Source: Erysipelotrichaceae bacterium
GTDB taxonomy: Bacteria; Bacillota_I; Bacilli_A; Erysipelotrichales; Erysipelotrichaceae
Direction of reading: 5' to 3'
Assembly (NCBI GenBank): GCA_013334325.1
Contig: JAAXXT010000012.1
Location: forward strand, 1-57,644
DNA: 57,644 bases
Within the stretch, counting starts at the first letter, position 1. Each line of letters begins with the position of its first letter. A model generated the notes under the pieces. That model was given only the letters and a program-made list of their open reading frames with translations, did no database searches and was not told the DNA's origin. This document shows, one piece after another, positions 1 to 57,644 of the stretch. A program made the position numbers and the translations under genes.

Positions 1-691
1 CGGTAGGCTTTTTAGGATCATCCATTGCGATCAAGATATGACTGACTACACGTGGTTTCTTGTCTGTGGTAAACGCAGTCAAGTATTCATCCATGTGTTC
101 ATCAAGATACGCAAAGTTCATCTTATCGGTTTTGACGAGTTCAGTGACATAGGCATCGAGTTCATCAATCGAATAATAATCGCTTTGATTCAAATAGTAC
201 TTAGCGATGGTGTCATAGGTGTAACCATATTGAGCATAAGCTGTTGCCAATTGGTTCCAATATGCGATCGTCTCAGTCTTCTTTGTTTTAATCAGATCCT
301 TGAGCTCAGTCGTAGATTCAACAGAACCGTCGATGATGGCACGTTTCAAGTTGATGTATACGGAGTAGTCTCCATAATACTTATACAGTTCTGTGTAGAA
401 CTCGTCGGTGGTCACATTTTCTCCGCCGATTTCGAAGACGACATCTTTACCACCTTCTTGTTTAGAAGGGAGTAAATTCGCAAACAAATCTTTGGTCTGG
501 GTATAAGCAAACATGGCTACGATTGCCACGAAAGCTGTTGAGATCAAGGCAAAGAACCAATGAGCAGCTAAGGACTTAGCTAGTTTTGGTTTCTTCTTCG
601 CTTTGCTAAACTTCAAGACTGCGAATACGACCAGGTATACAGCAGCGAATAGGACAGCAAATCCTAACAATATTTGATATTCTACTGACAT
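1..691 (-). CDS. PrsA/PpiC-like membrane-anchored foldase, N-terminal part
   Basis: Open reading frame running off the left edge; about 230 codons are visible. The start at 691 is preceded by an AGGAGG ribosome binding site. The protein begins with one hydrophobic segment (about residues 5-27), a lysine-rich loop (KAKKKPK), then a second hydrophobic segment (about 44-64). A polar extracytoplasmic region follows that resembles the SurA/PrsA N-terminal chaperone domain. It ends in SHILIAMDD, the typical opening of a parvulin (PpiC) prolyl isomerase domain, which continues outside the window. Family knowledge: such proteins help exported proteins fold outside the membrane. Two N-terminal membrane segments instead of a lipobox is unusual for PrsA. 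Confident about the family, less so about isomerase activity because the catalytic part is missing here. Confidence 0.75.
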   Translation of the reverse strand, partial: MSVEYQILLGFAVLFAAVYLVVFAVLKFSKAKKKPKLAKSLAAHWFFALISTAFVAIVAMFAYTQTKDLFANLLPSKQEGGKDVVFEIGGENVTTDEFYTELYKYYGDYSVYINLKRAIIDGSVESTTELKDLIKTKKTETIAYWNQLATAYAQYGYTYDTIAKYYLNQSDYYSIDELDAYVTELVKTDKMNFAYLDEHMDEYLTAFTTDKKPRVVSHILIAMDDPKKPT

Positions 692-718
692 TTCAAATCC
701 TCCTAAGGAATCTTACTT

Positions 719-747
719 ATTATAAGTTGATTCACACTATAATGCAA
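719..747 (-). promoter_or_regulatory. Promoter of the foldase gene
   Basis: On the minus strand a TTGCAT -35 (742-747) is separated by 17 bp from a perfect TATAAT -10 (719-724), about 28 bp before the start codon of the foldase gene. Confidence 0.6.
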
Positions 748-787
748 GAAATAAAAGTGTGTCTGACATAATTGTCCATAATCGTTA

Positions 788-796
788 TGATATAAT
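788..796 (+). promoter_or_regulatory. Extended -10 promoter of the suf operon
   Basis: TG at 788-789, one spacer base, then TATAAT at 791-796; no good -35 lies at 17 bp. Predicted transcription start is near 802-803, which coincides with the ATG of a 10-codon open frame (802-834) upstream of sufC. Confidence 0.55.
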
Positions 797-841
797 ATTT
801 TATGCTTTTAGATGACGAAAAGAAAGATTGGTGAACGAGGT

Positions 842-1672
842 ATGAGTACTCTTAATATAAAGAATTTACATGTAGAAATAGAAGGAAAAGAGATCCTAAA
901 AGGGGTCGATTTAAGCGTCAATAGTGCTGAAATCCACGCTTTAATGGGTCCAAATGGGAATGGGAAATCAACCCTATTGGCCGCTATTATGGGTCATCCT
1001 AAGTATACCGTCACTCAAGGTGAGATCACCTTTGATGGACAAGATGTCTTAAAGATGGCTGTCAATGAAAGAAGCAAGATAGGACTCTTTTTAGGGATGC
1101 AATATCCTATGGAAGTCGCAGGTGTAACCAACTCTGATTTTCTTAAGGCAGCACTGAATTCTAGAAGGACAAGTCCTATTCCTTTGTTTACCTTTATTAG
1201 AACCTTAGAAAAGGCTGTCAATTCACTTCAAATGAAGTCAGATTTGGCCCATAGATATGTCAACGAAGGATTCTCAGGTGGAGAAAAGAAGCGCAATGAG
1301 ATCCTACAAATGATCTTACTTGAACCTAAGATCGCCATGTTGGATGAGATCGATTCTGGACTGGATGTCGATGCGATGAAGATCGTCGCTGCAGCTATTT
1401 TAGAACAATCCGTTAAGTCTCAAGTAGGGCTCATCATCGTATCTCATTATGAACGTTTCTATCAATTGATCCAGCCTACCCATGTCCATGTCATCTTGGA
1501 TGGTAAGATCGTCTTAAGTGGTAATCATGACTTGGTCAATCGTATCGATACAGAAGGCTATGATTGGATCGCTCAAGCCTATGGGGTCCAAATCGTAAAA
1601 GAAATTAAAACAAGACCTGTTACTGCAACCTCTATAGGCACTTGTGCTGTCAAAGAAAGAGGGATGGAATAA
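842..1672 (+). CDS. sufC: SufC, Fe-S cluster assembly ATPase
   Basis: A 276-residue ABC-type ATPase that powers the SufBCD scaffold for Fe-S cluster assembly in the cytosol. Visible motifs: Walker A GPNGNGKST, signature FSGGEKKR, and Walker B AMLDEIDSGLD with a histidine switch (SHYERF). The start at 842 (MSTLNIKNLHVEIEGKEIL) fits the SufC N-terminus. An in-frame ATG at 812 would add ten residues. Neither start has a well-spaced Shine-Dalgarno, so the start is uncertain. First gene of a tight sufCDSUB operon; its stop overlaps the start of sufD by one base (TAATG). Confidence 0.95.
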   Translation: MSTLNIKNLHVEIEGKEILKGVDLSVNSAEIHALMGPNGNGKSTLLAAIMGHPKYTVTQGEITFDGQDVLKMAVNERSKIGLFLGMQYPMEVAGVTNSDFLKAALNSRRTSPIPLFTFIRTLEKAVNSLQMKSDLAHRYVNEGFSGGEKKRNEILQMILLEPKIAMLDEIDSGLDVDAMKIVAAAILEQSVKSQVGLIIVSHYERFYQLIQPTHVHVILDGKIVLSGNHDLVNRIDTEGYDWIAQAYGVQIVKEIKTRPVTATSIGTCAVKERGME

Positions 1673-2442
1673 TGCTTCTCACTTTGAAACAGGGAGCTCA
1701 ACGGACTTCCCTGAATCAAGACATGGAGATCATCACTTTAGCGAACACTGTTTCGTCTTTAGTGCTTGATTTTGAAGATGAGATCTCTGCCACATTAAAC
1801 GTAACGATCACGCAAGGATCGACGCTTGATTTGTTTTGTTTCAATACGTCCAATCGTTTATCGATCAATGAAACCTATACACTAGAAAAGGATTCTACTT
1901 TAAACTTATCCTATGGAGATCTTACTCAAGGTGAGACCCTAAGAAATGTCCAAGTCAATCTAGAAGGCAAAGGAGCTCAAGTTCAATTGAACTCAGCCAC
2001 TTTGATCACTTCTGATACAAATCTAAATTATCGTTTTAGCCATAAAGCTCAACATACCCAAGGTGACATGAAGAACTATGCGGTCATGGGTAAAGGTGGA
2101 AACCTTAGTCTATACGCCATAGGTCATATCGAAAGCACAGGTGCTTTTAGTGAGACCCATCAAAGCACAAGGGTCTTAAATCTAGAAGGCTCTAAGAAAG
2201 CCTCTGTTTATCCGCATTTGATCATCGACAACAATGAAGTCCAAGCGAGCCATGCGGAAAGCACGGGTCAAATGGATGAAGATCATCTCTACTATCTACA
2301 ATCAAGAGGATTAGATGTCAATCAAGCGATACGTTTAATGGTCAAAGGCTATTTAAGCTCAGTAACCGACAGTATCAATGATGAAGCACTTAAGACTTTG
2401 ATCTTAGAACAAATCGATCAGAAGGTGGAAGAACTATGCTGA
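1672..2442 (+). CDS. sufD: SufD-like Fe-S scaffold subunit
   Basis: A 256-residue SufB/SufD-family beta-helix protein, partner of SufB and SufC in the scaffold complex. It is shorter than typical SufD (usually over 400 residues) because the N-terminal region is reduced. The C-terminal helical part is recognisable: HAESTGQMDEDHLYYLQSRG followed by a segment with alternating hydrophobic residues. The start at 1672 is the one overlapping the sufC stop; a longer in-frame start inside sufC is less likely. It overlaps sufS by 7 bases. Assignment rests on the C-terminal motif and operon position. Confidence 0.85.
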   Translation: MLLTLKQGAQRTSLNQDMEIITLANTVSSLVLDFEDEISATLNVTITQGSTLDLFCFNTSNRLSINETYTLEKDSTLNLSYGDLTQGETLRNVQVNLEGKGAQVQLNSATLITSDTNLNYRFSHKAQHTQGDMKNYAVMGKGGNLSLYAIGHIESTGAFSETHQSTRVLNLEGSKKASVYPHLIIDNNEVQASHAESTGQMDEDHLYYLQSRGLDVNQAIRLMVKGYLSSVTDSINDEALKTLILEQIDQKVEELC

Positions 2443-3668
2443 ATGTAAAAGAAATAAGAAAAGATTTCCCAATGTGTGTCAAACAAGACGCAGGGAATGG
2501 AAAAGTCTATCTAGACAATGCCGCAACGACCTTTAAACCTTACTCGGTGATCGAAGCGGTAACTCGTTATTACACCGATGAATCTGTCAATATCCATAGA
2601 GGCGATTATGATCTATCCTATCAAGTCTCTGATGAGTATGAACAAACACGTAAAACAGTCGCACGTTTTTTGAATTGTGAAGAAAGAGAAGTCATCTTTA
2701 CTTCAGGTGCGAGTGCTTCTTTAAATCTATTCGCCTATGGTTGGGCTCAAAAGTTTCTTAAGAAAGGCGATGTCATTCTTTCTTCTGAAGCTGAACATGC
2801 CTCCAATATCTTACCTTTGATGAAAGCAGCTGAACTGACAGGCGCTACGATCGAGTATATCCCTTTGACTGAAGAAGGCGAACTTACGATCGAAGCCTTT
2901 AAAGGCGCTATGCATGATAAGGTCAAATTGGTCTCTATCGCGCATATCTCCAATGTCTTAGGTTTTGTCCATCCAATTAAAGAACTGACGAAGATCACCC
3001 ATGAGTATGGGGCCATCATCTCCGTCGACGGAGCTCAATCTGTCCCTCATATCAAAACAGACGTCAAAGATTGGGACATAGACTTTCTATCCTTTTCAGC
3101 CCATAAGATGTTGGGTCCTACAGGTGTAGGGGTCTTGTTTGGAAAGTATGCCTTGTTAGATCAAATGGATGCCTTTATGTTAGGCGGAGGCAATAATGCT
3201 CGTTTTGACATCTGTGGAAACATCCAACTGAAGAATCCTCCGTTTAAATTCGAAGCAGGAACTCCTGCGATAGAAGCCGTCTTAGGTCTAAAAGCAGCCA
3301 TCCTTTACTTAGAAAAAGTAGGCATGGATGAGATCGAAGCTTATGAACATGAACTTAAGACTTACGCTGTATCACAACTAAAAGATCTCAAAAACGTGAT
3401 CCTGTATAATCCTCATGCGGGTACAGGCATCATTACCTTTAACGTAGAAGGCATTTTCGCTCAAGACACAGCCATTTATCTTAACTCTAAAGGCCTTATG
3501 GTTAGAGCAGGCAATCATTGTGCTAAGATCCTGGTTGAAGTCATCAAAACTTCAGAAACCGTTAGAGCCTCTGTTTCTTTCTACAATACCAAAGAAGAAG
3601 TCGATCGTTTGGTCGACGCTTTAAGAACCATAACCTTGGAACAGTGCATCGACCTGTCCATCATGTAA
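2436..3668 (+). CDS. sufS: SufS cysteine desulfurase
   Basis: A 410-residue class V PLP-dependent aminotransferase that takes sulfur from L-cysteine as an enzyme persulfide for Fe-S assembly. Visible features: LDNAATTFKP near the N-terminus; the PLP lysine in SFSAHKMLGPTGVGVL; the active cysteine in RAGNHCAKIL (the family usually has RAGHHCAQP, so the loop is slightly altered). It overlaps sufD by 7 bases and is followed after 9 bases by sufU, its sulfur acceptor in Gram-positive bacteria. Confidence 0.95.
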   Translation: MLNVKEIRKDFPMCVKQDAGNGKVYLDNAATTFKPYSVIEAVTRYYTDESVNIHRGDYDLSYQVSDEYEQTRKTVARFLNCEEREVIFTSGASASLNLFAYGWAQKFLKKGDVILSSEAEHASNILPLMKAAELTGATIEYIPLTEEGELTIEAFKGAMHDKVKLVSIAHISNVLGFVHPIKELTKITHEYGAIISVDGAQSVPHIKTDVKDWDIDFLSFSAHKMLGPTGVGVLFGKYALLDQMDAFMLGGGNNARFDICGNIQLKNPPFKFEAGTPAIEAVLGLKAAILYLEKVGMDEIEAYEHELKTYAVSQLKDLKNVILYNPHAGTGIITFNVEGIFAQDTAIYLNSKGLMVRAGNHCAKILVEVIKTSETVRASVSFYNTKEEVDRLVDALRTITLEQCIDLSIM

Positions 3669-3677
3669 GGAGGAAGC

Positions 3678-4124
3678 ATGTCCGATTATCTCAAAGATCC
3701 TCAGATCCATCGTGAAATCATCATGGATCATTATCAACACCCTAGAAATCATCACTTAAGCGATGATAAGACCTATCATAAAGCCCATATGGCTTCAGAA
3801 TCTTGTATCGACGACCTAACGGTCATGATGAAGATCGATAAAGGTCTCATCAGTGATGTTTGTTTCGATGGGGTAGGTTGTACCATATCGACCGCATCGA
3901 CTTCGATCTTGACTGATCTTATTAAAGGTAAGACCCTAGAAGAAGCCAAATCCATTATAAATAGCTATTATGCCATGATCGACTTAAAAGAACTCAACGA
4001 AGATCTTCTACAAGAAGCCGTTGCTTTCCAAAACGTAGGCAAACAAGCCAATCGCATAAAATGTGCCACCATTGGTTTCAAAGCGATTGAGCAAATGATC
4101 AAGGAAGAAGAAACCCATGACTAA
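3678..4124 (+). CDS. sufU: SufU sulfur-transfer protein
   Basis: A 148-residue IscU-like protein. In Bacillota SufU is a zinc-dependent sulfurtransferase that accepts persulfide from SufS. The N-terminal [10 protein letters not shown] motif and all three expected cysteines are present: [18 protein letters not shown] and RIKCATIGF. The first motif deviates from the usual CGD, with isoleucine replacing glycine while the aspartate is kept. Start has GGAGG upstream. Overlaps sufB by 8 bases. Confidence 0.92.
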
Positions 4125-5517
4125 AAATAACCTGCCTTCATCTGAATACCAGTATGGTTTTCACGATGAAGATGTCAGTGTCTATAGAACTAAAAAAGGT
4201 ATTTCCAGAGAAATCGTCGAAGAGATCTCCAAAATAAAAAATGAACCAGCTTGGATGACAGAATTTAGACTGAAAGCTTTTGAAGTGTTTGAATCTAAAC
4301 CTATGCCAAACTGGGGACCTTCTCTAGAAAGCATCAAGTTTCAAGATTACACCTACTACATCAAACCTTCAGCCCGTATGGAAAACAAATGGGAAGATGT
4401 CCCAGATGAGATCAAGAATACTTTTGATCGATTAGGCATCCCTGAAGCTGAAAAGAAATTTCTCTCAGGGGTCGCTACCCAATATGAATCTGAAATGGTC
4501 TACCATAATATGCTTCAAGAAGTTGAAGATAAGGGAGTCATCTTTACCGATACCGACTCAGGTCTACGTAATCATCCTGAACTTTTTAAGAAATTCTTTG
4601 GCAGTGTGGTTCCTTATACAGACAATAAATTTGCGGCTTTAAACAGCGCTGTATGGAGCGGAGGATCTTTCATCTATGTCCCACCAGGCGTTAAACTGGA
4701 TAAGCCTTTACAATCTTATTTTAGAATCAATTCTGAACAGATGGGCCAATTCGAAAGAACTTTGATCATCGTCGATGAAGGGGCAGACGTCCACTATGTG
4801 GAAGGCTGTACCGCACCGACCTATTCGAAGGATTCGCTTCATGCGGCCGTCGTTGAGATCATTGTCCATAAGAATGGGAAATGTCGCTATTCGACGATCC
4901 AAAACTGGTCAACCAATGTCTTAAACTTGGTCACAAAAAGAGCCAAGGTATGGGACCATGGGGTCATGGAATGGATCGATGGAAACATTGGTTCACACAT
5001 CACGATGAAGTATCCTGCGTGTTGGTTGATGGGACCTTATGCGAAAGGGATGACCATCTCTATCGCCGTAGCTTCTTCAATCAATCAGATCCAAGATGCA
5101 GGGGCTAAGATGATCCATATGGCGCCTTATACTTCCAGTAATATTATTTCTAAATCGGTTGCCCGTAATGGGGGAACTGTCAATTATCGTGGGATGGTTA
5201 GACATGCACCTAATGCATTACATTCTAGAAGCAAGATCGAATGTGATACTTTGATTTTAGATGACATCAGTCGATCAGATACCTTACCTACCAACGTCTC
5301 TTCTCATCCTACTTCTACGATTGAACATGAGGCCACAGTTTCTAAAGTCTCTGAAGAACAGTTGTTTTATCTCATGAGCAGAGGTCTTTCTAAGAGCCAA
5401 GCTTTAGAAACCATCGTTATGGGTTTCTTAGAACCGTTTACACGTGAGTTACCTATGGAATATGCGGTAGAACTCAATCAGTTGATGAAGATGGAAATGG
5501 TAGGCTCAGTCGGTTAA
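4117..5517 (+). CDS. sufB: SufB Fe-S scaffold protein
   Basis: A 466-residue SufB of normal length, the main scaffold on which the cluster is built together with SufC and SufD. Family segments are clear: [46 protein letters not shown], the region [21 protein letters not shown], and the C-terminal [13 protein letters not shown]. Translationally coupled to sufU by an 8-base overlap and last suf gene of the operon. Confidence 0.96.
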
Positions 5518-5518
5518 T

Positions 5519-6043
5519 ATGAACAAAGCCGCTTTAAGAAACAAACATAAAGATCTTCGTTTAAATGTCGATCCTGTTTATCTTGAAGCGGCTTCTTTGC
5601 GTCTTCAAGAAAAAGCATGGGAGATCATAAAAGATGTGTCTTCAGTAGGACTTTATATCTCAATGGATTATGAAGTCTCAACGCGAGCACTACTTCAACG
5701 TTGTCTAGATAACCATAAGATCGTCTGTGTCCCAAAGATCGTACGCAATCAAATGATCTTTATCAAGATCACAGATCTATCTGATTGTCTCAAGAGCCCT
5801 TATGGAATCTTAGAACCATCCTCAAATGAAGCATATAAAGGAAAAATAGATGTCCAAATCATACCGATGTTGGCGTTTAATCAACGACACTTTAGATTAG
5901 GCTATGGGAAAGGTTATTATGATGCCTATCTTAAAAACTACACAGGACTTAAATGTGGTCTTTGTTTCTCAATGGATGAAGATGCTGAATTGATTGAAAG
6001 TGATCATGACATTGCCTGTGATATGATCCTTACTGAAATCTAA
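5519..6043 (+). CDS. 5-formyltetrahydrofolate cyclo-ligase family protein
   Basis: A 174-residue protein of the MTHFS/YgfA family, which converts 5-formyl-THF to 5,10-methenyl-THF with ATP. The N-terminal basic helix (LRNKHKDLR) and the signature FRLGYGKGYYDAYL are present. It begins one base after the sufB stop and is therefore probably the last gene of the suf transcript. The link with SUF is positional only. Confidence 0.9.
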   Translation: MNKAALRNKHKDLRLNVDPVYLEAASLRLQEKAWEIIKDVSSVGLYISMDYEVSTRALLQRCLDNHKIVCVPKIVRNQMIFIKITDLSDCLKSPYGILEPSSNEAYKGKIDVQIIPMLAFNQRHFRLGYGKGYYDAYLKNYTGLKCGLCFSMDEDAELIESDHDIACDMILTEI

Positions 6044-6052
6044 TAGTCACAC

Positions 6053-6067
6053 AGTTTCACACAAACA
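6053..6067 (+). promoter_or_regulatory. Conserved upstream box, copy 1
   Basis: AGTTTCACACAAACA, identical to 6264-6278. It begins exactly 54 bases before the first hairpin of sRNA candidate 1. A further TCACACA lies 10 bp upstream (6047-6053) of the TCACACA inside the box, a one-turn spacing typical of OmpR-type direct-repeat sites. Regulator unknown. Confidence 0.45.
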
Positions 6068-6104
6068 ATACACAGAACTGACATATTGATTTATTAAGAT
6101 AATA

Positions 6105-6230
6105 GTGCAAGGTAAGACTTGCCTGTTCGATTTTCTCTTCTCAAACACAATAACCCTTTTATCGAACAGAACCCTTTCCCCTTTTTAGTAAAAAAGAAAA
6201 AAGATGCTCCCCCCATCTTTTTTCTTTTCT
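6105..6230 (+). ncRNA. Candidate small RNA, tandem copy 1
   Basis: Non-coding segment that can fold into three hairpins. H1 pairs GCAAG with CTTGC (6107-6122). H2 pairs CTGTTCGAT (6123-6131) with ATCGAACAG (6161-6169) around a 29-nt CU/A-rich loop. H3 is a 15-bp intrinsic terminator (6192-6229) with loop CTCCCCC and a T-rich tail. Between H2 and H3 lies a C/T-rich single strand containing CCCTTTCCCC. Copy 2 at 6318-6436 keeps the same architecture with partly different bases. A weak -10 (GATAAT, 6098-6103) is placed for a 5' end near H1. The function is unknown; the C-rich loops suggest pairing to Shine-Dalgarno sequences. Confidence 0.6.
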
Positions 6231-6263
6231 AGGAGATCTCTTATGAATTAGTTTAAAAAACAT

Positions 6264-6278
6264 AGTTTCACACAAACA
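6264..6278 (+). promoter_or_regulatory. Conserved upstream box, copy 2
   Basis: AGTTTCACACAAACA, identical to 6053-6067. It again begins exactly 54 bases before the first hairpin (6318) of the downstream sRNA candidate, while most sequence in between differs. Conserved spacing supports a transcription-factor site. Confidence 0.45.
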
Positions 6279-6317
6279 CACCATACCCCTAACACAATGC
6301 TAGATTAGAATGTGTTT

Positions 6318-6436
6318 GTAAGATAAAGATCTTACCTGTTCGATTTTCCCTTTCAATAATAATTCTCCTTTCTAGAACAGTAACCCTCCCTTAGGTTAAA
6401 AAAAGAAAAAGATGCTCCCCCGGCATCTTTTTTCTT
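6318..6436 (+). ncRNA. Candidate small RNA, tandem copy 2
   Basis: Second copy of the candidate at 6105-6230. H1 pairs GTAAGAT with ATCTTAC around AAAG (6318-6335); its bases differ from copy 1 but pairing is kept. H2 starts directly after with CTGTTCGATTTTC (6336) and closes with GAACAG (6375-6380). Its loop contains CTCCTTTCTA, identical to the anti-Shine-Dalgarno tail at the 3' end of Bacillota 16S rRNA. H3 is a terminator (about 6400-6436) with loop TCCCCC. A TAGAAT -10 at 6306-6311 would place the 5' end at 6318, the first base of H1. Confidence 0.6.
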
Positions 6437-6442
6437 GCTTAT

Positions 6443-6471
6443 TTGACATCATTAAATGCCTTACTTATACT
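6443..6471 (+). promoter_or_regulatory. Promoter of the NUDIX gene, leaderless start
   Basis: TTGACA (6443-6448), 17-bp spacer, TATACT (6466-6471). The -10 ends six bases before the ATG at 6478, so the transcript should begin at or next to the start codon. No Shine-Dalgarno is present. Confidence 0.7.
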
Positions 6472-6477
6472 ATAGAA

Positions 6478-6993
6478 ATGAAAATCCTTGCTTATTTCCA
6501 CGATGACCAATATGTAGCTTCACCCATACAACAGATTCGTTTTACCGCAAGAGTCTATGTTTTTAACCATGAAGGCAAGGTAGCTTTCTTACGCATCAAA
6601 GGAGAAGATGGTTTTGGGCTAAGAAATCATCTTGAAAGTCCTGGCGGAGGTGTAGAAATGAATGAAAGCTTCGAAGAAGCTGCCATTCGTGAGATCGATG
6701 AAGAATTAGGCGCGACTGCAACTCAGTTTAAAGAAATAGGAGTCGTCATCGACCGCTACAACATCATCGATCGTATGACCTTTAGTGTTTATTTTAGTGC
6801 CCAATTAACATCCCTAAAAGAAGAGCTTCATCGAACAGAAGAAGAGATCTTATTGATTGAATCTGTAGAATGGTTGGATATCAACGAAGCTCTATCACTT
6901 TTAAAAAAAGCCGACAGTGCAGTCGACTTGATCATTCATAGACGAGAATTAGCTGCGTTTTCAGTGTTGTGTGAAAGTATGAAGCTTATATAG
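6478..6993 (+). CDS. NUDIX hydrolase
   Basis: A 171-residue protein with a complete NUDIX box, GGVEMNESFEEAAIREIDEELG, which binds the divalent metal and hydrolyses a nucleoside diphosphate linked to some other moiety. The substrate cannot be told from sequence. The start at 6478 (MKILAYFHDDQ) was chosen because the promoter -10 lies six bases upstream. A longer frame from 6412 would begin inside the preceding terminator. Single-gene unit convergent with the radical SAM gene; no clear terminator in the 37-base gap. Confidence 0.85.
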   Translation: MKILAYFHDDQYVASPIQQIRFTARVYVFNHEGKVAFLRIKGEDGFGLRNHLESPGGGVEMNESFEEAAIREIDEELGATATQFKEIGVVIDRYNIIDRMTFSVYFSAQLTSLKEELHRTEEEILLIESVEWLDINEALSLLKKADSAVDLIIHRRELAAFSVLCESMKLI

Positions 6994-7030
6994 AATTAAA
7001 GTTATCTGTTTTTTTTCATGGTAAACAAGA

Positions 7031-7963
7031 CTAAAGTAGATCACCTTGAATGATGCCTCTTCGGCTCATTTTTTTATCGATCCCATTCAATACGGATTTT
7101 TTATTTTTGACCCATTGAGGCGCAAGGATATCCTTCCCATCCCCATCCCCAGTCAATCTCATCAGGACAACTTCTGAAGGAATCAATTGTAGTTGATGGA
7201 TGATGAGATCTTCAAATTCATCTTGATCGATTAAGTTAAAAGGCTTGAGCTTATATACAGCTCCTAAAGCTGTATGATCTAAAACATTGAGCATGTGTAT
7301 CTTGATCCCATAAGGTCTGAGTTGTCCAATGGTTTTGGCTGTCTCAACCATCATGGCTTTGGTTTCGGTAGGATAACCATTCATCAAATGAACGACGATC
7401 TTGAGTCTTGTCTGTTTGAGCTTTTGAAAAGTATTTAGGAAGGTCTGATAATCATGACCTCGATTCATGGCTTTGGCGGTAGAATCATGGATACTTTGTA
7501 GACCCAGTTCTAGATAGATATCTTTCTTATCACACAAGCCATCAAGATACTCAATGACTTCATCGCTTAGACAATCTGCGCGTGTGGCGATCGCAATGGC
7601 CAATACTTCAGGAACTTCAGTGAAGGGCTCGAAAAAAGTCTTGAGTTGAGCTAAAGGGGCATAGGTATTGGTGAAAGCTTGAAAGTAGGGAAGTGGTAAG
7701 GCATCAGGCCATTTATGTCTCATCATCGATAGCCCTTGATGATACTGGGTCATTAGATCATCATGAGGATCTCCTGCGAATTCTCCACTGCCTTCTTCAT
7801 TACAAAAACTACAGCCTCCTAGACCACAGGTCCCATCTCGATTAGGACAGGATAAAAATGTATTTAAAGGGATACGCATCCCTTTAGCCCCATATCTTTG
7901 TCTTAAGTCATAGTTGAAGGTATGGTAACGCTTGTTGTCACTGGAATAAGGGAAAGGATTCAT
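7031..7963 (-). CDS. YhcC/YtqA-like radical SAM protein
   Basis: A 310-residue protein of the TIGR01212-type radical SAM family. The cluster motif is unusual and family-specific: SCPNRDGTCGLGGCSFC near residues 38-54. FAGDP, LGLQSIHD and HLMNGYPTET follow as in the family. These are predicted Fe-S/SAM enzymes of uncertain substrate, often suggested to act on RNA. The start at 7963 lies six bases after an extended -10 and lacks a Shine-Dalgarno, so the mRNA is probably leaderless. Divergent from leuS. Confidence 0.85.
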   Translation of the reverse strand: MNPFPYSSDNKRYHTFNYDLRQRYGAKGMRIPLNTFLSCPNRDGTCGLGGCSFCNEEGSGEFAGDPHDDLMTQYHQGLSMMRHKWPDALPLPYFQAFTNTYAPLAQLKTFFEPFTEVPEVLAIAIATRADCLSDEVIEYLDGLCDKKDIYLELGLQSIHDSTAKAMNRGHDYQTFLNTFQKLKQTRLKIVVHLMNGYPTETKAMMVETAKTIGQLRPYGIKIHMLNVLDHTALGAVYKLKPFNLIDQDEFEDLIIHQLQLIPSEVVLMRLTGDGDGKDILAPQWVKNKKSVLNGIDKKMSRRGIIQGDLL

Positions 7964-7969
7964 AGCCTT

Positions 7970-7978
7970 ATTGTAGCA
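7970..7978 (-). promoter_or_regulatory. Extended -10 of the radical SAM gene
   Basis: On the minus strand TGC then TACAAT; the hexamer (7970-7975) ends six bases before the ATG at 7963. No convincing -35. Confidence 0.5.
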
Positions 7979-7986
7979 CAGCCATC

Positions 7987-8016
7987 TTGACTTTTAGAGG
8001 GTGGATAGAGTATGCT
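7987..8016 (+). promoter_or_regulatory. Probable promoter of the leuS leader
   Basis: TTGACT (7987-7992), 18-bp spacer, TATGCT (8011-8016); this places transcription start near 8023, just ahead of the T-box leader. Confidence 0.4.
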
Positions 8017-8022
8017 TATCCC

Positions 8023-8213
8023 ATAGCAATGACAAACCATAGTATGTCCTTCTTTCTATCAAGAGACCTAAGTTAGGGTGTGAATTAGGAGAAAGAAAAC
8101 AGAAACTCAGTTTGGAGCATGAACGTTAAAAACGTTTACGGTTCGCCCCGTTATCAGCTTGAGAAGTAAATAAGGTGGTACCACGGATTATCCGTCCTTT
8201 GGGACCCTTTTTT
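8023..8213 (+). promoter_or_regulatory. T-box leader of leuS
   Basis: The T-box sequence AGGTGGTACCACGG (8173-8186) is followed by complementary CGGATTATCCG, a GTCC-TTTG-GGAC hairpin (8194-8205) and a T run (8208-8213), the standard antiterminator/terminator arrangement. The upstream ~150 bases can form stem I and smaller helices; an AACG/CGTT hairpin lies near 8122-8136. A CTC triplet at 8106-8108 within AAACTCAGT is a candidate leucine specifier, but I could not fold stem I with certainty. Family knowledge: uncharged tRNA binding stabilises the antiterminator and allows synthetase expression. The gene downstream fixes the amino acid as leucine. Confidence 0.85.
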
Positions 8214-8229
8214 ATTAGGAGGAAGAAAT

Positions 8230-10620
8230 ATGGATCACAAGACCATAGAAAAGAAGTGGCAGAAGTATTGGGATGAACATGAAGTCTTTAAGACAGATGT
8301 CTGGGACTTTAAGAAGCCTAAAGCTTATATCCTTGATATGTTTCCTTATCCTTCAGGTAATGGCCTTCATGTGGGTCATCCAGAAGGCTATACCGCAACG
8401 GACATCCTAAGTAGGATGAGACGTATGCAGGGCTATAATGTCCTTCACCCTATGGGATGGGATGCTTTTGGGTTACCTGCTGAACAATACGCCTTAAACA
8501 CAGGTCATCATCCTGCCGCTTTCACCAAACAAAACATCGAAGTCTTTAAGAAGCAGATCAAAGCCTTAGGGCTTTCTTATGACTGGACCAAAGAAATCTC
8601 TACGACAGATCCTGGCTATTATAAATGGACCCAATGGATCTTTATCCAGCTCTATAATCAAGGTCTTGCCTATGTCGATGAGATCCCTGTCAATTGGTGT
8701 CCTGAACTGGGCACTGTCTTAGCCAACGAAGAAGTCATCGATGGGAAATCAGAGCGAGGAAGCTTTCCTGTCTATAGAGTGCCTATGCGTCAATGGGTCT
8801 TACGGATCACCAAGTATGCGGAACGTTTATTAGAAGATCTAGAACTGGTGGATTGGCCTGCTTCCACCAAAGAGATGCAGATCAATTGGATCGGTAAATC
8901 AATAGGCGCCAATGTCGTCTTTAAGATAGACTCCACCAATAAGGAATTCACAGTCTTTACCACAAGATCAGATACCTTATTTGGGGCCACCTATTGTGTT
9001 ATGGCACCTGAACATCCTTTCGTCAAAGAGATCACCACAGATAAATACAGCGCTGAAGTCAACGCCTATATCGAAGCGTGTGCTTCTAAAAGCGATCTTC
9101 AAAGAACAGAACTGAATAAAGATAAGACAGGGGTCTTTACCGGAGCCTATGCGATCAATCCTGTCAATCAAAAAAAGATACCTATCTGGATCGCAGACTA
9201 TGTTTTAGCGGCTTATGGGACAGGGGCCATTATGGCTGTGCCTGCCCATGATGAACGAGACTATGAATTCGCTAAGAAATTTAATCTTGATATCGTAGAA
9301 GTCTTATCCGGTGGAGACATCTCAAAAGAAGCCTGGACCCAAGATGGGATCCACGTCAACAGTGGTTTCTTAGATGGGTTAGGTAAAGAAGAAGCATTGA
9401 CTAAGATGAATGCATGGTTAAAAGAAAACAATTTTGGGGAAGCCAAGATCACTTATAAACTAAGAGATTGGCTTTTTAGCCGTCAACGTTATTGGGGAGA
9501 ACCTATCCCAATTATTTTGATGGAAGATGGTTCAAAAAGAACTGTAGACATCGATGAATTACCTTTAGAACTTCCTGAAGTTCAAAACTATAAACCATCT
9601 TCTAAAGGAGAATCTCCTTTATCTCATGCGGTCAATTGGTTGGATGTGGAAATCGATGGGATCAAGGGTAAACGAGAAACCAATACGATGCCTCAATGGG
9701 CAGGAAGCTGTTGGTACTACTTACGCTATCTGGATCCAAAAAATGAACAAGCCATTGCGGCGCCTGAGCTACTTAAACATTGGTTACCTGTCGATCTTTA
9801 TGTCGGTGGGGCTGAACACGCTGTCCTTCATTTATTGTATGCCCGTTTCTGGCACAAGGTGCTTTATGATATAGGGGCTGTTCCTACCAAAGAACCTTTC
9901 GCGAAGCTTTTCCATCAAGGGATGATCTTAGGTGAGAATGGTGAAAAGATGAGCAAGTCTAGAGGCAACGTCATCAATCCAGACGACATCATCGAAACCC
10001 ATGGGGCAGATGCCTTAAGGGTCTATGAGATGTTTATGGGTCCACTAGAAGCTGCTTTGCCTTGGTCTAATACTGGACTAGATGGGACAAAGAAGTGGTT
10101 GGATAGAGTAGAAAGAGCCTTTACAGATCAAAATAAACTCAGTGATATCAACGATGGCTCACTCGATAAGCTCTATCACGCAACCGTTAAAAAAGTTACC
10201 TCAGACATTGAGACTCTTAACTTCAATACCGCTGTATCTCAAATGATGATCTTCATCAATGAGTGTTTCAAAGTACAAACCATTTATAAACCTTACGCGA
10301 TCGGTTTCATCAAGATGTTTGCCTGTTTCGCCCCTCATTATGGAGAAGAACTCTTCGAGATGATCGCCGGCAAGACAAGCATTACCTATGAACCTTGGCC
10401 TACTTACGATCCTAAGTATCTTATCGAAGATGAAGTCGAGATCGTCGTTCAAGTCAATGGGAAAGTCAGAGGTAAACTCACACTGCCTCTTAATACCGAT
10501 CAAGCCACAGTAGAAGCCTTAGTTAAAGATATGGATAACCTAAAAAGCTATATGACAGGTGTTACGGTCATCAAAACGATCTACGTCAAAGATAAGCTTA
10601 TCAATATGGTCGTTAGATAA
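8230..10620 (+). CDS. leuS: Leucyl-tRNA synthetase
   Basis: A 796-residue class I synthetase that charges tRNA-Leu. HIGH motif is [18 protein letters not shown] near residue 42 and KMSKS motif is [11 protein letters not shown] near residue 575. The editing (CP1) domain lies between, with [13 protein letters not shown] and [19 protein letters not shown]. The C-terminus [11 protein letters not shown] is the usual tRNA-binding extension. Length is normal for bacterial LeuRS. AGGAGG precedes the start. Controlled by the upstream T-box. Confidence 0.98.
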
Positions 10621-10629
10621 AGACATAAA

Positions 10630-10668
10630 AAAAGATCCAAGTAAGGTTTATTCCTACTTGGATCTTTT
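10630..10668 (+). terminator. Terminator after leuS (bidirectional)
   Basis: AAAAGATCCAAGTA pairs with TACTTGGATCTTTT, extended by AGG/CC, around a short loop; A runs left and T runs right serve both leuS and the convergent membrane protein gene. Confidence 0.85.
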
Positions 10669-10674
10669 ATTTAC

Positions 10675-11082
10675 TTATTCAGCTGAAGCATAGATCCCAT
10701 AGACATAAGCCAAGAGCGATATCGCAAAGCCTAAAGCCATCAAAGCAGACATAAAGTCATTATCGACACTCACAAACGAGGATCCTGTTCCTACGGAAAG
10801 CAAGACACCTAATAAACCAACGACGGAAACCCCCATCCACATCTTGCTTTTGGCTTTATTGGCCATCGCGACGAGTGATGCTGAATGAAAGATCAATAAG
10901 GTTCCTAAAGTCGCATGAGACAATAGGATAAGTGACTTCATCATAAATGACCAGCCTTCTCCTTCAGGGATCTCAATAAACAAAGTCGTATAGATACCTA
11001 AACAATAAATCAAGGTCAATAAGACCACTGCCGCTAATGCTGCTCTTTTTAGTTTGTACTTCGCAACCAATACTTTTCCCAT
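10675..11082 (-). CDS. Small four-helix membrane protein of unknown function
   Basis: A 135-residue protein with a short basic N-terminus (KYKLKRA) and four hydrophobic segments at about residues 12-33, 47-68, 80-98 and 108-130. I do not recognise a family motif. Start has AAGGAG well placed. A perfect 15-bp palindrome, GAGATGATTCATCTC (11100-11114), lies 18 bases upstream of the start and could be an operator or a leader hairpin. A monocistronic unit between two terminators. Confidence 0.7.
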   Translation of the reverse strand: MGKVLVAKYKLKRAALAAVVLLTLIYCLGIYTTLFIEIPEGEGWSFMMKSLILLSHATLGTLLIFHSASLVAMANKAKSKMWMGVSVVGLLGVLLSVGTGSSFVSVDNDFMSALMALGFAISLLAYVYGIYASAE

Positions 11083-11171
11083 CTTAATTCTCCTTAAGCG
11101 AGATGATTCATCTCTTATGAGTCTATTATTGCTTAAGCAGCTTAATTAAACAAATGATGTGCCCACTAAAA

Positions 11172-11187
11172 AAGGACTTTAGTCCTT
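11172..11187 (-). terminator. Terminator of the metallophosphoesterase-like gene
   Basis: On the minus strand AAGGACT-AA-AGTCCTT followed by TTTTT; the stem overlaps the stop codon of the gene. Confidence 0.75.
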
Positions 11188-12004
11188 AGTTGTTTTTAAA
11201 GGTGATCAGTGTAATGGATGGATCGGTCAACCATCGTGCTTTAAGTGTGGAAACCCCAATACCAGTACTCACATAAAGCTCAAGTGAACTCAGATGGGTC
11301 CAGCCTTTTTGATGGATCTCGCTTTTCATAAAGAGGGGACCAATCAAAGGCAAGGTCACTTGTCCACCATGGGTTTTACCAGAAAAAAAGACATCTACAT
11401 TCTTCCCGTTTAAAATACTAGAGGCATCTGGATCATACGCAAAGGCCACAGTATAGTCACTAGAGCCTAAACCGCTTAGTAGTTCTAATGGACTACTTTC
11501 ATCCCATCCTAAGAAGTTGATCGAAGAGGAACCTAATACATGGATCGGAATAAGTTTAGAATTTAGGACTTCAAACCCTGCTTCTAGATAAAGGGCTTGT
11601 AGTTCAGTTTGATGAGCTAAGTCGAGTTCAGAAAGGATCGCATATTTCCCATAAGGTGCCTTGATCGAACTCAATAAGTCAATCAAAGAAGTTCTTTCGG
11701 CTTCAGAATATGTTTGATAACTCTTCTCATCGATCAGATCTCCCCCAAAGACCACAAAGTCAGGATTAAGCGCATTGATCTTAGTGATCACATTTTGATA
11801 GTAAGCATCACTTAATGTAAAGGCATGAAGATCTGTGAAATAGATAAGATTCATCTCACTGAAGACATCAGGAATCTTCGAAGAGCTTAAGGTGATCTTA
11901 TCAACGTTTAATCGTGTCAAAGCCCCATGGGTACTATCATAGACCGTGGTGGTTAAAGCGATGATGAAGACGATGGCACTTATGACTAAGACTCTTAATT
12001 TCAT
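11186..12004 (-). CDS. YkuE-like metallophosphoesterase with a degraded metal site
   Basis: A 272-residue membrane-anchored calcineurin-fold protein (hydrophobic segment at residues 4-20). Kept motifs: FTDLHA and VFGGDLIDE, plus THGGQVTLPLIGP near the end, as in the YkuE/YaeI family that acts on lipid-linked phosphodiesters. Lost: the GNHD motif is replaced by AILSELDLA, the LxHxPD histidine by AFAYDPD, and the first histidine of GHTH by lysine (SGKTHGG). Several metal ligands are therefore absent and it may be a non-catalytic homologue. The start at 12004 was chosen over a longer frame because an extended -10 ends seven bases upstream. Confidence 0.8.
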   Translation of the reverse strand: MKLRVLVISAIVFIIALTTTVYDSTHGALTRLNVDKITLSSSKIPDVFSEMNLIYFTDLHAFTLSDAYYQNVITKINALNPDFVVFGGDLIDEKSYQTYSEAERTSLIDLLSSIKAPYGKYAILSELDLAHQTELQALYLEAGFEVLNSKLIPIHVLGSSSINFLGWDESSPLELLSGLGSSDYTVAFAYDPDASSILNGKNVDVFFSGKTHGGQVTLPLIGPLFMKSEIHQKGWTHLSSLELYVSTGIGVSTLKARWLTDPSITLITFKNN

Positions 12005-12011
12005 ATAACCC

Positions 12012-12020
12012 ATTTTATCA
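12012..12020 (-). promoter_or_regulatory. Extended -10 of the metallophosphoesterase-like gene
   Basis: Minus strand TGA then TAAAAT (12012-12017), seven bases before the ATG at 12004; no Shine-Dalgarno. It is divergent from the TATAAT at 12052-12057 serving the LiaF-like gene. Confidence 0.45.
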
Positions 12021-12076
12021 TAGGACCCTATTGAAAAACCTGAAGAAGGCGTATAATAGATAAAAAAGGAGAACAC

Positions 12077-12751
12077 ATGAGAAAATTCATAGGACTTATT
12101 TTAGTTGTTTTTGGGGTCTTGGTTTTAGCGGATACCTTAAAACTGTTTGGAGAAGACGTAGCGCTATGGAGCTACATATGGCCAAGCATTCTCATTCTGT
12201 TTGGTCTATCAGGCATGATCCGTAGAGGATCCTTTAGGATCATCAGTAGTTTCTTGATCATCATAGGCGCTTTCTATCTCGCTAAGAATCTAGGCGTAGA
12301 ATGGTTTCAAGGCAAGGAACTTCATCTATTTGCGGTATTCATTGTTTTATTAGGCATCCAGCTTATCTTTTTTAGTGGTTGGAGTAAGATCAATCGTCAC
12401 TCTCATGATTTTATTAGATCCTCTCACTCTAATGGGAAAGAATTCTCAGCCTTTATGGGAGGACTAGATGAGAAAGTAGTATCTGATGATTTCAATGGTT
12501 GTAGTGTTACTGCCGTTATGGGTGGAGCTGAACTGGATCTCTCAGAAGTCAAGATCACCAAGGATGTCACGGTTGAATGTACAGCAGTCATGGGTGCCGT
12601 CGAATTGAGATTACCTCGAAACGTCCGTATCATCGTCAGTGGAACCCCAGTAATGGGTGGCTATGAGAACACTAACCAAGGTGATCCTAATGCGACATTT
12701 ACCATCTTAGTTCAATATACCGCCGTTATGGGCGCAGTAGAAATTAGATAA
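12077..12751 (+). CDS. LiaF-like membrane protein
   Basis: A 224-residue protein with three to four N-terminal membrane segments (about residues 3-20, 30-46, 53-70, 81-98). A cytoplasmic or surface beta-rich C-terminal domain follows. The C-terminal half carries a recurring MGG/MGA motif (FSAFMGGLDE, TAVMGGAELDL, TAVMGAVELRL, TPVMGGYEN, TAVMGAVEIR) typical of LiaF/DUF1707-like cell-wall-stress proteins. In Bacilli LiaF modulates a two-component system; no kinase is adjacent here. Good AAGGAG ribosome binding site and TATAAT at 12052-12057. Confidence 0.8.
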   Translation: MRKFIGLILVVFGVLVLADTLKLFGEDVALWSYIWPSILILFGLSGMIRRGSFRIISSFLIIIGAFYLAKNLGVEWFQGKELHLFAVFIVLLGIQLIFFSGWSKINRHSHDFIRSSHSNGKEFSAFMGGLDEKVVSDDFNGCSVTAVMGGAELDLSEVKITKDVTVECTAVMGAVELRLPRNVRIIVSGTPVMGGYENTNQGDPNATFTILVQYTAVMGAVEIR

Positions 12752-12755
12752 AAAG

Positions 12756-12779
12756 AAAGAGAATCGCAAGATTCTCTTT
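12756..12779. terminator. Bidirectional terminator
   Basis: AAAGAGAATC-GCAA-GATTCTCTTT between the convergent LiaF-like and RNase J genes; it overlaps the RNase J stop codon. Confidence 0.8.
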
Positions 12780-14514
12780 AATTTTGTGTGGTCTTTTTAA
12801 GGGCCATCGCTGCTTTTTGATTTAGGATGACAGGGATGACGATTGGATTACGTCTTGTCTTTTGGAAGAGATAAGGTTCTAAGGAAGTTCTTACCGCATT
12901 CTTGAGATCATTGAAGGTAACTTTGTTCATCATGGTTTTCTTCAAGGCATCATAGACGATCAATTCTGCTTCCTTGAGTAAAGTCTGATTTTCTTTCAAG
13001 TGGACAAAGCCTCTTGAGACGATGCTTGGTCTAACCAAGATCTTATTGAAACGAGAATCAATCGAGACGATGACAGCGACCATCCCATTGTCTCCTAAGA
13101 TCTTACGATCCTTTAGGACAGAGGTAGATAGACCTGAGGCATCATTCCCATCGACATAGATATCATCGGTAGGTATTCTGGTATCAGAGAGGAAAACATC
13201 GCCATTACGGATACACAAGGCATCCCCATTGGATAAGATAAAGACGTTTTCTTTAGGAACACCAGTTTCGACCCCTGTTTTACCATGAGTCTTCAACATC
13301 TTATATTCACCATGCATAGGCATAAAGAACTTAGGTTTGATCAATTGTAGCATCAATTTCTGTTCTTCACGTGAGGCGTGGCCTGTCGTATGAAGGGAGT
13401 TCAATAGGGAATTGGTCAAGACATTGGCACCAGAACGGGTCAATTGATTGACGACCGCATTGACTGATAAGGCATTGCCTGGGATAGGTGAACTTGAGAA
13501 GACGACCGTATCACCTGGAATGATCCTAAGATGACGATGGGTCCCATTGGCCATTCTAGAAAGCGCAGCCAAAGGTTCGCCTTGACTACCTGTAACTAAG
13601 ATACAGATCTTATTGGCAGCCACTGAGTTGAGATATTCAGGTTCGATGAAGTTTCCATCTTCGACCTTGATGTGTCCATATTTCTTACCGATGGCAACAA
13701 CATTCTCCATCGATCTTCCAAAGACCACGATCTTACGACCACAAGCGACTGCTGCTTCGATGATTTGTCTTACACGATAGACGTTAGATGCGAATGTCGC
13801 TACGATGAGACGACCTTGAGCTTTACGGGTGATGTCTAAAAGGGAAGTCGCGACTTCTTTTTCAGAGATGGTGAACCCTTGAACGGAAGAATTGGTGGAG
13901 TCACTCATTAAAAGCGTTACGCCGATCTGTCCGATGTAGGCCATCTTCTGATAATCGGCATTGGCGCCTACTGGGGTCAAGTCGAATTTAAAGTCACCTG
14001 TCTCTACAACACGTCCATTAGGGGTATTGATAAGGACACCCAGTGAATCTGGGATAGAATGGGTCGTCTTAAAGAAACCTACGGTAAAATTATCCGTGAC
14101 GACTCTAGAGTCATCATCGATGACTTCGATGTCGATCTTATAATGACGACGTTCTTCAAGCTTCTTTTGGATCAGAGCCGCTGCGAATTGAGGCGCATAG
14201 ATCTTAGGAAGTTTGACGCTTTGCATCAAAAAGGGGATCCCACCGATATGATCTTCATGACCATGGGTAATGATCAATGCTTTGATCTTGTGTTGATTTC
14301 TTTGAAGATAGCTGTAGTCGGGGATGACATAGTCTACCCCTAATAAACTTTCCTCAGGAAAACGTACGCCTGCATCCAAGATGATGATTTCTTCACCGTG
14401 TTCCAAGCAGTACATGTTTTTGCCAACTTCTCCCAAGCCGCCTAAAGCGTAGACCAGGGTATCCGTTGCGCGGTTAAATGTCTTGTGTTCTGAATATGCT
14501 TCTTTTTGTTCCAT
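12778..14514 (-). CDS. rnj: Ribonuclease J
   Basis: A 578-residue metallo-beta-lactamase/beta-CASP nuclease for mRNA and rRNA processing (endo- and 5'-exonuclease in Bacillota). The metal motif THGHEDHIGG lies near residue 80. SDSTNSS, the beta-CASP segments VTGSQGEP and IPGN, and HTTGHAS are all present. Normal RNase J1 length. Eight bases downstream of def in a two-gene minus-strand unit, an association also near the def/rnjA loci of B. subtilis. GGAG precedes the start. Confidence 0.95.
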   Translation of the reverse strand: MEQKEAYSEHKTFNRATDTLVYALGGLGEVGKNMYCLEHGEEIIILDAGVRFPEESLLGVDYVIPDYSYLQRNQHKIKALIITHGHEDHIGGIPFLMQSVKLPKIYAPQFAAALIQKKLEERRHYKIDIEVIDDDSRVVTDNFTVGFFKTTHSIPDSLGVLINTPNGRVVETGDFKFDLTPVGANADYQKMAYIGQIGVTLLMSDSTNSSVQGFTISEKEVATSLLDITRKAQGRLIVATFASNVYRVRQIIEAAVACGRKIVVFGRSMENVVAIGKKYGHIKVEDGNFIEPEYLNSVAANKICILVTGSQGEPLAALSRMANGTHRHLRIIPGDTVVFSSSPIPGNALSVNAVVNQLTRSGANVLTNSLLNSLHTTGHASREEQKLMLQLIKPKFFMPMHGEYKMLKTHGKTGVETGVPKENVFILSNGDALCIRNGDVFLSDTRIPTDDIYVDGNDASGLSTSVLKDRKILGDNGMVAVIVSIDSRFNKILVRPSIVSRGFVHLKENQTLLKEAELIVYDALKKTMMNKVTFNDLKNAVRTSLEPYLFQKTRRNPIVIPVILNQKAAMALKKTTQN

Positions 14515-14522
14515 TAGGACTC

Positions 14523-15080
14523 CTATTCGATGACGAGCATATTTTCACTAAGTGCCCAAGGGTCTTGTGTGTTGATATGGTCGTAAAATAATATGCCATT
14601 AAGATGGTCTATTTCATGCTGTATGACGATGGCGGCATAACCATGTTCTTTAATAAGGACTTCTTGTTGAGCTAGTATATCATAAGCTCTTACTGTAATA
14701 CGCGCTGCACGCTTCACAAAGCCTTCATGAACGATTTCTACACTAAGGCAACCTTCACCACCTTTAAGGGCAGCTTGTTGAACAGAGTGAGAGACGATCT
14801 TAGGGTTGGCTAAGAGGTAGATCATAGGCTCCTGGTCTTCAGTATCGACCATCACCATGATGATATGGACGAATTCTCCAACTTGAGGCGCCGCTAAACC
14901 TACTGCAGGTCTTAGGTTATATTTTTCAGCCTTGTCTTCATCTCGGCTGTCTTTTACATAACGAAGCATCTTCTTCGCTAAAGCTAAATGTTTAGGGCTC
15001 AAAGGTAAATCGACCGGCTTAGATTTATTTCTTAGTTTAGGGTCGGTGTCTTTGACGATGGTTTCATAGTTTATTCTCAT
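14523..15080 (-). CDS. def: Peptide deformylase
   Basis: A 185-residue type 2 (Gram-positive) polypeptide deformylase that removes the formyl group from nascent N-terminal methionine. All three motifs are intact: GLAAPQVG, EGCLS (cysteine metal ligand) and HEIDHLNG (two histidine ligands and the catalytic glutamate). The start at 15080 has GAAAGG upstream. It heads the def-rnj transcript. The usual partner fmt is not beside it, nor in the priA-rsmB cluster. Confidence 0.95.
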   Translation of the reverse strand: MRINYETIVKDTDPKLRNKSKPVDLPLSPKHLALAKKMLRYVKDSRDEDKAEKYNLRPAVGLAAPQVGEFVHIIMVMVDTEDQEPMIYLLANPKIVSHSVQQAALKGGEGCLSVEIVHEGFVKRAARITVRAYDILAQQEVLIKEHGYAAIVIQHEIDHLNGILFYDHINTQDPWALSENMLVIE

Positions 15081-15203
15081 TTAAAAAACCTTTCACATAC
15101 TCACATGATATGTCTTTATCACTGATAACAGACACATTATACAGAAAGCCAATTGATTTACAAGCATTATATGACTTACTTTCATTATAAGCCTATTTTT
15201 ATT

Positions 15204-15212
15204 TGATACAAT
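15204..15212 (+). promoter_or_regulatory. Extended -10 of ftsW, leaderless start
   Basis: TGA then TACAAT (15207-15212); seven bases later comes the ATG at 15220 with no Shine-Dalgarno. Confidence 0.5.
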
Positions 15213-15219
15213 TAAAATA

Positions 15220-16404
15220 ATGAAAACAAGACGATTCTCTTTAAAACTTCCTTCTGGAGGTGACTTACTCCTACTGCTCGCCATGATCCCATTGATGGTC
15301 ATAGGCTTGGTGATGAGTGCTTCCTCAGCCATGACGACAGATGTCCAACTTTTTGATTTGATGATCGCTGTGCTTAAACAAGGATTCTTTCTCACTGTAG
15401 GATACATCGCCTATGTTTGGTTTTCTAAACACTTCTCTTTGGATTTCTTTAAACGAAGAACTCTTGAGATTCTTTTTGTCTCTTTTGTCTTTGTGCTCAT
15501 TCCTTTGTTTTTTCGTGAAATCAATGGGGCGAAGGCTTGGATACAAATCCCATTAGGATTTACTTCGCTCACTATACAGCCTTCAGAGTTTCTTAAAGTA
15601 ATTAGTATCGTCATCTTAGCGGTGTATATGGGCGATGTCAAAAACGAAAACGCAAAACTTAGTCAAGTGTTAAGGATCCCTGCTTTTTTTATCTCAGCTC
15701 TATTGATCATCATCATACTTCTTCAAAGTGATTTAGGTTCAGGTTTGGTTCTATTAGGCATCAGTGTATTGGTTTTCCTACTTTCATCTTTTCCTAAACT
15801 CAAAAAGATTCAATGGGTTTTCTTAGGTTTAACGATCTTAGCCATTATCGGGGCGGGTCTTCTATTGACCCCAAATGGTTTAGCTTTCTTAAGAACGATG
15901 CCTATTCCTGATTATATGGTCAAACGTTTTGAAAATACGATCGATCCTTTCCTCAATCGCTATGGGACAGGTTATCAGTTGGTCAGTTCCTTGATGGCCT
16001 TCGTAAAAGGAGATATGTTTGGGGTAGGCTTTGGGAAAAGCTTACAGAAATATGGGTATCTACCTGCGGCTCAAACTGATTTCATTTTAGCGGTCATCGC
16101 TGAAGAATTTGGATTCAATGGGGTCTTTTGGGTTTCGTTGATTACCTTGTTTATGGTGGTACGATTGATGATCCTTGCGTATCGATCGACTTTAGATAGC
16201 TCGCGTATGATTCTAGCGGGAGTTGCCTATTATATTTTATTACACTTCATTTTAAATGTAGGTGGTGTCAGTGCTTTGATTCCATTGACAGGTGTTCCTT
16301 TATTGTTCATTAGTTCAGGAGGATCCAGTACCATATCGATCATGATCGCTTTAGGGATCGCTCAACGAGTCATCTCCTTAGAAAGATCTAAGGTTAAGCC
16401 ATGA
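15220..16404 (+). CDS. ftsW: FtsW/RodA/SpoVE-family SEDS glycosyltransferase
   Basis: A 394-residue polytopic membrane protein with about ten hydrophobic segments. SEDS proteins polymerise lipid II into peptidoglycan strands with a class B PBP. Typical segments: INGAKAWIQIPLGFTSLTIQPSEFLK, LQSDLGSGLVLLG, RYGTGYQLVSSLMAFVKGDMFGVGFG, ILAVIAEEFGFNG and LTGVPLLFISSGGSS. Only one SEDS gene is in view, so FtsW versus RodA cannot be settled; FtsW is preferred for its GYQLVSSL segment. Four-base overlap with rsmD. Confidence 0.88.
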   Translation: MKTRRFSLKLPSGGDLLLLLAMIPLMVIGLVMSASSAMTTDVQLFDLMIAVLKQGFFLTVGYIAYVWFSKHFSLDFFKRRTLEILFVSFVFVLIPLFFREINGAKAWIQIPLGFTSLTIQPSEFLKVISIVILAVYMGDVKNENAKLSQVLRIPAFFISALLIIIILLQSDLGSGLVLLGISVLVFLLSSFPKLKKIQWVFLGLTILAIIGAGLLLTPNGLAFLRTMPIPDYMVKRFENTIDPFLNRYGTGYQLVSSLMAFVKGDMFGVGFGKSLQKYGYLPAAQTDFILAVIAEEFGFNGVFWVSLITLFMVVRLMILAYRSTLDSSRMILAGVAYYILLHFILNVGGVSALIPLTGVPLLFISSGGSSTISIMIALGIAQRVISLERSKVKP

Positions 16405-16955
16405 GGATCATCGCAGGAACTTATCGTTCACGCTTGATCAAAGCGGTCGAAGGACAATCAACGAGACCTACACTGGATAAAGTAAAAGAAGCTTTGTTTA
16501 CTCGATTAGGACCTTCTGTTTCAGGTAAAGCTGCTTTGGATCTTTTTGCGGGAAGTGGAAACATAGGACTAGAAGCCATCTCAAGAGGGATGAGACCTGT
16601 CGTCTTTGTAGATGGGGCAGTCGCAGCGATAAAAGTCATCCATGAGAATATAAAAGCCTTAGGGGTCCAAGAAGAGTCTCAAGTCTATCGAATGGATGCC
16701 TTCTCTGCCTTACGCTATCTTAGTAAGAAAGAAATCAAGTTTCATTTCGTTTATCTTGATCCTCCTTATCTAAAGGTCGATCTCACACAGATCTTAGAAG
16801 ATTTAATCCACTATGATTTGATCACAGAAGACAGTATAATAGTGATAGAAAGTCCCAGTGACGCTCCACTCATTCATCATTTAGCTTATGATCTAGAAAA
16901 AACATCGGTGTATGGCACGGTAGCCTTACATACGTATAGGAGGAAACATGATTAA
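16401..16955 (+). CDS. rsmD: 16S rRNA (guanine966-N2)-methyltransferase RsmD
   Basis: A 184-residue Rossmann methyltransferase. Typical N-terminus MRIIAGTYRSRLI, then STRPTLDKVKEALF, the SAM motif ALDLFAGSGNIGLEAISRG and the catalytic YLDPPY. Methylates 16S rRNA in the small subunit. Overlaps ftsW by 4 and coaD by 8 bases; the rsmD-coaD pair is widely conserved. Confidence 0.95.
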   Translation: MRIIAGTYRSRLIKAVEGQSTRPTLDKVKEALFTRLGPSVSGKAALDLFAGSGNIGLEAISRGMRPVVFVDGAVAAIKVIHENIKALGVQEESQVYRMDAFSALRYLSKKEIKFHFVYLDPPYLKVDLTQILEDLIHYDLITEDSIIVIESPSDAPLIHHLAYDLEKTSVYGTVALHTYRRKHD

Positions 16956-17427
16956 AGCACTATATCCTGGATCTTTTGATCCCTTAACCAATGGCCATTT
17001 AGACGTCATCAAAAGAGCCTCTGCGATCTTTGATGAACTAGAAGTTGTCATCATGAACAATCCCAATAAGGCTTTTACCTTTAGTGTAGAAGAACGTATC
17101 GCAATGATCAAAAGTATCATCACGAAGTTTCCTAATGTGACAGTCTCAGCTCAAAGTGGATTGACTGTCGATTATGCGCAAAGAGTAGGGGCCAGCGTCT
17201 TAGTTAGAGGCATACGAGCCGTCATGGATTATGAATATGAACTTCAGCAAGCTACCGCCAATATGATCCTTAATCCTGCCATAGAAACGGTCTTCCTTTT
17301 GACCCATCCTCAATGGTCCTTCTTATCATCCAGTGTCGTTAAACAGGTAGCCCTTAATAAAGGAGATCTCACAGGATTTATTCCTCCTGAGATCAAAGAT
17401 GTGATTTTAGCAAAGTATAAACTATGA
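16948..17427 (+). CDS. coaD: Phosphopantetheine adenylyltransferase
   Basis: A 159-residue nucleotidyltransferase of coenzyme A biosynthesis. Motifs: YPGSFDPLTNGHLDVI (adenylyl-binding T/HxGH), LVRGIRAVMDYEYELQ, and the ISSS-like segment SFLSSSVVK. Normal length. Its TGA stop overlaps the left arm of the downstream terminator. Confidence 0.96.
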   Translation: MIKALYPGSFDPLTNGHLDVIKRASAIFDELEVVIMNNPNKAFTFSVEERIAMIKSIITKFPNVTVSAQSGLTVDYAQRVGASVLVRGIRAVMDYEYELQQATANMILNPAIETVFLLTHPQWSFLSSSVVKQVALNKGDLTGFIPPEIKDVILAKYKL

Positions 17428-17444
17428 CCTTCGGGTCTTTTTTT
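17426..17444 (+). terminator. Terminator after coaD
   Basis: GACC-TTCG-GGTC followed by seven T; a UUCG tetraloop hairpin that starts inside the coaD stop codon. Confidence 0.8.
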
Positions 17445-17465
17445 AACACAATTTAACACAAGTTT

Positions 17466-17492
17466 TTAGCACTTAAGACTTGACAGTGCTAA
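17466..17492 (+). promoter_or_regulatory. CIRCE operator 1
   Basis: TTAGCACTT, nine-base spacer, CAGTGCTAA: the controlling inverted repeat of chaperone expression, bound by HrcA. It contains the -35 of the hrcA promoter. Confidence 0.88.
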
Positions 17493-17507
17493 ATGAGTTG
17501 CTATAAT
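17480..17507 (+). promoter_or_regulatory. Promoter of hrcA-grpE-dnaK-dnaJ
   Basis: Perfect TTGACA (17480-17485), 16-bp spacer, perfect TATAAT (17502-17507). The -35 lies in CIRCE 1 and the expected start (about 17514) lies in CIRCE 2. Confidence 0.88.
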
Positions 17508-17508
17508 A

Positions 17509-17535
17509 TTAGCAGACCCCATCAAGGAGTGCTAA
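17509..17535 (+). promoter_or_regulatory. CIRCE operator 2
   Basis: TTAGCAGAC, nine-base spacer, GAGTGCTAA; the left arm is degenerate and the right arm perfect. It covers the transcription start and abuts the hrcA Shine-Dalgarno (AAGGAGG, 17534-17540). Confidence 0.8.
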
Positions 17536-17546
17536 GGAGGTTGGGC

Positions 17547-18562
17547 ATGTTAACAGAACGTTTGATCGAGATCCTCGGCGCCATCGTCGAAGAATACATC
17601 CAGAGTGCCGAACCCGTAGGCTCTAAAACACTGATGGAGAAATATAGGTTGCCGTATTCATCGGCGACCATCCGAAACGAAATGAGCGATCTTGAGAATT
17701 TGGGCTATCTAGAAAAGACCCATACTTCCTCAGGTCGCATTCCTTCTACAAAAGGTTATCGCTATTATGTCGAGCACATCATGGAAGAAAAGATGGATGA
17801 GAAACTAGAACTCGTCTTACGAGAAGTCTTCTCAGATCGAGCCATGAAGATCGATGAGGTCATAAAACGAAGCTGTGATATCTTATCCCAGATGACCAAC
17901 TTGACTTCCTTAAGCTTAGGACCTCAAGCATCTACACAGACCCTAGAACACATCGATCTGTTTCCCATCGATCAAAATCAAGCTGTAGCCGTCTTTATCA
18001 CCAACAGTGGACATACTGAGAATAAGCTTTTCCATTTCGATGAGAAAGTCACCGTTGAGGAATTGGCTTCGTGCTGTAAGATCCTGAATGAACGATTGAC
18101 AGGAACCCCATTAATAGACATCAAGGAAAAACTAAACTTGATCAAGCCTATCTTAGCCAAATCCGTCAAGCAATATGAAGTCGTCTTTGAAGCTTTCTTC
18201 AATGCCTTCCTCAAATTCGCAAGTGACAGTTACTATACAAGTGGACAAAACAACCTACTTAATCAACCAGAATTCGCAGACATCGCTAAACTAAGACAAC
18301 TCTTAGGGATGTTTGAGAATTCTACGATCTGGAGAGAAATCGGCCAAGATCGAAGTGCGTTGAAGTTGATCCACTCTGATCATTCATCCTTGGTTTGGAT
18401 GGATGATGTGGCTGTGGTTACTTCTACCTTCAGTTTAAACAATGATGAAAGTGGACAACTGATGGTGGTAGGACCTAGTCGAATGGAATATGACCGCGTT
18501 GTGGCTTTGATGGAATTCATGAGCAAAGCCATTGAAAAAATATACGGAAAAAGGAGAGAATG

Positions 18563-18563
<1 letters not shown>
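17547..18563 (+). CDS. hrcA: Heat-inducible transcription repressor HrcA
   Basis: A 338-residue repressor that binds CIRCE and is kept active by GroEL in the family. N-terminal winged helix (LTERLIEILGAIVEEYI, then SSATIRNEMSDLENLGYLEKTHTSSGRIPS) and C-terminal GAF-like domain. The start at 17547 has AAGGAGG six bases upstream; a longer frame from 17493 would begin inside the promoter region and is rejected. First gene of hrcA-grpE-dnaK-dnaJ and autoregulated through the two CIRCE sites. Confidence 0.96.
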
Positions 18564-20928
<2,365 letters not shown>

Positions 20929-20934
20929 GAAACA

Positions 20935-20960
20935 TTAAACCTGAGCCATCTCAGGTTTAA
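20935..20960 (+). other. dnaK-dnaJ intercistronic hairpin
   Basis: Perfect 11-bp stem TTAAACCTGAG / CTCAGGTTTAA with loop CCAT, no T run. It may be a processing or stability element setting the dnaK:dnaJ ratio. Confidence 0.6.
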
Positions 20961-20973
20961 GACCGGAGGAAGT

Positions 20974-22095
20974 ATGGCAGAGAAACGCGATTATTATGAG
21001 GTCTTAGGCTTATCTAAGAGCGCTACAGACCAAGACATCAAAAAGGCTTACCGTTCCTTAGCCAAGAAATTTCATCCTGATGTCAATAAGGAAAAAGGCG
21101 CTGATGTCAAATTCAAAGAAGTCCAAGAAGCCTATGATACCCTCTTAGATCCCCAAAAAAGAGCTGCATATGATCAATTTGGTCATGCGGGTATGGAAGG
21201 GGCTGGAGGTTTTGGAGGCCAAGGATTTGGCGGTAGCGGTGATTTCGGTGATCTAAATGATATTTTCGGTTCTTTCTTCGGAGGTGGTTTTGGTGGCCAA
21301 CAAACTCGACGTAACCCAACTGGTCCTCGACAAGGTGAAGATCGCTTGATGCGCATGAACATCGATTTCATGGAAGCTGTCACTGGTAAAGAATCCAGCT
21401 TTACCATCGAAGTCGATGAACAATGTTCTGAATGTATGGGCACCGGTGCTCATTCAAAAGACGATGTTAAAGTATGTCCTACCTGTCAAGGTAAAGGTCA
21501 AGTCACTCAGCAACAAAGAACGCCTTTTGGGGTCTTCCAAAGCACAGCTGCTTGTCCTGATTGTAAAGGCACAGGCAAAAAGATTGTTAATAGATGTAAG
21601 AAATGTAATGGCTCAGGTCATGAACATAAAAAGGTCACCGTCGATCTTAAAGTCCCTGCAGGTATCGCAAGCGGTCAACGCTTAAGAGTCCCTCATAAAG
21701 GTGAAAAAGGTGCCAATGGTGGACCAAACGGAGATCTCTTCATCGAGATCATCGTCGCTAAACATAAGAATTTCATCCGAGAAGGTTCCAATATCTTCAT
21801 CCAGATCCCATTAAGTGCTCTGGATGCGACCTTAGGAACCGTAGTCGATGTCCCTACAGTCTATGGGGATGTCGAATTGACCATCCCACCTGCCACTCAA
21901 CATGGTACACAGTTCCGTTTAAGAGGCAAAGGGATGAAAGAACTCGGAAGTAGTCATATAGGAGATCAATATGTCGAAGTCAAGGTTGAAGTCGACGAAC
22001 GTCTCTCCAAAGAAGAAAAAGAACTGTACGAAAAGCTTCGCCAATTAAAAGGCAAAGAAAGCATCTACGAGCGGTTTAAGAAGTCATTCAAGTAA
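20974..22095 (+). CDS. dnaJ: Chaperone DnaJ (Hsp40)
   Basis: A 373-residue type I DnaJ that stimulates the DnaK ATPase. J-domain with HPD (KKFHPDVNKE), a Gly/Phe linker, and four zinc repeats CSECMGTG, CPTCQGKG, CPDCKGTG and CKKCNGSG. The C-terminal substrate domain is complete. GGAGG precedes the start. The stop codon lies within the left arm of the terminator. Confidence 0.98.
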   Translation: MAEKRDYYEVLGLSKSATDQDIKKAYRSLAKKFHPDVNKEKGADVKFKEVQEAYDTLLDPQKRAAYDQFGHAGMEGAGGFGGQGFGGSGDFGDLNDIFGSFFGGGFGGQQTRRNPTGPRQGEDRLMRMNIDFMEAVTGKESSFTIEVDEQCSECMGTGAHSKDDVKVCPTCQGKGQVTQQQRTPFGVFQSTAACPDCKGTGKKIVNRCKKCNGSGHEHKKVTVDLKVPAGIASGQRLRVPHKGEKGANGGPNGDLFIEIIVAKHKNFIREGSNIFIQIPLSALDATLGTVVDVPTVYGDVELTIPPATQHGTQFRLRGKGMKELGSSHIGDQYVEVKVEVDERLSKEEKELYEKLRQLKGKESIYERFKKSFK

Positions 22096-22116
22096 CAGCT
22101 CCGCTGTTACTTTTTT
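22092..22116 (+). terminator. Terminator after dnaJ
   Basis: GTAACAGC-TCC-GCTGTTAC followed by six T. The dnaJ TAA (22093-22095) is part of the stem. Confidence 0.85.
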
Positions 22117-22133
22117 ATTCAAGGAGGTTCCTT

Positions 22134-24701
22134 ATGAGCATCAATCAATTTACCCAAAAGCTTCAGCAACTCTTTCAAGAGGCCGTTCAATCGGCGATGA
22201 TGAGTAATCATCCTGAAGTAAGCTCTGCCCATCTATTAAAAGCCATGAGCGATGATGGGGTATTAGACGGAGTCTTTAGTCGACTCAACATTCAAAAGAA
22301 TGCCTTTGTTGAGCTGATCAGCCATTCTTTAGGTACGGTGGTCACAGTGAGCACCCCAACCCAACCTACCTTATCACGAGAGCTCAATCAAGCCATCATC
22401 GATGGCCTCAATGAGATCAAAGCCAAACAAGAGACCTATTTAGGTGCTTTAGCTTTGTTTAAACATATTCTTTTAAATAAGTCCCTTTTAAGCCAACAGA
22501 TATTATCTACCTTTAAAATTACCTCGACTTCTCTCAATGAAGCACTACTCGAGACCCTTCAAGGTCAAAAGGTCACTTCTAGTGACCAAGAGAATCAATT
22601 GGAAGCCTTATCTAAATATGGGAAAGACTTGGTCGAAGAAGTCAAGAAAGGTCATGTGGACCCCATCATAGGACGAGAAGAAGAAATCAGAAGAGTCATA
22701 GAGATCTTATCTCGTAAGACGAAGAATAATCCTGTCTTGATTGGTTTACCAGGTGTAGGCAAAACAGCGGTCGTCGAAGGTCTTGCGTGGCGCATCATGA
22801 AAGGCGATGTTCCTTTTGGACTGAAAGAAAAGAAACTCATCGAACTAGATATGGGTGCTTTGATCGCAGGGGCAAAATACAGAGGAGAATTCGAAGAGAG
22901 ACTAAAAGCTGTCCTCAATGAGATCAAAGCCCAAGAAGGTAAGATCATCTTGTTTATCGATGAGCTCCATAATCTTGTAGGAGCAGGAAAAACAGAAGGC
23001 GCTATGGATGCGGCCAATCTACTTAAACCGATGTTGGCACGAGGAGAACTGCGTTGTATAGGTGCGACTACTTTTGATGAATACAAGAAACACATCGAAA
23101 AAGATGCGGCATTAGAGCGTCGTTTTCAAAAGATTTTGGTTGATGAACCCACCGTTGAGGAGAGTATCTCCATCCTACGAGGTCTTAAAGATCGCTATGA
23201 GACCCATCATGGGGTAAGAATCTTAGATGAAGCCATACAAGCTGCTGTCCATTTGTCTCACAGATACATCACCGATCGTTATCTACCTGATAAGGCCATC
23301 GATCTGATCGATGAAGCCTGTGCTTCTATTAGAGTCGAAATGGACTCTATGCCGGTTGAGCTTGATGATCTTTTAAGAAAGATCCAACAGCTTGAGATCG
23401 AAGAAACAGCCTTAAAGAAAGAAACCGATGAGAAAGCTTTAGATAGACTAGATGAGATCAGAAAAGACTTGGCTAATCTTAAAGAAACCAAAGAAGGATT
23501 ATCCATTCGATGGAACGAAGAGAAGAAACACTTGGATCTTGCGAAAGAAGCCAAAGCTAAATTAGAAAAAGCAAGACTAGATCTTGAAAAGGCAACCAAC
23601 GATGCCCGTTATGAAGAAGCAGCGAAACTACAATACGATACGATCCCTACCTTAGAAAAACAAATCAAAGCTTCAGAGACCACAAAGAAAGACAATGCGT
23701 TGATCCAAGAGATCGTCGATGAGAACCTCATCGCACAGATCGTATCGCGTTGGACCCACATCGATGTGAGCCGTTTATTGTCCGCTGAAAGAGTAAAGCT
23801 TCTTAAGCTAGAAGATAGTTTAAGAGAGCGTGTCAAAGGACAAGACCATGTCTTAAGCTTGGTGTCTTCTGCGATCTTAAGATCCAAAGCCCACATCCAA
23901 GATGAACATCGTCCATTGGCATCTTTCCTCTTTTTAGGCCCGACAGGCGTAGGTAAGACAGAAGTCGCACGAGCTTTAGCCCAACAGCTCTTCGATGATG
24001 AATCTAAGATCATACGCATCGATATGAGCGAATACATGGAGAAACATAGTGTGTCTCGTTTGATAGGAGCTCCTCCAGGCTATGTAGGATATGAGGAAGG
24101 TGGACAGTTGACAGAAGCAGTGAGAAGAAAACCTTACTCGATTGTATTGTTGGATGAGATCGAAAAGGCCCATCCTGATGTCTTCAACATCCTACTTCAA
24201 ATTTTAGATGATGGACGCATCACCGACAATCAAGGGGTCACGGTCAACTTTACCAATACCTTGATCATAATGACCTCTAATCTAGGATCTCATTATGCCT
24301 TTGAAACCAATCTAGATCTCAGAGAAGACCATTATCTAGAAGAAGTCAAACGTTCATTTAAACCTGAATTCGTCAATCGTATCGATGAGATCATTGTCTT
24401 TTATGCCTTATCAAAAGAGACCCTTTCAGAGATCGCAGATAAGTTCATCGGTGAATTAAGACATAGATTAGCTGATCAAAATCTTACTCTGGAAGTCTCC
24501 TCAAGTGCGAAATTGAAGATCGTAACTGAAGGAACTGATCCTGAATATGGGGCTCGTCCTTTAAAGAGATATATCCAAAGACAGATCGAAACCAAGATCG
24601 CAACGCTTATCATTCAAAGTACTTCTATCCAAGACAAGACCATTCTCGTCGATACAGAAGGACCTGATTTTATCGTCAAACTCAAACAAAATCTAAACTA
24701 G
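22134..24701 (+). CDS. clpB: ClpB disaggregase
   Basis: An 855-residue Hsp100 that dissolves aggregates with DnaK/DnaJ/GrpE. N domain, first AAA+ module (Walker [14 protein letters not shown], Walker [10 protein letters not shown]), coiled-coil middle domain (about residues 410-520), second AAA+ module ([29 protein letters not shown]). Length is normal. AAGGAGG precedes the start. No CIRCE or strong promoter is visible in the 38-base gap after the dnaJ terminator, so expression may rely on read-through. Confidence 0.97.
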
Positions 24702-24722
24702 CACGAAAGTGCTGGTTTTTTT
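24700..24722 (+). terminator. Terminator after clpB
   Basis: AGCAC-GAAA-GTGCT then GG and eight T. The TAG stop of clpB overlaps the left arm. Confidence 0.8.
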
Positions 24723-24779
24723 TGAGCCTTGGTTTTCCTTTATAGTTTATTGAAAATATGATAAACTTAAAAATGTACT

Positions 24780-25844
24780 ATGAAAAAACTTTTAGGTAAT
24801 GTATGGTTTAACATCTTGTTCATCGTGAGTTTAACTGCCGTGGCTTTGATTTTCGCCTTGTATGACAGTTATGAATCCGTATGGAACACAATCAAACACT
24901 TAGATCCTTATAAACTGGTCCTTATCTTAGGTTTGGGACTTTTACCTTATCTATGTTGGGGACTTATTTTAACCATCTTAGGAAGAACCATCAATCCTAA
25001 ATTCAAATATAAACATGGCATGATCAATGCCTATGTCGGTGGATTTATGTCAGGGATCACACCGAGTTCTACTGGTGGACAATTCGCTCAAGTCTATGCC
25101 TTTAAGAAACATGGGATGAAAGCATCTCAAGGGGCAGGCTTAGTGTCTATGGATTTCTACATCTATCAAATTGCTTTTGTGGTCACAGCTGTAGTGATGT
25201 ATATTACCTATCTATCAACCTATGAACACGTTGCGATTTCCTTGATGTTTGGGATCGGCTTATTCTTCAATAGTTTCGTGGTTATCGTCTTATGGATCAT
25301 GGTTGAGTTTCCTAAGCTTTACCATCGCATCTCATTTTGGGCGATCCATATGCTTCATAAGATGAAGTTCATCAAGAATAAAGAAAAGATCTTAGAAGAT
25401 TGGAATAAGACCTTAGAGAATTTCAATGAAGCCATAGAAAACGTCAAAGAAAATAAATCCATCTTTTGGAAAGTCTTAGGGATCAATATCCTAAAAAACT
25501 GTTTATATTTCTCGACTCCATTTTTTATTGCCTGGGTCTTAGGACTTCCTATCGTCTTCGATGACTTCTTTCCGATGTTGGCTCTAGGCTGTTTCATTTC
25601 TACCTCTAATACCTTTGTTCCTTTACCAGGGGCATCTGGTGCGACTGAAGGCTTATTTGTCTTGGTCTATTCAACCATCATAGGTAAAGGTGCAGCTGCT
25701 TCTACGATGATCCTATGGCGTCTAGCGAACTTCTATGTACCTGTATTGATAGGTGGTACCTTGTTTATTCGTTTAAGAAACATCAATCCGTTTAAATCGA
25801 TGAAGACCTCTGATCTACTCGAGGACAATGATAAACAAAGCTGA
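24780..25844 (+). CDS. YbhN/AglD-like flippase-family membrane protein
   Basis: A 354-residue polytopic protein of the lysylphosphatidylglycerol-synthase transmembrane (UPF0104) family. Eight or so hydrophobic segments. Family landmarks: GGFMSGITPSSTGGQFAQVYAFKKHGM and FVPLPGASGATEGLFVLVY. Members include the membrane part of MprF and other predicted lipid flippases; this protein lacks the soluble synthase domain, so a transport role is likely and the substrate unknown. No Shine-Dalgarno is visible. It overlaps the next gene by 17 bases. Confidence 0.8.
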   Translation: MKKLLGNVWFNILFIVSLTAVALIFALYDSYESVWNTIKHLDPYKLVLILGLGLLPYLCWGLILTILGRTINPKFKYKHGMINAYVGGFMSGITPSSTGGQFAQVYAFKKHGMKASQGAGLVSMDFYIYQIAFVVTAVVMYITYLSTYEHVAISLMFGIGLFFNSFVVIVLWIMVEFPKLYHRISFWAIHMLHKMKFIKNKEKILEDWNKTLENFNEAIENVKENKSIFWKVLGINILKNCLYFSTPFFIAWVLGLPIVFDDFFPMLALGCFISTSNTFVPLPGASGATEGLFVLVYSTIIGKGAAASTMILWRLANFYVPVLIGGTLFIRLRNINPFKSMKTSDLLEDNDKQS

Positions 25845-26505
25845 CATAAAGGATGTCTTGATCATCGATGAGATCAAGATTCCGTTACTGATCAAATATA
25901 AACGGAAACTTCAAATAAGTTTCCGTTTTCTTGAGGGATGCTTGGTGGTTTCTGCCCCTAACCAGGCAAAAGTCACTGATATAAAAGAAGCCTTACTTAA
26001 GAAAAAGACTTGGATCTTGAAACATCATCATTTAAGTGAAGGTCATCGTTTGAATCAAAATGAGCTAAGACTACACGATAGAAGAGTCGGCGTAATGTTT
26101 CAAAGTGGATCAACTTTTTCCTATTCATTCAATGAAGATTCATTAGTGATCATTCATCCATCACGGATGAAAGAAGAGAATGCGCTTAAACATTTTAAAC
26201 AAGACTATAGTGAAAAGATATTGGTTCCGATTTTTGAGAAAGCTTGTGTAGAGATGAATCTAAGACCTATATCCTTAAGTTTAAGAGACACTAAATCCTC
26301 TCATGGGCGATGTAACAGTAAACATCAGATCACATTATCGATCCGCTTGATCGAATATTCTTATGACTATATCCGTTATGTCTGTATCCATGAATTGGCT
26401 CACTTAAGACATATGAATCATTCGAAGGCATTTTATGGTTTAGTTAAGCTATATTGTCCAGAATATAAAAAACTGGTCGCACAAGTACGAACAGTTGTCT
26501 TATAG
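25828..26505 (+). CDS. YgjP-like metal-dependent hydrolase (DUF45)
   Basis: A 225-residue protein of the YgjP/SprT-like family. Zinc motif HELAH (CIHELAHLRHMNHSKAFYGLV) near residue 190, preceded by SSHGRCNSKHQITLSIRLI, which is typical of the family. Function is predicted as a metalloprotease, and its substrate is not known. Its end overlaps the end of convergent rqcH by six bases. Confidence 0.82.
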   Translation: MINKADIKDVLIIDEIKIPLLIKYKRKLQISFRFLEGCLVVSAPNQAKVTDIKEALLKKKTWILKHHHLSEGHRLNQNELRLHDRRVGVMFQSGSTFSYSFNEDSLVIIHPSRMKEENALKHFKQDYSEKILVPIFEKACVEMNLRPISLSLRDTKSSHGRCNSKHQITLSIRLIEYSYDYIRYVCIHELAHLRHMNHSKAFYGLVKLYCPEYKKLVAQVRTVVL

Positions 26506-28128
26506 ATATTTATCTCCAAGTAGCTTCTTAAGCAAGATCTCATCAGGATCGATATAGATGGTCTTATAATGACCCAAAGAGACCAGACCCAGATTAGCAC
26601 TGGGTATTTTTTTGACTTGATGGATAGGGGTATAATTGATCCCTACAGTACCTGAATTTCTGGCTTTAGAATAATACAAAGCGATTTGAGCGGCTGATCT
26701 TAAGGTCGTCTCATCAGGTTCATCGTGTTGAATGATCACATGAGCTCCATGGAAATCCTTCACATGGACGAAGACATCATTGCGTTTCGCAAGCTTAAAG
26801 GTGATCAAATCATTTTGGAGGTTGTTTTTCCCATAATAGATTTGGATCCCATTGTCTAAGGTAAGATGATTATAAGCAGGAGCTGCTTTCTTACGTCGTT
26901 TATCGGTGATGGCTTTTAGATAGCCTTTTTCACTGAGCTCTTGACGTATTTCTAAGGCATCCGGTAGTGTCGCATAAGCGATCTGATCGAAGAGGATCTT
27001 AAAGTATTCGATCTCATTTTCAGTCAGTTCGATCTGATGAGCGATATGTTCTTGACCTTTTTTACCTTTGGTATATTTTTGAAAGAGTTTACGTATATTG
27101 CCTTTAAGATCTTGTTTCTCATCTAGTGGTATCATCATCGGTTCATCGGTCTCAAAGTTAGGGACTTCGATCTGTTTCATACCTTTTTTGACTAAGGATC
27201 CATAAGCAATCAAATGGTCTCCTAAGATTCGATACTTATCGCAATCATAAGCCTCTACTAAAGCTTCTTGAAGTTTGATCAGTTTAGATTCATTCTTTTT
27301 GATTTCTTTGTTTATAAAACGAATGAGATCACCAGTGTGTTGTTTGATGCGTTCATTCTCCTCTTTACGATGATGGATCTCATCTAGTCCTTCCATAAGT
27401 TCCATGACTTTAGGTTCAGTACCTAAATGTGTCAAAGGGATCACATGAAAATCATGATCATAGATGTAGATCTTCGTGGATGATTTCACTTCTTTCATGA
27501 TGGATTCAAAACTTGAATTGAGTAGACGATGTTCTATCTCACGACCTAATAAAGGTGAGAAACCATGAAACTGAGCTGCTACTGATAAATGAGTATCCAT
27601 CGAAAAATCTTTAAATGGATCTTTCTTATCATGGGCATCAATAGGGATATATTGTGCTGTAGGAGTAATGGTTCTTCGATTATTCTCAAAAGGAGGGATC
27701 CTTTTTAAGGCATCTACGATGCGATTATCATGATCGACTAGGATCACATTGGCGTATTTTCCCATAAGCTCGATATAAAGGGTCATCGTAATAGAATCTC
27801 CTAGATCATTTCTTAATCTAAGATCAAACTGAACGATACGATCAAGACCTGCTTGAGCGATCTTAACGACAGTAGCATCCTCGATATGTTTTCTAAGCAA
27901 CATGACGAAAGCGGTTGGTTCAGAAGGCAAGCGATACTCATGAGCGGTGATCTGGAGTCGATTATAGACCGAGTGACAAGAGATCAAGAGCTGAAATTTC
28001 TCTCGAGAAGATTTGCACGTCAATAAGATCTCACTGTCGGAGAGATGATTGATCTTGTTGATCTTGAAGGGACAAAGCTCTGAAAGCTCGGTACTGATCT
28101 TGTTTAAAACGATTCCGTCGATGGCCAT
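26500..28128 (-). CDS. rqcH: RqcH ribosome quality-control factor (NFACT family)
   Basis: A 542-residue NFACT protein: N-terminal NFACT-N domain (MAIDGIVLNKISTELSEL), central coiled coil (about residues 255-305), C-terminal NFACT-R domain with FVHVKDFHGAHVIIQH. In B. subtilis RqcH binds obstructed 50S subunits and recruits tRNA-Ala to add alanine tails to stalled peptides. It was formerly annotated as fibronectin-binding protein. The ATG lies nine bases after an extended -10 (TGC TATAAT, 28138-28146) with no Shine-Dalgarno. Confidence 0.9.
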   Translation of the reverse strand: MAIDGIVLNKISTELSELCPFKINKINHLSDSEILLTCKSSREKFQLLISCHSVYNRLQITAHEYRLPSEPTAFVMLLRKHIEDATVVKIAQAGLDRIVQFDLRLRNDLGDSITMTLYIELMGKYANVILVDHDNRIVDALKRIPPFENNRRTITPTAQYIPIDAHDKKDPFKDFSMDTHLSVAAQFHGFSPLLGREIEHRLLNSSFESIMKEVKSSTKIYIYDHDFHVIPLTHLGTEPKVMELMEGLDEIHHRKEENERIKQHTGDLIRFINKEIKKNESKLIKLQEALVEAYDCDKYRILGDHLIAYGSLVKKGMKQIEVPNFETDEPMMIPLDEKQDLKGNIRKLFQKYTKGKKGQEHIAHQIELTENEIEYFKILFDQIAYATLPDALEIRQELSEKGYLKAITDKRRKKAAPAYNHLTLDNGIQIYYGKNNLQNDLITFKLAKRNDVFVHVKDFHGAHVIIQHDEPDETTLRSAAQIALYYSKARNSGTVGINYTPIHQVKKIPSANLGLVSLGHYKTIYIDPDEILLKKLLGDKYL

Positions 28129-28150
28129 ATCAAAAAGATTATAGCATAAC

Positions 28151-28179
28151 TTGACTTATGAGCCGTAGGTGGGTATGAT
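28151..28179 (+). promoter_or_regulatory. Promoter of gmk
   Basis: TTGACT (28151-28156), 17-bp spacer, TATGAT (28174-28179); divergent from the rqcH -10 at 28138-28143. Confidence 0.65.
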
Positions 28180-28200
28180 TTTAGGCAATAGAGGGACACT

Positions 28201-28764
28201 ATGAAAAAAGGATTACTGATTATATTAAGCGGACCCAGCGGAGTAGGTAAGGGTACCGTTCGTGAATTGTTTTGTAAAGACCCAGAGCTCAATATTGCGT
28301 ATTCTGTTTCTATGACCACTCGTCAAAGAAGAGACAATGAAACCAATGGGGTTGAATATTTCTTCGTGAGTCGGCCTACCTTTGAAAAGGCCATTGAAAA
28401 CGATGAACTCTTAGAACACGCTGAATTCGTAGGCAACTACTATGGCACACCTAAGAAATATGTCGATGATCTACGCAATCAAGGTAAAAACGTCTTGTTG
28501 GAAATCGAAGTTGAAGGCGCTAAACAGGTCATCTCCAAAGTGGCAGATGCCTTGACGATCTTCATCGTTCCACCATCTATGCAAGAACTCGAAAAAAGAA
28601 TCAGAGGTCGTAGAAGCGAAACTGAAGAAGTCGTTCAGCTTCGTTTAGCTAAAGCAGGCAAAGAGATGGAAAAACTAGGCTCTTATAAGTTCATCGTTTG
28701 TAATGATGATCCGCATCTAGCGGCTCAGATCATCAGTTTGATCATTAAAAGACACATGGAATAA
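28201..28764 (+). CDS. gmk: Guanylate kinase
   Basis: A 187-residue kinase converting GMP to GDP. P-loop LLIILSGPSGVGKGTVREL (GxxGxGK), GMP-binding SMTTRQRRDNETNGVEYFFV, EHAEFVGNYYGTP and the lid arginines (RIRGRRSE). AGAGGGAC precedes the start. It stands alone between its promoter and a terminator. Confidence 0.97.
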   Translation: MKKGLLIILSGPSGVGKGTVRELFCKDPELNIAYSVSMTTRQRRDNETNGVEYFFVSRPTFEKAIENDELLEHAEFVGNYYGTPKKYVDDLRNQGKNVLLEIEVEGAKQVISKVADALTIFIVPPSMQELEKRIRGRRSETEEVVQLRLAKAGKEMEKLGSYKFIVCNDDPHLAAQIISLIIKRHME

Positions 28765-28766
28765 AC

Positions 28767-28789
28767 AAAAGCACCTCACGGTGCTTTTT
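28767..28789. terminator. Terminator between gmk and the YcxB-like gene
   Basis: AAAAGCACC-TCAC-GGTGCTTTT with T run on the plus strand and A run upstream, usable from both sides. Confidence 0.8.
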
Positions 28790-29369
28790 ACTTACAAATG
28801 ATGACCTTTTTATCTAATACTTTTTGAAATCTTCTTCTTAGAACCATGGCTTCTTCTTCGCTCATCGCAGATTTCTTGACGATAAACGCAGTACGATTGG
28901 TATTGAAGAGATAGAAACAAGAAGGGGTCTCATAAATGCGCATGATCAGTAAGGTCTTGACAGTAGATGTTCCTGTGGTGTTATCACTGGTGGTACTGAC
29001 TAAGAAATCATCGATCCCAAATTCATAGGTATATTTTAAATTAGCGAAGAGTTTGTTTTTCTTATAGGCTTTCTTTCCTGAGAAGTAATACACATAGAAA
29101 TATAAGATACCTATGACTAAAGGACCAAAGGCCAAGAGCCAATCAAAGATGTCCATCACATAGAAATAGTTCCCAAATCTAAACCCATAATAATAAATAG
29201 TCCAGATTAATGGTCCAAATCCAATAAAGCTCCATAACACAAAAGTGATCTTTTTCATCAACGTAAAATTTTTATTCTTGATCATACTGAAATGCCAGAA
29301 TTCGATCCAATCTTTCTCATCGATACTAAAGTTTGCGCGAATGATTTGATCAGTTGAACTTACAGTCAT
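28788..29369 (-). CDS. YcxB-like membrane protein, paralogue 1
   Basis: A 193-residue protein: N-terminal polar region (IDEKDWIEFWHFSMIK), two membrane segments (about residues 41-64 and 76-97), then a YcxB-like C-terminal domain with a conserved RIYETPSCFYLFNTNRTAFIV. The neighbour at 29426-29980 has the same layout and motif. Function unknown. GAGGGAG ribosome binding site. Confidence 0.7.
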   Translation of the reverse strand: MTVSSTDQIIRANFSIDEKDWIEFWHFSMIKNKNFTLMKKITFVLWSFIGFGPLIWTIYYYGFRFGNYFYVMDIFDWLLAFGPLVIGILYFYVYYFSGKKAYKKNKLFANLKYTYEFGIDDFLVSTTSDNTTGTSTVKTLLIMRIYETPSCFYLFNTNRTAFIVKKSAMSEEEAMVLRRRFQKVLDKKVIICK

Positions 29370-29425
29370 AGATATCTCCCTCGTTTTTAATAATTATAGC
29401 ATTCTCATTAAATTTAGTTAGAGCC

Positions 29426-29980
29426 TTATCGACAATCCACAAACCTTTTCTCCAAGCTCTTTTTAAGTTTAGTGCTTAATGAATTTGGGTCATCAAGAAG
29501 TTCTTTTCTTAAGATAAGGTCATATCCTTTGTTTAGTGTGAAATAGAAACAAGACTTGGTCTCATAGACTTTTCTTAGATCTTTATAGGCTAAAGTCATC
29601 TCTCCCCCATACACAGGACCTTTCTTAATGACTTTAAACGACTCCTCAAAAAACTCATAAGTTAGTTTGATCTGAAAAAGCTCAGGAGTTTGTCTGTATT
29701 TTAATGGGTATCCAATAAACCATTTATAAAGTAAATAAACAAAGAGGATCAAGATATAGTATGATCCTACCCAAGTGTTTCTATTAGGATCTTGAGCCGC
29801 ATCGGCCATATTATAGAAGGCAAAAACAGGTAGGATAAAGAAAACAAGGATCAATAATAGGATCTGTTTAAGCTGGGCGTGTTTTCCTTTTGCCCAAGTA
29901 AAGCGTTTATAAATGACCCAATCTTTCTCAGTAAGGTCCATTTTGATACGTTGAGTTTGTTTTTGATTTAAATTAGGCAT
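29426..29980 (-). CDS. YcxB-like membrane protein, paralogue 2
   Basis: A 184-residue paralogue of the preceding gene: LTEKDWVIYKRFTWAKG at the N-terminus, two membrane segments (about 38-58 and 71-89), then DLRKVYETKSCFYFTLNKGY and LILRKELL. Identity is moderate, so duplication is not recent. The function is unknown. TAGGAGAAAG precedes the start; divergent from priA. Confidence 0.7.
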   Translation of the reverse strand: MPNLNQKQTQRIKMDLTEKDWVIYKRFTWAKGKHAQLKQILLLILVFFILPVFAFYNMADAAQDPNRNTWVGSYYILILFVYLLYKWFIGYPLKYRQTPELFQIKLTYEFFEESFKVIKKGPVYGGEMTLAYKDLRKVYETKSCFYFTLNKGYDLILRKELLDDPNSLSTKLKKSLEKRFVDCR

Positions 29981-30041
29981 AGGCTTTCTCCTAGTGTTAT
30001 GCCCATTATATCACGGTGTTTTTCTCTTATGGGCTAGGGTT

Positions 30042-30050
30042 TGTTATAAT
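30042..30050 (+). promoter_or_regulatory. Extended -10 of priA, leaderless start
   Basis: TGT then perfect TATAAT (30045-30050), six bases before the ATG at 30057; no Shine-Dalgarno and no clear -35. Confidence 0.55.
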
Positions 30051-30056
30051 AAGAGT

Positions 30057-32201
30057 ATGTACCTTCTAGACGTCTATATTGAACACAAAACGATTAAACT
30101 GAACACCCGTTTCAGTTATCTTTATGATGAACCTATTTTAAGAGGAACTCGAGTCAAAGTCGATTTTCATCACCAAGCTTGTGTTGCGATGGTTGTAGGA
30201 TGCAAAGCGTATGATGAAGACGTTCAAAAAGAAATCTTAGAGAAGGGTTTTACATTAAAAAACATCCTTGAAGTCATAGATCCATTCCCAATATTAAACG
30301 AAGAGCTTCTTCAACTAGGAGAAGTGATCGCTTTAGAAACTTTAAGTAGTGTGATGGCCTGTTATCAAAGTATGTTGCCTAAGATGCTCAAGCCAAATTC
30401 AATGGCTCGTTTAGCACGTACAGAAACTATGGCTCATTATGAAAAAGAACCCCTTAAGACAAATGATAAACAAATACAGCTCTTGGATCTTTTAAAAGTA
30501 AGAGATATAAATATCACCGAACTAAGAAAGTCCTTTGGGTCATCCATAAATACCTTGATTAAGAATGGTTGTATATCAACCTATGATCGAGAAATCAGCT
30601 ACGCACCTAAACCATTTCAACAAGTCTTAGCGTCTTATGAACTTAGTAATGCCCAAACTTCAGCTCTTGAGCAAATCAAATCATCATCTCAACAGGTCAT
30701 TTGTCTCTATGGACCTACAGGAAGTGGTAAAACTGAGCTTTATTTGAAACTGGCTGAAGAAGCCATGAGTAAGGGTAAACAAGCCCTCATCTTGGTTCCT
30801 GAAATATCTTTGACTCCGTTGATGATCAAACGTGTCCAAGATCGCTTTGGTCAAGATGTCATCGTCTATCATTCCCATCTCAATGATCATGAACGTTATC
30901 TTCAATATCAACGTGTTCTATCTAAAGAAAGCTTGGTGGTAGTTGGAACACGTAGCGCTGTATGGTTACCTTTTGATCAACTGGATGTCATCGTCTTAGA
31001 CGAAGAACATGATCATTCCTATAAACAAGAATCTACTCCACGCTACCATAGCCGAGATGTAGCCATCCATAGAGCCAAAACCTTTGGATGTAAAGTACTC
31101 CTAGGATCAGCTACACCGAGCTTTGAGACCTACGCTAGGGCCTTAAGAGGGGTATATGGCTTAGTTCAATTGCCTAAACGAATCAGTGGTATCTTACCTA
31201 AGGTCACGGTGCTTCCTCCAGACTATCGATTCAATCCTATCTTTTCACCAAAAGTCATCGTTGCTTTACAGCAACGTTTAGATCTTCATCAACAGGCCCT
31301 CATCCTATTGAATAGAAGAGGTTATGCCCCTATCTATCAGTGTCTACAATGTTTCAGTTCAGTATCCTGTCCTCATTGTGATCGTTTATTGAACGTTCAT
31401 AAAGAGAGTCGTTTACTCAAATGTCATTCCTGTGATTATCAGACCCCACTGATCCATGTGTGTCCTGTATGTGGTCATGATGAATTAAGGATGATTGGGA
31501 TAGGAACCCAAAGGGTAGAAGCAGAACTCAATCGATTGTTTCCTCATGCTAAGACCTTACGTATGGATTCAGATTCTACTACCACCAAGAACGCTCATGA
31601 GCGTCTATTAAGTGCTTTTGAGAACCATGAGGCAGATTTCCTATTGGGTACTCAAATGATCGCCAAAGGTCTAGATATCGCTAATGTGACCTTATCTTTA
31701 GTTCTGGATATCGATAAGAGTTTATTAAGAACCGATTATCGTAGTGTAGAAGATGCCTTTGACTTAATGGTCCAAGCCGCAGGAAGAAGTGGAAGAGGAA
31801 GCCTTCAAGGAGAAGTCATCTTTCAAAGTGGTCTTAAGGATCATTACGCGATAAAGCTCGCCATCGATCATGATTATCCTGCCTTCTTTAAGAAAGAAAT
31901 GAATTATCGTAAACTAGGTCAAAATCCTCCTTATGCCTATCTTATCTACCTTACCTTGAATCATAAAGATGAAAAGATCGCTCAGAGTGAAGCTTTTGAA
32001 TTATTTGAAGCTTTTAAAGAAAAAGCCGTGGATGTCTTAGGTCCTTCTGATCTAGGTAAACTTAAAGACATCTCACGTTTTAGATTGATCTTGAAAGGCA
32101 AGGATCTTGATAAGCTAAGAAAAAGCGTATCAGAGATCTGTTTTAGTCGAAGTTTAAAATCAGAGTTTATTGCGGATGTGAATCCAATGGGAGATCTATG
32201 A
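30057..32201 (+). CDS. priA: Primosomal helicase PriA
   Basis: A 714-residue superfamily 2 helicase that restarts stalled replication forks. 3'-DNA-end binding domain at the N-terminus (VYIEHKTIKLNTRFSY), Walker A GPTGSGKTELYL, DEEH box VIVLDEEHDHSYKQ, four zinc cysteine pairs (CLQC, CPHC, CHSC, CPVC), motif VI AAGRSGRG. The start at 30057 is the usual PriA N-terminus and sits six bases after the -10. A longer frame (29994) starts upstream of the promoter and is rejected. Overlaps rsmB by 4 bases; def and fmt, usually between them, are absent. Confidence 0.95.
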   Translation: MYLLDVYIEHKTIKLNTRFSYLYDEPILRGTRVKVDFHHQACVAMVVGCKAYDEDVQKEILEKGFTLKNILEVIDPFPILNEELLQLGEVIALETLSSVMACYQSMLPKMLKPNSMARLARTETMAHYEKEPLKTNDKQIQLLDLLKVRDINITELRKSFGSSINTLIKNGCISTYDREISYAPKPFQQVLASYELSNAQTSALEQIKSSSQQVICLYGPTGSGKTELYLKLAEEAMSKGKQALILVPEISLTPLMIKRVQDRFGQDVIVYHSHLNDHERYLQYQRVLSKESLVVVGTRSAVWLPFDQLDVIVLDEEHDHSYKQESTPRYHSRDVAIHRAKTFGCKVLLGSATPSFETYARALRGVYGLVQLPKRISGILPKVTVLPPDYRFNPIFSPKVIVALQQRLDLHQQALILLNRRGYAPIYQCLQCFSSVSCPHCDRLLNVHKESRLLKCHSCDYQTPLIHVCPVCGHDELRMIGIGTQRVEAELNRLFPHAKTLRMDSDSTTTKNAHERLLSAFENHEADFLLGTQMIAKGLDIANVTLSLVLDIDKSLLRTDYRSVEDAFDLMVQAAGRSGRGSLQGEVIFQSGLKDHYAIKLAIDHDYPAFFKKEMNYRKLGQNPPYAYLIYLTLNHKDEKIAQSEAFELFEAFKEKAVDVLGPSDLGKLKDISRFRLILKGKDLDKLRKSVSEICFSRSLKSEFIADVNPMGDL

Positions 32202-33445
32202 AAAATCCAAGAGCTTTAGCTTTAGATATCTTAGGTGATGTTTATTTGAATGGCCAATTTGCGAATCTGGCCTTAAAACAACGTCTACAAAATTATTCTG
32301 ATCAAGATAAGAATCTGACCAGTGCTTTAGTCTATACGACTCTTAGACATCAGATCTCAGCACGAGCCCAATGGATCGATCTTGTGGAAATCAAACCTAA
32401 AGAAAAGATCGGTCTGATCATCGACTTGGCCATTATCCAACTCTTTTACTTTGATCGTTTACCAGAATACGCCATCGTCGATGAGAGCGTAGAACTGGCT
32501 AAAAAGGATCATATGAGTTCTGCGGGTCTTGTCAATGCGGTCCTAAGAAGAGTCATTGAGCGAGGTCAAAAAGAACTCGTAGGAAAAGATGATATTGAGA
32601 CCCAAGCTTTGAATCTTTCTATTCCTTTATGGATCTATAAACTATGGGTCAAACAATATGGGGCAGATGTTGCCTACAAGATGGCTCAATCGATGAATAC
32701 AGAAGCTCAGCTCTGTGCTCGTATCAATACCTTAAAAGCAGATCCTAAAGAAATCTATGCGGATGATAGAGTCATAAAAGGATGGTTGTCTCCTGTCTCT
32801 ATCAAGAGCTCTGCTTCTCTTTTAAACTCAGATTGGTTTAAAGAAGGCAAGATCGTGATCCAAGACGAGGCATCTCAATGGGTTGCCTATTTTAGTGGGG
32901 TCAAAGCCAATGATAGAGTACTAGATCTATGTAGTGCACCAGGTTCGAAATCTACTGCAATGGCTGCCATCATGAACAATACAGGTGAGATCTTAGCCTG
33001 TGATCTCTATGAGAATCGCTTAGAGCTCGTACGTCAACAAGCTGATCGTTTAGGCGTAACCAATCTTAAGACTCTCTGTATTGATGGTCGTCTATTAAAA
33101 GATCAACATCCTAAGCCTTTCGATGTGATCTTAGTCGATGCGCCTTGTTCAGGCTTAGGAGTTCTAAGACATAAACCAGACATCAAGGTCCATCTTAAAC
33201 CAGAGACTCTAGATGAACTTATCACTTTACAAGCGGAGCTTCTAGAAAGCATCGCTCAATTAACGAAGATAAATGGGACCCTTGTCTATTCGACCTGTAC
33301 CCTTAATCGAAAAGAAAATGAGTTTCAAGTCTTGAATTTCTTGAATAGGCATCCTGAATATGTCTTGGTAGAAGAACGTTTATTATTGCCCCATGAAACG
33401 GACAGTGATGGTTTTTATATGGCTAAACTGAAGCGCTTAAAATAA
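32198..33445 (+). CDS. rsmB: 16S rRNA m5C967 methyltransferase RsmB
   Basis: A 415-residue protein: NusB-like N-terminal domain (about residues 1-135, ending in LVNAVLRRVIERG), then the RNA m5C methyltransferase domain with VLDLCSAPGSKSTAMA (SAM site), VDAPCSGLGVLRHKPDI (catalytic and release cysteines with YSTCTLN). Acts on the small subunit rRNA. GGGAG upstream. Confidence 0.95.
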   Translation: MKNPRALALDILGDVYLNGQFANLALKQRLQNYSDQDKNLTSALVYTTLRHQISARAQWIDLVEIKPKEKIGLIIDLAIIQLFYFDRLPEYAIVDESVELAKKDHMSSAGLVNAVLRRVIERGQKELVGKDDIETQALNLSIPLWIYKLWVKQYGADVAYKMAQSMNTEAQLCARINTLKADPKEIYADDRVIKGWLSPVSIKSSASLLNSDWFKEGKIVIQDEASQWVAYFSGVKANDRVLDLCSAPGSKSTAMAAIMNNTGEILACDLYENRLELVRQQADRLGVTNLKTLCIDGRLLKDQHPKPFDVILVDAPCSGLGVLRHKPDIKVHLKPETLDELITLQAELLESIAQLTKINGTLVYSTCTLNRKENEFQVLNFLNRHPEYVLVEERLLLPHETDSDGFYMAKLKRLK

Positions 33446-33467
33446 AGTATGATAAAATACTGTTGAT

Positions 33468-34505
33468 ATGAAACTCATCTATGACCTTAGTTTAAATGAA
33501 TTGAATGAATGGATCTTAAGCCAAGGCTTAAAATCTTATCGAAGTAAACAAATCTATCAGTGGCTCTATCAAAAAAGAGCGACTGATTTTGAACAAATGA
33601 CTGAGCTTAATAAAGAACTGATTGCCTTATTAAAAGAGACTTTCATTATCGATCCTTTACGCTTGGTCCAACGTCAAGAGTCAAAGGATGGTACCATTAA
33701 GTGCTTGTTTAAGCTTCAAGATGGGGCTTTAGTAGAGACCGTCTTAATGATCTATGACTATGGGAATTCCGTCTGTGTGACCTCGCAAGTAGGCTGTAAT
33801 ATGGGCTGTACTTTCTGTGCCAGTGGTCTTCTTAAGAAACAACGCGATCTAAGCAGTGGTGAGCTTACAGCTCAAGTCATGGCCATCCAAAAAGAACTCG
33901 ATCTTAGACAAGATCGTGTCTCTCATGTGGTCGTGATGGGATCAGGAGAACCTTTCGACAATTACGATAATGTGATGTCCTTTATGAGAAACATCAACAG
34001 TGATCATGGATTAGCGATAGGCGCTCGTCATATCACAGTATCTACCTGTGGTATCATTCCTAAGATCAATGCCTTCTCAAAAGAACATACCCAATTCAAC
34101 CTCGCAGTATCTTTACATGCACCTAATGATGAACTTAGATCAAAACTGATGCCCATCAATAAGGCCTATCCATTAAAAGATCTTATGGCTAGTTTAAAGT
34201 CCTACAGTGTAGAAAACAATCGAAGGATCACCTTTGAATATATCTTATTAAAAGACGTCAATGATCAAGATGAGCACGTCCATCAATTGGCTCACTTGGT
34301 AAAAGGCATGAATGCCTATATCAATTTGATTCCCTACAACGTGGTCGATGAACACGGCTATAAACAAGTCGGATTCGTTCACGCCATGAAATTTTATGAC
34401 AAACTCATGAAATGTGGGGTAAAATGTACTTTGAGGCAGGAACACGGTTCAGATATCGATGCGGCCTGTGGTCAATTAAGGGCGAAAGCAGAGGGGAAAC
34501 TATGA
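33468..34505 (+). CDS. rlmN: RlmN dual-specificity 23S rRNA/tRNA methyltransferase
   Basis: A 345-residue radical SAM enzyme that methylates C2 of adenine in 23S rRNA A2503 and tRNA A37. Cluster motif CNMGCTFCASG; FHAPNDELRSK-like segment LAVSLHAPNDELRSKLMPINK; catalytic cysteine near the C-terminus in CTLRQEHGSDIDAACGQL. No Shine-Dalgarno; an extended -10 (TGA TAAAAT) ends nine bases before the ATG, giving it a possible own promoter inside the cluster. Confidence 0.95.
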   Translation: MKLIYDLSLNELNEWILSQGLKSYRSKQIYQWLYQKRATDFEQMTELNKELIALLKETFIIDPLRLVQRQESKDGTIKCLFKLQDGALVETVLMIYDYGNSVCVTSQVGCNMGCTFCASGLLKKQRDLSSGELTAQVMAIQKELDLRQDRVSHVVVMGSGEPFDNYDNVMSFMRNINSDHGLAIGARHITVSTCGIIPKINAFSKEHTQFNLAVSLHAPNDELRSKLMPINKAYPLKDLMASLKSYSVENNRRITFEYILLKDVNDQDEHVHQLAHLVKGMNAYINLIPYNVVDEHGYKQVGFVHAMKFYDKLMKCGVKCTLRQEHGSDIDAACGQLRAKAEGKL

Positions 34506-35224
34506 TCGTCACCGGAAAAACAGATATTGGTCGTTTAAGAAAAATCAATCAAGACAGTTATATCATCTTAGAGCGTGATGGTTTTACTTTAGTCTCAGTA
34601 TGTGATGGGATGGGAGGCGCCAACGCTGGTGAAGTAGCCTCAATCAAAGCCATCGAGTATCTTCAAGAGATCTTTCAGAATCAACCTCCATTAAGCTCAG
34701 AAGCTCATGAGATGAAATCGTGGTTGAAAGACAGTATCGAAAGCGTCAACAGCCAACTTCATTATCTAGCGACTTCTTCTGAACTCTATCACGGGATGGG
34801 AACCACTATGGTGTGTGTCCTTCATCATAAAGATGCGACCGTGATGGCCAATGTAGGAGATTCTCGTATCTATACTTATCAAGAACATCTTAAACAGATC
34901 ACCATGGATCATACCTTAGTTCAAGAATGGATCAATCAAGGTCGTTTAAGTGAAAAAGACGCTAAGGTCCATCCTCAACGATCGATCTTGACCAATGTCT
35001 TAGCGATCTTGCCTACAGCTTATATCGATTTATTTGAGCTTAATGAAAAAGTAAAATACATCCTGTGTTGTTCAGATGGACTTCATGGATATGTGGAAGA
35101 TGAAGAAATCGAATCCATCTTAGCTTCAAACGAATCATTAAGAATGAAAACAGGGAATTTAATCAACAGTGCCAATGCCAAAGGTGGATATGACAATACC
35201 ACCGTTGTATTGATGGCCTTTTAA
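34502..35224 (+). CDS. prpC: PP2C-type Ser/Thr phosphatase PrpC
   Basis: A 240-residue PPM-family phosphatase that reverses PrkC phosphorylation. Motifs: TDIGRLRKINQDS, VCDGMGGANAGEVAS (metal aspartate), GMGTTMVCVL, ANVGDSRIY, DHTLVQEWINQG, and the C-terminal DNTTVVLM. The start at 34502 overlaps the rlmN stop by 4 bases (ATGA); a longer frame inside rlmN is rejected. Twelve bases before prkC. Confidence 0.95.
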   Translation: MIVTGKTDIGRLRKINQDSYIILERDGFTLVSVCDGMGGANAGEVASIKAIEYLQEIFQNQPPLSSEAHEMKSWLKDSIESVNSQLHYLATSSELYHGMGTTMVCVLHHKDATVMANVGDSRIYTYQEHLKQITMDHTLVQEWINQGRLSEKDAKVHPQRSILTNVLAILPTAYIDLFELNEKVKYILCCSDGLHGYVEDEEIESILASNESLRMKTGNLINSANAKGGYDNTTVVLMAF

Positions 35225-35235
35225 GGAGACAACAT

Positions 35236-36909
35236 ATGAAAGAAATGATTGCTAATCGTTATATCCTCATCAAGAAACTCGGTGAAGGTGGTATGGCCGA
35301 TGTTTATCTCGCCCAAGACAGCTTTCTAAATCGAGAAGTTGCAGTAAAGATCCTAAGAGGGAAACTCTCTTTAGATCCAGTAGCCCTTTTAAGATTTCAA
35401 CGAGAAGCCAATGCTGCCAGTCGTTTAAATCATCCCAACATCGTTGAGATCTTTGATGTAGGAGAAGACAAAGGCCAACATTACATCGTCATGGAATATG
35501 TAAGAGGAAACTCACTTAAGGAACTTATTTCTCAGCGCGGTGCGATGGAAAAACAAGAAGCCCTTCAAATCATGGATCAATTGATGTGTGCCATCATCGA
35601 TGCGCATAAAAACAACATCATTCATAGAGACATCAAACCTCAAAACATCATGGTCAAAGATGATGGTACCGTTAAGATCGCAGATTTTGGGATCGCCACA
35701 GTATCAGATGCTGTTCAATTAACTCAAGCCGATACGGTATTAGGCTCTGTTCATTATTTAGCACCTGAACTCGCTCGAGGAGAGAATGCTTCTTTCCAAA
35801 GCGATATCTATGCTTTAGGCATTACTTTCTATGAACTGGTGACTGGTAAAGTACCTTATACGGGTGAAGCTCCTGTTCAGATCGCCATGAAACATATGCG
35901 TGAAGACTTACCTTCAGTAAGAGACTTCAATCCTACGATTCCTCAAGCGATGGAAAATGTCATCATCAAAGCAACCGCTAAAAACAAAGCCTATCGTTAT
36001 AAGAGCGCTTCAGAAATGTATGAAGACCTTATGAACTGTCTAAAGGACAAATATAAAGATGTTTCTAAAGTTGAATTCTCTACAGACACATTAAACGACA
36101 ACACGATTATGATCGAACAGGTAGCCAATATGACCCCAACTAAAACCAGACGTAAAATTGGAGTAATTCCAGCCTTGATTGGGATCGTATTTATAGCGCT
36201 TGTTGGGATGTCAGTCTATGGGTTTATTTTAATCAGTGGTTTACTTAATCCTCCGGTTACTTTGGTGACAATCCCTGAAGTAGCTGCTATGACCCGTACT
36301 GAAGCTGAAGATGCCTTAAGAACGATTGGATTAAGTGTTTCCAGCAACATCAAATATGAATTGACTGATTCGATCGCATCAGGTTTGGTGGTTAAAGCGA
36401 CCCCAAGTTCAGGAACACAAATCGAAAAAGGTTCTTTGGTAACACTTACGGTATCAAAAGGAATGTATTTCGTCATAGGAAATTATGCAGAACAAAAAAT
36501 AACCGCAGTTGAACTACTTTTAGCCAGTACGAAAGTAACAATACGTAAACAATTCGATTATGATTCAACCAAAGAAGAAGGCACTATCCTTAAACAAGAA
36601 CTTCTACTAGAAGGTGATAAGATCGATCCTGCGATGGCTTATGAGATCAAGTTGACCATCGCTGGTAAGGTCCAGTTTACGATCGAAAACTTGATTGGCT
36701 ATAATGTCATCGTCGCTCAAGGTAAATTGGTTGCGTTAGGTGCCGTTGTTGAACTACAAGTGATCGATACCACAGGCATGACAGTCGAAGAAATCGCAGC
36801 ACTTACAAAAAATACTGTCATTTCAATGACACCTGGTCCTAATACCTACTACATTCAAAAATCGACCACTAAGATCGTACTTCGTTATTACGCCAATGCA
36901 GCGAGCTAG
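35236..36909 (+). CDS. prkC: PASTA-domain Ser/Thr kinase PrkC
   Basis: A 557-residue membrane kinase sensing cell-wall fragments. Kinase domain about residues 8-270: glycine loop LGEGGMADVYLA, VKIL lysine, catalytic HRDIKPQNIMV, DFGIA, APELARGE. One membrane helix at about residues 311-333. Extracellular part has three PASTA-like repeats (about 345-415, 416-478, 479-557), the last degenerate. Presence of PASTA repeats supports a peptidoglycan-bearing cell. Translated close to prpC, its antagonist. AAGGAGAC precedes the start. Confidence 0.95.
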   Translation: MKEMIANRYILIKKLGEGGMADVYLAQDSFLNREVAVKILRGKLSLDPVALLRFQREANAASRLNHPNIVEIFDVGEDKGQHYIVMEYVRGNSLKELISQRGAMEKQEALQIMDQLMCAIIDAHKNNIIHRDIKPQNIMVKDDGTVKIADFGIATVSDAVQLTQADTVLGSVHYLAPELARGENASFQSDIYALGITFYELVTGKVPYTGEAPVQIAMKHMREDLPSVRDFNPTIPQAMENVIIKATAKNKAYRYKSASEMYEDLMNCLKDKYKDVSKVEFSTDTLNDNTIMIEQVANMTPTKTRRKIGVIPALIGIVFIALVGMSVYGFILISGLLNPPVTLVTIPEVAAMTRTEAEDALRTIGLSVSSNIKYELTDSIASGLVVKATPSSGTQIEKGSLVTLTVSKGMYFVIGNYAEQKITAVELLLASTKVTIRKQFDYDSTKEEGTILKQELLLEGDKIDPAMAYEIKLTIAGKVQFTIENLIGYNVIVAQGKLVALGAVVELQVIDTTGMTVEEIAALTKNTVISMTPGPNTYYIQKSTTKIVLRYYANAAS

Positions 36910-37762
36910 AGTCATACGCATCATATCCAATCACTATACCTGTATCACTGAAAAAGGCGATGTTTTTGCGACCGGTGCCAGTGGTAAGTTACGTAAAGGT
37001 GTTTCACCTATGGTAGGGGATTGGGTAGATGTCCTACATGGCTCAGATCTTTCTGTCATAGAACGTGTTTATCCTAGATCCAATCAAATGATGAGACCAT
37101 CCGTAGCCAATGTCGATGCGATTTTGGTGGTGATGAGTACTTTAAAACCAGAATTCTCAAGTCTACTGGTTGATCGAATCACCTGGTTGGTTCGTCAAGC
37201 CAATATACAACCTGTCTTAGTCGTCAGTAAATGGGACCTTTTAAACGATAAAGCAGAACTAGAGAAGACCTTAGATGATTATCGAAAAGTCATGCCTGTT
37301 TTTACTGTAGGTAAGGGCGTTGATAACAGTGCCTTGATGAAATTCATGGCCAATAAGATCTGTGTCTTAACAGGTCAAAGCGGAGTAGGGAAGTCTTCTC
37401 TTATTAATCGTTTAGATGAACGCTATACGATCAAGACTCAAGAAATATCCAAAGCTCTAGGTCGAGGCAAACATACCACCCGTCATGTGGAATTATTACC
37501 TGTTCAACAAGGTTGGATCGCAGATACCCCAGGTTTTTCATCCTTGGATTTCTCGCATATGACCCATGAAGATTTGATCAAGTGCGTGGTCGAGTTTGAA
37601 CCTTATCGTGAACACTGTCGATTCAGAAACTGTCAACACGTCAATGAGCCTGATTGTGCCGTTAAAAAAGCTGTAGAAGATAAAAAGATCCCTCAAGATA
37701 GATATACACATTATCTAGAGGTGAGGATCCTCATCGATCAAAAAAAGGAGATCTACTTATGA
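36896..37762 (+). CDS. rsgA: RsgA small-subunit assembly GTPase
   Basis: A 288-residue circularly permuted GTPase in 30S maturation. OB domain at the N-terminus, G4 VSKWDLL ahead of G1 GQSGVGKSSLINRL, G3 DTPGF, and a C-terminal zinc site with C-R-N-C, H and C in CRFRNCQHVNEPDCAV. Overlaps prkC by 14 and rpe by 4 bases. Confidence 0.95.
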   Translation: MQRARVIRIISNHYTCITEKGDVFATGASGKLRKGVSPMVGDWVDVLHGSDLSVIERVYPRSNQMMRPSVANVDAILVVMSTLKPEFSSLLVDRITWLVRQANIQPVLVVSKWDLLNDKAELEKTLDDYRKVMPVFTVGKGVDNSALMKFMANKICVLTGQSGVGKSSLINRLDERYTIKTQEISKALGRGKHTTRHVELLPVQQGWIADTPGFSSLDFSHMTHEDLIKCVVEFEPYREHCRFRNCQHVNEPDCAVKKAVEDKKIPQDRYTHYLEVRILIDQKKEIYL

Positions 37763-38412
37763 TCATTGCCCCTTCGATTCTATCAATGGATTTTTCTAAG
37801 ATACCAACTCAATTGGCTGAACTAGAGAAAACAGAAGCACAGTGGCTTCATGTCGACATCATGGATGGACACTTCGTACCTAATCTAACTTTTGGTCCTG
37901 ATTTCGTAAAAAGCATACGAAATCAGACTAAGCTCTTAATGGATGTCCACATCATGGTAAGCGATCCTGTTTATTTTGCGGATGTTTTTATTGAAGCAGG
38001 GGCAGATCTCATTACCTTTCATTATGAAGCTCTCAATGACCCTCAAAAGGTCAGTCGTTTGATTCATCATATCCAATCTAAGGGAAAGAAAGCAGGGCTT
38101 TCAATCAAGCCTGCGACTCCAGTAGAATTGCTTTATCCTTTCTTAAAAGATCTAGATCTTGTCTTGGTGATGAGTGTTAATCCAGGGTTTGGTGGACAAG
38201 CGTTTATGCCAGAATCATTGGTTAAAGTAAGCCAACTTAAACATCAGATCCAATTGATGGAATCATCATGTCTCATTCAAATCGATGGAGGTATCAATCA
38301 AGATACAGCTGTCATGGCTTTGAATTCAGGTGTCGATTGTTTGGTGGCAGGTAGTTATGTTTTTAAAAACAACATCGCTAAAGCGATCAAGACCTTATGG
38401 GAAAATCAGTAA
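37759..38412 (+). CDS. rpe: Ribulose-phosphate 3-epimerase
   Basis: A 217-residue TIM-barrel enzyme of the pentose phosphate pathway. HVDIMDGHFVPNLTFGPD, MDVHIMVSDP, MSVNPGFGGQAF and QIDGGINQDT are all intact, holding the metal histidines and catalytic aspartates. Overlaps rsgA by 4 and thiN by 16 bases. Confidence 0.96.
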   Translation: MIIAPSILSMDFSKIPTQLAELEKTEAQWLHVDIMDGHFVPNLTFGPDFVKSIRNQTKLLMDVHIMVSDPVYFADVFIEAGADLITFHYEALNDPQKVSRLIHHIQSKGKKAGLSIKPATPVELLYPFLKDLDLVLVMSVNPGFGGQAFMPESLVKVSQLKHQIQLMESSCLIQIDGGINQDTAVMALNSGVDCLVAGSYVFKNNIAKAIKTLWENQ

Positions 38413-38996
38413 CCCTGATTTTAAGAGATATTCCACTTCCTAAAATAGAGACAGACATCATCGGTGTCGATGCGGGGACAGCCTATTGTTTACGTCATCA
38501 CCTCAAGATGATCTGTGCTTGTGGGGATTTTGATTCGATCGATCAAGAAACCTTAGATAAAGTAAAAAAAAGTACTGAAGTCTTTCAATATCCTGTTCAT
38601 AAAGATCAACCTGATTCTCAATTGGCCATTGAAAAGGCACTTGAGTTGGGCTATACAGAGGTCTTTGTTTATGGGGCCTTAGGAGGTCGCTATGATCATC
38701 ATCATGCGAACCTTGTTTTGGCTTATCTTCATCCTGAAGTCACCATCTTAGATCATGATCATTGGATCAAATGTTTTGAGAAAGGATCTCATCTTATAAA
38801 AAAAGAAAGCCATGAGAAGCTTTCTGTATTTACTTTAGAATCTTGTGTTATTTCGCTGAGCGAAGTTGAATATCCATTAGATCATTATGAACTTAAGATG
38901 AGCTCTATCTTAGGTCTATCTAATACCTTTAAGAGTGAAGCAGCTTCCTTGATTGTCCATCAAGGAAAAGTCTTGGTTATTTGCGGAAAGGCATAA
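38397..38996 (+). CDS. thiN: Thiamine pyrophosphokinase
   Basis: A 199-residue ThiN/YloS-type enzyme making thiamine diphosphate from thiamine and ATP. GVDAGTAYCL, ACGDFDSID, HKDQPDSQLAIEKAL and YGALGGRYDHHHANL are the family signatures; KD-TD is changed to KDQPD. Overlaps rpe by 16 bases, as expected from the conserved rpe-thiN pair. Confidence 0.93.
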   Translation: MGKSVTLILRDIPLPKIETDIIGVDAGTAYCLRHHLKMICACGDFDSIDQETLDKVKKSTEVFQYPVHKDQPDSQLAIEKALELGYTEVFVYGALGGRYDHHHANLVLAYLHPEVTILDHDHWIKCFEKGSHLIKKESHEKLSVFTLESCVISLSEVEYPLDHYELKMSSILGLSNTFKSEAASLIVHQGKVLVICGKA

Positions 38997-38998
38997 AA

Positions 38999-39018
38999 AA
39001 ATCGAGGATTCTCGATTT
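38999..39018. terminator. Bidirectional terminator between thiN and rpmB
   Basis: AAATCGAG-GATT-CTCGATTT with A run on the left and TTTAG on the right. Confidence 0.75.
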
Positions 39019-39208
39019 AGTTTGCTTGTTGAGCCTTTAAAGTCTTCAATGCACGGGCGGAAATACGTAACTTCTGAGGTTTTCCATTAACCACGACTGA
39101 AACTTTTTGTAAGTTAACATTCCATTTGCGGCGGGTTGCCTGCAAGGAGTGTGAACGTTTGTTGCCCGAAAGCGCTCTTTTACCGGTTACGGCACAAACT
39201 CTTGACAT
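39017..39208 (-). CDS. rpmB: 50S ribosomal protein L28
   Basis: A 63-residue L28 (bL28): [21 protein letters not shown], then [13 protein letters not shown] and [13 protein letters not shown]. The start at 39208 gives the canonical N-terminus; a frame beginning at 39229 would add seven residues. GGGGG about ten bases upstream serves as ribosome binding site. Opposite in strand to thiN, as in B. subtilis. Confidence 0.96.
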
Positions 39209-39306
39209 GTTCCGTAGACCCCCTTTCATTAATGCTTGTAAAGTTTACCACGAAAAAAAGGACTTTGCAAGAGCTTCGTTTAAAATAATGAACTGAAAAC
39301 AAGATG

Positions 39307-39315
39307 TGTTATAAT
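39307..39315 (+). promoter_or_regulatory. Extended -10 of ftsA-ftsZ
   Basis: TGT then TATAAT (39310-39315), 25 bases before the ftsA start, which has GGAGG. No convincing -35. Confidence 0.55.
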
Positions 39316-39340
39316 TTAAAAAGAAGATGGAGGATAACCC

Positions 39341-40585
39341 ATGAATGATCAGAATATCTATGCAGCTTTAGAACTGACCGATCATGAAATCCGCCTAGTG
39401 GTGGGACAATTTCATAACCAAAGATTAACTGTGCTCAAAGTAGAAAGAGTTCTTTCTTCAGGTATACTAGGACAGTTTATTATCGATCAGAATGCTGTCG
39501 TCAATAGTTTAAAGAAAGCCCTTGAGAATGCTTCTAAAAATATTGGATTTCCCATTAAAAGCGTTATATTAGCCTTACCTAGCGCTTCTATGACCCGTTT
39601 GAACCAAAAGGTAAGTGTAGATGTAACACAGCGAATAACAGCGCTAGATCTACAAAAAGCCGTAAGACAAGCCATAAAGATTCCACTGGCGAGAGATCTA
39701 GAGATCGTCAATGTCATCATCAATAAATGTATCGTCAATGGGGTCACTTTAAGAAGACTTCCTATCGATGAAAGTTGTGATTCTTTTATCGCAGACATCG
39801 ATCTATTATGTGCGAATAAAGAACTGGTTTATCAATACGCAAGCATCATCGAAAAAGCAGGTCTAGAAATCACTGAGATTTCATTAGATGGATTCGCGAT
39901 AGGTAAAGAAGCCAGTCTTTTCGAAAAATCCTTGGATCATTATATCGTCTTATTGAAACTAGAAAGACAAAGTACAGCGCTTAGTCTATTCGCAAAAGGT
40001 AAACTGATGTCTACAGAGGTACTTGAAGAAGGTAGTTCTTCGTTGATTCAAGCCATCAGTGAGAAACATCATCTACCAAGCGATGTGGCTGATCGTTTAC
40101 TTCATCATAATGTTCGTTTAGGATTACAAAAATATCCGAAGTCACCTATTTATTTATGGTCAAACGAAGATCGTAATTATACCTTGACTGAGAATGATGT
40201 GGCATCTTTGATCGAACCTAAATTAGATGCTTGGCTTCAAAGTATCCATAGAGCCATATCTCCTATCTTAGGGGATACAAATGTAGAGATCGTCTTAAGT
40301 GGAGAATCCGCCGATATCAATGGTCTAGCTGAGACCGTAAGTCGTCAATTGGGTTGTCCTTGTAGTGTCTATATCTCAGAGACCTTAGGCGTGAGATCTT
40401 CTGCTTTAAGTGTATGTGCAGGTCTATTCTATGTATTAAAGGACCAAAGCAATTATAGACTCTATCAAAGTGCTGTGGAGATGGAGCAATTTAGTGTTAA
40501 AATAAAAGCAAGTATGGGGAAGACAAGCCCAGAAGATACATTAGGGAATAAGTTTAAAACGATGTTTGAAAAAGGTAAAAACTAG
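39341..40585 (+). CDS. ftsA: Divergent FtsA-like division protein
   Basis: A 414-residue actin-fold protein directly before ftsZ; FtsA tethers FtsZ to the membrane. Kept: overall length, an SHS2-like region (residues about 80-165), and a C-terminal amphipathic stretch (NKFKTMFEKGKN) suited to membrane binding. Lost: the first phosphate motif (usually DIGSS) is ALELTDHEIRL, the second (usually DIGGGTT) is VLLKLERQSTALSL, and the adenosine motif is LSGESADINGLAE. ATP binding is therefore doubtful. Identity rests on position and fold-level resemblance. Confidence 0.78.
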   Translation: MNDQNIYAALELTDHEIRLVVGQFHNQRLTVLKVERVLSSGILGQFIIDQNAVVNSLKKALENASKNIGFPIKSVILALPSASMTRLNQKVSVDVTQRITALDLQKAVRQAIKIPLARDLEIVNVIINKCIVNGVTLRRLPIDESCDSFIADIDLLCANKELVYQYASIIEKAGLEITEISLDGFAIGKEASLFEKSLDHYIVLLKLERQSTALSLFAKGKLMSTEVLEEGSSSLIQAISEKHHLPSDVADRLLHHNVRLGLQKYPKSPIYLWSNEDRNYTLTENDVASLIEPKLDAWLQSIHRAISPILGDTNVEIVLSGESADINGLAETVSRQLGCPCSVYISETLGVRSSALSVCAGLFYVLKDQSNYRLYQSAVEMEQFSVKIKASMGKTSPEDTLGNKFKTMFEKGKN

Positions 40586-40593
40586 GAGGCCAT

Positions 40594-41676
40594 ATGAGTG
40601 AATTGCAGTACAACCAAGTAGCGAAAATAAAGGTTTTTGGGATCGGTGGGGCCGGATGTAATGCGGTCAATAGAATGGTCGAAGATGAACTTAAAGGTGT
40701 CGAGTTTTTTGTCACCAATACAGATCTTCAAGTGCTTAATATCTCTCCATGTAAAAATAAGATCATTTTAGGAAGGACCACAACCAAAGGTCTAGGTGCT
40801 GGTGCTAATCCTGAAGTGGGTCTAAAAGCAGCCCTTGAAAGCGAAGAAGATATCAAGGCAGCCTTAAAAGGCGCTGATATGGTTTTTCTTACCGCTGGCT
40901 TAGGCGGAGGAACTGGAACAGGAGCTGCACCTTTCTTTGCGAAACTAGCGCATGAGATGGGCATCCTAACCGTAGGTATCGTCACGAAGCCTTTTAGCTT
41001 TGAAGGCAAGAAGCGTATGGAACAAGCACTATCAGGTTTAGAAAACCTAAAACAATACACAGATTCTTTGATCATCGTTTCTAATAATCAACTTTTAGAA
41101 GCCATTGGTCGTATTCCTTTCGTCGAAGCTTTCAGAGAAGCAGACAATGTCCTTAGACAAGGTGTCCAAACCATTACTGATTTGATTGCCGTGCCGGCCA
41201 TCATCAACCTAGATTTTGCGGATGTTCGTACAGTTATGGAAAGCCAAGGCACAGCACTGATAGGTATCGGTATGAGCCAAGGTGAAAACAAAGCTCATGA
41301 AGCTGCGGCTAAAGCCATTACTTCGCCTTTACTCGAAGCCCATATCAGAGGCGCTAAAAAAGCCATCGTCAATGTGACTGGTGGACAAAACATCAATCTT
41401 ATGGATGCGGATGATGCAGTTCGTTTCATTCGTGAAGCAGCTGGTGGTGAAGTCGATATCATCTTCGGGGTCGCCATCAATGAATCTCTAGGTGATAACA
41501 TCATCGTTACGGTCATCGCTACTGGCTTTGATCTACCGAAAGAAAACATCACGACACGTCCTACCGTTGAGGCAACGCGTTTGGTCAACGATCCTTCTAC
41601 CATCGATAAGTTCGTACCTAAAGAAGATGAACTCGATGATGGAGACATTCCTGGATTCTTTAAATCAAGAGGCTAA
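40594..41676 (+). CDS. ftsZ: Cell division GTPase FtsZ
   Basis: A 360-residue tubulin homologue forming the Z ring. GIGGAGCNAVNRM, GTP-binding GLGGGTGTGAAPFFA and the T7 loop NLDFADVRTVM are intact. Short linker and canonical C-terminal peptide DIPGFFKSRG, which binds FtsA. AGGAGG precedes the start eight bases after ftsA. Confidence 0.98.
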   Translation: MSELQYNQVAKIKVFGIGGAGCNAVNRMVEDELKGVEFFVTNTDLQVLNISPCKNKIILGRTTTKGLGAGANPEVGLKAALESEEDIKAALKGADMVFLTAGLGGGTGTGAAPFFAKLAHEMGILTVGIVTKPFSFEGKKRMEQALSGLENLKQYTDSLIIVSNNQLLEAIGRIPFVEAFREADNVLRQGVQTITDLIAVPAIINLDFADVRTVMESQGTALIGIGMSQGENKAHEAAAKAITSPLLEAHIRGAKKAIVNVTGGQNINLMDADDAVRFIREAAGGEVDIIFGVAINESLGDNIIVTVIATGFDLPKENITTRPTVEATRLVNDPSTIDKFVPKEDELDDGDIPGFFKSRG

Positions 41677-41688
41677 TGCCTCTTTTTT
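41667..41688 (+). terminator. Terminator after ftsZ
   Basis: AAGAGGC-TAAT-GCCTCTT followed by T; the loop holds the ftsZ stop codon TAA (41674-41676). Confidence 0.85.
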
Positions 41689-41702
41689 ATTGGGTGTTTC
41701 TT

Positions 41703-41731
41703 TTGAGTTCATCTCATAAACTTGATATGAT
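41703..41731 (+). promoter_or_regulatory. Promoter of the unknown gene at 41738, leaderless start
   Basis: TTGAGT (41703-41708), 17-bp spacer, TATGAT (41726-41731); the ATG follows after six bases and no Shine-Dalgarno is present. Confidence 0.6.
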
Positions 41732-41737
41732 AGTGCC

Positions 41738-42175
41738 ATGAACATCCTTTACTTTCACGATAGGCTACTCAGAGACATCTATCGATGTGCTCAAGTAAGA
41801 CATCGTCTACAACACTATATCCAAACCAATAAGATCGATATGATCTTGGTTTCTACACATAATCGATTAAAAGAAGGATTAAAGCCTACAGATTTCTTGA
41901 CCATGCGTAAAGATCTTGTCTTATACGATACCCAAGATGTGCTTCCTTTAGATGATGTTAAATTATATGAAGATTCCTTGATCATTCAAAACACAGTATT
42001 TAAACCTGTTGATGGAACTGTTTTCTTGATAAGTACCGCACCTGAACTAAACTCAACTGCGATCTTTATGGACTTCTTTGCGGATGAACGCTTTGAAGAC
42101 TACCATTCTGACCTCTCTGATGAGCAATTGGTGGACTTACAAGTCGAAATAAAGAAGAAATCCAAGTATAATTAA
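41738..42175 (+). CDS. Unknown cytoplasmic protein
   Basis: A 145-residue protein without signal peptide or membrane segment. It is basic at the N-terminus (HDRLLRDIYRCAQVRHRLQ) and acidic toward the end (FFADERFEDYHSDLSDEQ) with a lysine-rich tail. I recognise no family. It sits just downstream of ftsZ behind its own promoter. The frame is supported by the promoter-to-ATG geometry and by codon use like its neighbours. Confidence 0.65.
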   Translation: MNILYFHDRLLRDIYRCAQVRHRLQHYIQTNKIDMILVSTHNRLKEGLKPTDFLTMRKDLVLYDTQDVLPLDDVKLYEDSLIIQNTVFKPVDGTVFLISTAPELNSTAIFMDFFADERFEDYHSDLSDEQLVDLQVEIKKKSKYN

Positions 42176-42212
42176 GGCTATAATTGAATTAGTTAATAAA
42201 AATATTAAAATA

Positions 42213-42244
42213 TTCAATAAAAGTATTGACAAGTTCAATACTTT
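42213..42244 (+). promoter_or_regulatory. Palindromic operator over the DUF2089 operon promoter
   Basis: A perfect 10-bp inverted repeat, AAAGTATTGA / TCAATACTTT with a five-base centre (42220-42244), covers the -35. A third half site, TTCAATA (42213-42219), lies upstream, so half sites alternate with regular spacing. The likely binder is unknown; the zinc-ribbon/HTH DUF2089 protein of the same operon is the obvious candidate. Confidence 0.6.
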
Positions 42245-42254
42245 GTTTTATTAT
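42226..42254 (+). promoter_or_regulatory. Promoter of the DUF2089 operon
   Basis: Perfect TTGACA (42226-42231), 17-bp spacer, TATTAT (42249-42254). The leader contains AGGG-AGAA-CCCT directly before the ATG, so the Shine-Dalgarno lies in a small hairpin. Confidence 0.75.
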
Positions 42255-42275
42255 GGGGTCATAAGGGAGAACCCT

Positions 42276-42554
42276 ATGGCAAAAAAAATCAAAATACGTA
42301 TCCAAACAGAGAATAAACACATCAATCTACCTAAGATGAGACTCAGTCATCTCGTTTGGCTGGTACGATTCGGATTATGGACAACGCGATTCAACGATTC
42401 AGTCGATGAAGAAACGCGCGCATCGATTAAGGCCAATCGAAAAGAAGTCATCAAGATCATCAAGATGGTGATCAAAGAACTGAAACCAGTGAAACCATTC
42501 ACCTTGGTTGAAGTAGAAAGCAAAGATGCCAATATCTTAATTGACATCCTCTAG
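42276..42554 (+). CDS. Unknown basic protein, first gene of the DUF2089 operon
   Basis: A 92-residue protein, strongly basic (AKKIKIRIQTENKHI, KANRKEVIKIIK). The segment RLSHLVWLVRFGLWTTRF is amphipathic to hydrophobic and could touch membrane. The C-terminus ends LVEVESKDANILIDIL. I do not recognise a family. The start at 42276 has AAGGGAG upstream; a longer frame (42243) starts inside the promoter and is rejected. Co-transcribed with the next three genes. Confidence 0.65.
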   Translation: MAKKIKIRIQTENKHINLPKMRLSHLVWLVRFGLWTTRFNDSVDEETRASIKANRKEVIKIIKMVIKELKPVKPFTLVEVESKDANILIDIL

Positions 42555-42563
42555 GAGAAAAAC

Positions 42564-42935
42564 ATGAAACATGAAGTAATTGGTACTTGCCCAGTCTGTG
42601 GAAACGACCTCACCGTCACCAAACTCAGCTGTGGTGTATGTCACACCGAAATCAGCGGCGACTTTGCCCTCTCGAAGTTCAGTGCTCTAAACAAAGATGA
42701 TCTCAATTTCATTGAAACCTTCATCAAAGTCTCAGGCAATATCCGTGAGATGGAAAAATCCTTAGGGATCTCCTATCCCACAGTCAAGAAGAATCTGGAT
42801 GGGATCATCATTAAACTGGGCTTAGAAACAGTAGAAGCCTTACCAGAAGTCGACGAAGAAGACATCTTAGAAAAACTAAAAAACAAAGAAATTACGGTTG
42901 AAGAAGCAGCCCAATACCTAAGGAGGGGCACATGA
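42564..42935 (+). CDS. DUF2089 zinc-ribbon/HTH putative regulator
   Basis: A 123-residue protein: zinc ribbon CPVC...CGVC (residues 8-27), then a helix-turn-helix-like region (IREMEKSLGISYPTVKKNLDGIIIKL). A C-terminal SHOCT-like helix pair (ILEKLKNKEITVEEAAQYLRRG) follows. DUF2089 proteins are predicted transcription regulators found beside SHOCT/YvlB-like genes. It may bind the palindrome in its own promoter. Overlaps the next small gene by four bases. Confidence 0.85.
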   Translation: MKHEVIGTCPVCGNDLTVTKLSCGVCHTEISGDFALSKFSALNKDDLNFIETFIKVSGNIREMEKSLGISYPTVKKNLDGIIIKLGLETVEALPEVDEEDILEKLKNKEITVEEAAQYLRRGT

Positions 42936-43051
42936 ACTACGAAGAAGAAATCATGATTATGGCCAATAAAGGCTATATCACAAGCTCAGAAGAAGAAAAG
43001 CTTATCACAGCAGTCTTAGAATCAGACATCTACCAACGGAGGGGACTATGA
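42932..43051 (+). CDS. Small 39-residue protein in the DUF2089 operon
   Basis: Short frame beginning MNYEEEIMIMANKGYITSSE and ending DIYQRRGL. It has a strong AAGGAGG ribosome binding site, overlaps the DUF2089 stop (ATGA) and its own stop overlaps the start of the next gene (ATGA). Precise coupling on both sides supports translation. The sequence resembles a single acidic SHOCT-like helical hairpin; no named family recognised. Confidence 0.65.
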   Translation: MNYEEEIMIMANKGYITSSEEEKLITAVLESDIYQRRGL

Positions 43052-43425
43052 ACAGCAAAGAAAAAATATTAGAGATGGTCAAAGATGGAACCATCACCGT
43101 CGAAGAAGGTATTCAACTCTTAAATGCATTAGAACCACAAACAACATCTCAGCCTTTGAATACCTCTAAGAAACCGATGAATGAAAGAATGATCCGTATC
43201 TTAGTCGATTCAGAAGATGGAGAACGCGTAAGAGTCAATTTACCTCTAAGCCTCGTTAAAATGGGCATAGACATCAACAATAAATTGAATGTCGGTGGTA
43301 AAGCCATCGATCTCAATGGGATCGATCTCACCCAGATTTTATCTCAGATCGATGGGGACCTCAATGGAGAACTCATTACCATCGATGGGAAAGATGGAGA
43401 AAAAGTAAGAATCATCGTCGACTAA
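43048..43425 (+). CDS. SHOCT-like/YvlB N-terminal domain protein
   Basis: A 125-residue protein. The N-terminus MNSKEKILEMVKDGTITVEEGIQLLNALE is the SHOCT-like helical hairpin found at the start of YvlB/LiaX proteins. A linker follows, then a repetitive C-terminus rich in ID/DG (GIDLTQILSQIDGDLNGEL). In other Bacillota such proteins belong to envelope-stress operons; here no LiaF partner is adjacent. Good GGAGG ribosome binding site. Confidence 0.75.
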   Translation: MNSKEKILEMVKDGTITVEEGIQLLNALEPQTTSQPLNTSKKPMNERMIRILVDSEDGERVRVNLPLSLVKMGIDINNKLNVGGKAIDLNGIDLTQILSQIDGDLNGELITIDGKDGEKVRIIVD

Positions 43426-43450
43426 AAGATGCCACAGGCATCTTTTTTTT
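43424..43450 (+). terminator. Terminator of the DUF2089 operon
   Basis: AAAAGATGCC-ACA-GGCATCTTTT with a T run; the stem overlaps the preceding TAA stop. Confidence 0.85.
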
Positions 43451-43463
43451 AGCCAAAGCATTG

Positions 43464-43469
43464 TATAAT
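43464..43469 (+). promoter_or_regulatory. -10 of the GNAT gene, leaderless start
   Basis: Perfect TATAAT, six bases before the ATG at 43476; no Shine-Dalgarno and only a weak -35. Confidence 0.5.
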
Positions 43470-43475
43470 AAGACT

Positions 43476-44273
43476 ATGATTAGAAAAGCAAAAGCTCAAG
43501 ACCTTATCGCCATCCAAGAACTCTGTCATCTAGACAGCAGTCGTTTACTCTTTATCGATGGGGATATTGAACAGAATGGATTAGAAACACCTTATCAAGA
43601 CACTTGGATCGAAGTCGATCAAGATGGTTTAAGAGGGATCTTTTTAAGATATCATACCAACCTTGTCTTTTACTTTAAGAAACCTTGTCTAGACATCAAA
43701 GGATTTGAAGCTCTGTTTGATGAACGCATCAAAATGATCTCAGCCTGTAAAGCTCATATTGAGATGATGCCTTCATCAGTAAAAGATCGTTTTGAGTTTA
43801 GATCGATGTATTTTTGTGAATGCGATAAGCTTGTTAATCAAGACATCAAAATCGAAACGACAAAAGCAAGTATGAAAGATGTTGAAGGTATCATCGATTC
43901 AATGAGTCAAATCATCGAGTTTGAAGCTTCTAACGTTCATGAATCCATAGAAGAAAGAATACAGAGTTTAAAAGAAAGATATGAATTAGGTAAAGTCCAT
44001 GGCTTTATCCTTAAAGATAACGATAAAGTCATCGCTCATGCCTCAACAGGGGTAGAAACAAAATCTGCAGTTATGGTTGGTGGTGTCTTTACATTACCTG
44101 AATATAGAACCAAAGGTTATGGTCGAGAGGTTGTGACTGCTCTGACAGAGTATGCGCTGAGTAAGGGTCAAAAGCCATGTTTATTCTATGATAATCCTCA
44201 AGCAGGAAAGATCTATCACGATCTAGGGTATAAGACCTTCGATATGTGGTGTCTAGGGAGCCTTAAACCATGA
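43476..44273 (+). CDS. GNAT-family N-acetyltransferase
   Basis: A 265-residue protein with the acetyl-CoA fold in the C-terminal half: VMVGGVFTLPEYRTKGYGREVVTALTEYA (motif A, R/Q-x-x-G-x-G/A equivalent RTKGYG), then LFYDNPQAGKIYHDLGYK. The N-terminal ~130 residues are a second, degenerate GNAT-like part. Substrate unknown. The start at 43476 was chosen from the promoter spacing. Overlaps nadE by 4 bases. Confidence 0.82.
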   Translation: MIRKAKAQDLIAIQELCHLDSSRLLFIDGDIEQNGLETPYQDTWIEVDQDGLRGIFLRYHTNLVFYFKKPCLDIKGFEALFDERIKMISACKAHIEMMPSSVKDRFEFRSMYFCECDKLVNQDIKIETTKASMKDVEGIIDSMSQIIEFEASNVHESIEERIQSLKERYELGKVHGFILKDNDKVIAHASTGVETKSAVMVGGVFTLPEYRTKGYGREVVTALTEYALSKGQKPCLFYDNPQAGKIYHDLGYKTFDMWCLGSLKP

Positions 44274-46129
44274 GAATCGCACTCGCCCAACTCAACGTTA
44301 AAGCAGGAGACATCGATGGGAATCTAGTATCGATGAAGATGATGATCGATCAAGCCAAACAACAAGGGGCTGATCTCATCATATTCCCAGAAATGGCTGT
44401 AGGTGGTTATCTGATTTCAGATCGTTATCTTCAACAAGAAATGATCCAAATGCTTTTAAATGCCAATGAGATCATCAAATCATGGTCCAATGATATAGGC
44501 ATCATCTGGGGCAATATCCATCAAATCGAAGACGCAAAATCCAATCGTGATGGGAGAAAGAATCGCTTCAACGCAGCTTATTTTGCCTATGATCAACAAT
44601 GGGTAGAACATGAGAATCATAAGATGCCTGGGATCTATCTTAAACATTGTCTACCAGATTATCGTTTTTTCGATGATTCACGTTTCTTTAAAAGCGGATG
44701 TGATCTGTCGATTGAATTAGGATATCCAAAAGGAGAGCTTATTTCTCCGTTTATCTTTAAGCGTGAAAACAAATCTTGTAAGATAGGGGTCGAAGTGTGC
44801 GAAGATCTTTGGAGCAAGGATTACCTCATCGATCCGACAGTCATCTATGCCCATCAAGGGGTAGATGTGATCATCAATATATCCTCTTCACCTTGGACAC
44901 TTAATAAAGAACTTTCTCGAATCAAACGTATCCGTGAACATCAACAGGCCTTAGAAGATAAGATGGTCAAGATCATTTATGTGAATGCCTGTGGGATGCA
45001 GAATACAGGCAAAAACGTGCTTTTGTTCGATGGAGATAGTACCGTATATGATGAAGCGGGAAACATCCAAATCGAAGCCAATGATGCCTTTGAACAAGAA
45101 CTCTTAGTTTTTACTTTGAAAGATCATATTGAAGCTAAGAAACAAGAAAACAAGCTATTAAAAGGATTGCTTACGGCCATCAAAGAATTCGATAAACAGA
45201 TCTTAGGGGGACAGCTTCCTTGGATCATAGGTATGTCTGGAGGTATTGATAGTTCTCTAAACACTGTGCTCTTAGTAAAAGCTTTAGGTAAACATCGTGT
45301 CATTGGTTATAATATGGCCAGTCGATATAATTCTGATAAGACGATCAATATCGCTAAGACCTTAGCTGAAAAGTTAGGCATAGAATATCACGAAGGTTCA
45401 ATCGAACTCTTGACTGAAGCCACCAATACGACCTTGTCTTCCTATCAACTTGAACCTAAAGAAGATGGTTTACCTTATGAAAATATCCAAGCTCGTTTAA
45501 GAGGCCATCTATTAAGCAGCTTCGCTGCGTATAAAGGTGGCGTCGTATGCAATAACGGAAATAAAGTTGAATTGGCTTTAGGTTATGCGACCTTATACGG
45601 AGATACGATCGGTGCTTTAGGTCTCTTAGGTGATTTGACTAAGGTACAGATCTTTGAGCTCTGTAAGAGCGTCAATTCGATCTACAAAGAAGATCTGATC
45701 GATCCTTCATTGATCGGTGAACTTAAGAATGGTCTTTATACATTTGGTTTGGTTCCTTCTGCTGAACTAAGAGCGAATCAAGTCGATCCTATGAAATGGG
45801 GATATCATGATTGGTTGGTCCAATACTTAATGGAGTATCCATCTCATCATCCTATCGCTTGGTTAAAAGCCTATCAAGATGGTTCATGGAAGAAGATGCC
45901 TTGTGCAGAAACAATGATCGCTTATGGATTAGATAAACCTAAAGCTTTCGCTGAAGATATGGTTTGGTTTATGAAGGCTTGGCAAAAAGCCATCTTCAAA
46001 CGTATCCAGTTTCCTCCCATCATTACAGTTAGTCGAGGATCATTTGGCTTTGATTATCGAGAAAGCCAATTGTCTTATTTAGAGAATTCAGAAATTAAAG
46101 AACTCTTAGATAAAATAAGAGGTAAATAA
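44270..46129 (+). CDS. nadE: Glutamine-dependent NAD+ synthetase
   Basis: A 619-residue two-domain enzyme making NAD from deamido-NAD. N-terminal nitrilase domain with the glutamate of FPEMAVGGY, the lysine of LKHCLPDYRFF and the cysteine of VEVCEDLW, which releases ammonia from glutamine. C-terminal synthetase domain with the PP-loop IGMSGGIDSSLNT and NNGNKVELALGYATLYGD. Normal length for the bacterial glutaminase-fused type. Coupled to the GNAT gene. Confidence 0.96.
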   Translation: MRIALAQLNVKAGDIDGNLVSMKMMIDQAKQQGADLIIFPEMAVGGYLISDRYLQQEMIQMLLNANEIIKSWSNDIGIIWGNIHQIEDAKSNRDGRKNRFNAAYFAYDQQWVEHENHKMPGIYLKHCLPDYRFFDDSRFFKSGCDLSIELGYPKGELISPFIFKRENKSCKIGVEVCEDLWSKDYLIDPTVIYAHQGVDVIINISSSPWTLNKELSRIKRIREHQQALEDKMVKIIYVNACGMQNTGKNVLLFDGDSTVYDEAGNIQIEANDAFEQELLVFTLKDHIEAKKQENKLLKGLLTAIKEFDKQILGGQLPWIIGMSGGIDSSLNTVLLVKALGKHRVIGYNMASRYNSDKTINIAKTLAEKLGIEYHEGSIELLTEATNTTLSSYQLEPKEDGLPYENIQARLRGHLLSSFAAYKGGVVCNNGNKVELALGYATLYGDTIGALGLLGDLTKVQIFELCKSVNSIYKEDLIDPSLIGELKNGLYTFGLVPSAELRANQVDPMKWGYHDWLVQYLMEYPSHHPIAWLKAYQDGSWKKMPCAETMIAYGLDKPKAFAEDMVWFMKAWQKAIFKRIQFPPIITVSRGSFGFDYRESQLSYLENSEIKELLDKIRGK

Positions 46130-46132
46130 GAA

Positions 46133-46160
46133 AAAAGGTGAACGTTATCGTTCACCTTTA
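46133..46160. terminator. Terminator between nadE and glnN
   Basis: AAAGGTGAACG-TTAT-CGTTCACCTTT; the A run on the left gives a T run for the minus-strand glnN transcript. Confidence 0.8.
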
Positions 46161-46166
46161 CATTGA

Positions 46167-48242
46167 TTAATCTAATTGAAATAAGAGATCGGTATAACAA
46201 GGAATAGGATAGTCTTCGATAGGAATAAGGGCTTCTAGTTCATCCGCTAAGGCTCTTGTCTTTTCAAACAAAGGCACCAAGTCTTTTCTTAGGGATAGGC
46301 CTTGTTCCTTATGCTCATGACCGCTGGTACTCTTCGCAAGTTGACCTTTTAAAGCGTCTAGATGAGAACTAAGTTCTGTCGTTAAGCTCGTTAAATGAGC
46401 GAGTTTAGCTTTAGGAGAAGCTAGATCTTTTAAAGGCAATAAACGAATGATCTCGTTTTCACCTGCAGGTAAGATCTGACGTGAGACCATATCGAGGAAG
46501 GTTCTTGTCTCGACTTGGATCGTCTTGATGTAAAGTTCATAGAGGATCTCGCTTCTGGCTTGGACTTCAGGACGAGTATAGATCCCATTGCGTTCAAACA
46601 GAACCAAGGCTTTTTCTTCAGTCAAGGATCCAATAGATTCAACGAAGGATGAAATATTAGGAAGACCACGTTTAGCGGCTTCTGTTACCCAAGCTTCAGA
46701 GTAACCATCCCCATTGAATAAAACACGTTTATGTTTCTTTAAGATCTCTACGACGATCTTCAGTGCTTCTTCACGGGTATCTTGAAGATACTTGAAAGGT
46801 TCTAATCTATCAGCGACAGATCTCATCGTATCTGCAACGATGGTTGCGATCATGGTGATCGGTGTAGCGATCGATAAGGAAGATCCAATCATACGGAATT
46901 CAAACTTATTGCCTGTGAAAGCAAAAGGCGAGGTACGATTACGATCTGTATAATCTTTAGGTAAATAAGCCAAGTTTTTGATGAAGGCAAACTTAACTGC
47001 TTCTTCAGTAGCTTTAACAGGAGTATTTTCCAACATCTTCATAAAGATATCTTCGATGAGATCCCCTAAGAAGACAGAGATGATCGCAGGAGGCGCTTCA
47101 TTGGCTCCTAAACGATGATCATTACCTGGACCTGATGCGGATAAACGAAGGATCTCTGGATAAGTATCGATCGCTTTTAGGATAGATGCGACCACCAATA
47201 AGAATCTTACGTTCTCATGAGGTTTATCGCCTGGTTCTAGTAGATTTTGGCCATCATCGGTAATCAAGGACCAGTTGTTATGCTTACCTGAACCATTTAT
47301 GCCTTTAAAAGGTTTTTCGTGTAAGAGACATTCCATCCCATGTTTTTTCGCTGTTTTCTTTAAGACATCCATCATGATCTGATTTTGATCGACGGCGATG
47401 TTGGCTTCTTTGAAGACAGGACATAATTCAAACTGAGCAGGGGCTACTTCATTGTGTTCTACTTTAGCGTAGATCCCTACTTTCCATAGTTCATGGTTAA
47501 CTTCTTCCATGAAATTCTTTACGCGATGAGAAATTGATCCAAAGTAATGGTCTTCTAATTCTTGACCTTTAGGGGCAGAAGCACCGACTAAGGTACGTCC
47601 CGCTAAAAGAAGATCTTTACGTTTTTCATACATGGCTTTATCGACTAGGAAATATTCCTGTTCAGCCCCAACCATCATTTTGACATGCTTGACGCTCTTG
47701 TCTCCCAAAAGTTGAGTAACACGAGTAGCTTCTCTGCTTAAGGCTTCTAGTGCTTTTAGTAAAGGGGCTTTTTGATCCAAAGGTTCTCCGTTATAAGAAA
47801 CGAAAATACTAGGGATACATAAGACATTGTCTCTGATGAAAGCCGGAGAAGTAATGTCCCAATAGGTATAACCTCTGGCTTCAAAGGTCGCTCTTAATCC
47901 ACCGGATGGGAAACTTGATCCATCGGTTTCACCTTTAATCAGGGCTTTTCCTGAAAATACGGTGATGGCTTTACCTTTAGAATCTGGATCTAAGAAACTG
48001 TCGTGCTTTTCAGCGGTGTTTCCAGTCAAGGGTTGGAACCAATGAGAGTAATGGGTCGCCCCTAAACTCATGGACCAGTCTTTCATGGCTTGGGCAATCG
48101 AATCAGCGGTAGCGCGATCCAAAGGACTTTCCTTGGCGATGGCTGTTTTCCAGCTCTGATAGATCGCCTCCGGACAACGTTCTTTGATCACAGAATCACT
48201 AAACAGATGAACAGCGAAATCTTTGAAAGGGTGGTTACTCAT
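46167..48242 (-). CDS. glnN: Type III glutamine synthetase
   Basis: A 691-residue GSIII, the large form of glutamine synthetase found in Bacteroides and various anaerobic Bacillota; it assimilates ammonia to glutamine. Landmarks: THYSHWFQPLTG, DGSSFPSGGLR, GAEQEYFLVD (metal glutamates), VEHNEVAPAQFELCP, GINGSGKHNNWSL, NRTSPFAFTGNKFEFRM. AAGGAG precedes the start. No tRNA-like or glutamine riboswitch is apparent in the AT-rich 5' region (48243-48474), which holds only promoters. Confidence 0.96.
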   Translation of the reverse strand: MSNHPFKDFAVHLFSDSVIKERCPEAIYQSWKTAIAKESPLDRATADSIAQAMKDWSMSLGATHYSHWFQPLTGNTAEKHDSFLDPDSKGKAITVFSGKALIKGETDGSSFPSGGLRATFEARGYTYWDITSPAFIRDNVLCIPSIFVSYNGEPLDQKAPLLKALEALSREATRVTQLLGDKSVKHVKMMVGAEQEYFLVDKAMYEKRKDLLLAGRTLVGASAPKGQELEDHYFGSISHRVKNFMEEVNHELWKVGIYAKVEHNEVAPAQFELCPVFKEANIAVDQNQIMMDVLKKTAKKHGMECLLHEKPFKGINGSGKHNNWSLITDDGQNLLEPGDKPHENVRFLLVVASILKAIDTYPEILRLSASGPGNDHRLGANEAPPAIISVFLGDLIEDIFMKMLENTPVKATEEAVKFAFIKNLAYLPKDYTDRNRTSPFAFTGNKFEFRMIGSSLSIATPITMIATIVADTMRSVADRLEPFKYLQDTREEALKIVVEILKKHKRVLFNGDGYSEAWVTEAAKRGLPNISSFVESIGSLTEEKALVLFERNGIYTRPEVQARSEILYELYIKTIQVETRTFLDMVSRQILPAGENEIIRLLPLKDLASPKAKLAHLTSLTTELSSHLDALKGQLAKSTSGHEHKEQGLSLRKDLVPLFEKTRALADELEALIPIEDYPIPCYTDLLFQLD

Positions 48243-48444
48243 AGTGTGCTCCTTTAAATATAGAGTTATTTTACGCTATAAAATTATGAAATCAAGCCAA
48301 AAATAGAAAAAATATTCACTTTATTGAAAATAAAATTGAAAAATGATGTAAAAAATGAAATTCAATATTAAACTTACTCGAAAAACTTAGTTTATTCACA
48401 ATATGAATAAATTTCTATCATTATTTCAACTATCTAGTCTGTGG

Positions 48445-48450
48445 TATAAT
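48445..48450 (+). promoter_or_regulatory. Extended -10 of the rubredoxin-like gene
   Basis: TGG then TATAAT (48445-48450), 25 bases before the start at 48475. The remaining AT-rich gap 48243-48440 shows no other clear feature beyond the divergent glnN upstream region. Confidence 0.5.
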
Positions 48451-48474
48451 TTTCTCAAACGAAGGAGAACATCT

Positions 48475-48807
48475 ATGAAATTTTATCGTTGTGAAGTTTG
48501 TGGTTTGGTCTTAGAAGAAGGACAGCTCGAAGAAAACTGCCCAAAATGCGGAGCGCCTAAAGAAAAGTTCATTGAACTTGATCCAGAAGCATCAGAAAAA
48601 CACGTCCGTAGTGAATTCACCAATGACTTGCATGTTCAATTGATCCATTTATGCGAAAAATTGGAACATGTCGCTGAAGCAGGCATCAATGATAATCTGG
48701 ACCCTTCATGTGTCAAGATCTTCGTTAGAACCAAAGCTTACAGTAAGCTCTTGAAACAATTGGCCAAAGCTGAATTGGCTGGTCACATCACAAAAGGCAA
48801 GTGGTAA
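48475..48807 (+). CDS. Rubredoxin-like domain protein
   Basis: A 110-residue protein. The N-terminal 40 residues are a rubredoxin/rubrerythrin-type iron ribbon, with cysteine pairs CEVC and CPKCGAPKEKF. The C-terminal ~65 residues are helical (LHVQLIHLCEKLEHVAEAG) with no ferritin iron ligands visible, and unrelated to anything I recognise. Probably an electron carrier or redox sensor of an anaerobe. The start at 48475 has AAGGAG; the longer frame (48403) begins upstream of the -10 and is rejected. Confidence 0.8.
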   Translation: MKFYRCEVCGLVLEEGQLEENCPKCGAPKEKFIELDPEASEKHVRSEFTNDLHVQLIHLCEKLEHVAEAGINDNLDPSCVKIFVRTKAYSKLLKQLAKAELAGHITKGKW

Positions 48808-48815
48808 GAACCATT

Positions 48816-48843
48816 GAAGCGAACTTATGTTCGCTTCTTTTTT
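48816..48843 (+). terminator. Terminator after the rubredoxin-like gene
   Basis: GAAGCGAAC-TTAT-GTTCGCTTC followed by six T. Confidence 0.88.
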
Positions 48844-48895
48844 ATAGAGAGAAGGTATCTTAAAGCATTGATCTTCTTCCAGATCAAAGGTGTAT

Positions 48896-48925
48896 AAAAA
48901 AACAGAAACATTGTTTCTGTTTTTT
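48896..48925 (-). terminator. Terminator of the nfu transcript
   Basis: AAAAAACAGAAAC-ATT-GTTTCTGTTTTTT palindrome at the end of the minus-strand nfu gene; A and T runs both ways. Confidence 0.85.
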
Positions 48926-49154
48926 AGTCGAGTACGATGACTTCTGTGACTCCAGGGACTTCATCGATCAATAAGGCTTCAACGCCTTCTTTGATCGTAT
49001 AGTCGATGGATCCGCATCCTACGCAAGCCCCAAAGACCCGAACGAAAACTTTACCGTCTTCGCCCATATGATCAAAGGCTACGTCGCCTCCATCTCTTTG
49101 AAGATAAGGTCTAATCTTATCGATAACTTCTTGTACTTGTGTTTCTATGTTCAT
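48924..49154 (-). CDS. NfuA/NifU-C-like Fe-S carrier
   Basis: A 76-residue NifU C-terminal-domain protein with the cluster motif GACVGCGSIDYTIKEGVEALL (CxxC) and YLQRDGGDVAF. Such proteins carry and deliver Fe-S clusters, here presumably downstream of the SUF system at 842-5517. Three bases after the DUF212 gene on the same strand. Confidence 0.92.
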   Translation of the reverse strand: MNIETQVQEVIDKIRPYLQRDGGDVAFDHMGEDGKVFVRVFGACVGCGSIDYTIKEGVEALLIDEVPGVTEVIVLD

Positions 49155-49157
49155 GTT

Positions 49158-49613
49158 TTATCTCAGGAAATACATCAGTGAGGCAACCAATAGACCAACG
49201 CCTATTCCACCTATAACTTCAAACCATTTATGTCCTAATACTTCTTTGACGCGTGTCATATAGATGGCATTGTCCAATTTAGCATCAGTTAGGATCTGAA
49301 TGTCTCGGATCAACTGTTGGGTGATCTGGATGTTTTGACCGGCATAATAGCGCACATTAGCGGCATCATACATAACGATCAAGGCAAACAGCGCTGCAAC
49401 CGCAAAGTTGGTCGATGAAAAGCGCTCTTGTAGGCCTACTGCCAAAGCCAAAGCGACCACGGTCGAGGTATGCGAAGAAGGAAATCCTCCGCTTTCCACA
49501 AACAATTTGGAATCCCAAACCTTGGTATTTCTATAGACGACCAAAGGCTTTAAACCTTGGGTCAAGAGATTGGCTACGATGGCTGCCCAAAACGGATACA
49601 TATTTCCTAGCAT
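49158..49613 (-). CDS. Divergent PAP2-family membrane protein (DUF212, YuiD-like)
   Basis: A 151-residue membrane protein with about four hydrophobic segments and the family motif GGFPSSHTSTVVALALAVG, a remnant of acid phosphatase/vanadium haloperoxidase active sites. Substrate unknown. The start at 49613 has GAGG seven bases upstream; an internal ATG at 49601 is the alternative. Forms a two-gene unit with nfu. Confidence 0.85.
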   Translation of the reverse strand: MLGNMYPFWAAIVANLLTQGLKPLVVYRNTKVWDSKLFVESGGFPSSHTSTVVALALAVGLQERFSSTNFAVAALFALIVMYDAANVRYYAGQNIQITQQLIRDIQILTDAKLDNAIYMTRVKEVLGHKWFEVIGGIGVGLLVASLMYFLR

Positions 49614-49628
49614 TGTCTTTCCTCGCCT

Positions 49629-49669
49629 GTCATTATATCACAGGAACCAAAGCTGTGTGATATAATGAC
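49629..49669. promoter_or_regulatory. Mirror-image divergent promoters in an inverted repeat
   Basis: Perfect 14-bp arms GTCATTATATCACA (49629-49642) and TGTGATATAATGAC (49656-49669). Each arm carries an extended -10 (TGA TATAAT) pointing outward: leftward for DUF212-nfu, rightward for the S1 gene and pgi. At 17-bp spacing each -35 would overlap the other's -10. Confidence 0.65.
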
Positions 49670-49678
49670 TACGGTAAA

Positions 49679-50041
49679 ATGGATATGAAATATAGCGTAG
49701 GACAAATCGTAGAAGGCGTCGTCACCGGTATTCAGGCGTACGGAGCTTTCGTTCAACTGGATACGGAAACCACTGGTCTAATTCACATCTCCGAGCTCTC
49801 GGAAGCCTATGTGAAAGACATCAGTCTTTTCGTTAAGGTGAAAGATGTGGTCAAAGTAAAAGTCTTAGACATCGATGAGAAAACTCATCAAGTAAGACTC
49901 TCTTATAAGGCCATACACGATACGCCACGCAAATCTCGACCAAAACCAAGTCGTGAAAAACAAGGCGATACTCTAGGGTTTTCTACCCTAGCCCAAGCCT
50001 TGCCTAGCTGGATCAATTCGGCAAAAAAGGAGAAACCATGA
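49679..50041 (+). CDS. S1-domain RNA-binding protein (YugI/GSP13-like)
   Basis: A 120-residue protein: S1 domain in the N-terminal 75 residues (VGQIVEGVVTGIQAYGAFVQL, GLIHISELS, VKVKVLDIDEKTHQVRLSYK), then a basic tail (RKSRPKPSREKQ). Related to general stress protein 13, a ribosome-associated factor. Two starts are possible (49679, 49685); the leader would be only 6-12 nt with no Shine-Dalgarno. Overlaps pgi by four bases. Confidence 0.85.
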   Translation: MDMKYSVGQIVEGVVTGIQAYGAFVQLDTETTGLIHISELSEAYVKDISLFVKVKDVVKVKVLDIDEKTHQVRLSYKAIHDTPRKSRPKPSREKQGDTLGFSTLAQALPSWINSAKKEKP

Positions 50042-51312
50042 GCATCAAACTAGATTTAACCACTGCAGGCAATCCCGATCTGAGCGGCTATCAAGCCTTA
50101 GTAACCCAGATCCATCAAAAAATCCAATCCAAGACAGGCACAGGTTCTGACTATTTAGGTTGGAGCACTTGGCCATTTGATTATGATAAAACAGAATTCA
50201 ATAAGGTCAAAGCTTTAGCCAAGACCATTCAAGAAAAAGCAGAAGTATTGGTTGTATGTGGTATTGGGGGATCTTATTTAGGGACCCGTGCAGCTTTAGA
50301 AATGATCCAAGGTTTATATCCTTCAAGAAAATTAGATATCGTTTTCTTAGGCAATACTTTCTCTTCGACCTATATCGTTCAAGCATTAGATCGAATCAAA
50401 GATAAAAACGTATATGTGAACGTCATCTCAAAAAGTGGAACAACCACAGAAACAGCCATGGCGTTTAGATTGTTGAAACAATTCTTAGAAACCAAGTATG
50501 GAAAAGAAGAAGCGAAGAAACGCATCATCGCGACCACTGATAAAGCGAGAGGTACTTTAAAGACCTTCGCTGATAAAGAAGGCTATGCGACCTTAACGAT
50601 TCCCGATGATATTGGAGGTCGTTATTCAGTCTTGACTTCAGTAGGACTACTGCCTATCGCAGCGGCTGGGATCGATATCGATGCGATGATGGAAGGCGCT
50701 AAACAAGCCGCCAATGATTGTATGAGCGATGATTTAGAAACCAATACCGCCTATCAATATGCGGTCATGAGAAGACTTTTAGAAAAAGAAGGCAAAAGCG
50801 TAGAGCTGCTTGTCTCTTATGAAAGCCAAATGGCGATGGTCGCTGAGTGGTGGAAACAATTGTTTGGGGAATCTGAAGGCAAAGAAAATAAAGGATTATT
50901 TCCAGCCTCAGTCAATTTCTCGACCGATCTTCATTCGATGGGACAATTCGTTCAAGAAGGCAAGAAGATCTTATTTGAAACCTTACTTTTGGTTAAGAAA
51001 CCTATGTTGGATATGACTTTCCCTGAAGACATAGATAACTTAGATTCTATGAATTATCTATCAGGTAAGACCTTAAGTGAAGTCAATCTCGCTGCGATGA
51101 AAGGGACCTTGATCGCTCATCATGATGAAGCGGGTATCCCTAATATGATCTTGACCTTAGATGATTTCTCAGCCAAATCCTTTGGATATATGGCCCAATG
51201 GTTCTTTACGGCTTGTGGTATGAGCGTATATATGTTGAATGTCAATCCATTCAATCAACCAGGGGTTGAAGTCTATAAGAAGAATATGTTTAAGTTATTA
51301 GGAAAGATCTAA
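50038..51312 (+). CDS. pgi: Glucose-6-phosphate isomerase
   Basis: A 424-residue PGI of the short Gram-positive type, interconverting glucose-6-phosphate and fructose-6-phosphate. VVCGIGGSYLGTRAALE, VISKSGTTTETA (phosphate loop), GGRYSVLTSVGLLPIA, GLFPASVNFSTDLHSMGQ (catalytic glutamate and histidine region). AAGGAG precedes the start. Confidence 0.97.
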   Translation: MSIKLDLTTAGNPDLSGYQALVTQIHQKIQSKTGTGSDYLGWSTWPFDYDKTEFNKVKALAKTIQEKAEVLVVCGIGGSYLGTRAALEMIQGLYPSRKLDIVFLGNTFSSTYIVQALDRIKDKNVYVNVISKSGTTTETAMAFRLLKQFLETKYGKEEAKKRIIATTDKARGTLKTFADKEGYATLTIPDDIGGRYSVLTSVGLLPIAAAGIDIDAMMEGAKQAANDCMSDDLETNTAYQYAVMRRLLEKEGKSVELLVSYESQMAMVAEWWKQLFGESEGKENKGLFPASVNFSTDLHSMGQFVQEGKKILFETLLLVKKPMLDMTFPEDIDNLDSMNYLSGKTLSEVNLAAMKGTLIAHHDEAGIPNMILTLDDFSAKSFGYMAQWFFTACGMSVYMLNVNPFNQPGVEVYKKNMFKLLGKI

Positions 51313-51314
51313 AC

Positions 51315-51339
51315 AAAAGGACCGTAAGGTCCTTTTTTT
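51315..51339 (+). terminator. Terminator after pgi
   Basis: AAAAGGACC-GTAA-GGTCCTTTT plus T run; it reaches the end of the convergent gene at 51338. Confidence 0.88.
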
Positions 51340-51817
51340 ATGGTAGTAAATTGTTGATTTGAGTCAATAGATCATTGATCTCATGAAGTAAGCCGTTGCG
51401 TGTAAGTTGGATGGCGATGATGGCTTCATAGGTTGTCTTTAATGTTGCCCAATCTTTAGCTTCTATCAAGGCTTTGATGCCTGTAGATAAGGCTTGGATA
51501 TCACCTTTGGTATCTTTTAATGCGGTGTATTTGGCTTTTAGATCTGTTGTAAGGGTCGTAAGTTGAGTCTTGATGCTTTCATCTAGGATGATCTCATTGT
51601 TTTTGATATCGATTAATTTGAGTTTGATTTGGGTTCTTAGTTCAACGTTAGATGCCCAAATGAGTTTATTCTCTAGTCTATTTTCTCTTAGTTCGACAAC
51701 TTTCGCACGAGCGTCGGCTCTTAGTGGATTGTTAGATTCTCCAACGGCAGAAACACTGAGTGCTCCTACGAGTAAGAATAGTGTGATGCTTAATAATGTT
51801 AGGGTAATTTTTTTCAT
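51338..51817 (-). CDS. Secreted helical protein of unknown function
   Basis: A 159-residue protein with a clear Sec signal peptide (KKITLTLLSITLFLLVGAL, cleavage likely after SVSA). The mature part is almost entirely helical and rich in K, L and T, with LxxLxxxL spacing (LTTLTTDLKAKYTALKD). No family recognised. GGAG precedes the start. Downstream of the small lipoprotein gene and divergent from the two-component system. Confidence 0.7.
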   Translation of the reverse strand: MKKITLTLLSITLFLLVGALSVSAVGESNNPLRADARAKVVELRENRLENKLIWASNVELRTQIKLKLIDIKNNEIILDESIKTQLTTLTTDLKAKYTALKDTKGDIQALSTGIKALIEAKDWATLKTTYEAIIAIQLTRNGLLHEINDLLTQINNLLP

Positions 51818-51826
51818 GGGTTCTCC

Positions 51827-52021
51827 TTAATTATCCAATAACGAGACATCTTCGATGTCATCTTGTGATTTCTGAAATCCATCCAATTCTTCTATGACTT
51901 GATTAAGATCTTCAACCATACTTGTTTGGGCTTGATCTACTTGAGGATCATCCTTTTTGATAAATCGACATCCTGACAACAATAAGAGGCAACATCCTAT
52001 AACAGCACTTTTTCTTTTCAT
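51827..52021 (-). CDS. Small lipoprotein
   Basis: A 64-residue protein with lipoprotein signal (KRKSAVIGCCLLLLSGC, lipobox LLSGC at residues 14-18 region). A short acidic tail rich in D, E and Q follows. Function unknown. AAGGAG precedes the start. First gene of a two-gene unit with 51338-51817; a TACAAT -10 lies at 52042-52047 on the minus strand, divergent from the response-regulator promoter. Confidence 0.7.
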   Translation of the reverse strand: MKRKSAVIGCCLLLLSGCRFIKKDDPQVDQAQTSMVEDLNQVIEELDGFQKSQDDIEDVSLLDN

Positions 52022-52127
52022 TACTTTCTCCTTATGAACCCATTGTACATAAGAAAGATTAGAAAATCATCGGTTAAACTGGGGCAAAGTTGTGGCAGTT
52101 CTTTCTTTTTACGCTGGATTATGGTTT

Positions 52128-52133
52128 TATAAT
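52128..52133 (+). promoter_or_regulatory. -10 of the two-component operon
   Basis: TATAAT ahead of the response regulator; transcription would begin near 52140, leaving a 13-nt leader that contains AAGGAAAG. Confidence 0.5.
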
Positions 52134-52152
52134 AATGAAGGAAAGCTCACGT

Positions 52153-52854
52153 ATGAAACAACGGATCTATATTGCGGATGATGAAGCGAATATTCGATTC
52201 ATCATTAGTTCATTTTTAAAGAATGAAGGATATGAAGTTATGGACTTTGAGAATGGGGATAGTCTATTCGATATGTTTATGAAACAACCTTGCGATATGG
52301 TTATTTTAGATCTGATGATGCAAGGAACAGATGGATTAAGTATATGTATGAAACTACGTGAACGAACCAATGTACCCATCATTATAGTTTCTGCTCGTGA
52401 TTCTGAATTGGATCGGATCACAGGAATAACCATGGGTAGTGATGACTATATGGTCAAGCCTTTTTCGCCTGTAGAATTGGTAGCCAGAGTCAAAGCGTTG
52501 TTTAGACGTGTACAAATGGATCAGAAATCTCATCAACAAGAAATCTATACCTATGAAGATATCCTCATCAATACCGCTCAACGAAACGTAAAGATAAAAG
52601 ATGTTCCTTTAGTTTTGACCCCAACAGAATTTTCTCTATTGACTTATCTTTTTCAACACTCAGAGAGAGCTGTATCTAGAGCGGAACTGCTTAAAAACGT
52701 ATGGAATTTTGATTTTGAGGCAGATACCAGAGCCACAGACGATATTATGAAACGTCTACGAAAGAAATTGACCTTAAGTGATGTCTTGATCGAATCAGTG
52801 TGGGGCTTTGGATTCAAGCTAAGTAAGAAGGAAACAAATGAGAACCCTAAATAG
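52153..52854 (+). CDS. OmpR-family response regulator
   Basis: A 233-residue regulator: receiver domain with acidic pair DD (residues 9-10), phosphoacceptor D53 (VILDLMM), K in VKPFSP; then a winged-helix DNA-binding domain (LTPTEFSLLTYLFQH, RATDDIMKRLRKKL). The start at 52153 has AAGGAAAG upstream; frames starting at 52090 or 52135 would begin at or before the -10. Overlaps the kinase gene by 17 bases. Target unknown. Confidence 0.92.
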   Translation: MKQRIYIADDEANIRFIISSFLKNEGYEVMDFENGDSLFDMFMKQPCDMVILDLMMQGTDGLSICMKLRERTNVPIIIVSARDSELDRITGITMGSDDYMVKPFSPVELVARVKALFRRVQMDQKSHQQEIYTYEDILINTAQRNVKIKDVPLVLTPTEFSLLTYLFQHSERAVSRAELLKNVWNFDFEADTRATDDIMKRLRKKLTLSDVLIESVWGFGFKLSKKETNENPK

Positions 52855-54229
52855 TAAGATATCTCGTCCGATCATTGCTTTGTTTATCATCGTTCCTATT
52901 TTGATCATGCTTATTTTTAATGTTTCAGCTCGATATTTTGTGAATAAAGCGACATCCAATGAGTTGACCAATGTCGTCCAAAACATACAAACTCTTTCAG
53001 AGACGATCCTAGACAAAGAATTGATTGAGTCAGGCTCGATCATTACCACAGAAAACATCAAACGATTGTCTCTTATCCAAGCTGCCTTAAGGGTATCCAA
53101 ATACTCGATGAATACAGAGCTGGTCATCCTCAATGATGCAGGAAAAGTCATCTTTCCTCAAAGCTATGAAGATAGCTTTCTCAATGATGCCTTGATTCGA
53201 CGAGCTTCACTGAAGTCAAGTAGTGAAGATCAGCTTACCCGTTTTATCAGTGGTGGGAAGACTTATATGTTTATCTCGCAAAATGTTGATGGCGTAGTAA
53301 GAGACTATCGTGTATTCTTTATCGCTTCTGCGGCTTCTTCAGACGCTTTGATTCGTTTTATGAATTTGGTGTTGGTGCTTGTGTTGATCGTCTCTACGAT
53401 CATTGCGGTAGGGATCACTTTATCATTATCTAAAAAGATAAGTGCTCCTTTAGTGAATGCAGCTAAAACAACGCATAAGGTAGCACTGGGTGAGTATGGC
53501 ATTCTAGAAGACAACAGTGATTGTATTGAAGTCAATGCCTTGATTACAGGGCTCAATACGATGTCTAAGAAACTTAAAGCCACTGAAGAAGCTCAACGCT
53601 CATTTCTTCAAAATGCCTCACATGAATTAAGAACGCCTTTGATGTCTATCCAAGGGTATGCGGAAGGTCTATCCCAAGGTATCTTTAAAGAAACAAAAGA
53701 CATCGCTGATTTGATTGGACAGGAATCTCATCGATTAAATCGCTTGGTTGATGAGCTATTGACCTTATCTAGAATAGAGTCTGGTAACTATACCATCGAT
53801 CATCAAGTGCTTAATCTATGTGATGCGATGAAAGATTATATCCAAAGGGCCAATGGTTATGCCTTAATGGAAAAGAAAACCATCGAGCTAAAAACAGATG
53901 AAGATCCTTTAATGATCAAGGCAGATGATGACCTACTCTTTAGAGCCGTTTATAATGTCTTAACGAATGCGATAAAGTATGCATCTACAAAGGTCATTGT
54001 TACTTTAAGTGGAAATAAGAGTGAAGTTAAGATCTCCATCCAAGATGATGGAGAAGGGTTATCTCAGAAGGATTTGCCTTATCTATTTGATCGTTTCTAT
54101 AAAGGTCCAAAAGGTAATTTTGGTCTAGGTCTAGCCATCGCTAAAACATCCATTGAGATGCTAAATGGAAAGATCTCTGCTGAGAATAGAGAAGGAGCTT
54201 TGTTTATCATTACTTTACCTCGTCAATAA
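52838..54229 (+). CDS. Sensor histidine kinase
   Basis: A 463-residue membrane kinase: first membrane helix about residues 10-32, extracytoplasmic sensor to about 175, second helix about 177-199, HAMP, H-box ASHELRTPLMSIQGYAEGL, and catalytic domain with N box NVLTNAIKYA, DDGEGLSQ, F box DRFYKG and GLGLAI. Partner of the preceding regulator. The sensor domain has no recognised ligand motif. Confidence 0.94.
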   Translation: MRTLNSKISRPIIALFIIVPILIMLIFNVSARYFVNKATSNELTNVVQNIQTLSETILDKELIESGSIITTENIKRLSLIQAALRVSKYSMNTELVILNDAGKVIFPQSYEDSFLNDALIRRASLKSSSEDQLTRFISGGKTYMFISQNVDGVVRDYRVFFIASAASSDALIRFMNLVLVLVLIVSTIIAVGITLSLSKKISAPLVNAAKTTHKVALGEYGILEDNSDCIEVNALITGLNTMSKKLKATEEAQRSFLQNASHELRTPLMSIQGYAEGLSQGIFKETKDIADLIGQESHRLNRLVDELLTLSRIESGNYTIDHQVLNLCDAMKDYIQRANGYALMEKKTIELKTDEDPLMIKADDDLLFRAVYNVLTNAIKYASTKVIVTLSGNKSEVKISIQDDGEGLSQKDLPYLFDRFYKGPKGNFGLGLAIAKTSIEMLNGKISAENREGALFIITLPRQ

Positions 54230-54247
54230 AAAGGACCCTAAGGTCCT
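54230..54247 (-). terminator. Terminator of apbE
   Basis: On the minus strand AGGACC-TTAG-GGTCCT followed by TTTTT, right after the apbE stop. Confidence 0.75.
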
Positions 54248-55466
54248 AGTTGTATTTGGCTGTTTTACCTTTTAAATTGGTACTATACACTAAGGTATAA
54301 GGCGCATCTGTAGGATTGCTTGATCCACTTGCTGTTCCAGTAAGGAAATCAACTGAGGCATATCCTGCAGGTGCTTTTTGATAATCGAAGATCCATATCG
54401 CATAAAGCGTTTGATCAGGATGATCAAGATTATATTGATTTAGATAAGCATAAGCTTCTTCAAAGGGAAGGATAAATAAGGTCTTAGACAATGCTTCTGC
54501 GATCGTCGCACTTTCTGTGGTAAAGATCGTTACGGAATGAATACCATTATCGACAGGATAGAAGGTCTTAGGATCGATGATGTGATGATAATACTTTCCA
54601 TCTGAGCCTTGATAATAATTCTGATCATCTCCTGAACTTGATAGGGAAAATGAATTCGCAAGATAAACATAATCAAGTTCGATGTAAGGATTGCCTCGGA
54701 TAGGAGCTCTAATACCTACGTTCCAATTCAGTTTATTAGGCTTGGATCCAATCATAACAGAGCTGCTTCCACCAAATGATAGAAGCCCGCTTACTAGACC
54801 AGCTTCTTTTAATTTAGCCGCAACCAAATCAGTCGCATAGCCTTTGGCGATTCCTCCTAAATCCAATGAAGCTTGAACATTGGTGATATAGACAGTATTG
54901 GCCGTATCATCGATCTGAACGAAGTCCCAACCAATATATTGAGAGGCAGCTTGTAGTTCGATTAGATTAGGGATTGGGGCTAGATCTCCGCCTTCATTAA
55001 GACTTTGACCTTCTTCTCTATAATTGTGCCAGATCTTTAAGACAGCGCCTAAAGAAGCATCAAAGGTCCCTAAAGATTTTGTTTGCCATTCTTTAGAAAT
55101 CAACAATAAGTCGATCAAACTTTGATCGACAACGACAGGTGCAACACCTGCATTATCATTGATGGTCTTAAGGTTATTGACACCTTCGACATCATTGTAT
55201 TTATCGAAAATATGATTTAATCTTAAGTATTCAGATCTAACGAGATCGACATAGCCATCAAAGCTGCTTTTTTTCTTCACATAACCAGTGAAACTGACTG
55301 AGATCTCACTGCCATTCATACTGGCACCGATCTCTGTCAATACAACCACGCACTTATAGTAAGATGTTCCATCAACTGAAGCACAACTGTATTTGGAAGT
55401 GTCACTAGGTGTACACCCGCTTAAGGTCAGGATCATCACAATAAATAAGACATAAAGTTTGTTCAT
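54246..55466 (-). CDS. apbE: FAD:protein FMN transferase ApbE
   Basis: A 406-residue lipoprotein (lipobox TLSGC) of the ApbE family, which attaches FMN covalently through phosphoester bonds to threonines in RnfD/RnfG and NqrB/C. Family segments: TFDASLGAVLKIW, DLGGIAKGYATD, GLLSFGGSSSV, and YYHHIIDPKTFYPVDNGIHSVTIF. About 60 residues longer than typical because of a C-terminal extension (ending NLKGKTAKYN). Divergent from the rnf operon, so it probably flavinylates those subunits. Confidence 0.92.
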   Translation of the reverse strand: MNKLYVLFIVMILTLSGCTPSDTSKYSCASVDGTSYYKCVVVLTEIGASMNGSEISVSFTGYVKKKSSFDGYVDLVRSEYLRLNHIFDKYNDVEGVNNLKTINDNAGVAPVVVDQSLIDLLLISKEWQTKSLGTFDASLGAVLKIWHNYREEGQSLNEGGDLAPIPNLIELQAASQYIGWDFVQIDDTANTVYITNVQASLDLGGIAKGYATDLVAAKLKEAGLVSGLLSFGGSSSVMIGSKPNKLNWNVGIRAPIRGNPYIELDYVYLANSFSLSSSGDDQNYYQGSDGKYYHHIIDPKTFYPVDNGIHSVTIFTTESATIAEALSKTLFILPFEEAYAYLNQYNLDHPDQTLYAIWIFDYQKAPAGYASVDFLTGTASGSSNPTDAPYTLVYSTNLKGKTAKYN

Positions 55467-55549
55467 AAAAAATCTCCTCGGGAGTATTTTACCACAAGTG
55501 AAGGACTCCTGTTTTTTTACTAATCACAACTTATCACTTGTACAAATTA

Positions 55550-55558
55550 TGTTATAAT
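55550..55558 (+). promoter_or_regulatory. Extended -10 of the rnf operon
   Basis: TGT then TATAAT (55553-55558); start near 55565. The 47-nt leader holds the hairpin GAAAAGT-GAA-ACTTTTC (55573-55589) ahead of an AAGGAAAGG ribosome binding site. Confidence 0.55.
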
Positions 55559-55611
55559 AAACAAGGTAATTTGAAAAGTGAAACTTTTCGTATGAAAGGA
55601 AAGGTGAGTTT

Positions 55612-56904
55612 ATGCCACTATGGGTAGGACCAATGAATACACATCTCAATGGTCACAAAGAATTGACAGCACAAAATGAAATTGTTACCGTCAAACCTAA
55701 AGGCGATGTATATATTCCATTATCCAATGGAAACAACGCTGCTGTGGAAGTTTTAGTTAAAGAAGGGGACAAAGTTAAGGTTGGGTCATTATTGGCCAAA
55801 CGTAGTGTTCCATTTATTGTTCCGCTTTATTCTTCAGTTTCTGGGACTGTTGGTCCAGTCAAATCGATGATGCATGCTGTGTTGAAACCTTGCGATCATT
55901 TGGTCATCCACGATGATGGTAAATATGAAAAGATCCAAGCTTTCAAACCTTTGGATTTTGAAAAAGCAAGCCGAGAAGAATTGGTTGATTTTATTATGAA
56001 CTCTGGTTTACAAGGCTGTGGTGGTGCTGGTTTCCCAACCTATATGAAGTATAAGAATCCAGTTGGAATCAATACCTTGATCATCAATGCGGTCGAATGT
56101 GAACCTTATATAACTGCAGATTATCGTACGATGAAAGAATTCATCGAAGATCTAGTGTATGGGACGAAAGCTCTATTAAAAGCCTCTACCGCTAAAGAAG
56201 CCATCATCGCCATTAAGAAAAATAAAGTTGAAGTCTGTCATAAGATCCAAGCTTTATTGGCGACTGAACCTAACATTAGATTATTCATGGTTCCTGATCT
56301 TTATCCTATGGGATGGGAAAGAACTTTAGTTCATAAATATACCAATAAACGTTATGATAAATTACCTTCTGAGATCGGTGTTATCGTCAACAATGCGACA
56401 ACAGCGGTTACCTTAGCCCAATCCTTGAAATTAGGTAAAGCTACGGATGAGAAGATCGTAACCTTCTCAGGCGATGGATTAAAACATCCTGTCAACGTAA
56501 GAGTTCCTTATGGGACAACAATCAAGGATGTCGTCGAAGCTATTGGTGGTTATTCCTCAGAAGATGTCTTATTGATCGCAGGCGGACCTATGATGGGTAA
56601 GACCATCACTACGGATCAATTCGTCGTGACTCAATACGCCAACGCCATCACCATCTTAAAAACCAAACCTGAAGAAGCTTTGGCTTGTATGAGATGTGGT
56701 CGTTGTAATGATACATGTCCTGCTGGATTATTGCCTGTACGTATCAACAATGCGGAAGCTGCAAAAGACCTCGATCTTATCGCTAAACTAAGCGCTGATC
56801 AATGTATCGAATGTGGCCTATGTTCTTATATCTGTCCTTCAAGAATTGACGTTACTGAAGGGGTCAGACGTGCTAAACGTGCCCTTCAATTGAGAAAGAA
56901 ATAG
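55612..56904 (+). CDS. rnfC: Rnf complex subunit RnfC
   Basis: A 430-residue peripheral subunit of the Rnf ferredoxin:NAD oxidoreductase, which couples electron transfer to ion pumping. N-terminal barrel-sandwich domain, then the nucleotide-binding GGAGFPTYMKYKNP and NAVECEPYI, an SLBB-like domain, and two 4Fe-4S motifs CMRCGRCNDTCPAG (from C359) and CIECGLCSYICPSRI (from C398). First gene of the operon; AAGGAAAGG precedes the start. Confidence 0.95.
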   Translation: MPLWVGPMNTHLNGHKELTAQNEIVTVKPKGDVYIPLSNGNNAAVEVLVKEGDKVKVGSLLAKRSVPFIVPLYSSVSGTVGPVKSMMHAVLKPCDHLVIHDDGKYEKIQAFKPLDFEKASREELVDFIMNSGLQGCGGAGFPTYMKYKNPVGINTLIINAVECEPYITADYRTMKEFIEDLVYGTKALLKASTAKEAIIAIKKNKVEVCHKIQALLATEPNIRLFMVPDLYPMGWERTLVHKYTNKRYDKLPSEIGVIVNNATTAVTLAQSLKLGKATDEKIVTFSGDGLKHPVNVRVPYGTTIKDVVEAIGGYSSEDVLLIAGGPMMGKTITTDQFVVTQYANAITILKTKPEEALACMRCGRCNDTCPAGLLPVRINNAEAAKDLDLIAKLSADQCIECGLCSYICPSRIDVTEGVRRAKRALQLRKK

Positions 56905-56916
56905 GAGGAACTCAAC

Positions 56917-57644
56917 ATGAAATTTACATTTAGACCTTCTCCTAATTATCGTCAGCCATTATCGACTCAACGCATTATGACTGAGTTGACGATCTGTATC
57001 GCTTTGGTTTTAGGTTATAACGTAGGATATTACTTCTTAGTTCATGGGGCTGAATATGGTTGGCACGCTTTAGCGATGATCGCCACCTCCTTAGGAACCG
57101 CCGTTGCGGTTGAATCCTTATGGGCCTTCTTCTACGCTAAGAAAAATGTCTTTAAATACTTGTCTACTTCTTTTCCATGGGTTACCGCACTTTTGTTTGT
57201 AGGTATGATGGGTGTCAATAAACCACTGTATGTCATCTTCGTTGGATCATTAGTGGCTACCTTAGTTGGTAAATTGGTCTTTGGTGGATTTGGACAAAAC
57301 GTATTCAATCCTGCTGGGGTTGGACGTGCATTCACCGTATTGGCTTTTGGTGGATTCATTGCCTCTCAAATGCCAGATATCGTTTCAGGATCTACCCCAA
57401 ACAATGTCATGGAATCTTTAGGCTGGGTCATTACGAAACCTGAAGCTGTCAGTGCTTACTTAGGTCAATTCAATGGTGTATGGGGCTTGTTTACAGGCCA
57501 ATACGTTGGTGCCTTAGGTGAAACAAATACCTTATTGATCATGGCAGTAGGGATCTACTTATCTTTCCGTAAGATCATTGATTGGAGAGTTCCAGTCGTA
57601 TTTATTGGTTCATTGTTTGCTTTTGCGACCATTATTATGTTTGC
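56917..57644 (+). CDS. rnfD: Rnf complex subunit RnfD, N-terminal part
   Basis: Frame open to the right edge, 242 codons visible; AGGAGG precedes the start. A membrane protein of the NqrB/RnfD family: SPNYRQPLSTQRIM near the N-terminus, several membrane helices, and FNPAGVGRAF. The segment DIVSGST (residues 154-160) matches the ApbE flavinylation consensus Dxx(S/T)G(A)T, with serine in place of alanine; T160 would carry FMN. The rest of the rnf genes should follow. Confidence 0.92.
   Translation, partial: MKFTFRPSPNYRQPLSTQRIMTELTICIALVLGYNVGYYFLVHGAEYGWHALAMIATSLGTAVAVESLWAFFYAKKNVFKYLSTSFPWVTALLFVGMMGVNKPLYVIFVGSLVATLVGKLVFGGFGQNVFNPAGVGRAFTVLAFGGFIASQMPDIVSGSTPNNVMESLGWVITKPEAVSAYLGQFNGVWGLFTGQYVGALGETNTLLIMAVGIYLSFRKIIDWRVPVVFIGSLFAFATIIMF

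Follow-up and report, generated by a model that had tools for sequence, protein, structure and literature searches.

The window, a stretch of 57,644 nucleotides from an Erysipelotrichaceae genome of 1.95 Mb, contains two diverged copies of one small-RNA gene, located between two predicted protein-coding genes (Table 1). In both units the parts follow the same order, namely a direct repeat, a -10 box, a 5' hairpin, a second stem, a C-rich linker and an intrinsic terminator, and in both the second stem comes directly after the 5' hairpin and encloses a pyrimidine-rich loop of ~30 nt. The spacing of about 210 bp given in a first-pass annotation of this DNA is in good agreement with our full-length alignment of the two copies, promoter included, which places them at an offset of about 211 bp. 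Because the direct repeat is duplicated along with the RNA, the duplicated unit begins upstream of the transcribed region. When compared to dinucleotide shuffles, the predicted folds yielded z-scores of -4.65 for copy 1 and -4.12 for copy 2, with none of 200 shuffles folding as well.

The 5' hairpins and second stems that the annotation had proposed for both copies agree with the sequence and with our folds, as do the terminators with C-rich loops at the end of each. As a trait of the family, however, the C-rich terminator loop did not stand, as CCC in this loop is found in only 18 of the 57 members. A similar outcome awaited the ten bases of the copy 2 loop that had been reported as identical to the 3' tail of 16S rRNA. 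The identity is present in copy 2, but it was found in one of the 57 members inspected and is thus no feature of the family; the match is probably incidental, and it was rejected as a key feature, being confined to copy 2 and lending no support to the case.

Table 1. Features of the two small-RNA genes and their surroundings, in window coordinates.
Feature	Position	Strand	Sequence or basis
Upstream neighbour, predicted 5-formyltetrahydrofolate cyclo-ligase, end of suf gene cluster	5519..6043	+	Function from sequence
Operator-like direct repeat, copy 1	6046..6065	+	GTCACACAGTTTCACACAAA, period 10; family position-weight matrix; exact pattern match 6047-6061
Probable -10 box, copy 1	6095..6100	+	TAAGAT; alignment of relatives
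Small RNA copy 1	6105..6232	+	Fold and covariance models
Copy 1 5' hairpin	6107-6122		GCAAG/CTTGC, 6107-6111/6118-6122
Copy 1 second stem	6123-6131/6161-6169		CTGTTCGAT/ATCGAACAG, large CU-rich loop
Copy 1 linker			CCCTTTCCCCTTTT, CU-rich, single-stranded
Copy 1 terminator	6192-6232		Loop GCTCCCCCC
Operator-like direct repeat, copy 2	6257..6276	+	AAAACATAGTTTCACACAAA; matrix score 12.5 bits, position 59
Probable -10 box, copy 2	6306..6311	+	TAGAAT; sequence, spacing as in relatives
Small RNA copy 2	6316..6436	+	Fold and covariance models
Copy 2 5' hairpin	6318-6335		GTAAGAT/ATCTTAC, 6318-6324/6329-6335
Copy 2 second stem	6336-6341/6375-6380		CTGTTC/GAACAG, large loop, then linker
16S 3' tail-identical stretch	6365..6374	+	CTCCTTTCTA, copy 2 only
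Copy 2 terminator	6405-6433		Loop TCCCCCG
Predicted sigma70-like promoter of NUDIX gene	6443-6471
Downstream neighbour, predicted NUDIX hydrolase	6480..6993	+	Within ORF 6412-6993, start approximate (about 6480); function from sequence

Two other structured elements were seen in this region or its counterparts. An ordinary T-box leader (RF00230, 99.9 bits) lies at window 8020-8202, before an apparent leucyl-tRNA synthetase gene. Three relatives of the same genus have another C-rich structured RNA, absent from the window, between the small RNA and the NUDIX gene (L006 1701-1822, L008 1695-1815 and L005 1706-1800); it forms a long, branched stem whose loop is of the CACTTCCCCCACCC type, has fold z-scores of -5.5 and -4.8 in two relatives and -2.4 in the third, is accompanied by promoter-like sequence in all three and by a terminator-like hairpin in L006 and L008, and has no match in Rfam.

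Distribution and selection on structure

By DNA search, the element was recovered from six genomes of the same genus (G001-G006); both window copies are present in G001 and only one copy was found in G002. A covariance model (R1), made from six same-genus sequences and restricted to the transcribed core, detected it in further genera of the Erysipelotrichaceae. When 295 genomes of the order, some of them incomplete, were searched with a second model (R2) built from 22 sequences, 41 genomes gave 54 matches at E<=1e-4, all of them within the Erysipelotrichaceae. The scores of the window copies were 108 bits (R1) and 90 bits (R2) for copy 1, and 72 and 56 bits, respectively, for copy 2. Among the same 295 genomes, the other family of the order gave only weak R2 matches (E>=0.028), and the best match outside the Erysipelotrichaceae in 395 genomes of the class had E 0.0135. 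A spread beyond the family was rejected, as there were weak matches only and the operator described below was absent from all six that were read. Within the searches, one match (G000:C13, at L066, 20 bits) was dropped because it is without the linker motif and resembles coding sequence. A phage or mobile origin was also discarded, as a pattern scan of viral contigs picked up two contigs, each matching by chance within a gene for a phage structural protein.

The first-pass annotation had proposed diverged tandem small-RNA genes under selection for structure, to be checked with a covariance-model search; homologues were indeed recovered across the Erysipelotrichaceae, and they covary. Across 60 aligned matches, both sides are altered in 14 of the 16 pairs (185 cells, 91.6% paired), and the covariation score is 0.52 against 0.03-0.07 in slid controls, which are 27-42% paired; the structural alignment, being fitted to the model, leans somewhat towards structure. 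None of 500 shuffles reached these numbers of altered pairs and cells or this paired share. Compensatory changes are visible by eye already in the first relatives, where the same stem reads CTGTTCG/CGAACAG, CTGATCG/CGATCAG or CTGTACG/CGTACAG.

In several genera the element forms tandem arrays of 2-6 copies, in which each unit, counted with its operator, measures about 190-240 bp. G209 has six copies close together and G106 has three; two plus one were found in G012, G060 and G112, and two each in G031, G068, G197 and G206. That the element precedes the NUDIX gene in same-genus relatives, as it does in the window, is what would be seen if these sequences were cis-acting leaders or terminator regions of that gene, or a dispersed repeat devoid of a regulatory role. 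We regard either case as highly improbable, because the neighbouring genes vary from genus to genus, family members sit at unrelated places in some genomes, each copy has its own terminator, and the window NUDIX gene has its own predicted promoter after the second terminator, while the compensatory changes exclude a neutral dispersed repeat.

Operator repeat and candidate regulator

The covariance models contain neither promoter nor terminator. At 56 of the 57 loci the direct repeat TTCACATAATTTMACA precedes the hairpin core at a constant distance of 59-62 bp, a TAnnnT box lies within 18 nt upstream of the core start at every locus (57/57), and 56 loci have a terminator hairpin with a T-run after it. 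The repeat takes the form TTCACA-N4-TTMACA, with a period of 10, and the refined matrix of the upstream regions has the consensus TTCACATAATTTAACATAAT; all 57 loci but one score above the 99th percentile of shuffled upstream regions with this matrix, and since it was trained on the same loci, the operator evidence draws more on the constant position than on these scores. A search of 116 genomes with TTCACAYAATTTMACA alone gave 17 sites versus 1 for the reversed pattern, and some of these sites are located just upstream of further members too diverged for the models, for example at L165. Operator repeat and terminator, neither of which was used in the models, support the reading of these elements as independent genes, each of which, at the level of its sequence, has a direct-repeat operator of the OmpR type together with a -10 box and an intrinsic terminator, and whose RNA would be switched on by an activated response regulator. 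In two related genomes the operator repeat was also seen before a predicted membrane protein gene (L172 and L173), possibly a further member of the regulon.

We take the direct repeat to be of the type typical of OmpR-type response regulators, ten of which are encoded in the genome carrying the window. The sole other perfect operator match found in that genome lies before cdaA, in a cluster of cdaA, cdaR, glmM, a response regulator and a kinase, the last three of which overlap (names read from sequence). At L185 (2562-8322), cdaA, cdaR and glmM appear to share an operon with a response regulator of the OmpR type and a kinase. An orthologue of the response regulator is encoded in 30 of 30 genomes searched, including two of the order's other family, and is near cdaA in most of them. 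The cdaA promoters of G000 and G002 carry the repeat in forward orientation and those of members of one related genus carry it in reverse, while it was not found before cdaA in most other genera. The response regulator downstream of glmM is a candidate for the control of the RNA, and we treat it as a lead, because the repeat before cdaA is missing in most genera and the regulator also occurs where the RNA was not found. A broader picture, which we offer tentatively, would have this uncatalogued RNA family be a main output of a single two-component system across the Erysipelotrichaceae, with repeated amplification into drifting tandem arrays of up to six copies; given the operator before the cdaA operon in the window's genus and one related genus, the RNA may belong to a self-regulating envelope/c-di-AMP stress circuit.

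Proposed pairing with ribosome-binding sites and relation to known small RNAs

The C-rich linker contains [CU]CCC in all 57 members, and the large loop contains CCC in 50 and a Shine-Dalgarno complement in 47. The RNA would expose these CU-rich segments in its large loop (CCUCUUCUCCUACAUAAUAUCCCCUU in the family consensus) and its linker (UUCUWUCCCCUUAU), and at times also in the terminator loop. In a test where start sites were chosen partly by Shine-Dalgarno strength, the segments found better pairing partners in initiation regions than in coding sequence (p about 1e-9 or lower). Shuffled CU-rich segments, however, do nearly as well, so that base order is weakly informative in three cases only, namely the loop and the linker of copy 2 and the family-consensus linker, and the preference of the pyrimidine segments for initiation regions is mostly due to their CU composition. 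Because base order adds little, the case for translational repression rests on anatomy and precedent (LhrC, RsaE/RoxS and csRNAs), from which we infer that the exposed segments would pair with the Shine-Dalgarno regions of target messages and block their translation. An RNA predicted to be about 120 bases long would, in this way, probably silence other genes by covering their ribosome-binding sites.

Alternatively, the repeated CU-rich motifs might mainly sequester a protein, either by a CsrA-like titration or by binding an RNA chaperone, as repeated short loop motifs and many copies are typical of titrating RNAs, an analogy that has been discussed for LhrC (PMC4132741). Csr/Rsm RNAs, however, use GGA where the motif here is UCCC, the conserved loop segments exceed the usual length of a protein recognition motif, and we have no candidate protein, all of which makes sequestration a very unlikely main function. 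What we consider likely is that the window carries two genes, in tandem, for a trans-acting small RNA conserved in the Erysipelotrichaceae, one that would act by Shine-Dalgarno pairing under the control of a sensor. Tandem duplication of such genes would raise the dose of the RNA and let the copies drift in their choice of targets.

No Rfam family, LhrC included, reaches its gathering cut-off on the element, and permissive Rfam scans gave chance-level matches only. Searches of the open-access literature returned no description of such small RNAs in the Erysipelotrichaceae, and to this extent, and as RsaE fails as well, the claim of the first-pass annotation that the family is new has been borne out; its parallel with LhrC and RsaE holds as a likeness of anatomy and promoter logic, but not as homology. 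Our results support a new RNA family of a functional kind that is already known. FsrA (RF02273) is a C-rich small RNA of Bacillota, from which the element differs with 16.8 bits, in copy 2 only, versus a gathering score of 80. We know of no tandem arrays for RsaE/RoxS.

RoxS, nonetheless, comes close in several respects, with its C-rich regions, its duplicated CCCCUUUGUU, a conserved site near -65 and two-component control (PMC4409812). The Erysipelotrichaceae RNA also has a C-rich loop and linker, with two CCCUUU-type segments, in the hairpin loop and in the linker before the terminator, and an operator-like site around -65, which would be consistent with a diverged but true RsaE/RoxS homologue under ResD/SrrA-type control. 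The covariance model of that family (RF01820), however, gives 22.5 bits on the element (E 0.41), far under the gathering score of 79, and membership was rejected on this basis; neither the 148 genomes of the order nor the 198 of the class that were searched gave a match over the cut-off, the weak matches listed were other loci, and the B. subtilis control was detected. The architecture differs as well, with a separate 5' hairpin followed by an open loop and with a different 5' fold, and we hold descent from a common RsaE/RoxS ancestor to be very unlikely. RsaE/RoxS has been called the only trans-acting small RNA, 6S RNA aside, whose conservation extends from Staphylococcus aureus to Bacillus subtilis (PMC4409812), so that small RNAs of Bacillota conserved across genera appear to be few. 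For the Erysipelotrichaceae, which include gut commensals and animal-associated genera, we found no family-wide small RNA described in the open-access literature, and one with a recognisable operator offers an entry to post-transcriptional control in these bacteria.

LhrC1-5 of Listeria are about 112 nt long and multicopy, require the two-component system LisRK for expression, and carry CU-rich/UCCC sites in the terminator as well as in a stem-loop and in a single-stranded stretch (PMC4132741). The Erysipelotrichaceae RNA is likewise present in multiple, partly tandem copies, and the window copies have CU-rich sequence in loop, linker and terminator loop, the last of these shared by the 18 members noted above. 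In contrast to the almost identical Listeria copies, those studied here are strongly diverged, belong to a different lineage, and possess an extra 5' hairpin and an open large loop. The csRNAs of streptococci, controlled by CiaRH, are also multicopy and have an unpaired region complementary to ribosome-binding sites; their operator is a direct repeat, TTTAAG-N5-TTTAAG, located a short distance before the -10 box (PMC3091779). An unpaired anti-Shine-Dalgarno sequence is what the large loop most often provides in our family; the operator repeat, however, has a period of 10 and not of 11, the CiaR repeat NTTAAG-N5-TTTAAG was not found before the -10 box at the family loci, and the hairpins are different. 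By these comparisons, the family looks like the Erysipelotrichaceae counterpart of the multicopy C-rich small RNAs under two-component control, and its tandem expansions provide a natural test of why such RNAs recur, as LhrC, as csRNAs and in the family described here.
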